33,417 nt of DNA from a virus, in the IMG/VR virus record IMGVR_UViG_3300036760_000199, positions 1 to 33,417 of that record. The stretch is one strand, 5' to 3'. How positions within the stretch are numbered: position 1 is the stretch's first letter; each line of letters opens with the position of its first letter. The notes beneath the pieces were generated by a model that worked only from the letters and a program-made list of their open reading frames with translations, was not told where the DNA came from and did not search any database. Both the position numbers and the translations under genes were made by a program. Below are positions 1-33,417 of the stretch, one piece after another.

Positions 1-238
1 GGCCGGCAAGTTGGCCGGCCTACGGAAGGAGTGGTACCCGAATGGGAACAAGTGCTCCAAGTCTACCTTTAAGGCCGGCAAGGCGGACGGTCTCTGCCAG
101 ATATGGTGGGAGAATGGCAAACCGTACTACGAGGGGAACTATAAGGACGGCAAGCCGGATGGCCTCTGCCAGAGATGGGACGAGACCGGCAAGCTGAGCT
201 ACAGTCTACGCTACAAAGATGGGGTACTGCAAGAGTAG
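1..238 (+). CDS. MORN_2 (YwqK-like) repeat protein, 3' fragment
   Basis: The reading frame is open from base 2 and runs off the left edge, so only the C-terminus is present. It contains about three 24-residue repeats of the form DGLCQxWxxNGKLxxxxxYKxGK, the MORN_2 or YwqK-type pattern, and ends YKDGVLQE. Bases 1-121 are identical to 2359-2479 inside the gene at 1937-2668, so this is a recent paralogue. It then diverges, and becomes similar again around DGLCQRWDETGKLSY. Such repeats form short beta-hairpin solenoids. Many database entries label them 'antitoxin YwqK', but no toxin partner is visible and I do not infer an antitoxin role. A TTG at 11 could serve as a start, but the frame continues upstream of it. 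Confidence 0.75.
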   Translation, partial: AGKLAGLRKEWYPNGNKCSKSTFKAGKADGLCQIWWENGKPYYEGNYKDGKPDGLCQRWDETGKLSYSLRYKDGVLQE

Positions 239-240
239 TG

Positions 241-289
241 CCCTTATCCTTGCCCTCATTGAGGGCTTATATTGCATAGGTAAAAGGAG
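241..289 (+). repeat. Intergenic cassette repeat 1 with hairpin
   Basis: This is the first of four copies of a conserved intergenic unit. It contains TTATCCTTGCCCTCAT, then GAGGGCTTATATT and an AAAAGGAG ribosome-binding site. GCCCTC at 252-257 pairs perfectly with GAGGGC at 261-266 around a 3-nt loop. It lies between the stop of the partial MORN gene and the 114-aa gene. There is no long U-tract after the stem, so it is not a classic intrinsic terminator. It could be an attenuator, a processing or stability hairpin, or a recombination landmark. Confidence 0.8.
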
Positions 290-295
290 AAGAGT

Positions 296-640
296 ATGGA
301 AACAAAGACCAACGGGAATACGCTTACAATTACGATTAGCATTAGTAGTGAGATAGCAACCGATGAGATGGAGGATATTATAGACTATCTCATCGGGATA
401 AAAGAAACAACGGCGGAGATGCAGGACATACGGAATAAGGTACGTGGCATAGTGCAATGCAACCAAATAGATATGTTGTTGGAGGCCGAAAGTATCCCCT
501 TATGCGGGAACTACGGAGATACACTGGCAAAATATATCTATGATGTTGTCGGAATAAGCGAGGATTGGCGTTCTTATAGGGATTGGCGGAAAACCGCATA
601 CCGTGAGGTATGCGAGGAGTTGGAGGCAATGGGGAAGTAG
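296..640 (+). CDS. Hypothetical protein, 114 aa, in the cassette array
   Basis: I do not recognise the family. The start is set by AGGAG at 285-289, six bases before the ATG. The first 20 residues are Thr/Ile-rich and probably form a beta strand. The rest is acidic and likely helical, with an aromatic stretch (DWRSYRDWRKTAY) near the C-terminus and two isolated cysteines. There is no signal peptide or membrane segment. It has no MORN repeats, yet the same hairpin cassette flanks it on both sides, so it behaves as a separate insert in the array. Small soluble accessory proteins in such positions are often host-interaction factors, but nothing in the sequence shows that here. Confidence 0.7.
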   Translation: METKTNGNTLTITISISSEIATDEMEDIIDYLIGIKETTAEMQDIRNKVRGIVQCNQIDMLLEAESIPLCGNYGDTLAKYIYDVVGISEDWRSYRDWRKTAYREVCEELEAMGK

Positions 641-642
641 TG

Positions 643-689
643 CCCTTATCCTTGCCCTCATCGAGGGCTTATATTATATATAAAAGGAG
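643..689 (+). repeat. Intergenic cassette repeat 2 with hairpin
   Basis: This is the second copy of the intergenic unit. The perfect hairpin spans 654-668 (GCCCTC, loop ATC, GAGGGC). An AT-rich run, TTATATTATATATAAAAGGAG, follows and ends in the ribosome-binding site for the next gene. TTGCCC and a TATATA 17 bases later resemble promoter boxes. A transcript starting there would leave almost no leader, so I do not call a promoter. Confidence 0.8.
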
Positions 690-695
690 ATGTGC

Positions 696-1367
696 ATGTG
701 CGAGTTTGTATCGTGGATTGAAGATAAGGACGGCAAGCTGTGGTGGCTGACGGACAAGGTAGTGGAGGCCTACGTGGCTCAACATAGCGGCGAAAATGTA
801 GAAATTGAGTGGGCAGATTACGCCGGCCACTCGGCAATCAGAAAGGTACTGGGTGTCGATGGGAAACACGGCGAAGGTTTCCCGTGCCCGGCAGAGATTG
901 CTAAAAGCATAAGAGCCGGGGAATTAAGGAAAATCGCAAGACTCGGGGCGTTGGTATATGTAGAGGTGTCGGCGGCCGGGGAAATACACGGCCTCCGTCT
1001 GGAATGGTGGGGTGACGGCAAATTGTACTCCGAGTCTCACTACAAGGCCGGAAAGCGGGACGGCATCTGCCAGGTCTGGTACACAAACGGGAGATTACAC
1101 CACGAGGACACCTACAAGTCCGGGGAATGGGACGGTCTCTGCCAGACATGGCATGAGAACGGCAATTTGTGCTACAAGCATACATACAAGGACGGAAAGC
1201 GGGACGGCCTCTGCCAGACATGGCATCATAACGGCAAACCGCAGTACGATGAAACATATAAGTCTGGCAAGTTAGACGACCTCTGGCAGAGCTGGAACTA
1301 TAGCGGGAAGCTACTCCACAAGGCAAACTACAAGGATGGGGTACTAATAGCAAGGAGATGTGTATGA
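696..1367 (+). CDS. Head domain plus five MORN_2 repeats, 223 aa
   Basis: The ATG at 696 lies six bases after AGGAG (685-689). The in-frame ATG at 690 abuts the ribosome-binding site, and the paralogue at 1937 begins with the same MCEFVSW, so 696 is the likely start. Residues 1 to about 85 form a head domain with the pieces WIEDKDGKLWWLTD, GHSAIRKVLG and GFPCPAEIAKSIRAGELRKI. From memory, this type of domain occurs at the start of various phage proteins of unknown function. Residues from about 92 to the end hold five 24-residue MORN_2 repeats. The stop overlaps the next gene's ATG (ATGA), implying coupled translation. Function unknown; the solenoid suggests a binding surface. Confidence 0.8.
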   Translation: MCEFVSWIEDKDGKLWWLTDKVVEAYVAQHSGENVEIEWADYAGHSAIRKVLGVDGKHGEGFPCPAEIAKSIRAGELRKIARLGALVYVEVSAAGEIHGLRLEWWGDGKLYSESHYKAGKRDGICQVWYTNGRLHHEDTYKSGEWDGLCQTWHENGNLCYKHTYKDGKRDGLCQTWHHNGKPQYDETYKSGKLDDLWQSWNYSGKLLHKANYKDGVLIARRCV

Positions 1368-1882
1368 AAACAGAACGGCGGTGGGAGTGGAACGATAACA
1401 CGAGGGTATACTCCGAATCTACCTACAGGGACGGCAGGCGGGACGGCCTCTGCCGGGAGTGGTACGAGACCGGGGACTTGAAATACAAGGCTGACTATAA
1501 GTCCGGGGAAATAGTCGGCCTCTGCCAGAGATGGTGGAGTAACGGCAAACTGCGCCTAGAGGAAACATATAAGGATGGGGAGTTAGACGGCCTCCGTCAG
1601 GCATGGCATGAGACCGGCAACCCGGACTACGAGGAAACATATAAGTCTGGCAAGTTAGACGGCCGCTGCAGGGAATGGTGGGAGAATGGCAAACTGCGAT
1701 GCGAGGAAACCTACAAGGCCGGAGAGTTAGACGGCCTCCGTCAGGCATGGTACGAGACCGGCAACCCGCACTCGGAGACTACCTTTAAGGCCGGCGAATA
1801 TGACGGCCTCTGTCAGATATGGTACGAGAATGGTAAACTGCGATGCAGGTATACCTACAAGGATGGGCAAGTGCAAGCGTAG
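1364..1882 (+). CDS. Headless MORN_2 repeat protein, 172 aa, seven repeats
   Basis: The start at 1364 is set by AAGGAG at 1352-1357 and by the ATGA overlap with the upstream stop; the in-frame ATG at 1358 abuts the ribosome-binding site. The protein is almost entirely seven 24-residue repeats (72-bp DNA period) with W, NG or TG, and YKxG at fixed positions. It lacks the MCEFVSW head of its neighbours on both sides. No hairpin cassette separates it from the gene before it. It may therefore be a split-off solenoid half that works with the 223-aa protein as a two-chain pair. It ends YKDGQVQA. Function unknown. Confidence 0.8.
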   Translation: MKTERRWEWNDNTRVYSESTYRDGRRDGLCREWYETGDLKYKADYKSGEIVGLCQRWWSNGKLRLEETYKDGELDGLRQAWHETGNPDYEETYKSGKLDGRCREWWENGKLRCEETYKAGELDGLRQAWYETGNPHSETTFKAGEYDGLCQIWYENGKLRCRYTYKDGQVQA

Positions 1883-1930
1883 TGGATTTATCCTTGCCCT
1901 CATGGAGGGCTTATATTATATATAAAAGGA
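1883..1930 (+). repeat. Intergenic cassette repeat 3 with hairpin
   Basis: This is the third copy of the intergenic unit. The hairpin spans 1896-1910 (GCCCTC, loop ATG, GAGGGC), followed by TTATATTATATATAAAAGGAG. The stem bases are conserved in every copy, while the middle or last loop base varies (ATT, ATC, ATG, ATC). That pattern suggests selection on the stem, or recent copying. Confidence 0.8.
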
Positions 1931-1936
1931 GTGGGT

Positions 1937-2668
1937 ATGTGTGAGTTTGTATCGTGGATTGAAGATAAGGAAGGGAATCTGTGGTGGTTGACAGATAGGA
2001 TGGTGGAGGCCTTCGTGGCTCAACATGAGGGCGAAACTGCAGAAATTGAGTGGATAGATTGGGTCGGCCACGCGGCAATTACAAAGGTACTGGGCATCGA
2101 TGGGGAACACGGCGAAGGGTTTCCGTGCCCGGCAGAAGTTGCTAAAAGCATAAGAGCCGGGGAATTAAGGAAAATCGCAAGACTCGGGATATTGCGGGAG
2201 GTATCAGTGTCGGCGGCCGGGGAAATACACGGCCTCTGCAAGACATGGTGGCCGAATGGGAACTTGCACTACAAGTCTCACTACAAGGCCGGGGAACTAG
2301 ACGGCCACTGTCTGGAGTGGTGGCCGAATGGGAACTTGTGCTCCGAGTCTACCTACAAGGCCGGCAAGTTGGCCGGCCTACGGAAGGAGTGGTACCCGAA
2401 TGGGAACAAGTGCTCCAAGTCTACCTTTAAGGCCGGCAAGGCGGACGGTCTCTGCCAGATATGGTGGGAGAATGGCAAATTGCACTACAAGACTCACCAC
2501 AAGGCCGGCAAGGCGGACGGTCTCTGGCAGGCATGGTGGGAGAATGGCAAATTGCGAACAGAGGACACCTACAAAGCCGGGGAATGGGACGGCCTCTGCC
2601 AGAGATGGGACGAGACCGGCAAGCTGAGCTACAAGCATACATACAAGGCCGGGATGGTGATAGCATAG
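1937..2668 (+). CDS. Head domain plus six MORN_2 repeats, 243 aa
   Basis: The ATG at 1937 lies six bases after AGGAG; the upstream in-frame GTG at 1931 overlaps the ribosome-binding site. The head domain (residues 1 to about 85) closely matches the gene at 696, with MCEFVSWIEDK, GEHGEGFPCPAE and KSIRAGELRKIARLG. Six 24-residue MORN_2 repeats follow. Bases 2359-2479 are identical to the left edge of the window. Head conservation combined with differing repeat numbers points to unequal recombination between repeat units. The protein is predicted soluble with no signal peptide. Its role is unknown; host takeover or defence-evasion binding are only possibilities. Confidence 0.8.
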   Translation: MCEFVSWIEDKEGNLWWLTDRMVEAFVAQHEGETAEIEWIDWVGHAAITKVLGIDGEHGEGFPCPAEVAKSIRAGELRKIARLGILREVSVSAAGEIHGLCKTWWPNGNLHYKSHYKAGELDGHCLEWWPNGNLCSESTYKAGKLAGLRKEWYPNGNKCSKSTFKAGKADGLCQIWWENGKLHYKTHHKAGKADGLWQAWWENGKLRTEDTYKAGEWDGLCQRWDETGKLSYKHTYKAGMVIA

Positions 2669-2670
2669 AG

Positions 2671-2727
2671 TGGTCTTATCCTTGCCCTCATCGAGGGCTT
2701 GTTTTAAAATATGCTACAAATGGAGGG
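2671..2727 (+). repeat. Intergenic cassette repeat 4 with hairpin, divergent 3' half
   Basis: This is the last copy of the unit. The hairpin is at 2684-2698 (GCCCTC, loop ATC, GAGGGC). The AT-rich second half differs from the other copies (GTTTTAAAATATGC), and the ribosome-binding site GGAGGG lies further downstream at 2722-2727. It marks the end of the MORN array. Confidence 0.75.
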
Positions 2728-2731
2728 ATGT

Positions 2732-2980
2732 ATGATTATCAAACATAACGCCAAGAAGCTATCCAGAGACCAAATTAGGGCTATTGCAGGCCTTGCACAA
2801 CGCAAGGCAAGGCAAAGTTACAGGTCGGCTTTGCAGTGGCTCTATGGCCTATCACAGGCCGCCACGATTACTGTCAAGCAAGCGTCGGCGGTTGCAAGAT
2901 GTGAGAGGCGCAAATACAAAGCTGCGTTATTAGGGATAGCTCGTTGGGCTTATCGAGCAAAGGAAAAAGAAGAATGCTAA
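2732..2980 (+). CDS. Small basic helical protein, 82 aa, unknown
   Basis: The start at 2732 is chosen because GGAGGG (2722-2727) sits just upstream; an in-frame ATG at 2711 lies before that site. The protein is rich in Lys, Arg and Ala, and most of its length should be helical (RAIAGLAQRKARQSYRSALQW, KYKAALLGIARWAYRAKEK). The charge suggests nucleic-acid or membrane-surface contact, but no named fold is evident. It begins a run of tightly packed genes, and its stop overlaps the next gene's start region. Confidence 0.6.
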   Translation: MIIKHNAKKLSRDQIRAIAGLAQRKARQSYRSALQWLYGLSQAATITVKQASAVARCERRKYKAALLGIARWAYRAKEKEEC

Positions 2981-3126
2981 CGACAACAGAAGTTAGAAAA
3001 GAAGGAGACATCTATGTAGTTACTCACAGCGATGGAACGGTCGACCACCAAACCCGTGCGGAGTTTATTCGGTACTTAGAGCAGTTATATAATCTGGAAC
3101 AATCAACAACGAAGGAGGAAGCATGA
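2974..3126 (+). CDS. Small hypothetical protein, 50 aa
   Basis: The ATG at 2974 overlaps the end of the previous gene, with AAAGGA and AAAGAAG upstream as ribosome-binding sequence. An in-frame TTG at 2944 is rejected as too deep inside that gene. The product begins MLTTTEVRKEGDIYVVTHSDG, a short beta-hairpin-like part, followed by a helix (AEFIRYLEQLYNLEQ). Its TGA overlaps the next ATG (ATGA). Function unknown. The overlaps at both ends support it being real. Confidence 0.6.
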   Translation: MLTTTEVRKEGDIYVVTHSDGTVDHQTRAEFIRYLEQLYNLEQSTTKEEA

Positions 3127-3569
3127 TTTTTAAAAGTAATTATCGAGGAGTAGAAATTGAGGTACAAACAGATTCTTCATTGTTTAAGAAGGGAGACAAT
3201 TATTTTGACTCCCTCGATAAAGCACTTCGTTTCATTGACTGGGAAGTTACCCTTAAGGAAACCGGAACGGACAAACTGATTGCCTATTATGGTGCATTTG
3301 ACAAAAAGTATGAAAGGGTAGAAGTGTCTCCACCGTGCTACTCAAACACAGATAACTTATCAAAGTACGCCTGTATTAATAGTGGAGAAGAGAAGGGGAA
3401 GGTCGTACAGATGTTTTATCTGTATGCAGATACCGAAAAAAACAGAGAAATGTTTAAAGAGATAGAAGACTTGCAAGAAAAAGGCAAAGAAATGCGGAAG
3501 AAGATGAAGGAACTGACAAATAAATTGCAGCCATTTTCAATAACAAAAGAAGGAGAAGAAAAATGCTGA
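3123..3569 (+). CDS. Hypothetical protein with C-terminal coiled coil, 148 aa
   Basis: The start has a strong AAGGAGG site (3112-3118) and an ATGA overlap with the upstream stop. The first 105 residues look like a mixed alpha/beta domain (NYRGVEIEVQTD, ALRFIDWEVTLK, KVVQMFYLYAD). Residues from about 108 to 138 form a strongly charged coiled coil with alternating Glu and Lys (FKEIEDLQEKGKEMRKKMKE). I do not recognise the family. Its position before the recombination genes suggests an early phage protein. No membrane segment or cysteine cluster is present. Confidence 0.65.
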   Translation: MIFKSNYRGVEIEVQTDSSLFKKGDNYFDSLDKALRFIDWEVTLKETGTDKLIAYYGAFDKKYERVEVSPPCYSNTDNLSKYACINSGEEKGKVVQMFYLYADTEKNREMFKEIEDLQEKGKEMRKKMKELTNKLQPFSITKEGEEKC

Positions 3570-3664
3570 AAACAAAGAATAAGCACACCGGGTTAGCAAC
3601 TCTTTTACTCCAGATTGCCTTGATAATAGCCATATACTTTTTGGCGGAGGCAGTATATAAATGA
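3563..3664 (+). CDS. 33-aa single-pass membrane peptide
   Basis: This small gene starts at an ATG seven bases after GGAG and overlaps both neighbours, the previous stop by 7 nt and the next ATG by 4 nt. It reads MLKTKNKHTG, then a hydrophobic stretch of about 19 residues (LATLLLQIALIIAIYFLAEA), then VYK. A basic N-terminus and one membrane helix would place the N-terminus inside the cell. The overlaps, ribosome-binding site and clear membrane segment support it. Its role is unknown; it could be a small membrane modulator or superinfection factor. Confidence 0.6.
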   Translation: MLKTKNKHTGLATLLLQIALIIAIYFLAEAVYK

Positions 3665-4044
3665 AAGAGAGAATAGAAGAACTTAAAAGTCGGATAAAAG
3701 CTGACGTGCAAACTCTTCGCTCATTGGGGATTAAGCTGACGGTGTCGATAAAAGCTCCAACAGCCGACTTCACACTTGCATCGTTCGAGGACAATTTCCT
3801 GACTGAAGTGAATGACCTATGGTCAGGGGTAGATATACCCCTTGAATGGAAGTCTTGCATCGCATGGTGCAAGGCTAACGGGAAAAAACATAGTAAGCAA
3901 AGGTTTGTGAATTGGCTGAACAAGGCCGCCAAACAGCTTGTATCTGTGGGCACAGGTGTGCCAAAGTATGAGGCAGTGCGGGCTTTCCGTCAGGCAGCTT
4001 CGCCAAAGAGTGCGGCTGAAATATTAAGAGAAAGAGGAGAATAA
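3661..4044 (+). CDS. Hypothetical protein, possibly replication-associated, 127 aa
   Basis: The ATG overlaps the stop of the 33-aa gene (ATGA), with GGAGG about 13 bases upstream. The N-terminal 25 residues form a charged helix (ERIEELKSRIKADVQTL). The central part contains WKSCIAWCKANGKKHSKQRFVNWLN. That W...W...RF.NWL pattern resembles the C-terminal segment of some phage replication or helicase-loader-associated proteins. The resemblance is weak and I do not assign that role. It precedes the recombination cassette directly, so an early DNA-metabolism function is plausible. Confidence 0.6.
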   Translation: MKERIEELKSRIKADVQTLRSLGIKLTVSIKAPTADFTLASFEDNFLTEVNDLWSGVDIPLEWKSCIAWCKANGKKHSKQRFVNWLNKAAKQLVSVGTGVPKYEAVRAFRQAASPKSAAEILRERGE

Positions 4045-4046
4045 AA

Positions 4047-4880
4047 GTGAGTAATTTCTACAAAAGACCGGAAGGTACTTGTGGCTGGTACACGAGTGAT
4101 ATTACAGAAAAAGAAAAGGCAACGATACAGCAGATAGCGACGGCTGAAGGATTAACGTTGCAAGGAGTTAACCTTATAGGATGGACTCCTTATGTAAACT
4201 TCGGCGGTTTGTTGCAGAAGCTGAAGAAGCAATGCTCCGAGAACGGTACAACCTATTCCATCTTCACTTCTCCTGCTACCATTATAATAGGGGAAGGGGC
4301 ATCTCAAGCCGCGGTGAGGGGTAGAGACTCGCTGCCGTTCCCGTGCTGTATCGAAGTAGAAGCACGGATAGAAATATATGACCCAAAGACAGGTCATATA
4401 GATGTTTTTGTAAACACAGGCGTATGCTCCCCAAACACAGCATCAATGCCTGCGATGAAGATTTACGACAATATCGCTATGATGGCACGCACGCGGGCAA
4501 TTTGTAGAGCGTTGAGATTAGCAGTAGGAGTAGGGATTACTTCCATTGAGGAACTACCCTCGATGGATGATGTCAAACAAGACCCCCCCCCACAACGGAT
4601 GCTCAACAAACCAGAGAAGGAGACAGGGGAAATGCGGAAGAAGGAGACAAGGGAGATAGGGGAAATGTATGAGTTAGAAATGATGGATGAGTACGAACAG
4701 AATGATTTTCGGCGGACAACCGTTCAAAGGTTAAAGCGGTATACGAATGAAGATACAGAGGCGATGAAAAAGATATTGGAGAAAGCAACCTCAAAAACCA
4801 CATTCGCCGATGCTACACATGAAGACATCCTTAACCTGGCTAGCTATCTTGGAGACATAGAGACAGGGGGTACAAAATGA
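4047..4880 (+). CDS. Putative phage recombination or annealing protein, 277 aa
   Basis: The start is GTG at 4047, with AGAGGAGA upstream. Residues about 40 to 175 form a compact domain: an aromatic stretch (GWTPYVNFGGLL), strands (TIIIGEGAS, CCIEVEARIEIYD) and a helix with MMARTRAICRALRLAVGVGITSIEEL. The TRA..RALR.A...G.TS.EEL signature resembles Rad52/DdrA-like and other phage annealing or recombination mediators, but a lectin-like or RNA-binding role cannot be excluded. The C-terminal 100 residues are charged and variable, possibly for partner binding. A run of nine C (4583-4591) encodes the linker. It overlaps the next gene (ATGA), a nuclease, matching the common annealase-exonuclease pairing. 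Confidence 0.45.
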   Translation: MSNFYKRPEGTCGWYTSDITEKEKATIQQIATAEGLTLQGVNLIGWTPYVNFGGLLQKLKKQCSENGTTYSIFTSPATIIIGEGASQAAVRGRDSLPFPCCIEVEARIEIYDPKTGHIDVFVNTGVCSPNTASMPAMKIYDNIAMMARTRAICRALRLAVGVGITSIEELPSMDDVKQDPPPQRMLNKPEKETGEMRKKETREIGEMYELEMMDEYEQNDFRRTTVQRLKRYTNEDTEAMKKILEKATSKTTFADATHEDILNLASYLGDIETGGTK

Positions 4881-5557
4881 CCCCTATTTACGACGCAAAG
4901 AACCATAAGTATTATGACGACAAGGGGAATATAATCCCATCGGTTACACAGATTTTGCGAGCCGTTGGTATTTCTCACCCATATAAACAGGCATACGGTG
5001 AGAAAGGCACAGCAGTACATGAGGCCATACTTAATTATGATGAGTACGGAGTATGGCCACAAGATGCCGAGATAGCTTCTTATCTCGAAGGATACAAACT
5101 GTTCCGGAAGGAACAGAACGATTTGTTCATCGGACGCAGAAAGGACGACATCAATGAAGTCCCTCTGGCTTGTGATACAATATGGGTTAGGGGAAATACA
5201 GCTCCCTTCGCAGGCACAGCCGACAAGGTATGCGTTTTGTATGATACGCCCGTCGAGGGTTCCAAGTGCCTATATGCTCATATTTTCGATTTCAAGACAG
5301 GCAATCCGGATAATTCGCATCTCTATCAACTGTTAGGATACAAGTTGTTGATAGAGGCCAATTTCCCAGATTATTCCTCTTTCTCTCGTGGGTTTGCGGT
5401 GTACCTAAGGCCTGCTGCTTACGAATACGTGGAAGTAGATTACAAAAAACTTGCTGGAAATTTGTTTGCGCACTATATAGAAATAATGGATTTAAAAAAA
5501 CGTCCGATGAATGAGTTAATCATAAGTAAAGGAGATAACAATGCCAAGATGGGGTAA
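4877..5557 (+). CDS. PD-(D/E)XK superfamily nuclease (RecB/Cas4-like), 226 aa
   Basis: This is a probable DNA exonuclease of the PD-(D/E)XK superfamily. Visible motifs are PSVTQIL (residues 21-27), the GTAVHE motif with His48, GTAD with Asp116, DFKTG with Asp138 and Lys140, and the QLLGY motif with Gln151 and Tyr155. This order is that of RecB-type and Cas4-like nuclease domains. No four-cysteine iron-sulphur cluster is present, and 226 aa is the size of a stand-alone phage exonuclease. It overlaps the upstream gene by ATGA and the next gene by 17 nt. The context suggests end resection for recombination or replication restart. Confidence 0.8.
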   Translation: MTPIYDAKNHKYYDDKGNIIPSVTQILRAVGISHPYKQAYGEKGTAVHEAILNYDEYGVWPQDAEIASYLEGYKLFRKEQNDLFIGRRKDDINEVPLACDTIWVRGNTAPFAGTADKVCVLYDTPVEGSKCLYAHIFDFKTGNPDNSHLYQLLGYKLLIEANFPDYSSFSRGFAVYLRPAAYEYVEVDYKKLAGNLFAHYIEIMDLKKRPMNELIISKGDNNAKMG

Positions 5558-5864
5558 AGAATCGAAAGTCGAGGATACGAGTTCGGAAGTATTTATCCGT
5601 ACTCAGTGCAAACGTTGGCTCGAAGCACAGGGCTGGCGGGTGGACAAGATGTGGCAAGGACAATTTGGGATAAAAGGACAACCGGACTTGCTTTGCATAA
5701 GCCCTACCGGAAGATTTGTATGGGTTGAAGTGAAGAGTCCGACAGGGAAACTATCAGAAGCCCAAGTAAAATACCATGACGACATGTACAAGAGAGAGGT
5801 TGAGTGTTACACAGTGTCGTCCCTGGACAGTTTAATAACCCAAATCGAAGGAGGCAAAGTATGA
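5541..5864 (+). CDS. VRR-NUC domain nuclease, 107 aa
   Basis: This is a small stand-alone VRR-NUC protein, a PD-(D/E)XK relative often found beside phage replication genes and thought to cut branched DNA. Residues 46-51 read GQPDLL with catalytic Asp49, residues 61-65 WVEVK with Glu63 and Lys65, and GKLSEAQ ends at Gln75. The length is normal for phage VRR-NUC proteins. AAAGGAG precedes the ATG, and the gene overlaps the previous one by 17 nt. Its TGA overlaps the next ATG (ATGA). It probably works with the preceding nuclease and the following single-stranded DNA-binding protein. Confidence 0.85.
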   Translation: MPRWGKESKVEDTSSEVFIRTQCKRWLEAQGWRVDKMWQGQFGIKGQPDLLCISPTGRFVWVEVKSPTGKLSEAQVKYHDDMYKREVECYTVSSLDSLITQIEGGKV

Positions 5865-6286
5865 TTGGAACAAGCAATGTAAGCATCATAGGAAACTTGG
5901 TGGGAGACACCGAGTTTGGAGAAGAGGAGAAAACATGGTTCACGGTAGCCGTAGATGATTTCCGTAATGGGTACAAGACCAACGAGGGGTGGCAACAGAA
6001 CGCTTGCTTTGTATTTGTCTCCATCCCGACATGGATGGGTAGAAAATACAAAGAGGGCAGATACCCCTTAAAAGGGGATGCCGTTACAATTCACGGATAT
6101 TTGAGTTCCTCTACAGGCAAGGACGGGAAAGCCCATTTACATCTAAATGCCACAAATGTCGTAACCCTCCTGCCAGCTATAAAGAAAGAAACCAGAGCGG
6201 AATCTACCCCAAAGGCGCAAGCTAATCCCCGCCCGACGGGGGCAAGTGTACCACCAAAGATGAAAAACGATTTAGAGCCGTTCTAA
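5861..6286 (+). CDS. ssb: Single-stranded DNA-binding protein, 141 aa
   Basis: This is a probable OB-fold single-stranded DNA-binding protein. The N-terminal 105 residues show the SSB layout: MIGTSNVSIIGNLVGD, then ACFVFVSIPTW in place of the usual strand 4, then GDAVTIHGYLSS. A Pro/Ala/Lys-rich linker follows. It ends NDLEPF, matching the acidic tip with terminal Pro-Phe that bacterial SSBs use to recruit partners. The start at 5861 has AAGGAGG (5848-5854) and an ATGA overlap. It is the last gene of the plus-strand run and completes the recombination/replication cassette. Confidence 0.85.
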   Translation: MIGTSNVSIIGNLVGDTEFGEEEKTWFTVAVDDFRNGYKTNEGWQQNACFVFVSIPTWMGRKYKEGRYPLKGDAVTIHGYLSSSTGKDGKAHLHLNATNVVTLLPAIKKETRAESTPKAQANPRPTGASVPPKMKNDLEPF

Positions 6287-6295
6287 AATAAAGTT

Positions 6296-6318
6296 GGCAG
6301 ATAATCGTTAGCTCTGCC
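6296..6318. terminator. Possible hairpin between convergent genes
   Basis: GGCAGA at 6296-6301 pairs with TCTGCC at 6313-6318, with an extra TAA/TTA inner pairing. It sits exactly where the plus-strand SSB gene and the minus-strand giant gene converge, and it overlaps the last codons and stop of the latter. A bidirectional terminator would be expected here. The stem is short and has no strong U-tract, so support is modest. Confidence 0.3.
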
Positions 6319-9300
6319 TTGCGACAAAGCGCTGATACCGTTTTAAGATGTCCTGCCGTTTAGCAGGGGCTGAGTTTTGGAGAGCAAGCTGGAACTTATG
6401 CAGCATGACTGCATAGGTTTCCTTCTTCTCTTTATCTGTCATCTTGTCCCACACATTTAGAGCTTGGGCAATGTCGAGGTGGCCGAGACCTCGAACCAGA
6501 GGAGGGACCGTAATTCTCTCTTTAAGATTACCGATGTCCCCCTTGCTCAGATTCCCTGCTTGCAATTCCTGTGCCAGCTTGACCTTGTATTCCTCAGGGC
6601 TATTCTTTGCCAGTTTCGATAAGTTATATAACTTTCTGGATTGCTCGGCCTGTTCGGTTGTTCTGTTTGTATAGCTCTTTTCATAATCTTTCATCTTCGC
6701 CTGCGCAGCGGTCATGTTAATGCTGCGTGGGGCTGGCAAAAGACCCATCATCGACAATGGAGCGGTAACCATCGTCCTATCAGTCAACCCGCCTTCAAGG
6801 TTCTTAGCTGCCCCTCTGAAGGAAAACGGGACAAGCGATTTAAGAACGTGCATTGTAATTGCTGCTATGCGGCGGTTCAAAGGGTCGTCTTCATTGCGGA
6901 CCTTCGTGCCGTAATAATTACTATTCGAGGCTATCTCGAAAGCCAACGAAAGCATTGGATGTACCTTGTGGACTATCGTTTGCATCTCACCGCGTCGGAT
7001 GTCCTTCGCATATGCAAACAAATCTTTCGTGTATGTCGGGAATGCCAGACGGTTTGGATTCCCGTTTTCGTCGGTCGTACCGTCCTTCGGGTAATACAAA
7101 TCTTTAAGCCCGTCTATTGTCGTTACATCGGGCAATTTTTGTGTAAAAATAAATTGGGTTAGGGCACCCAATACTGCCGTTCCTGCAATCATCGCGATGA
7201 CAAATGCCGAACGGTCGGTAAATCCGTTGTTGATGAACGGGTCAATTACCCCTCCACCGATTTCTCTCAACGTGCCATGATTCCACCCGACAGCGCGAGT
7301 GGATGCCATTAGAAGTTGCTTAAACCCCGTACTCCAGAAGATGTTGTCATAGTTTAGTTGTCCAAACCTGTTTTCAATGGTGTCAATTATGTTCCGTACA
7401 GCTTCTGCCCTCTGTTCTGGCGTGGCGTCAGGGTGCAAATCCATCTCTATCCGTATCCTTCTGGCAGCATGAGATGCCTTTAAGGCTGGGACAAGGTGTT
7501 CCATGATAGGGGAAGCCGCCTTCTCTGCCAACGCCGGAATAACCCTTGCTGCCGCAGATAACAACTTGCCCCCTTTCCAATCCATTATCATCTTATCCCA
7601 TTGCTTCAGTCGATATTCAGCACTCATTGTCCTCGTAAAGCCACCATTTATCATGAGATTGGTAATTTCGGACAACTCCGGGTGTGTACCCGGCGACAAC
7701 ATTTCCTCCCACACTTGTTTCCCGTATTTATATTTCGAAATGAGACGAGGCATCCTCAACAAACTTTCGATTGCACCTCCATAGTCTCCGCCTTTCACCT
7801 GCATCATCGAGTTGGCTAAGTCCGAATACACAGAACTAAGGACGGTCATTGTGGCATGAAAACCAGAAATGCCAAGCTGAATTGAATTTAGGAAATTACC
7901 AGCCGAGCGATAAGCACGGAAGATAGGCGATTTCTCAAACCCCGTCGAGAACCGATTGTCCACCAACCGAGCGACTTCCTCTGGCATTACCCAAAAACTC
8001 CTTGTCTTCTTGTCTTCGGCCAGAGGTGTCTTCAGTCGTACGTATCCTTCTGGTATTTCTTTGCTGCTCTTTACTTGTATTGCCATCATCTGCTTACTGC
8101 CGTCGAATAAAGGCGTCTTGCCTAACATCTCGAAGGCACGCATCTTGGAAATATATTCCTGCTTGTTCGTCCAGTCATGGATGAGTTGTTCTCCGAGACT
8201 ATCATACATCGGTGTCAACCCTTTAGCTATACCTTCAGCATAGGTCAAAGTCCTAGGCCGCTGCCATGAAGTGCCAGTCATGCGCTGTCCCGTATCACCG
8301 AGCACCTTTTGCAACTCTGGGGTCAGCTTCCACATCTGTCGAAGGTAGTTCTCACGAAATTGCATATAGGCTGTACGTGGCAGCGACTTCAGGTCGGCGA
8401 CCTGTAGGTCATCCATCATTTTAATGAAGTCGCTTGCCGTTTTCCACTCTGGCCTTACATTCCCTGAAGCGTGCTCTATGTTGAATGCGTCTCTATCAGC
8501 CCCGCCCATCTGGAATATATTAGGCATTATTCTTAACATGCTCTGAACTCGCTTATCGATTTCGTTAGCAGGCCGGCCATTCAGAACTCCACGTAATATC
8601 GTGGTAGCTTTGTCTGCCATTTTACCAACGGTAGCAGGGGAGAAAAGAACATGCAGTTCTTTGTATATATCTACTGCTACGGACGCACCGCCACGAACGC
8701 CTTGCCCCACTTCTTGCGCTAAGGCTGCACCCCTGCCACCAGCAGCTATCTTCTCACGGTGGGCTCTGCTTTCAGGGAAGTGGAGGTTTGCCCAATCCTT
8801 TGCTAAATTATAGGTGTCTTGGATTAACGCTCCACCTGCCTTTACCAATTTCCATGCCTCGTCGAGAGGAATGCCAGCATAGAGCTTTGTATACTTTACT
8901 TCCCCCTGCTGGCCTTCTTCTGTTTTACCTTCTTCGGGAGGGGGGACTGTACCTGCATTTCCGCTGCTTTCTGCCTGAAAGTTCCCTGCGGCTTTTTCTT
9001 CTTCTGTTTGCTCATTTGGTTCGATTACTCCTTCTGCTTTTTTTTTAAGAGACTCTTTTGGGTAGAATTCCCTCACCCAATCGGCGACCTGCCCTCTTCG
9101 CATTGCTTTCCTATTTGCCAATGTCTGTTCTACTTCGAAATCCTTTTTACTTGCTTTAAGAAGTTGTGCAACTGAAGGCCTTTTCTTTGGGAGCACAAAC
9201 CCAGGGACCTTGTCTCGACCCGGCGGCGGCACAAAGTTTCTTAACATTTCTTCTATTCTGTCTCTTTCACTCTGCCCGGAGGCTTTATGTTGCTGAAGGT

Positions 9301-11578
9301 AAGCCTCGTACAGAGCTTCTGCATCTGTTTTTATCGGAGGCTGCTTTCGGAGTTCTTCTATCCGAGCATCCTGAGCTCTCCCCTCCCAGAACGCATCCGT
9401 GCTACCTTTGTCTAAAGGTTCGGCTGGGGGTAGGGCGCTCCTAAGTGCAGACAGTCGAGCTTCTATCCTTCTTAGATAAGGGCTCTTGGCTCCTGCTGGC
9501 CTCTCCCATCCGGAGGCTGTATGTTGCTGAAGGTAAGCCTCATTCGGAGCTTCCCAATTTGTTTCTATCGGAGTCTGCTTTCGGAGTCTTTCTATCTCAG
9601 CTTCCAAAGCTCTCACCGTGCTACCTTTGCCTAAAGGTTCGGCTGGTGGATTCATTGTAAACCCACGTTCTAATCCTATCTGTTTAGGCTGCCCCACGCC
9701 TGTCATACGATTGTGTAAATCTAATGAACTCCGCTCTCCTTGTAACACGAAGTTGGGAACAGCAGGGACATAGTCATTCCCTATCTGGGGTACGCTCCTA
9801 AGTGCAGACAATCGAGCTTCCATCTCTCTTAGATAAGGGCTATCGGCTACTGCTTCTGGTGCAGGCATTTGGCCTGCATACTTATCCCATGCTGCCTTAA
9901 TAATATCGGGGGTGAACTGACTAGAACCTTCATGCGCAGAAAGAAGGTCTGCTTTCAGCTTCTGTAAGTCAGGGTTATTTCCTGCTTGCATGTAGTTGTG
10001 CAAATCCGTTGCCTCTGCGTTTTGACGAGCGAACGCCGTTGCCTCTGCTTCACGGTCTCCGAGCGGTACATCTTCTGGTACGGGCATTTGGCCTGCATAC
10101 TTATCCCATTCTGCCTTAATAAACTCAGGGGTGAACGCCCTGGAATCTTCATGCAGAGAAAGTAGACCTTCTTTCAGCTTCTGCAAGGAAGGGTCGTCTC
10201 CTGCGTCCATGTAATTGTGCAAATCCGTTGCTTCTGCTTGTTGACGAGCGAACGCCGCTACCTCTGCTTTACGGTCCCCGAGCGGCATATCTTTTGTGGC
10301 GTAATATGCTTTTAAATCGTCAAGCTCTTTCTTGTGCCTTAACGCCGACGCTTCTATATCTGCCTTTGTTTCTTTTTTCCCTTTTAATGTGGAGAATTTA
10401 TTTATCCTTGCTACCTCTGCATTGTGCCTTTGAAGAATGTCATCCTCTGCTGCCATATACTCGGCAGTCTTCGGTTTAGAGGTTTCATCTGTCGGGACTG
10501 CAGCCTTTGCTTGGTTCTGCTCAAATTCAGCTGCTTGGTTCTGCTCAAACTCAGTTGCGGACTTCATGTCTTCTGGCACAGCAGCTGGGTTTTCGTAAGG
10601 AGAAGCCTCATAATAAGGTTGTCCTGGCCCTTCTGCGTGTCTTGTCTTTTCACCAAAATCACTCCAACCACCGGGCGACCGATTTAACTCTGCTTTATCT
10701 GCCTGACGCTCTCTTAATCCTTGATAGCGGGCTTCTAATGCTCCTGCACCTGTATGTGCAGCTTTCGCAATAATACCCGCGACAGCCTCTTGTCCGGCTG
10801 CTTCTAGTTTATGCCCCCATGGGGCGTAATACGCACCCATCGCCCCGAATAACGATGGGGTTGCGAGAAAAGGAGCAACTTTAGCTGGCACTCCAACCTT
10901 ACTTAATACCTTACCGAGTGCCCAGTCCACTGGACCGAGCAGAGTATTCCATGCAGCGCCTTCGCCAGCAGGGCGTAGGAACTCCGATTCTTTCCAGGGT
11001 GCAGCTTGGTTCGCAATTATCCCCTGTACAGCACCTTGTCCTGCACGCCCAAGATATCTACCTGCACCTTCCACCAGTTTACCCATTTTGCCTGCACCCG
11101 CCAGCGACCTGCCAGCCAGCGCACCCGCTCTCGCTATCCCTGCACCCGGATATAACTCAGCTATATATTTGACAATCTCGCCGAGCTTTTCGGCTGTTAT
11201 CTCTGCAAAGTTTGGGTTCTCTACGGCATTCGGGGTATACTCGTTCACACCATGCTCGAAAGCTGGCAGAATACCGGAAACTGATTGAGGGAGAAGACCT
11301 CTGTTAAGGTGTGTGAATGTACTGTAGGCCGCTGCCAGAGGTGCAGAAAGAGCATGGCGAACTGCCTCGACTGGTCTGTAGTCCTTCATAGCAGTCTCTG
11401 CATTAGACATTCCTTGAGCCCATGACTCTTGACCTAGATTCCGAGCAATATCGGCTGGAATATTCGACATTTCTCCACCGAACGTCCCAGTGTCAGGCGC
11501 AACTCCTTGAGCAAACGGCTTCATGCTGGCAATGTCTTCTGGTAAAGCTGGAGACCCGTCGGAATATACGTATCTCAT
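6308..11578 (-). CDS. Giant internal/ejection-type virion protein, 1756 aa
   Basis: This is the last and largest minus-strand gene. GGAGG lies seven bases before its ATG. The N-terminal 270 residues are Ala/Gly-rich with amphipathic helices. Residues 300-900 are charged, low in complexity and internally duplicated (a 73-residue unit at about 430-502 and 503-572, plus SPYLR.(M/I)EARLSALRS units). From about 930 it becomes well folded, with a segment FRENYLRQMW and a C-terminal region (from about 1240) resembling large polyvalent-protein-associated domains of phage giant proteins. A hydrophobic helix lies at about 1460-1478. Such proteins are usually packaged and injected with the DNA. I see no polymerase, protease or lysozyme motif. 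Function by context only. Confidence 0.6.
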   Translation of the reverse strand: MRYVYSDGSPALPEDIASMKPFAQGVAPDTGTFGGEMSNIPADIARNLGQESWAQGMSNAETAMKDYRPVEAVRHALSAPLAAAYSTFTHLNRGLLPQSVSGILPAFEHGVNEYTPNAVENPNFAEITAEKLGEIVKYIAELYPGAGIARAGALAGRSLAGAGKMGKLVEGAGRYLGRAGQGAVQGIIANQAAPWKESEFLRPAGEGAAWNTLLGPVDWALGKVLSKVGVPAKVAPFLATPSLFGAMGAYYAPWGHKLEAAGQEAVAGIIAKAAHTGAGALEARYQGLRERQADKAELNRSPGGWSDFGEKTRHAEGPGQPYYEASPYENPAAVPEDMKSATEFEQNQAAEFEQNQAKAAVPTDETSKPKTAEYMAAEDDILQRHNAEVARINKFSTLKGKKETKADIEASALRHKKELDDLKAYYATKDMPLGDRKAEVAAFARQQAEATDLHNYMDAGDDPSLQKLKEGLLSLHEDSRAFTPEFIKAEWDKYAGQMPVPEDVPLGDREAEATAFARQNAEATDLHNYMQAGNNPDLQKLKADLLSAHEGSSQFTPDIIKAAWDKYAGQMPAPEAVADSPYLREMEARLSALRSVPQIGNDYVPAVPNFVLQGERSSLDLHNRMTGVGQPKQIGLERGFTMNPPAEPLGKGSTVRALEAEIERLRKQTPIETNWEAPNEAYLQQHTASGWERPAGAKSPYLRRIEARLSALRSALPPAEPLDKGSTDAFWEGRAQDARIEELRKQPPIKTDAEALYEAYLQQHKASGQSERDRIEEMLRNFVPPPGRDKVPGFVLPKKRPSVAQLLKASKKDFEVEQTLANRKAMRRGQVADWVREFYPKESLKKKAEGVIEPNEQTEEEKAAGNFQAESSGNAGTVPPPEEGKTEEGQQGEVKYTKLYAGIPLDEAWKLVKAGGALIQDTYNLAKDWANLHFPESRAHREKIAAGGRGAALAQEVGQGVRGGASVAVDIYKELHVLFSPATVGKMADKATTILRGVLNGRPANEIDKRVQSMLRIMPNIFQMGGADRDAFNIEHASGNVRPEWKTASDFIKMMDDLQVADLKSLPRTAYMQFRENYLRQMWKLTPELQKVLGDTGQRMTGTSWQRPRTLTYAEGIAKGLTPMYDSLGEQLIHDWTNKQEYISKMRAFEMLGKTPLFDGSKQMMAIQVKSSKEIPEGYVRLKTPLAEDKKTRSFWVMPEEVARLVDNRFSTGFEKSPIFRAYRSAGNFLNSIQLGISGFHATMTVLSSVYSDLANSMMQVKGGDYGGAIESLLRMPRLISKYKYGKQVWEEMLSPGTHPELSEITNLMINGGFTRTMSAEYRLKQWDKMIMDWKGGKLLSAAARVIPALAEKAASPIMEHLVPALKASHAARRIRIEMDLHPDATPEQRAEAVRNIIDTIENRFGQLNYDNIFWSTGFKQLLMASTRAVGWNHGTLREIGGGVIDPFINNGFTDRSAFVIAMIAGTAVLGALTQFIFTQKLPDVTTIDGLKDLYYPKDGTTDENGNPNRLAFPTYTKDLFAYAKDIRRGEMQTIVHKVHPMLSLAFEIASNSNYYGTKVRNEDDPLNRRIAAITMHVLKSLVPFSFRGAAKNLEGGLTDRTMVTAPLSMMGLLPAPRSINMTAAQAKMKDYEKSYTNRTTEQAEQSRKLYNLSKLAKNSPEEYKVKLAQELQAGNLSKGDIGNLKERITVPPLVRGLGHLDIAQALNVWDKMTDKEKKETYAVMLHKFQLALQNSAPAKRQDILKRYQRFVARQS
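9864..10291 (-). repeat. 219-bp tandem duplication inside the giant gene
   Basis: The DNA at 9864-10072 is repeated at 10083-10291, offset 219 bp (73 codons). Both copies encode PLGDR(K/E)AE, then AFARQ and ATDLHNYM, then KYAGQMP. The copies differ at scattered sites, so the duplication is not very recent. The in-frame length preserves the reading frame. Confidence 0.8.
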
Positions 11579-11579
11579 G

Positions 11580-12812
11580 CTAATCCTCCACCGCGTGAAT
11601 CGGCCTACCTGATTGTCCGCCGGCGCCTATCGGTGCAGAGCGTGGTGGAGTTGGAGGTTTTGCTGGAGTTGCTGGAGTTGCTGCTGGCTGTTGCTGCTGG
11701 CTGCTTTGATTACTTGAGGGGATTACGTCTCGAATGAACTCGGGGAGAGTCGGTTCTTTTTTGCCTACGTTATTTGGGTCTGCGCGGAACATTTTTATCC
11801 ATGCTATGTACATATTTATTGTCTCTTTAGTGGATAAGCCTGAAGAGGCATTAGTTTCCGCTGTAGATGAGTCCCCTCTTGCGTTGTTCAAACCCGTTAT
11901 GCTCTTGTAATAGTCCGTCATTGCACCCATCTTTTCCATATCAGCCTTGTGGTAATTGCTGGCGGAAATGCCATTTGCCATCTCCGTCGCCTGACGGTTC
12001 GACAACGCCTGAGCGTTCCTTCCACCTATAGCTCCTAGTAATGTTGCAAAATTAACAGGAGTTCCGGCGTACCCACCGGTTATTTTCCCGCCACTACTCA
12101 TCTTAAAGGGAGTATACTCCCCTTGACCAGTCCCCCCCCCCGCCGTATCGAGCTGATTCCATTTCCCATTCTTGTCTTGTATGCTATATGGCCGTTCTCG
12201 ACCATCTTGACCAGTATACATCCCCACCATACCGCCATTACGCCATTTCCCATTCTTGTCTTGTATTTTATATGGCTGTTCTCGACCACCTTGACCAGCA
12301 TACCCCTCTTCACCAGTAGCGGCAGTTCCTAACTGACCAGTAGCGGCAGTTCCTAACCCTTTCATCCACATAGCATCCCATTTGCTGAAATCGGGATTAA
12401 ACCCTTTCCTCAAATCATTCATCATTCCCTCACTATCGAAAGGTGGAGAAGGTGGTAAATCGGCATTGCTCAGAGACCTGTTGCCGCTTCCCGTGCCTCC
12501 CGTGCCAGACTGAGACCAGTTCACGTCATACTGGGGAGGTTTGTATAAGGAGCGATAATCTGGCATTGAGTTTGGTTGGTATTGTGAGGGATATAAGGGA
12601 TAGTCCGACCAGTGGGGCGAAGGGAGTTCACCACCTGAGCCCCTAAAGTATTGCGTTGCTGCGTCCTTTTCGGCAAGTGGATAGGTCGCCGGAACTGGAG
12701 GCTGAAAAGTTTTAGCAGCGTTGGTTGCGTCTATCCCTTTTTGTGCATTACTACCCAAAAAGTTTCCGTTCCTATCTATTTGCTTAAACCCAACATCCCA
12801 AGTCCCACTCAT
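11580..12812 (-). CDS. Gly/Pro/Gln-rich virion-type protein, 410 aa
   Basis: I do not recognise the family. AAGGGGG precedes the ATG. It is rich in Gly, Pro, Ser and Gln. Two copies of GQ.GRE.PY.IQDKNGKW are encoded by an 84-bp DNA repeat (about 12161-12305), and a short tandem LGTAATG is also present. A run of ten G on the coding strand (12132-12141) encodes GlyGlyGly. Residues from about 240 to 350 look helical, and the C-terminus is a Pro/Ala/Gln tail. It lies directly before the giant protein, with only one base between stop and start, which suggests the two act together, perhaps as internal or ejection components. Confidence 0.55.
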   Translation of the reverse strand: MSGTWDVGFKQIDRNGNFLGSNAQKGIDATNAAKTFQPPVPATYPLAEKDAATQYFRGSGGELPSPHWSDYPLYPSQYQPNSMPDYRSLYKPPQYDVNWSQSGTGGTGSGNRSLSNADLPPSPPFDSEGMMNDLRKGFNPDFSKWDAMWMKGLGTAATGQLGTAATGEEGYAGQGGREQPYKIQDKNGKWRNGGMVGMYTGQDGRERPYSIQDKNGKWNQLDTAGGGTGQGEYTPFKMSSGGKITGGYAGTPVNFATLLGAIGGRNAQALSNRQATEMANGISASNYHKADMEKMGAMTDYYKSITGLNNARGDSSTAETNASSGLSTKETINMYIAWIKMFRADPNNVGKKEPTLPEFIRDVIPSSNQSSQQQQPAATPATPAKPPTPPRSAPIGAGGQSGRPIHAVED

Positions 12813-12822
12813 GTTGTCCCCC

Positions 12823-14634
12823 TTATATTATGGCTATCGCAGCCATATGGTCAAATTTAAAATCTTCTAGCTTCTTTTCATCATCATTAATGAAAAATTC
12901 TTGCGCTGAGCCGGCCTTTATGTTTATCAAACCGACAACCCTTGTCCTAAACGTACCATCTGACCATAGTATAACATAAGTATATCCCATGTAACCTTTG
13001 TTTGTTGAAACCGACGGATAGATAGTCTTGTCTGGCAATGCAATTTTTATGCCATGACCGTCCCTGTAATAATATAAATAGAATTTATCTAAACTCGATA
13101 GCGACTGCTGTACGTTATTCACCCATGTTGCCTCGATTACCGAATACTTATAAATCAGGATATAGTTAGTCGACCCTTGATTATTATCATAGGCCAGAAC
13201 ATGCAATCCTGAACTGCCTGATTTAGAGGTTTTACTCCCTTCGGGGAAAGTCTTGTTGACCATACGGACTGTCTTCTCCCCGCTTATAGCACATGTATGA
13301 TTCCATGCAGTATCAACATCAAATGACCCTGAATAATACCCTGTGTTATCATAGATACTCCCTTCATACTTCGTATCACAAGCTCCTTCATACACCGAGC
13401 CGGGGAATAGCAAATCTTGCCAGTTGTCCGGGGAGGAAGTAGTGGTATAAGGGAGAACATATGGATTCCATTGGACGTTCAGTTCCTGATAGTGAGTATC
13501 TAAAGTTGCAGAACTGATAGTTTCAATTTCATTATTCCCTACATATAATGCTTCCGTGTAATCGTCACGCAACTCTCGTATGTTGAAGCTCGTATAGATA
13601 GGCGCAGAAACTGTACTTGTTACCCCTACATAATTCCCATGCCCTGAGGCATAATACCATCCCTCTTGAAAGAGTTTCCTATCTCCTTGCACTGTGACAG
13701 GGTGTATTCTGTTCTGTGTTATTCTCGACATCTTACGATACATAATAGTATTCTCATCGAGGATACTTATAGGCATCACTTTAGTCCAAGTGTAAGGACT
13801 ATTATCTATGGCATAGTAATCCCCGCTCTCTGAGTCGGATAGACCGGTATCTTTGGTTTGAGAAATGCCTTTACTATCCGTGTAAGCTATAGACCATTTC
13901 ACTATATTAGCCCCCCCTCCACTGGCTGCGGTGTCTTCAATAGCAAAGAGACCAGTCCCAAGAATAACACCACTTAAGATGTAATTCTTAGACCAAACTT
14001 TCCCATCTATCAGGTCGAAGTTATGCCTAAGACGATTATCCTGACTGTAATCGAACAGCCCGTCCGTAGTCTTCGGATAGTGCAGTGAACCTATCGTCCG
14101 CATCTTCAGGCCAGAGGTCTCTGTGAACCCCCACCAACGGTAAGGATACCCAGAATAGTCTGTAGGGAGGTAGTCGATGCTCTCATTGTACATGAGGGCA
14201 CTGTTAGGCACCGTGGCCACTTGATTGTTGCCTGATACCTGTATCGTGAGATTGTAGCCACTATCGCTAACGACCATTGTATCGGCCTTCTGTGATGTGA
14301 GCTTTAATGCACTTTTATATTTATCCCCATCCAAAAACTCATATATAAAATGCCTGAAATCTCCGACATTATTAGGGCTAAATGCCAAATCAACTGCAGC
14401 GTCATTATTTTGACGCACGTATAGCAATAGAATCTGTGTCTTCATGAGGGATTTTATGCGGATATATTCGTGTTTCCCTGAGATAGAGACCGAGATAAGC
14501 ACGTTATCTAATATCATCGAACGGTTTGCATATAAAGACCGCGAGGTTAACCTCAATCTCCTGAGCAGGCTCTTGGCAAACAAGAAGTATTTTGGATAAT
14601 CAGCACCGAGTATCTCTGACCTGATTATGGCCAT
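12823..14634 (-). CDS. Large beta-rich virion protein, 603 aa, unknown
   Basis: I do not recognise this protein. It starts TAATG-overlapped with the preceding 45-aa gene, with AGGA upstream. The first 110 residues mix helices and strands (KYFLFAKSLLRRLRLTSRSL, DNVLISVSISG). The rest is beta-rich, full of Tyr, Ser, Gly and Asn, with repeated short strands, which is typical of tail or fibre components. No signal peptide or membrane segment is present. Its place among tail genes after the coiled-coil protein suggests a structural role, possibly tail-fibre or distal tail. Confidence 0.55.
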   Translation of the reverse strand: MAIIRSEILGADYPKYFLFAKSLLRRLRLTSRSLYANRSMILDNVLISVSISGKHEYIRIKSLMKTQILLLYVRQNNDAAVDLAFSPNNVGDFRHFIYEFLDGDKYKSALKLTSQKADTMVVSDSGYNLTIQVSGNNQVATVPNSALMYNESIDYLPTDYSGYPYRWWGFTETSGLKMRTIGSLHYPKTTDGLFDYSQDNRLRHNFDLIDGKVWSKNYILSGVILGTGLFAIEDTAASGGGANIVKWSIAYTDSKGISQTKDTGLSDSESGDYYAIDNSPYTWTKVMPISILDENTIMYRKMSRITQNRIHPVTVQGDRKLFQEGWYYASGHGNYVGVTSTVSAPIYTSFNIRELRDDYTEALYVGNNEIETISSATLDTHYQELNVQWNPYVLPYTTTSSPDNWQDLLFPGSVYEGACDTKYEGSIYDNTGYYSGSFDVDTAWNHTCAISGEKTVRMVNKTFPEGSKTSKSGSSGLHVLAYDNNQGSTNYILIYKYSVIEATWVNNVQQSLSSLDKFYLYYYRDGHGIKIALPDKTIYPSVSTNKGYMGYTYVILWSDGTFRTRVVGLINIKAGSAQEFFINDDEKKLEDFKFDHMAAIAII

Positions 14635-14771
14635 TACTTCTTTCCTTTCTTTTTTGTCTTGCTCGCTCCTTTCACACTATAAGCTATAGCCTCTGCCTGT
14701 TTCTGAGGCCGTCCTGCTTTCATCTCGGTTTCGATTATCTTACCCATTGTCATTTTTTTATTTATTGGCAT
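14634..14771 (-). CDS. Small basic protein, 45 aa (DUF6496-like)
   Basis: The ATG at 14771 follows GGAG five bases away, and the stop overlaps the next ATG (TAATG). The product begins MPINKKMTMGKIIETEMKAG, continues RPQKQAEAIAYSVKG and ends in a Lys-rich tail. The G.P.KQA.AIA..vkG pattern is one I associate with the small DUF6496-type proteins common in phages; this is from memory and not verified. It fills the whole interval between the two large genes, and it could bind DNA or the virion interior. Confidence 0.6.
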   Translation of the reverse strand: MPINKKMTMGKIIETEMKAGRPQKQAEAIAYSVKGASKTKKKGKK

Positions 14772-14779
14772 CTCGTCTC

Positions 14780-16594
14780 CTATGAACTCGTAGTTTTTAT
14801 TACAGCACCAAGCCCATTTATCCCTGCCATAGCTGCGGCGGCTATATCTTTTGAAATCCCTGCAACAGACTCAGTAGCACGGAGTTTGAAATTGTATCCC
14901 GCAACAAGCTCGTCGAGTTGTATCTTTGCTTTTGCAAGAGTCTTATCAGTCTCCATTTTGAGCCAATCAAGATAGAGACGAAAACTTTCTACGAAGAACT
15001 CGTAGGCTTTAATTATAGCTGGGGCTTTATGCCCAAACAATGCCACATCCTCTCCGTATTTTCGCACGTCGGCATCTGTTTTGCCTTTCCAGGCGGTAAC
15101 ATCTATATTATATTTCGCCATCTTACCATCATATTGCTTCAGAAGCAGGGACATGTTCTCAGTATTGGCCTGCACTTTAGCCAGCTCTATTTGAGAAGTA
15201 GTTCTGGCGGCCTCTATTTGCAAATGGTAGGCCTCGACATCTGTCTTGTAAATATCTTCTTTTACCTTCTCTGCCTCGACCTGTGTACGGTATACTTCTA
15301 CTTTCACCGAATTGGCCTGTATCTGAGCAACGTATGCCTTGACTTCAGACTCGAATCTTTGTAGTTTAAGGCTTTGAGTTTCATAGTAAGTCTTAACCGC
15401 TTCCAACTGAGATTTATATACCTGTACTCTTACTTCTATGGCCTGTATCTGTGTTTTGTACGACTCCATCTGGAGTTCCTCTATCTGAGCATGGACTTTG
15501 GCAGCTTCCATTTCTGCCTTGTATATTTCAATAGAATTCAAATCTTCTCTCAACTGTAGGTCTACGGTCTTTATCTGCGCATCAACGAGTTGGAACTCAA
15601 GCTGATACTTCTGGACGGCGGCATTATAAAACATGAGAGCAACGTCGGCTGTCAACTTGGTATAATTCAATGCCCTTTCCATCCTTGAGTTGGCATAATT
15701 TATCAGCATCGACTCAACTGCAATGGCCTGCTGGATATAAAACTGCCGTGTGCTTATCTCCATATCGGCAGCCTTTATGAGAATGTCTCTATTTATCGCG
15801 CCAATATTCCCCATGCTCTGCTCGCTATTTGAGCGTAACGCTTCGAACATTGCACCTGTTGGCACTGGGAAGCCGCTTGCCGCATATTGCCTTCTTACCT
15901 TGAGAGCGTTTTGAGAAGCCGTGTTCTGTTCATTATCTACGGCTCGCTGGAACATAGCTGTTTGAATGTCGGTGGGGATACCCGAACCGCCATTAAGGAT
16001 TATATCCAGAATAGCAGAACGAGTATCATCTAATAACGTCGATTGGTACTCAACCTCATTGAAAATAAAATTATTTGTTGGCACAATCAACGCAATAACA
16101 TCTGGTGTGGCAAAAGTGGTCTGAGGTGTCTGTAGTACAGGTGGCGAAGGAATAGCAATATCTGATAAAGACGGAACGTCCGGGAAAGTTATAGATGGAG
16201 CATCCGGGAAAGCCGTGTCTGTGATGGTCGGTGAAGACGGAGCATCCGGGAAAGTTATAGATGGAACATCCGGTATGCTTATGCTCGGTCTCTGGTAGTC
16301 CGCTGTTGGAACTGTTGGTGCAGTGTAAGTCTGCGTTGTTACCGCAGGAACTACATCAACTGTACCACTAAAAGCAGATACAGTCGTCCCATCAGGCTCA
16401 GCAGCTACCAGGGCGCCTAAGGCTTCGTCCTGCCTACTCGAAACCGACGATGGGTTTGACGTATCAGGGAGGGAAACGTCTAACGTAGTTACGGCTAACT
16501 GTGAGAGTTTGTCTATGTAAGCTACGGCTTTAGACACTAAGTCCAGAGCCAATACGTCGGCATTGGCAAGATATGTATCTGCGTCTCCGCTCAT
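14780..16594 (-). CDS. Long coiled-coil virion protein, 604 aa
   Basis: The start overlaps the upstream stop by one base (TAATG). Residues 1-75 are helical. Residues 100-160 are a Pro-rich repeat region with FPDAPS and FPDVPS units. From about 170 onward the protein is almost wholly helical. Between about 330 and 480, aromatic-led helices recur at spacings that are multiples of seven (IYKAEMEA, YKTQIQAI, VYKSQLEA, FESEVKAY, VYRTQVEA, IYKTDVEAY). The length and helix content fit a rod or internal tail component. It is not a recognisable tape measure because it lacks hydrophobic segments. I have seen similar proteins among uncharacterised phage tail-region genes. Confidence 0.6.
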   Translation of the reverse strand: MSGDADTYLANADVLALDLVSKAVAYIDKLSQLAVTTLDVSLPDTSNPSSVSSRQDEALGALVAAEPDGTTVSAFSGTVDVVPAVTTQTYTAPTVPTADYQRPSISIPDVPSITFPDAPSSPTITDTAFPDAPSITFPDVPSLSDIAIPSPPVLQTPQTTFATPDVIALIVPTNNFIFNEVEYQSTLLDDTRSAILDIILNGGSGIPTDIQTAMFQRAVDNEQNTASQNALKVRRQYAASGFPVPTGAMFEALRSNSEQSMGNIGAINRDILIKAADMEISTRQFYIQQAIAVESMLINYANSRMERALNYTKLTADVALMFYNAAVQKYQLEFQLVDAQIKTVDLQLREDLNSIEIYKAEMEAAKVHAQIEELQMESYKTQIQAIEVRVQVYKSQLEAVKTYYETQSLKLQRFESEVKAYVAQIQANSVKVEVYRTQVEAEKVKEDIYKTDVEAYHLQIEAARTTSQIELAKVQANTENMSLLLKQYDGKMAKYNIDVTAWKGKTDADVRKYGEDVALFGHKAPAIIKAYEFFVESFRLYLDWLKMETDKTLAKAKIQLDELVAGYNFKLRATESVAGISKDIAAAAMAGINGLGAVIKTTSS

Positions 16595-18426
16595 TATCCC
16601 ATCCTCTGAAGTTCTTTATACGTTAAACTCATGTCTTGCAGATAGAACCTTTTACTCTTAGATTCTATTGCAAGACTCCAATACCTGCTTTGCATCCCTT
16701 TCCCTATTTCTGTTTTGATATTATGGAATAATCCTGCATTATTTATCAAGGCTGCTCCAGTGTAGGAATATTCGATACCATCATCACCTTGTACTTTTAT
16801 CGTTATATCGTTGTCCAACATGCAATTGGTAAAAAGAGTTAACAGTCTTTTCGCTTGAGTGCTTCCGAAATCGTTAACCCCAGTCTTGATACGACTTGAA
16901 ATATCAACTCCATTATCACTATCGCCCCCAAGACGATATATCCCATCGCTCTTGCCACCATAATATTTGCCTCCCGCTAATCCGTAACTGTTAAAGTCGA
17001 ACTCCTTGTATGTCGAATGGGCTTTGTTCTTGGTATTTATCGTGCCCGTAAAATAAGTAACTTTAGAATCAAGAACGTACCCGTACCCGCTTGCTGTGAA
17101 ATCTTCGAAAATGATACTCCCTACAGCCTTTGTGTTCTGCCAGCCTGAACCCGACACCTTGAAATCACCGATAGCTATGGCAGATTGTCCGAGTATCCCG
17201 TTATTTCCATAACCAGAAACAGCGAACGAATCCATGACAACGTCTCCATTGCCTAATGCTCCTGATAGTGCATCGCCCGACACCTTGAAATCACCGATAG
17301 TTATCGCTACTCCCAAGTATGGTTGGGCATTCCCTGCACCCGACACCTTGAAATCACCTATGGTTATCGTACCAGTACCGCTTGCGCCTACAAGTCCTAC
17401 ACCCGACACCTTGAAATCACCTATGGTTATCGCGGCAGTACCTGCTGTATAGCCCTCACAGGTGAAAGCACCTATGGTTATCGCACTATTGCCTAGTATG
17501 CCAGCATTGACTGAGGCTGACAACTTAAAGTCGCCGATGGTCATCGCACCGTCTATCAATACAGCATTGCTGCCTATGCCCTCACAAGTGAAATCATCTA
17601 TGGTTATCGCACCGTCGGCATTTGATACTGTCCCCGAACAAGTGAAATTACCTATGGTTATTGCACCGTCGTTGATTACTCCTGCAGGGCCTGTCCCCGA
17701 ACAAGTGAAATTACCTATGGTTATTGCACCGTCGGCAGTTCCACCCGAACAAGTAAGGCTGCCGATGGTTATCGCACCGGCTGCCAGTACCGTGTATGTG
17801 CCCTCGATGTAATCGGTCTGCGTGGTGAAAGCCGCTACCGAGCTTGAGTAATTCCATGTCAATATCCCCACATCGACGACCGTCCCCATATCCGAACGAG
17901 TAAATGTACTGTCTGTTCCCCAATTGCCCGGAGCGCTTGCGGCCGAATACAGTGTGAAGACGCTGCCAACCCTGACTATGCGAAACCACTTGTAATCTCC
18001 TACGGAATTGTTTGATTCGGCAGGCATGCTGTTTGTGATAGACCAGTTGTGCCTGCTCTTCGAACCCGTATCGTATTGTACTCCTGCTACAAGCACGTTT
18101 GTCGTGTCGCCGCTCTTACGAACTGCAAGGCCTATCCCCTGATAGCTTGCAGCCAATGGAGTCGAGGAGACATAAATATCTACATCGAAGTCGCCGGTAA
18201 GTTGCTGGAAAACAAACGCACCCTGATTGATGTCGATGCTGGAACATCTGCGCAACTGCGTACCCGTAGGGACGGTGATTGTGAGTTCACCCGCATTGGT
18301 CTGGTTTGAAGTAAGGGTGGCGGCCCCGGCAGAGCCGGAGAGATTCCACCCGTACTCTTTGCATCCATCACCACCAGTAAGGAAGTTCTGTGCTGTCCCT
18401 GCGGCGAATGTATCGAGAGTCGCCAA
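16594..18426 (-). CDS. Fibre-like adhesin: lectin-like head plus 12 beta repeats, 610 aa
   Basis: The start codon is TTG at 18426, with AGGG three bases upstream and the upstream TAG just before it; no in-frame ATG lies near. Residues about 15-210 resemble a concanavalin-like or DUF1349-type sandwich (DFDVDIYVSS, GIGLAVRKSGD, YKWFRIVRVG). Residues about 216-449 hold 12 repeats of 17-22 residues with the core AITIGDFKVSG, which look like beta-solenoid or fibre strands. Residues 455-610 form a distinct C-terminal domain. The likely role is host adsorption. The repeats make the gene prone to in-frame length variation. It is followed by a one-base overlap with the coiled-coil gene. Confidence 0.65.
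   Translation of the reverse strand: MATLDTFAAGTAQNFLTGGDGCKEYGWNLSGSAGAATLTSNQTNAGELTITVPTGTQLRRCSSIDINQGAFVFQQLTGDFDVDIYVSSTPLAASYQGIGLAVRKSGDTTNVLVAGVQYDTGSKSRHNWSITNSMPAESNNSVGDYKWFRIVRVGSVFTLYSAASAPGNWGTDSTFTRSDMGTVVDVGILTWNYSSSVAAFTTQTDYIEGTYTVLAAGAITIGSLTCSGGTADGAITIGNFTCSGTGPAGVINDGAITIGNFTCSGTVSNADGAITIDDFTCEGIGSNAVLIDGAMTIGDFKLSASVNAGILGNSAITIGAFTCEGYTAGTAAITIGDFKVSGVGLVGASGTGTITIGDFKVSGAGNAQPYLGVAITIGDFKVSGDALSGALGNGDVVMDSFAVSGYGNNGILGQSAIAIGDFKVSGSGWQNTKAVGSIIFEDFTASGYGYVLDSKVTYFTGTINTKNKAHSTYKEFDFNSYGLAGGKYYGGKSDGIYRLGGDSDNGVDISSRIKTGVNDFGSTQAKRLLTLFTNCMLDNDITIKVQGDDGIEYSYTGAALINNAGLFHNIKTEIGKGMQSRYWSLAIESKSKRFYLQDMSLTYKELQRMG
17080..17780 (-). repeat. Twelve degenerate in-frame repeats in the fibre gene
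   Basis: Units of roughly 51-66 bp recur, many sharing the plus-strand string CACCTTGAAATCACC followed by TATGGTTATCG. They encode the AITIGDFKVSG core. Spacer lengths vary, always in multiples of three. DNA identity is highest in the middle units (17150-17430), which suggests recent internal duplication. Confidence 0.85.
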
Positions 18427-18431
18427 CTACC

Positions 18432-19313
18432 CTACGAAGCGTTAGGCGCTGTGATAGTAAACGTGCTCAGGGTTGTAACTGCCCCTGAGGTGATAGTTGT
18501 ACTCCCCATGTTAACATCGGCGCCTGAGGTTGCGATTGACCCATCGAGTCGCTCATCTACCGTAGATGTACCTCCTGCATCGCCTGCGGTTTTCAGACGG
18601 AAACATCCCGCCGTGCCACTGGCTACCGCAGTGCCAGACCATGTCTCTGTCGAGGTCTTCGATATAACCCCGCCTGTGGCGTCGGCAAAAGTAAGACCCG
18701 CCGATGTCCCGTTAGAATACATGGTACACAGCAACGTACCTGCAGGCTGACTATCGGGCGTAGCTGGCTGAGAACCACTCCAAATTTCAAGGAAACCCTT
18801 GTAGTACACATCCTGAAAAGTACCCCCACCCTCTGAAAGGGTTATCTCGTCAAAGTTAGCAGCATCGCTCCCTGCTGCCGTTGCCTGCGAGAATGAAAGA
18901 TAGATACTTGTAACGGCAGCACCAGTCCTGAACTGGTACTCCCTAAAGACCCATGCGTTTGTAGCATCGGTCTCCTTGAAAGTGGCAACCTGCGCACCAC
19001 CTGAGGAAGTTCCTATCTCACATAACCCAGCATCACCATTCGAGGCGGGCTTCTGGAAGTAGTAAGACAACTTATACCATGTATAAGGTGTTACAGTGAT
19101 TGCGGCCGAAGAAATCGCCTTACCGAGTGCGGAATTATAAATGCACTCCATGTAACCGGTGGTACTGTTTGCACCCGTTCCGGAATTCCTCTGTGCTGTC
19201 CCTGTGCTCTGTGTCCACCCTGTGAAGTTGGTAACCAGAGTACCATTCACAGCTATATTGGTATTTATTCCAAGCATCCTGTTTCTTGCCCCTGTCGAAA
19301 GTCTTAGTGCCAT
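18432..19313 (-). CDS. Tail-region protein with CBM-like domain, 293 aa
   Basis: TAGGAGGATAATCGAAT precedes the ATG, giving a strong ribosome-binding site. Residues about 20-165 look like a jelly-roll carbohydrate-binding module (YKLSYYFQKPAS, NAWVFREYQF, DAANFDEITLSEG). Residues about 175-293 match a common phage segment with FLEIWSGSQPA, GTLLC, a W.G residue pair and a C-terminal strand FTITAPN. Both are typical of tail or fibre accessory proteins. It probably helps bind cell-surface glycans. It lies between the tail protein and the fibre, in the same operon. Confidence 0.6.
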   Translation of the reverse strand: MALRLSTGARNRMLGINTNIAVNGTLVTNFTGWTQSTGTAQRNSGTGANSTTGYMECIYNSALGKAISSAAITVTPYTWYKLSYYFQKPASNGDAGLCEIGTSSGGAQVATFKETDATNAWVFREYQFRTGAAVTSIYLSFSQATAAGSDAANFDEITLSEGGGTFQDVYYKGFLEIWSGSQPATPDSQPAGTLLCTMYSNGTSAGLTFADATGGVISKTSTETWSGTAVASGTAGCFRLKTAGDAGGTSTVDERLDGSIATSGADVNMGSTTITSGAVTTLSTFTITAPNAS

Positions 19314-19319
19314 ATTCGA

Positions 19320-20663
19320 TTATCCTCCTATTCCTTCTACGGTGAAATCACTGTAGGTTATTTGTCCCCCACCATCACTGACATAAAGGTCAGGGAATTG
19401 TACCCTTACATCAATATCCTTACTGAACCTGTTCCACTCCCCTGCATCTATGTCCGAGTTTGTACATACATAGAAAGCCTGGCCGCCCGTCTGCCAGAAC
19501 AAACCCGCCCCTTGACGGCCTGTAGGCACTGAACAGACATCCCATGACATATTTAAGAACTGTCCGCCATCCATCCCGGCACACTTGCCTCGCGGGGTAT
19601 CCCAATACCAGACATTATTCACTCCTTGCATCTCCTTTTCAGGGTTTCCTTTAGCCTGCGACCCGAAGATAGCTCCATAATCTGCTATCTTCTTTAGCCC
19701 CATCTCTTCGGGGGTTGTTCCTTGCATAAAAAAAGAAGCCGTTTCTGTTGCAATAAATATGCCATCATATACTGCTGCCAACAATGTTATAGGAGAGTCA
19801 AACATAAAGAAAGACTCCCTTACATTGAATAGTTCATAAGCATACGGTTCTGAATACCAGAGAATCTCACCTGAGGCATAAAATACCCTGCCTCTGTAAT
19901 ATTCAAGTAATGTATTGCCGCCCATCATCGGAGGTGGGGAGAGCCACTTCGTCTCTAAAGCCTGCCCCTGATTACTCGGACGTATAGATGATACCCAATT
20001 AAATGTAACCGTAGTAGAAATGGGAGACAGACCTGAATAATATAAGATATCGCCACCGTAGTAAGATACATAGAAATGAACAAAACTAATACTGTCAGTA
20101 CAAAGTCCTGTAAACTCAGCATTGAATCCCCCTTTTGTTATGTCTATAGACATGATATTGGATGCCCCGCTCTCTTGACCGTCTTCACCTATATATGTAG
20201 CTGCTACGAGATACCTGCCCGCTGCTAAATTACCAGCGGTCTCGGTTAACGCAGGGGCGGGTGGTCTTTGCATCCCCCAATCTCTTATGCCGTTGTCGTC
20301 AATCACAAGGCCGTTTACGCCGTCGCAACAAATAAGCCTGTTGTGGATGCGTAGAAAAGACATACGTGCCTCTGCTGCCGTCAGACCGCTCTTGAGCGTA
20401 GTTATTCCAGCCGACGCATCCATCACTTTCAACGTCTGTCCTTCCCTGAAATATAAATCATCACCATCGCCAAACACAGAATGACAACCAGTCCCTGAAT
20501 AGACCTGCTGGTAGCCTTGTCGAGTGCCGACGCATCCTGTGTCTGTGAAGTCTACATTTCGGGATTCAATAAAAGCTCGAACACCAACGTCGAGAGGGTC
20601 GGCGTGGTTATTTAGGCCTGTGAAGTTGTTATATTTGGCTACCCTTGCTGAAGGTTGTTTCAT
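19320..20663 (-). CDS. Beta-rich tail or stabilisation protein, 447 aa
   Basis: The ATG overlaps the upstream stop (ATGA) and has no clear ribosome-binding site, so translation is probably coupled. The protein is beta-rich throughout (DDLYFREGQTLKVMD, ITLLAAVYDGIFIATETASF, EILWYSEPYAYELFN), a pattern like P22 gp10-type stabilisation or tail-tube B proteins of podoviruses. Its position right after the adaptor fits that role. The final 15 residues (ITYSDFTVEGIGG) match the repeat unit of the 610-aa fibre protein, which suggests shared attachment chemistry or exchange of repeats. The identity is by fold impression and context only. Confidence 0.6.
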   Translation of the reverse strand: MKQPSARVAKYNNFTGLNNHADPLDVGVRAFIESRNVDFTDTGCVGTRQGYQQVYSGTGCHSVFGDGDDLYFREGQTLKVMDASAGITTLKSGLTAAEARMSFLRIHNRLICCDGVNGLVIDDNGIRDWGMQRPPAPALTETAGNLAAGRYLVAATYIGEDGQESGASNIMSIDITKGGFNAEFTGLCTDSISFVHFYVSYYGGDILYYSGLSPISTTVTFNWVSSIRPSNQGQALETKWLSPPPMMGGNTLLEYYRGRVFYASGEILWYSEPYAYELFNVRESFFMFDSPITLLAAVYDGIFIATETASFFMQGTTPEEMGLKKIADYGAIFGSQAKGNPEKEMQGVNNVWYWDTPRGKCAGMDGGQFLNMSWDVCSVPTGRQGAGLFWQTGGQAFYVCTNSDIDAGEWNRFSKDIDVRVQFPDLYVSDGGGQITYSDFTVEGIGG

Positions 20664-21313
20664 TGCCGTGAGTAATCATATCCCATCGCTGAAGCAGGAT
20701 TATTAAGACGGGACATATCCAGTAGAATAGTTTCCATAGCTCTCTGCCATAACTGTGCATATGTCTGTGCAAGAACAGGATTTACGGTCTCCTGCTGGTC
20801 TTTCATATAAGCATACCGTCCGATGCCGTAAATCAATTTTGTATGATAAACTGCATTAATCTCTGGGATAGATTCCGGGTAACCTGCATCCATCTGCTCC
20901 AGCGGCCGCCGACAGACAACGAGAGAAATTTCATAAGTATCGTCAGGTATCGGGTAAAAACTCGCATTCCCTCCCTCTACCCACATCCTACGCGGCTGTC
21001 CCTTAGCTGTCATAAACCCCTTCCCACACATCGAAACAATCTTTGCAGCGGTCGTTACCTCTAAATCATAATTAGGGTCCGATGCCCTCTTGATAGAAAT
21101 TATCCTATCATCTATAGGATATGAATTAATCCCGTCATACGTTGTAATAAGACACATATCCGACGTACTATCGATTATGTATTTTGTTACAGCACACAAC
21201 TCGTTGATTGAGTCGTTGAGATAATCCACAAGCTCTGTGTCGCTCCACCTATAGGGGAGGGCTGTGTCATTCAACGTTGCCCTCGCCCTATCTAATACCT
21301 CGTGGAGTTTCAT
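20660..21313 (-). CDS. Head-tail adaptor / tail-tube A-type protein, 217 aa
   Basis: The ATG follows the upstream TAA directly (TAAATG) and lacks a strong ribosome-binding site. The N-terminus has the adaptor pattern VLDRARATLND, then WSDTELVDYLNDSINEL (residues about 5-40), as in DUF6682-type and gp6/gp4-like connector proteins. A beta-rich centre (NSYPIDDRI, FYPIPDDTYEISLVV) and a C-terminal helical part (YGIGRYAYMKDQQ, LAQTYAQLWQRAM) follow. Such proteins form the ring between portal and tail. Its place between the coat-associated genes and the tail gene supports this. Confidence 0.75.
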   Translation of the reverse strand: MKLHEVLDRARATLNDTALPYRWSDTELVDYLNDSINELCAVTKYIIDSTSDMCLITTYDGINSYPIDDRIISIKRASDPNYDLEVTTAAKIVSMCGKGFMTAKGQPRRMWVEGGNASFYPIPDDTYEISLVVCRRPLEQMDAGYPESIPEINAVYHTKLIYGIGRYAYMKDQQETVNPVLAQTYAQLWQRAMETILLDMSRLNNPASAMGYDYSRQ

Positions 21314-21748
21314 TTATATTGCGTAATTTGCCGTATCGAGCAGCACTACATCAGCTATGATGTCCATGACCGCATTCGATGCGTTATTGTTCAGGACAAA
21401 CTGTAACGTTCTCTTGGCAGGCGTAGAAGCTGGCAGAATACCATTGAGATACGTATCTGCCGAACTCATGCCGAGTGTCCATGTCCCTGCTGTTGCGTTG
21501 AAATTAACTGACGCATCTATGGCGTCCGTTGCACCCGTGATGCCAAGTTTTGCAGTACATGTAGTACCCTCTGGGGTATCCACTTTGCAAAAGACTTTAT
21601 CAATCCAACAGGGCCCGTCGACTACCAGAGCGTCAACGACATCGGAACTTAATCGGGGAGCTTTACTGAAGTCTATCCGTGCCGATATTCTCCTTCTTGC
21701 ACCATCCCCTCCTACGAAGGGATATGCCGTCTGTGTATTTACTGCCAT
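21314..21748 (-). CDS. Beta-rich virion protein, possible capsid decoration, 144 aa
   Basis: AAAAGGAG precedes the ATG, and the gene follows the coat gene closely. The sequence is beta-rich with few charges (RRRISARIDFS, WIDKVFCKVDTPEG, AKRTLQFVLNNN, VMDIIADVVLLDT) and looks like an immunoglobulin- or jelly-roll-type virion protein. Small beta proteins directly after the coat gene are often decoration or head-stabilising proteins. There is a general likeness in style to the 148-aa protein at 30413-30859. No specific family is recognised. Confidence 0.55.
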   Translation of the reverse strand: MAVNTQTAYPFVGGDGARRRISARIDFSKAPRLSSDVVDALVVDGPCWIDKVFCKVDTPEGTTCTAKLGITGATDAIDASVNFNATAGTWTLGMSSADTYLNGILPASTPAKRTLQFVLNNNASNAVMDIIADVVLLDTANYAI

Positions 21749-21776
21749 ATCTTTCTTCTCCTTTTATTTTATGCTC

Positions 21777-22718
21777 TTATAGAATAAAGGTAGCGTACAT
21801 GTATCCTAACGCCTCTCCCAATACCACGTCGCTGCCGTACACACATGTTCCTTTGTATATTGTTCCATCGAGTTCCCACTCTCGGAACGTCTCTATCCTG
21901 TTAAGCTGAGTAGCAAACACGGTACTATGCTGCCCACCGAACAACACTTTATAACAGTTAACATTCCCGGCCGATACATCTACGGTTATGTCATAGTTGT
22001 TCGTCGGATACAATTTAAATCCATGAGCCGACCCTATCGAAGTAACGTCTGATAACGTCATCATTGCACCCATGTTGCCCACAACAATGTCTGACTGGCT
22101 TAGACACGCCTTCATTATCATAGGCATCGCCATCCATCTACCACTGTAGGGAACGTTCTGCTCGTCCAGAATCAGACTACACATTGCCATATATGCAGGC
22201 AGGTTGTTTTTGTCTAACCTGACAGGCGTTCCACTCTCGCCGAGATTGATATTCCCTGTTTTCGCTCCTGCGTTTTTCCCATAGTTCGCAGCGTCTGCTT
22301 TGAGATAGAAAAGATTTAGTTGCTGCTTCTCGACTGCAATGGCTAAGGTATTTAGCGCATGCGGGAGGGCGAGACCTGCAAGGTCAACAAAATCTCTTTT
22401 TGCCTCAACGTCGTCAATTGCAAATAGAAATTGCTTCGAGTAGTCAATCGACATGGTCTTCGGGGTAGAGCTTAACCTCTGAGGCGGCCCCGATATTTCT
22501 CCAAGAACATGGTCGCGAATTACTATCGTTGGCAGAGAAGAGATGACAACTAAACTCCCCTGTGAAACGGCGTCCTTAAGGTACTCGGTGGTACAAAACC
22601 CTGGCAGGATTGTCCCTGCGTAAAGATAGGGCAGGAAAATTGACGAGTAGTTTTCTTTCTGGTAGGCGCTGCCCGACCTTGTATTGTCCGGCATTCCCTG
22701 TGCATAAGCGACTGGCAT
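21777..22718 (-). CDS. Major capsid protein, HK97-fold (P22 coat-like), 313 aa
   Basis: A very strong ribosome-binding site (AAAGGAGGAGG) precedes the ATG, as expected for the most abundant virion protein. Features typical of P22-like coats are SLVVISSLPTIVIRDH (residues about 55-70), a coat-like central domain with IDYSKQFLFAIDDVEAK (about 90-107), a helical stretch ending ALNTLAIAVEKQ and NVPYSGRWMAMP. The C-terminus ends in strands TCVYGSDVVLGEALGYMYA. The size is normal for the family. It follows the holin gene instead of the portal, which is unusual. It would form the icosahedral shell, probably with the 286-aa scaffold candidate. Confidence 0.75.
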   Translation of the reverse strand: MPVAYAQGMPDNTRSGSAYQKENYSSIFLPYLYAGTILPGFCTTEYLKDAVSQGSLVVISSLPTIVIRDHVLGEISGPPQRLSSTPKTMSIDYSKQFLFAIDDVEAKRDFVDLAGLALPHALNTLAIAVEKQQLNLFYLKADAANYGKNAGAKTGNINLGESGTPVRLDKNNLPAYMAMCSLILDEQNVPYSGRWMAMPMIMKACLSQSDIVVGNMGAMMTLSDVTSIGSAHGFKLYPTNNYDITVDVSAGNVNCYKVLFGGQHSTVFATQLNRIETFREWELDGTIYKGTCVYGSDVVLGEALGYMYATFIL

Positions 22719-22802
22719 TTGTTCCTCCTCCTTTAAAACTGCTGTTTTCCACCACCCGCATGACCCCCCTTAAAAGCCAAGCAGATAGTCAAATTGTTTT
22801 CC

Positions 22803-23246
22803 TTAGTTGTTTTTGTCCACCCCCGATATAATGTCTGAGAATGAGACCACCTTTTCCCCTGTAAAACCGATGCCCTTTGTGGTTGCGTTTACCGCACTTA
22901 TAGTCTCTGCTACATGTGACGCAGAGACATCTACACCTGCATATTTTAGCCTGTCTGCCACAATTGTAGCAGCAAGCCTGACTTGGTCATTTACTGTGAA
23001 TTCTTGACTTGCTCCAATGAGTGCTTTCTTCTGGGCGGCGAGTTCCACCACCGAAGCTATCGCCCCGATTGATAGAGACCTAACAAGATTCTCGGTGTTT
23101 ACCGCACTCTGTATGGATTGGTTCTTAGTAAACCTATGGATTGCCTTGCCTATCAGCCACGACAGGCCAGCGAAGACTGCACTCCCCAAGATGGTCGTTG
23201 GATTACCACTTACGGCATCTGCTATTGTGCTGCTGAAAAAGTCCAT
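22803..23246 (-). CDS. Probable holin-like membrane protein, 147 aa
   Basis: AAGGAGGTGTAAATG gives a strong start. Residues about 18-36 form one membrane segment (ILGSAVFAGLSWLIGKAI), followed by a basic part (HRFTKNQSIQ). The rest is helical and Ala/Val-rich, with AATIVADRLKYAGVDVSASHVAETISA, a pattern like the C-terminus of LLH-type holins. It lies directly after the endolysin gene, which supports a lysis role. Alternatively it is a membrane-anchored virion or spanin-like protein. A promoter-like region and palindrome sit just upstream. Confidence 0.5.
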   Translation of the reverse strand: MDFFSSTIADAVSGNPTTILGSAVFAGLSWLIGKAIHRFTKNQSIQSAVNTENLVRSLSIGAIASVVELAAQKKALIGASQEFTVNDQVRLAATIVADRLKYAGVDVSASHVAETISAVNATTKGIGFTGEKVVSFSDIISGVDKNN

Positions 23247-23266
23247 TTACACCTCCTTAATCGGCT

Positions 23267-23309
23267 ATGGTATGCAATAAACATACCATTATATACAATG
23301 TTTTGTCAA
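23267..23309 (-). promoter_or_regulatory. Promoter-like sequence with palindrome upstream of the holin
   Basis: On the minus strand, TTGACA (23309-23304) is followed 18 bases later by TATGTT (23285-23280). A perfect TATAAT (23293-23288) also occurs, but only 10 bases after TTGACA. An 8-bp inverted repeat (ATGGTATG/CATACCAT, 23267-23289, 7-nt loop) overlaps the -10 region and the expected start site. It could be an operator or a leader hairpin. This is one of the few non-coding gaps on the minus strand. Confidence 0.35.
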
Positions 23310-23313
23310 ATCC

Positions 23314-23769
23314 CTATATTTCTCTGTAGAAAGCATGTTTCCCCACCGTTGCAACGAACTGACATTTCGAAGAATCCCAACCTTTTTTCGGGTCGAGGTC
23401 ATGTTGCCTGAAGGGGTTACAGACTCTCGGATTGAAATATAGAGTTGCATCCCCGATAGTAGGGGAAGACATCTCCCCATCTAAGAATTTAGATGCTAAG
23501 AGAATACATATCAAATACTGATACGGCGGGTTTTCGCTTTTGTTTATCCCTTTTGCTAAAGACTTTGCTGCTAAAAACTGCGGGTCGTCCTTGTTCAACC
23601 AAGAAAACTGGTATTTTGCAAGTATTACCTGCGCAACAGATGAGTTATGCTTCTTCATGCGGTTCTTTATTACTTGGGCAACCGCTTCCCTTCCGTCAGG
23701 ATGTTCACCTCTGGCCTCCATGTAAAGACATAGCCCCATAAGGTCGGCTGGCTGAAGGGCATTAAACAC
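23314..23769 (-). CDS. Endolysin, SleB/Hydrolase_2 family, 151 aa
   Basis: This is a probable cell-wall hydrolase. Residues 13-37 contain LCLYMEARGEHPDG then EAVAQVIKNRM, the hallmark of SleB-type (Hydrolase_2) lytic enzymes, with Glu18 the likely catalytic acid. QFSWLNKDDPQFL and the C-terminal ATLYFNPRVCNP, in place of the usual aTHYH, also fit. The chosen start is GTG at 23769, seven bases after AAGGA; a TTG 45 bases upstream would lie inside the zinc-ribbon gene. No signal peptide is present, so export would need the adjacent holin-like protein. Confidence 0.75.
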   Translation of the reverse strand: MFNALQPADLMGLCLYMEARGEHPDGREAVAQVIKNRMKKHNSSVAQVILAKYQFSWLNKDDPQFLAAKSLAKGINKSENPPYQYLICILLASKFLDGEMSSPTIGDATLYFNPRVCNPFRQHDLDPKKGWDSSKCQFVATVGKHAFYREI

Positions 23770-23789
23770 ATCATAATCCTTACCTGTGT

Positions 23790-23888
23790 TTAACCGCACT
23801 TCGACCAACCGCAATCAGGGCATGTCTGACAACTACCCTCTTTAATTAGAGTGGCAGTCCCACAATCAGGGCACTTAATGTTAGTCAT
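23790..23888 (-). CDS. Zinc-ribbon microprotein, 32 aa
   Basis: This tiny ORF begins at ATG 23888, overlaps the 25-aa ORF by 8 nt, and overlaps the extended reading of the endolysin. It encodes two CxxC knuckles: CPDCG at residues 6-10 and CQTCPDCGWSKCG at residues 20-32. That is a treble-clef or zinc-ribbon layout like the C-terminal ribbon of some ribonucleotide reductases (C..CG...G..C..CG.SKC). It may be a stand-alone zinc-binding regulator or a remnant of a larger protein. The cysteine spacing is too regular for chance, but the upstream ribosome-binding site is weak. Confidence 0.6.
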   Translation of the reverse strand: MTNIKCPDCGTATLIKEGSCQTCPDCGWSKCG

Positions 23889-23958
23889 ACTGTACCGCTT
23901 GCATTATCTTCTCGACCAAATCCCATACATGGGCTATTGCCCAGACTATAATTACCAT
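23881..23958 (-). CDS. 25-aa hydrophobic microprotein
   Basis: The ATG follows the preceding gene's stop directly (TAAATG), with AGGAG about eight bases upstream. The product begins MVIIVWAIAHVWDL and ends in a polar helix (VEKIMQAVQYD). It is too short for family assignment. It could be a small amphipathic or membrane peptide of the lysis module, or only a translational link to the zinc-ribbon ORF. Confidence 0.4.
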   Translation of the reverse strand: MVIIVWAIAHVWDLVEKIMQAVQYD

Positions 23959-24321
23959 TTATCTATCTCCTATATGAGCCAGGACATAACTCTGTAGGAG
24001 GCCTACAAAGTAATCCCATGCTTTAACGCCCACTGCCTCAGGCGGAGTTGTCTTTGTCTGTAACTCGGCCAACTCGGACTCTGTCAGCTGAATTGACTTA
24101 TGCCCTACCGGGTTTCCGTCCGCATCTGACAACTGCACTTGTAGAGTAACTCTCTTTCCGGACGCACCTATCCCAAGTATTTTGGCCGACACAGCTGGAG
24201 CTGACGTGGTAATTGGCGAGGGGAGCGTTACCTCGCCTTGTACCACAGGCGCACCCCATACCAATAAGCAGACATACAATAACATACATATACCGAACGC
24301 AATTTTCACTTTACAATACAT
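23959..24321 (-). CDS. Secreted or membrane-anchored protein, 120 aa
   Basis: GGAGGA precedes the ATG. Residues 3-29 form a signal peptide or anchor (IAFGICMLLYVCLLVWG). The mature part is a small beta domain (KRVTLQVQLSDADGNPVG) followed by a helix ending LQSYVLAHIGDR. It overlaps the S74 protein's end by 11 nt. No cysteine follows the signal in a clear lipobox. An exported role, perhaps spanin-like or in the cell envelope, is suggested by the surrounding lysis genes but is not proven. Confidence 0.55.
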   Translation of the reverse strand: MYCKVKIAFGICMLLYVCLLVWGAPVVQGEVTLPSPITTSAPAVSAKILGIGASGKRVTLQVQLSDADGNPVGHKSIQLTESELAELQTKTTPPEAVGVKAWDYFVGLLQSYVLAHIGDR

Positions 24322-26617
24322 TTAAAATCCTCCAGGAATAATTGTTTTGTGCATCTTTCAGACACACCTGTACACTGTCTGCCGTGCCGTCTCCGCCCTT
24401 TACAACCCAGATAGTACCTCGAACTGCGCTGTCGCAAGCGGGCTGAGTCTTGCCGTTGTCGTCGATATGCAGGCCGCCTTTTATCTTTAGCCCAGTTGTT
24501 TCGGATTCCATCACGGCGTGGTACTTCTTGAGTATTTCGTTGTGGTAGATGCCGAGCTTGTCGTAATTCAAACTTTCCGGGATTCCATTCTCATACCAAA
24601 TTAAGTTCTCAAGCCCTCCTATCGAATCGACGTCTTCGGCAATATATCCAAAATTTGGCCGTCCATCGCTCTTGTAATTAAATGTCACGGGGGCAAGGGA
24701 GTATACTGCATCTGTATTTAATGTTGCAGGCAGAATGTTCTCTTTATAACGCCGAGACGACCCATTTAATGATGTTAACTTCCCACCGGAATAACCAATG
24801 GCTACGCCACCAGTACCCGTAGGTGAGGGGATAGTGGTATCTCCATTAGACCAGAAGTCCCAGTAATTCACTGCACCTGCCGTAGTTACCGTCGCTATCT
24901 GCACGAGCCCCGGCACATGCCCGTTCGCTACGTTGCCATCTTGTGCTCCCATTAACCAACCTGCCCCCATCCATCCCCCGCCGCCTACACCATAGAAGTT
25001 TATCCTTCCTAAAACATCACTATTATTCGTATCTGTTGTATTCGTTCCAATAGCTGAATCTCTAGCTCGACGAAAGACAATATGAGCAGCATGGTCGGAA
25101 GTACCAGCTGAGTAGTGGTCGAGATAGAGAGTGCCGTTGGCACTTCCACTTGAAGCAAATCTTGCCTTCGTCGGGAAGTCCGAGTTGAATTCATCCTTTA
25201 CCGCCACCCCTGAGAGCAAAGCCCCTGCGCCAATCACAATCCCGTAATTATTCGTTGCCCCACTGGCCGAGAAGTATCCGCCAACGTTTGTGGATGACGA
25301 ACCAGCACCAGTCTTTGCGGCATAGACGGCATAACCCGTACCGCTGGCATTTGCCCCCGTATGAGTTACGTTGAGCGCCTTGCTTGCGTCTGACGTAGAT
25401 GACGAGGTTATCGTCCCAAGAGTTGTAATGTTTGTCGTCCCTGCCCAAGTGGATAGCGCAGTGTTCTCGACATTGCTTAGGTCGTACCAACTCGGAGTAC
25501 CGGAAGTCATCGAAAGAAACTTACGAGTAGCCGTCCCATTCCCTGTCAATGCACTCCATGTATTAGTGCTTGCAGAATAGAGTAAATCTCCTACAGCAGA
25601 GGTGGACAATCCCGTCCCGCCTTTAGCCACCACGACAGTGCTGCCGTTCCACGTACCAGCTGCTACATTCCCAACTGAAGTTATCAATGCAGAACCTGCC
25701 CAAGTGGATAGCGCAGTGTTCTCGACATTGCTAAGTCCAACATCCGATTTAGTTACTGTACTCCATGACGGAGCGGCAGAATGCCCTGCCCCATCACCTG
25801 TCTGGCTTAGAAAGTTCTTTGTTACGGTCTGGTTACCAGCAAGTATCAGCATTGCATTTGCTGCCGAACCATACCAAGTATCTCCAAGACCAACCGACGA
25901 GGCTAATCCTGTCCCGCCTTTGGCTGTGGTGATTGCCGTTGCATTCCAGACTCCTGTACCAATCGTCCCAACAGACGAAATATAGCCTGTACCTGCCCAT
26001 GTCGACAATGCAGTGTTCTCTACACTGCTAAGCCCAACATCTGATTTAGTTACGCTGTGCGGATTGCCGCTGGTAAGCAAAGAATGTGAGTAGGCGGTAT
26101 CCCAATGACCTGTAGATGTAGTAGAAGGGATGGAATAACCGTTTGTGAGCGAGAACGCTCCACCTGCTGCGTCATACGACAAACCCGTCGCTGTAGAGCT
26201 CATAGAGCCTCTTACACGTGATTGAGTATAATAGAGATTCGTTCCCTCAGTCAGGTTTGTCGTGGTCGCCAACGTGCCATTAATGACGCCAGATGACGAC
26301 ATCAGAGGCACTCCACTTGAACTTATCCCGTGTATCACTAACTGGGGTACAGTTAACCCATATGAAGTCCCTGTATCCCATGTACTCGTCAGTGCGCCGA
26401 GAGAGAATGTCCTTGTAAAAGTAGAGGGGAACTCGCTGATTATTACCCCGTTACCACCCGAATCGATGTATGTCCCTTCGGTGTAGATGTTCGGCTGATT
26501 CAATACATTGCCGAACTGCTGAATACCAGTAGCGCCACCTACGCAAAGGAGAATCCCAAGCAGTATTATTGTTGACCAAATGCTGTATCTCTTCCATAAC
26601 TTCTTCATTCTCATCAT
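24311..26617 (-). CDS. S74-chaperone fibre protein with N-terminal membrane anchor, 768 aa
   Basis: The first 35 residues hold a basic start and a membrane segment (YSIWSTIILLGILLCVGGA), unusual for a tail fibre. The shaft has tail-fibre repeats around KSDVGLSSVENTALSTWAGT and AKGGTGL, three to four times. An intramolecular chaperone of the peptidase S74 type follows, with SSRRYKENI (Ser620 and Lys625, the self-cleavage dyad spacing) and GYIAEDV. After it come about 60 more residues with two cysteines (ACDSAVRGTIWVVKGG, VQVCLKDAQNNYSWR), so S74 is not C-terminal. The protein is likely a trimeric surface or fibre protein. The N-terminal anchor suggests cell-surface or membrane association during assembly. 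Confidence 0.75.
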   Translation of the reverse strand: MMRMKKLWKRYSIWSTIILLGILLCVGGATGIQQFGNVLNQPNIYTEGTYIDSGGNGVIISEFPSTFTRTFSLGALTSTWDTGTSYGLTVPQLVIHGISSSGVPLMSSSGVINGTLATTTNLTEGTNLYYTQSRVRGSMSSTATGLSYDAAGGAFSLTNGYSIPSTTSTGHWDTAYSHSLLTSGNPHSVTKSDVGLSSVENTALSTWAGTGYISSVGTIGTGVWNATAITTAKGGTGLASSVGLGDTWYGSAANAMLILAGNQTVTKNFLSQTGDGAGHSAAPSWSTVTKSDVGLSNVENTALSTWAGSALITSVGNVAAGTWNGSTVVVAKGGTGLSTSAVGDLLYSASTNTWSALTGNGTATRKFLSMTSGTPSWYDLSNVENTALSTWAGTTNITTLGTITSSSTSDASKALNVTHTGANASGTGYAVYAAKTGAGSSSTNVGGYFSASGATNNYGIVIGAGALLSGVAVKDEFNSDFPTKARFASSGSANGTLYLDHYSAGTSDHAAHIVFRRARDSAIGTNTTDTNNSDVLGRINFYGVGGGGWMGAGWLMGAQDGNVANGHVPGLVQIATVTTAGAVNYWDFWSNGDTTIPSPTGTGGVAIGYSGGKLTSLNGSSRRYKENILPATLNTDAVYSLAPVTFNYKSDGRPNFGYIAEDVDSIGGLENLIWYENGIPESLNYDKLGIYHNEILKKYHAVMESETTGLKIKGGLHIDDNGKTQPACDSAVRGTIWVVKGGDGTADSVQVCLKDAQNNYSWRILNVL

Positions 26618-26620
26618 CTT

Positions 26621-27133
26621 CTAACCGCCTATCCAAGTACAGAACGCATTTACCTTCGTCCCTGTACCTGTCAACGTTTGGATTCTCATCCGAACGGTAT
26701 TAATAGGAAGGCCAATGAGAGAGAAACTCCCAACCATATATGATTTACCATTGATTACCTGTGGAGTTAACTCGGTTGCGTTAAAACTGAAGGTCGCCAG
26801 TCCTAACGTATCGAATACAATTGCACGGTCTGCACCACAAGTACGCACAGTGCAGTTGTTACCGTCCATCCGTATTGATACAGCCGTAACAGCCGTTGTA
26901 TTGTCTGATACATAGACACTACAACCGCCCGAATGGTAAGGTCGGGGTAACTCAACAGCATAACTGTCGCCAGTCGAGGTCTGATTCGTTATCATTTGCA
27001 GAGTGCTAGCTATCTCTGCAGTGTGCACTCGTGTTACGAGGAACACGGACACAAACAAACTTGTTACCAGAAGTAATGAGAAAAATAGAAGCAGAATCTT
27101 TTTTGCTCTATCCTCATTGTCCCTATTTATCAT
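26621..27133 (-). CDS. Membrane-anchored protein with extracytoplasmic domain, 170 aa
   Basis: GGGAGGG precedes the ATG, which overlaps the upstream stop (ATGA). Residues 12-38 form a hydrophobic anchor (ILLLFFSLLLVTSLFVSVFLVT). The remaining 130 residues form a beta-rich domain with four cysteines, two of them in NNCTVRTCGAD, which suggests disulfides outside the cytoplasm. It lies just before the S74 protein, which also has an N-terminal anchor, so the two may act together. No family is recognised. Confidence 0.6.
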   Translation of the reverse strand: MINRDNEDRAKKILLLFFSLLLVTSLFVSVFLVTRVHTAEIASTLQMITNQTSTGDSYAVELPRPYHSGGCSVYVSDNTTAVTAVSIRMDGNNCTVRTCGADRAIVFDTLGLATFSFNATELTPQVINGKSYMVGSFSLIGLPINTVRMRIQTLTGTGTKVNAFCTWIGG

Positions 27134-27387
27134 TTTAACCCTCCCGTCATAAATTTACTCGCCAGATTTATTGCAAGCATCCCTACGATTGTAAACACAC
27201 CGTAGAATAGTTTGCTTAAACTATTACGAAGCTCTCTTGCAGTTTCTTCGCTTCTCTTTTCCATCTCTAACATCCACTCACGGATGCCCCTTATCACCTC
27301 TTTCTCCGATTCAAATCGTTCATCACATAGTTTATTTCGACTTTCACAGGATGAACAGGTAACATACACACCTTTCTCATTTGCCAT
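27130..27387 (-). CDS. Small protein with cysteine cluster and C-terminal membrane helix, 85 aa
   Basis: GGAGG precedes the ATG, and the gene overlaps the 74-aa gene by 11 nt. Residues 11-21 contain CSSCESRNKLC, a possible metal or redox site. A charged helix (FESEKEVIRGIREWMLEMEKRSEE) follows, then a membrane segment at residues about 61-79 (FYGVFTIVGMLAINLASKF). The N-terminus would face the cytoplasm. It could be a holin-like or membrane adaptor, but no family is clear. Confidence 0.6.
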   Translation of the reverse strand: MANEKGVYVTCSSCESRNKLCDERFESEKEVIRGIREWMLEMEKRSEETARELRNSLSKLFYGVFTIVGMLAINLASKFMTGGLK

Positions 27388-27601
27388 TCAGCGCCTCCTT
27401 TATGTCCGATATAAGCATATAAATTTCCTGTGAACGTCCTTGTCTCCATCGGAGGTTTATGTCTTCTTTGCAGGTTACCAACTCTTCGTGTAACCTGTGT
27501 TTCTCTGTTTCCAATATCCCAATAAGAGCCTTCCAGCCTTCAGGCTCTCTGTTCATCGACGCTCTTACAACTGACCATTTATCATCTTTCTTGTCTATCA
27601 T
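27377..27601 (-). CDS. Small hypothetical protein, 74 aa
   Basis: The ATG overlaps the portal's stop (ATGA), and AAGGAG lies about ten bases upstream. The product is charged and helical (WKALIGILETEKHRLHEEL, QGRSQEIYMLISDIKEAL) with no membrane segment. It may be an accessory to the portal or simply a filler gene. No family is recognised. Confidence 0.6.
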   Translation of the reverse strand: MIDKKDDKWSVVRASMNREPEGWKALIGILETEKHRLHEELVTCKEDINLRWRQGRSQEIYMLISDIKEALNGK

Positions 27602-29574
27602 TGACCACGTTCTCCTTGAAACAGATTATTTTCGGGAGGCCGCATCGGGAGGTTGTTAATGTCCATCTGACCGCCTTGTGGGATATTCTGTTGTGGCGTA
27701 TTCTCTGTCTGTTGAGGTTGCCCCTGCCCGCCGTCGGCATTCCCCGATGGGGGAACACCCCCAGCTGAAGGCGAGGGTATCTCTGGTATTTTATAAGGGA
27801 TGTCTAATGCAGAGAATAATTCTTGAAGCATCTCTCGGCGACCTACCAGCCCGACTATCTGCATGTCTACAGGGTTCAATGTCGTGGTCAGCGCATCCTT
27901 AAGCCTAACAATTCGCTGCTCCTTTGCCATTAAGGATGAACTACCTGTAGCGATTATGTCCGCATCAGGCAGCATGTCGAGGTCTAATCCGCAATCGTCA
28001 TGGAATTTTATGTTCATATCATACAACAAGTGAATCGCCTTTACTATCATTGTATCTATATTATTCAGCACGCTCTGGATGGTTCTCGACGCTTGTCGTT
28101 GTAGCATTGCTGAACCCGACGCAGTGGCACTCGCCCCTTTGTTATCTGTATGAATGAACGGGGGGATACCGCTTATTGTGTCTGCCAATCGATTGATGAA
28201 CTCAAAAACAGGGATAAGACGGTCCGCCGTTATTGGCAAGGGTGTAAACCGCAATGAAGGAGCATCGGCCATCATCTGGCTGCTCACTTTCCAGACTTTC
28301 CCTGCAGATATATCGATATCCTCGTCCGACTCTAAATTTCGCATATTTACTTCTGTCTGCGGCATGGCACTCATCCCCGCATTTAGAACTATCCAGCGGA
28401 ATAAATTATTGCAATCTGCTTGAATATCTTTTATCATCTGAGGAATGCCAGCCCCCCAAAAAGAACCTGCCTGTTCCTCAAAACATATCCTATACAACGG
28501 GATATGTCCAAAAGGATTGGGGTTTAACACACACTTTATAACATAATGTTCTCCAGCCAGTATAGCCCATATATCATATGTTTCCAATGGGTCTACTGCT
28601 TTCTTATATCCCCACTCTTGCAGGAGATGCCCAGAGACTTTGCCATAATAGGTCTTAATCTCTATTTTCTCTCCTGTCTTAAAAAAAGGCCGATTCTCTT
28701 CGGCTTCTCTCTGATAATCATATCCTTGCGGGAGAGAATACCCGCTGTCTTTATAAGCTCCTAAAACTCTGTCTATCATCTCTGAGTTATATGACGGGTC
28801 GTTCTTGCACGAGGAGAGATAAGCCTTCTCTACACTCGACTTCACAAAAACATACCCGTCATCGACATCTTTATTGTCTATGCCCGGTACAATGTCAAAA
28901 GGAGAGACTCGATTCCAAATAGGAATAAGTTTCTCTACTATCTTCGGACGGTCATCGCTGCCTTTGACGTAGACCTTCCGAGTTTCGTATGACATTTCAA
29001 TGAAAGCTGCAGGGTATGTTACCAAATCGTACATCATTGACTTGACGGCCTTCAAGAAACCACCCTGCTCAAGTTGTTTATTAATGAAGTCATTTATGTA
29101 TCTGATTTTATCTTTCAAAATCTCTTCAAGGGCTTTTTGAGTTGCCGAATAATGGGCTTTAAATTGGGAAACTGCCTCATTAACAGGCAACCCCTCAAGC
29201 CGAGAAGATATTAAATCAAACAATGCGTCTTTTTTATCATTTGCCACTTCTAACTCGTTCGTGGCTTTTATCTCCCAGGGCATGGTTGTGTTACTAAAAT
29301 AAGCATCTTCTAACCATGCCTGAGCATCATCACACTTCCGGCGGGTAACCCCCACAAAGGGTGGGTACTTACCACCCTTCACGCCTTTGACAAACCTTGG
29401 GTCATGTTCATCTTTCCGCTGGCGAAGGCATTCCAGCAATAAACCCTCCACAACTGAGGTGTTGGCTCCCTTCGCTTCTTGGTAACGGGCACACAAGAAG
29501 ACAGACAAAGCGTCTGTGATAGGACGGGTTTCTATCTTCTTATCCATCATATTAATCAACCACTCGACCTTCAT
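27598..29574 (-). CDS. Portal protein (podovirus type), 658 aa
   Basis: This is a probable dodecameric portal for DNA entry and exit. Residues about 150-200 hold helices plus MYDLVTYPAAFIEMSYE and NRVSPFDIVPGI, typical of P22/T7-type portals. Near residues 470-490 is GIPPFIHTDNKGASATASGSAML, the conserved portal signature, followed by a long helix (ASRTIQSVLNNIDTMIVKAIHLLYD). The C-terminal 60 residues are Pro/Gln/Gly-rich. The start is uncertain: the ATG at 29574 overlaps the previous gene by 23 nt, while a second ATG at 29550 lies one base after its stop. Neither has a strong ribosome-binding site. Confidence 0.8.
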   Translation of the reverse strand: MKVEWLINMMDKKIETRPITDALSVFLCARYQEAKGANTSVVEGLLLECLRQRKDEHDPRFVKGVKGGKYPPFVGVTRRKCDDAQAWLEDAYFSNTTMPWEIKATNELEVANDKKDALFDLISSRLEGLPVNEAVSQFKAHYSATQKALEEILKDKIRYINDFINKQLEQGGFLKAVKSMMYDLVTYPAAFIEMSYETRKVYVKGSDDRPKIVEKLIPIWNRVSPFDIVPGIDNKDVDDGYVFVKSSVEKAYLSSCKNDPSYNSEMIDRVLGAYKDSGYSLPQGYDYQREAEENRPFFKTGEKIEIKTYYGKVSGHLLQEWGYKKAVDPLETYDIWAILAGEHYVIKCVLNPNPFGHIPLYRICFEEQAGSFWGAGIPQMIKDIQADCNNLFRWIVLNAGMSAMPQTEVNMRNLESDEDIDISAGKVWKVSSQMMADAPSLRFTPLPITADRLIPVFEFINRLADTISGIPPFIHTDNKGASATASGSAMLQRQASRTIQSVLNNIDTMIVKAIHLLYDMNIKFHDDCGLDLDMLPDADIIATGSSSLMAKEQRIVRLKDALTTTLNPVDMQIVGLVGRREMLQELFSALDIPYKIPEIPSPSAGGVPPSGNADGGQGQPQQTENTPQQNIPQGGQMDINNLPMRPPENNLFQGERGQ

Positions 29575-30412
29575 TTAATGCTTTACGGAACTCGGCCACG
29601 TAGGCTTCGTACTTCTCTACGGGCATACGGTTCGCGTGGTAAGCGACCGTCTTCTCTGTGAATTCGGCACTAGAAAAATACTTTTCCGCTTGCCGAGATG
29701 GGGCACCAGCATGGGACCTTGCGGGGGTGGCAAACTCCGACAGCGATGGTTTTGCTGGAGTTGCTGCTGGCTGTGAGGAAGTTTTTGCAGTTTGATACCC
29801 CTTAACTATCTCAATCGCCGCACGACTGTCTCCCCGTGCTATAGCGTCATCCAAGAGACGCTTCGGCATACCGTAGTTCTGTCCCAGATAACCGTTCAGG
29901 AACTCAGGGTCATTAAACAACGCCTGAGGATTAGGGACAGCTTCCCACATGGCCTGCTTTACAGCGTTGCTTCTCTGGTCGAGTTCCCTTGTCCGCAGCT
30001 GTTCGACTTCTGCCATTATCTGCTTTCTTGTCTTTTCGGCATTCCTGTCTAAGACTCTGCTTATCTCAGGGTAGTTTTCTCTTAAAGCAAAATCCTCAGG
30101 GTCTTCTTCCTGCGCTTTGGGAACCCCCGTAGCGGCAAGCTCCTGCAGTATTTCTGAACTTCGGATAAGATTCGACTCTCTCCGAGATGCCATTGCCATA
30201 GCATCTCCATGCCTCTTTTCTGCCTCCATCAGTTGTGCCCTTAATGCTTCAATTTCAGAAGGCTCTGCAGGTGGAACGGGGGAGTCAAGAGCAACCGGCT
30301 CTGTTTCTACTTGTTCTTGTTCTCGAAGCTGTTTCATCTCATCTTTGTACGCTTGCGGCATGAATCCGTAGTTCGCTTCAAGAGATAAATCTACATTGTT
30401 TTCTACTGACAT
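29552..30412 (-). CDS. Scaffold-like protein, 286 aa
   Basis: GGAGGG precedes the ATG. The protein is acidic and helical, with Pro-rich linkers (PVALDSPVPPAEPSE), a coiled coil (ALRAQLMEAEKRHGDAM), ELDQRSNAVKQAMW and a C-terminal basic-acidic helix (YEAYVAEFRKALNEGRVVD). Highly charged helical proteins next to portal or coat genes are usually scaffolds that guide shell assembly. It precedes the portal here, whereas many podoviruses place the scaffold between portal and coat. The identity rests on composition and position only. Confidence 0.5.
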   Translation of the reverse strand: MSVENNVDLSLEANYGFMPQAYKDEMKQLREQEQVETEPVALDSPVPPAEPSEIEALRAQLMEAEKRHGDAMAMASRRESNLIRSSEILQELAATGVPKAQEEDPEDFALRENYPEISRVLDRNAEKTRKQIMAEVEQLRTRELDQRSNAVKQAMWEAVPNPQALFNDPEFLNGYLGQNYGMPKRLLDDAIARGDSRAAIEIVKGYQTAKTSSQPAATPAKPSLSEFATPARSHAGAPSRQAEKYFSSAEFTEKTVAYHANRMPVEKYEAYVAEFRKALNEGRVVD

Positions 30413-30859
30413 TTAGTTCCCTCCATCTTGTCTCATGTAGTCGATAAAAACCCTCGCGGACCCGGTAGTGGCAGCTCCGCCTGTCTGCACATATTTAACA
30501 TAGTAATCTGTATCTACGAGCAAGACAGTGTCTAACTGCTTTTCCTGCCACGTTGCTGAGGCTTCATTTATGTCTCCAGACCCCATTACGTCTGCATAAG
30601 AACCCGCTACAGTGCCCATTGTGAGGACATTTGTAGTCCCTGCGTTAAACACTGTCTTATTGTTCACCCCTGCCAGGATTATCCTGTTTCCTGCGGGAAT
30701 CAGCCCCACATGAACAATGAAAGGACTCGCTATGTTGTAGTTAATTGCAGCCGAAATTACGCCGCGAAAGCCACCTACCCGATTTATCCCGAATAAACGG
30801 ACTGTGTCGAGCACGAATTCCCCCAAGCAATGGAGGCGGTTTAAGAAACGAGAGCCCAT
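30413..30859 (-). CDS. Beta-rich virion protein, 148 aa
   Basis: AGGGAG lies upstream of the ATG. The product is beta-rich and largely uncharged (GVISAAINYNIASPFIVHVG, IPAGNRIILAGV, YVKYVQTGGAATTGSARVFID). The strand spacing and the final VFIDYMRQ resemble small head-decoration or head-fibre proteins, where GSARVFIDY-like ends are common. No family is certain. It lies between the 45-aa gene and the scaffold-like gene. Confidence 0.5.
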   Translation of the reverse strand: MGSRFLNRLHCLGEFVLDTVRLFGINRVGGFRGVISAAINYNIASPFIVHVGLIPAGNRIILAGVNNKTVFNAGTTNVLTMGTVAGSYADVMGSGDINEASATWQEKQLDTVLLVDTDYYVKYVQTGGAATTGSARVFIDYMRQDGGN

Positions 30860-30864
30860 AGTGA

Positions 30865-31002
30865 TTAATCTCCCTTCTTCGTGGCAGGCGCACTCACACA
30901 GACGCCCTCCCCAGTGGTAGTATTTAGCTCTGAGACAAAGACATCGCCCACGTCCTGCAATGTCCCGTCCTTCTTTTTTGCTTCTACTCCGTTACTTACC
31001 AT
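30865..31002 (-). CDS. Small hypothetical protein, 45 aa
   Basis: GGAGG precedes the ATG at 31002, just downstream of the promoter-like sequence. It reads MVSNGVEAKKKDG, then a short strand-turn segment (VGDVFVSELNTTTGEG) and ends APATKKGD. It has no membrane or metal motif. It is the first gene after the spacer and may be a small virion accessory. The ribosome-binding site and snug fit support it. Confidence 0.55.
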   Translation of the reverse strand: MVSNGVEAKKKDGTLQDVGDVFVSELNTTTGEGVCVSAPATKKGD

Positions 31003-31035
31003 GTTACCTCCGTTTAAATTAATTTGAATATCTAT

Positions 31036-31065
31036 ATCTTACACAATAATGAAAGATTAAGTCAA
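31036..31065 (-). promoter_or_regulatory. Candidate sigma70-like promoter for structural genes
   Basis: On the minus strand, TTGACT (31065-31060) is followed after 18 bases by TAAGAT (31041-31036). It lies in the 64-base gap between the nuclease half of the terminase and the 45-aa gene. The gap is AT-rich, and the ribosome-binding site of the next gene follows. It would start the virion-gene transcript independently of the terminase genes. Confidence 0.45.
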
Positions 31066-31066
31066 T

Positions 31067-31708
31067 TTACCACCTTTCGGTGTTAGATTCATGCCGATAA
31101 TGCGAAATCTTTGCCTTGTTATACTCCCCCCACCAAATGGCAAGGCAGATGCTTAGGACTATATCGTCATGTTCGCTATCCTTCCCCGACTCATAACTGG
31201 TATGGCCGCTATCGGATTTTATCTTCATATGGAAACCAAGAAATTCCTCTTTTATCTTCTCGTTCAAAGGGATTCCCGGATGAAGCATAATACGCTTATT
31301 ATGGAAAGCCAACAACGCGGCATCGACTACGTGAGATTTGGGAACGTTCAAGTATCCCTGCCCAAGAGAAATGTTATTGCCGCCAGTTATATTGATTGGC
31401 TCTAAATCTCTTTTAATATAGTTGTCATTCCTTAGCGTATCCACAACAGGCATTCCTACACCTGTCGTGTCTATTATAATTTTGCAATTGCCATACCTTG
31501 TTCTAAGGACATGATACGCTTTTACTATGGCATCTTTTATGACAGGATAAGGCGTCTGCAGTTTCATCTGCACCACTTCTCCGACAGCATACATGACCTT
31601 ATCTGGGTAAGTCTGGCGTTCGATTCCACTGATTACCGTGTAATCTTTGACCTTGCCCAAGTCTACTCCGAGCAAACCATGACTACGATATGGATTTTGG
31701 GTTATCAT
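31067..31708 (-). CDS. terL: Large terminase, nuclease half (split TerL), 213 aa
   Basis: This is the C-terminal RNase H-like nuclease of the packaging terminase, encoded separately from the ATPase. Residues 10-16 give HGLLGVD with Asp16, residues 76-85 KIIIDTTGVG with Asp80, and residues 179-186 EHDDIVLS with Asp181 and Asp182. That is the three-acid layout of TerL nucleases that cut packaged DNA. The ATG overlaps the ATPase stop (ATGA), and only weak ribosome-binding sequence is present, so translation is probably coupled. A frameshift product is unlikely because a TGA lies just upstream in this frame. The two polypeptides would have to associate to act. Confidence 0.85.
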   Translation of the reverse strand: MITQNPYRSHGLLGVDLGKVKDYTVISGIERQTYPDKVMYAVGEVVQMKLQTPYPVIKDAIVKAYHVLRTRYGNCKIIIDTTGVGMPVVDTLRNDNYIKRDLEPINITGGNNISLGQGYLNVPKSHVVDAALLAFHNKRIMLHPGIPLNEKIKEEFLGFHMKIKSDSGHTSYESGKDSEHDDIVLSICLAIWWGEYNKAKISHYRHESNTERW

Positions 31709-32580
31709 TCAATCCCAAAATCGAAACGAGGACATTCCGAATTTACGGCGGCTGACCAAATTCTTTGTACTCGTTCCCCATAGCCAAGTGTGGTAAACGT
31801 AAACGCCTCACAATGAGGAGATTCACGCCCGGCATTGAAAGCTGCATCGATGTCCTCTTCTAAGAATAACTGCAGTTCTGTGTCTACAAATTCACACATA
31901 AACTCCGACCTAAAGGCCGCATCGCTCATGTGTCTCTTCTCGTAATCAACATCTTTAGGGTCTAGCAGGGGACATTCATAGGCCGTCATTGAAAACCGCT
32001 CCCATGCAGGGTCTTGAGATTTCCATATGTCATAGAAATGACCCCTCTTGCCAAAAGGGGTAGACATCATGATATGGCGGCCTTTTGTGTTTATCATTGT
32101 CGGCCGGAGAGATTGATAGTGCACGATGTCAGCCACCTGAGTGGCCTCATCTTCTATCACAATTGTCGCAGAAACTCCACGAACAGCACTCCCCGGTAAT
32201 GCTTTGATGAGACTGCCGTTTTTAAATTCAATAGATTGAGCTTTTGCATCCATATTGCGTTGCTCCGATGGAGGTAACAACGCAATGAATTCCTTTATCT
32301 TTTTTATTGCCAACTTCGCCTGTTCCACACTTTGTGAAATGATATAAACTTGTGGAGGGCGTAGTAGGTTGTCTGGGAACATACAGGTATGATATGCAAT
32401 CATTGAGGCAAGAGTGGTTTTTGTCCCTTGTCTTGTCATGTTCAATTGTATATTTCTTGCCCTTGACCTTAATATCTTCTCCTGAAATGGATAAATAACT
32501 GGAAATAACGCTTTAAAACGGGTTTGGGCAAAGTATGCAGGGTCTACTTTGCAACGAACCCAATCTGTGAGTTCATTCAT
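31705..32580 (-). CDS. terL: Large terminase, ATPase half (split TerL), 291 aa
   Basis: This is the N-terminal ATPase motor that drives DNA into the capsid. PFQEKIL (residues 31-37) is the adenine-binding Q motif. The Walker A region is TRQGTKTT (residues 49-56), where the usual Gly-Lys is Thr-Lys. FKNGSLIKALPGSAVRG precedes Walker B TIVIEDEA with Asp144 and Glu145. HIMMSTP (173-175) is the coupling motif. It ends soon after the ATPase fold, and the nuclease is a separate ORF, so TerL is split. The start is ATGA-coupled to the preceding gene. Confidence 0.85.
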   Translation of the reverse strand: MNELTDWVRCKVDPAYFAQTRFKALFPVIYPFQEKILRSRARNIQLNMTRQGTKTTLASMIAYHTCMFPDNLLRPPQVYIISQSVEQAKLAIKKIKEFIALLPPSEQRNMDAKAQSIEFKNGSLIKALPGSAVRGVSATIVIEDEATQVADIVHYQSLRPTMINTKGRHIMMSTPFGKRGHFYDIWKSQDPAWERFSMTAYECPLLDPKDVDYEKRHMSDAAFRSEFMCEFVDTELQLFLEEDIDAAFNAGRESPHCEAFTFTTLGYGERVQRIWSAAVNSECPRFDFGIE

Positions 32581-33417
32581 CTAAAATCCCCTGTAGAAAG
32601 CATTTTGGCAATCGCATCCTGCCGCTCGGAGATGTTTGCTTCTATCTTGGACATGATTAATACAACACTATCGAAAACCAGTTGGTCTTCTTTAAATTCC
32701 TTAAAGAGGACATCGATAAAGGCCTCTTTGAACATCTTAACATCTGCATTCCCTCCACTCTTAACCTGTGAAGGGTCAAACTCAAAGATTTTGTGAGCTT
32801 TCATTAATGAGTCGAGTACCTTTCTCATTGTGTCTATCCCCTCATTTAGGGACCGCAAAGCATACTCGTTACCGATTAACGAGGGTAGGTCGGCAATCTC
32901 GGACGACAAACGTGTAAGGATAGACTGGTTTAGGTCTATCAAGTTTGACAATTTTACCAAGATGTCCTGTTGTGTAATTAGATTCTTTTGCTGGGTCTCC
33001 ATAATTTGTACTTTATTGACATTATCAAGGACAACATCTTTGGCCATGCCAAGTGTCGTCAGCATTCTGTCTTTATCAATGGATTGAGTAGTTTTTTGGG
33101 CTTCGATGAGACTCGCTACCATTGCCCTGTGTTTATTTATATCACTGAGTTTCAAGCCATATTTGGCTTTAATCTCTACCGTAGGCACAAGAGCGGCCAT
33201 GTCGGCCTCTATTGCATCCATGTCTTTGTGGACACAGATGACACATTCATGTAAGTATTTCTTTGCCATGTCCCGCTTCTCTTTTGCTTTCGCTCCGGCT
33301 ACCAACTGCCGACGGATGGCTTTTTTGCCTTCTTCTATAACCTTAGGGTCTACCCCATCGGTTTTCCAGAAGACACTTCTTTTGCGGTATCCCCTTTTCT
33401 CTCTTGGTTTTGTGCGG
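32577..33417 (-). CDS. Possible small terminase subunit, partial
   Basis: The frame is open from the window's right edge, with no stop in it, so the true start may lie outside. In-frame candidates inside are TTG 33305 and ATG 33269, neither with a strong ribosome-binding site. Residues after ATG 33269 hold HECVICVHKD, a CxxC zinc-like knuckle, then a helix-turn-helix-like part (VEIKAKYGLKLSDINKHR), as seen in DNA-recognising terminase small subunits. A long helical region follows. It directly precedes the large terminase (ATGA), which fits TerS. Confidence rests on position and the putative helix-turn-helix. Confidence 0.5.
   Translation of the reverse strand, partial: RTKPREKRGYRKRSVFWKTDGVDPKVIEEGKKAIRRQLVAGAKAKEKRDMAKKYLHECVICVHKDMDAIEADMAALVPTVEIKAKYGLKLSDINKHRAMVASLIEAQKTTQSIDKDRMLTTLGMAKDVVLDNVNKVQIMETQQKNLITQQDILVKLSNLIDLNQSILTRLSSEIADLPSLIGNEYALRSLNEGIDTMRKVLDSLMKAHKIFEFDPSQVKSGGNADVKMFKEAFIDVLFKEFKEDQLVFDSVVLIMSKIEANISERQDAIAKMLSTGDFR

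Follow-up and report, generated by a model that had tools for sequence, protein, structure and literature searches.

The window analysed here, a single linear IMG/VR virus record of 33,417 bp from an uncultivated phage, begins in an array of small duplicated accessory genes that are separated by four conserved copies of one module, each running from the stop codon of one gene to the start codon of the next and each carrying a perfect hairpin. One further junction in the array lacks the module, and an independent second example of hairpin junctions of this kind is found in another phage type. We think it somewhat probable that the array arose by tandem duplication of early accessory genes and that their junction modules, combining a terminator-like hairpin with a Shine-Dalgarno (SD) site, were copied along with them and have been kept by selection.

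Results

A repeated module spans the junctions of the array

The features of the array are listed in Table 1 in their order along the plus strand, with likelier start codons (696, 1364, 1937 and 2732) that refine the first reading of the genes. Beyond the last gene of the table lie closely packed early genes. Among them are an exonuclease and a VRR-NUC nuclease; a recombinase and a single-strand DNA-binding protein are suggested by resemblance only. The G+C content of the array is 0.525, compared with 0.464 in the remainder of the window.

Table 1. Genes and junctions of the array at the start of the window.
Feature	Position	Strand	Description
Gene A, 3' part only	2..238	+	MORN_2; cut by contig start; PF07661 E 3e-16
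Junction module 1	236..298	+	Stop TAG, TTATCCTT, hairpin 252-266, AT-rich part, AAAAGGAG, start ATG 296
114-aa gene	296..640	+	Between direct module copies; no match in Pfam, PHROG or NCBIfam
Junction module 2	638..698	+	Hairpin 654-668
MORN1	696..1367	+	MCEFVSW N-terminal domain and MORN_2 repeats; PF07661 E 1e-19
Module-less junction MORN1/MORN2	1339..1367	+	CTAATAGCA directly joined to AGGAGATGTGTATGA; gap -4 nt
MORN2	1364..1882	+	Six MORN_2 repeats, without the N-terminal domain; PF07661 E 2e-32
Junction module 3	1880..1939	+	Hairpin 1896-1910
MORN3	1937..2668	+	MCEFVSW domain and six MORN_2 repeats; PF07661 E 2e-33; AlphaFold2 model
Junction module 4	2666..2734	+	Hairpin 2684-2698, then TTGTTTT; downstream part unlike other copies
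Gene after module 4	2732..2980	+	82-83 aa from ATG 2732, 89 aa from ATG 2711; no confident family

The initial annotation had described four intergenic copies of one unit with perfect stems and a slightly varying loop, and this description holds. A 25-bp core, TTATCCTTGCCCTCATNGAGGGCTT, lies at 244-268, 646-670, 1888-1912 and 2676-2700, on the plus strand only and always between a stop codon and the following start codon, and none of 100 shuffles contained as many copies. When both strands were searched for the palindromic GCCCTCATNGAGGGC with at most two mismatches, all eight matches fell at the four module sites; the mean in 100 shuffles was 0.17 and the maximum 2, so that none reached the observed number. 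The 6-bp stems, GCCCTC/GAGGGC, are perfect in all four copies and the 3-nt loops of copies 1 to 4 read AUU, AUC, AUG and AUC, a 24-nt core being identical throughout apart from one loop base. Because the stems do not vary among the four copies, they provide no covariation support for the hairpin.

The downstream sequence that had been noted in most copies, AAAAGGAG, is present in copies 1-3, whereas copy 4 instead has GTTTTAAAATATGCTACAAATGGAGGG. The block common to the copies starts at the stop codon itself (TAGTG or TAGAGTG), and the module therefore spans the whole distance from stop to start. Modules are always oriented with transcription, and they are the only gaps of more than 2 nt among the listed plus-strand genes (54-63 nt versus -22 to +2 nt), the gap before the last gene being as uncertain as its start codon. 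As had been claimed, the genes that follow the unit are unrelated (the 114-aa gene, two MORN genes and the ~82-aa gene), and the 114-aa gene sits between two direct copies.

The modules have changed little while the genes around them diverged. Across the 46 positions that run from TTATCC to AAGGAG, modules 2 and 3 are identical at 45 and differ only in the loop, while the N-terminal regions of MORN1 and MORN3 differ at 44 of 303 bases (14.5%; pS 0.21, pN 0.13). At 14.5% divergence per site, the probability of at most one difference in 46 is P ~0.007 by hand calculation, and the near-identity of the two modules is therefore likely to reflect constraint or recent conversion.

Properties of the hairpin

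The G+C-rich hairpin forms in every sequence context tried (pairing 0.83-1.0), with an energy of -9 to -10 kcal/mol for its 6-bp stem. All four units were called terminator-like, with five G-C pairs each, in a region that gave 13 such hits against 6.1 in shuffles, and a computed terminator score is positive for every copy (8.8-18.1). The tract that follows the stem reads UUAUAUU in copies 1-3 and UUGUUUU in copy 4, and only the latter is a good T tract; with a short hairpin and an interrupted tract (TTATATT), termination may be weak in copies 1-3. Promoter-like sites were not in excess in the region (6 versus 8.4 in shuffles), and a sigma-70-like match (9/12) was present only in copy 4, scored with a consensus that may not fit the host. 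Positions 1-4000 of the window gave no match to the 4227 models of Rfam at E values up to 1.

Duplication, a module-less junction and the contig start

At the fifth junction of the array, which has no module, the stop codon of MORN1 overlaps the start codon of MORN2 as ATGA (1364-1367). Set beside the ends of MORN3 (...GTGATAGCATAG) and of module 2 (AAAAGGAGATGTGCATG), the MORN1/MORN2 junction, CTAATAGCA/AGGAGATGTGTATGA, is most simply read as the deletion of one module between the two genes, after which MORN1 would now run on to TGA.

The N-terminal domains of the window copies are 79% identical, and the longest exact repeats lie in coding DNA (121, 50, 43 and 30 bp), while no exact run of at least 30 nt starts in a spacer. 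Since the spacer identities are the shorter, the coding repeats are, judged by their length, the better recombination substrates. Bases 1-121 of the contig recur without a difference at 2359-2479. A contig opening precisely at an internal repeat has the appearance of an assembly-graph break, and the array has thus probably been cut by one, with the contig beginning inside it; further cassettes may lie to the left of the contig start.

Elsewhere in the window, exact direct repeats of 33-44 bp occur within two late genes of 610 and 768 aa (17337-17735 and 25440-25732), with a 63-bp period in the first. The terminase large subunit, on the minus strand at 31067-32580, is encoded as two ORFs, one for the ATPase part and one for the nuclease part, that overlap by 4 nt; this is either a natural split or a frameshift error.

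MORN_2 proteins and an unnamed N-terminal domain

Four neighbouring reading frames match PF07661 (MORN_2) at E 3e-16 to 2e-33, with 58-111 bits against a curated cut-off of 29.6, and no family match was obtained for the 114-aa gene, which bears out the gene content first proposed for the array. In an AlphaFold2 model, MORN3 is predicted to form a MORN-type beta repeat; confidence is high over the last 140 residues and the N-terminal part is poor, and the model matches MORN1 of the PDB at E 4e-6. For the N-terminal domain that begins MCEFVSW, Pfam, PHROGs and NCBIfam gave no match, and a fold search with it likewise returned none.

A relative of this domain was found in a Parcubacteria MAG and, through it, 19 IMG/VR loci. 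The domain, which begins MCEF(V/I)SW, shares 31-38% identity with 15 other sequences and has 12 invariant columns; both window copies are recovered by a profile that itself includes them. Among 287 genomes of the MAG's phylum it occurs in that MAG only, and a search with one viral copy (L107) found none in 50,697 records of cultured phages and 72,556 plasmid records. In the MAG itself (L013:6001-6933) the domain is joined to longer, helical-looking repeats. In those viral members long enough to show it, tandem repeats come after the domain, usually 11 aa in length and variable in number, and most of these members have the C-terminal cap FWDLF..NR..AWR; the window members carry MORN_2 repeats instead. 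No MORN_2 was found in 20 other records with the domain, which leaves the window as the only one of the set to have it, in a search that was also blank in its control genomes.

Variation around these genes is seen at several loci. Two of them, L094 and L095, are 99.75% identical over 6.4 kb from position 6001, yet their MCEFVSW proteins are of 226 and 171 aa, a difference in repeat number. A third has a broken second copy of the domain start directly behind the intact gene (L111:6773). L105, L106 and L108 share stretches that are ~93-98% identical and differ in the small genes just upstream of the domain gene; the sites of gain or loss (L105:1920-3010, L106:2803-3141 and L108:4822-5305) have no hairpin modules. 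A comparable hairpin is absent from most other members of the gene family, and is therefore not a family trait.

A parallel array in a second phage type

Two further records, G010 and G011, carry between them five genes with the MCEFVSW domain (G010:C1:49650-53708 and G011:C1:19-2834; loci L114 and L116), one of them truncated where G010 ends. The same stop-hairpin module, TAGTGTGTAAGAGAGAGGGCAGCTTCGCTGCC...AAGGAGAATTAAAATG, with a hairpin of -27.7 kcal/mol, stands behind every copy, and the four complete modules all end in GAGAGAGAAAGGAGAATTAAAATG, which each time is the start of a different, unrelated gene (ORFs of 240, 166, 65 and 279 aa). The intact domain copies share the same SD leader upstream. 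Beyond the array no similarity between G010 and G011 is detectable. G011 carries a head module (terminase, protease and capsid) and G010 the tape measure, tail and replication genes, so that the two are best seen as stretches of one phage type that do not overlap, the break falling at the array. Horizontal transfer, which was considered because only the array is shared, was rejected as unproven, given that the gene content fits one phage type. G010 and G011 together are thus an independent second example of hairpin junctions with MCEFVSW genes.

Searches for relatives of the window

A search for the exact unit in IMG/VR found none. Relaxed matches were confined to L005 and L006, where they fall within the coding sequence of unrelated phages, and were put down to chance; a covariance model of the unit recovered the window's four copies, and its next match had an E value of 0.34. 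Single proteins (the N-terminal domain, the exonuclease, the capsid and the recombinase-like protein) led to no relatives of the window, and a portal alignment to 80 loci at 24-31%, none of them with early genes in common. The portal is closest to those of Rhizobium, Roseobacter and Pelagibacter phages (23-29%; phrog_332, phrog_267).

Discussion

According to the model that we favour, the start of the early operon would hold an array of tandemly duplicated, fast-diverging accessory genes from a phage family that combines an unnamed N-terminal domain with an interchangeable repeat part, here MORN_2. The repeated unit would be the stop-to-start junction between cassettes, in which a 6-bp G+C-rich hairpin placed soon after the stop codon precedes the SD site of the following gene. 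The hairpin is most likely a weak intrinsic terminator, or a 3'-end or processing hairpin, that would limit read-through. Modules would have been copied together with the genes and then held by selection, and homologous recombination could add or remove cassettes, using the coding repeats in most cases and the modules at times.

A different role for the module is suggested by an invariant UCCUU that lies upstream of the hairpin, in every copy 8-10 nt after the stop codon, and that could couple translation of adjacent genes by hiding the downstream SD sequence AAGGA until the terminating ribosome of the upstream gene opens it. With 20 nt of flanking sequence, UCCUU pairs with the SD at 0.84-1.0 in copies 1-3, whose SD sites are the least accessible (0.20-0.23) among window genes with a perfect AAGGAG, and in the minimum-energy fold of copy 4 its own SD is covered by pairing between UAUCCUU and AGGGAUG. 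However, the pairing drops to 0.00-0.23 when at least 60 nt of upstream coding sequence are included, and in copy 4 it reaches only 0.11-0.18 even in the short context; moreover, any UCCUU pairs with an SD, so that the fold alone proves little, and there is no covariation. With the pairing largely gone in the longer context, we rank termination or processing first and regard sequestration of the SD as an unlikely rival. That the 6+3+6 dyad acts on DNA, as an operator bound by a phage repressor controlling each early gene, we consider very improbable: the dyad is perfect and repeated ahead of four genes, but all copies have one orientation and conserved non-symmetric flanks, promoter-like sites are not enriched, and no repressor was identified.

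The initial annotation took the modules for recombination spacers that drive the exchange of small genes, in the manner of the PeSLs of T4-type phages. This accords with the two direct copies (44 of 53 positions identical) that flank the 114-aa gene, with the same module standing ahead of unrelated genes, with its loss from one junction, with the same layout in the second phage type and with the variation in small genes beside the domain gene between related phages. We nevertheless find it rather doubtful, because exact identity in the spacers is far shorter than in the coding repeats, small-gene turnover in the L105/L106/L108 group proceeds without such modules, and the collections searched yielded no relatives that differ in the presence of cassettes at this locus. 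At the other extreme, the modules might be passive copies, intergenic sequence duplicated with the genes and having no function of its own. Tandem duplication is clear and the units are confined to the array, but the 24 positions of the core do not vary, whereas its immediate flanks and the genes have diverged, and the core is intact in copy 4 despite an unrelated downstream part, which together make passive copying quite improbable. Duplication followed by selection on the module remains our preferred explanation.

A broader proposal, which we put forward tentatively and would not yet call probable, is that a widespread and undescribed early accessory family, built of the MCEFVSW domain and swappable hypervariable repeats, multiplies as self-contained cassettes of SD leader, ORF, stop codon and hairpin and so gives any next gene a new leader, the window holding the MORN_2 version. 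If cassettes do multiply and change the type and number of their repeats, they would offer phages a natural means of rapidly diversifying their early proteins, perhaps for interaction with the host or for counter-defence. The junction module would account for the way in which a single operon can take in unrelated genes and leave their neighbours undisturbed, and also for the breaking of short-read assemblies at such loci: the window, G010 and G011 all end inside their arrays.

Comparison with known systems

What stands of the original interpretation is that a punctuation module recurs through a phage accessory array and is placed before unrelated genes. Its suggestion of a previously undescribed system is not supported, as stem-loop cassettes that mediate shuffling, the intergenic promoter/stem-loop cassettes or PeSLs, have been described in T4-type phages (Arbiol et al., 2010; Comeau et al., 2014; both as cited in PMC4503421). 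In the account of PMC4503421, where a role in shuffling is proposed, PeSLs resemble the modules of the window in being near-identical stem-loop modules between small early accessory genes, with unrelated genes between copies. The repeated terminator-like stem-loop that marks PeSLs is present in the window by sequence. Set against that account, the window module has no recognised early promoter and takes in the stop codon and the SD site, and most of the genes that it separates are duplicates from a single family. PeSLs, as described there, belong to T4-type myoviruses, and the window, by its portal affinity (phrog_332, phrog_267), is not one of these; the phage is podovirus-like.

Phage morons are accessory genes that each bring a promoter and a terminator of their own. 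The small accessory gene followed by a terminator-like hairpin is common to both, but morons are single insertions, whereas the window has a tandem array in which no cassette promoter was recognised. Integron cassettes, too, form small-gene arrays punctuated by hairpins (attC); an integron-like array was ruled out by the absence of the GTTRRRY core, which occurs in none of the window units, and no integrase was found among the window proteins scanned.

At the level of the proteins, the C-terminal repeats match those of PF07661 confidently, in sequence and in predicted fold, but two of the four window proteins are fused to the unnamed MCEFVSW domain and are encoded by phage early genes. A Helicobacter equorum prophage (BK070118) likewise has three consecutive MORN_2 genes (L012:3404-6111), near a primase gene, but these overlap, and neither the MCEFVSW domain nor a module match was found there; one of the three is annotated as EngA GTPase despite its match to MORN_2.

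By analogy with PeSL-like or moron-like cassettes, then, the kind of arrangement seen in the window is already known, while the gene family that joins MCEFVSW to fast-changing repeats may be undescribed. The less expected result is this unnamed, repeat-swapping gene family together with the independent recurrence of hairpin junctions alongside it.
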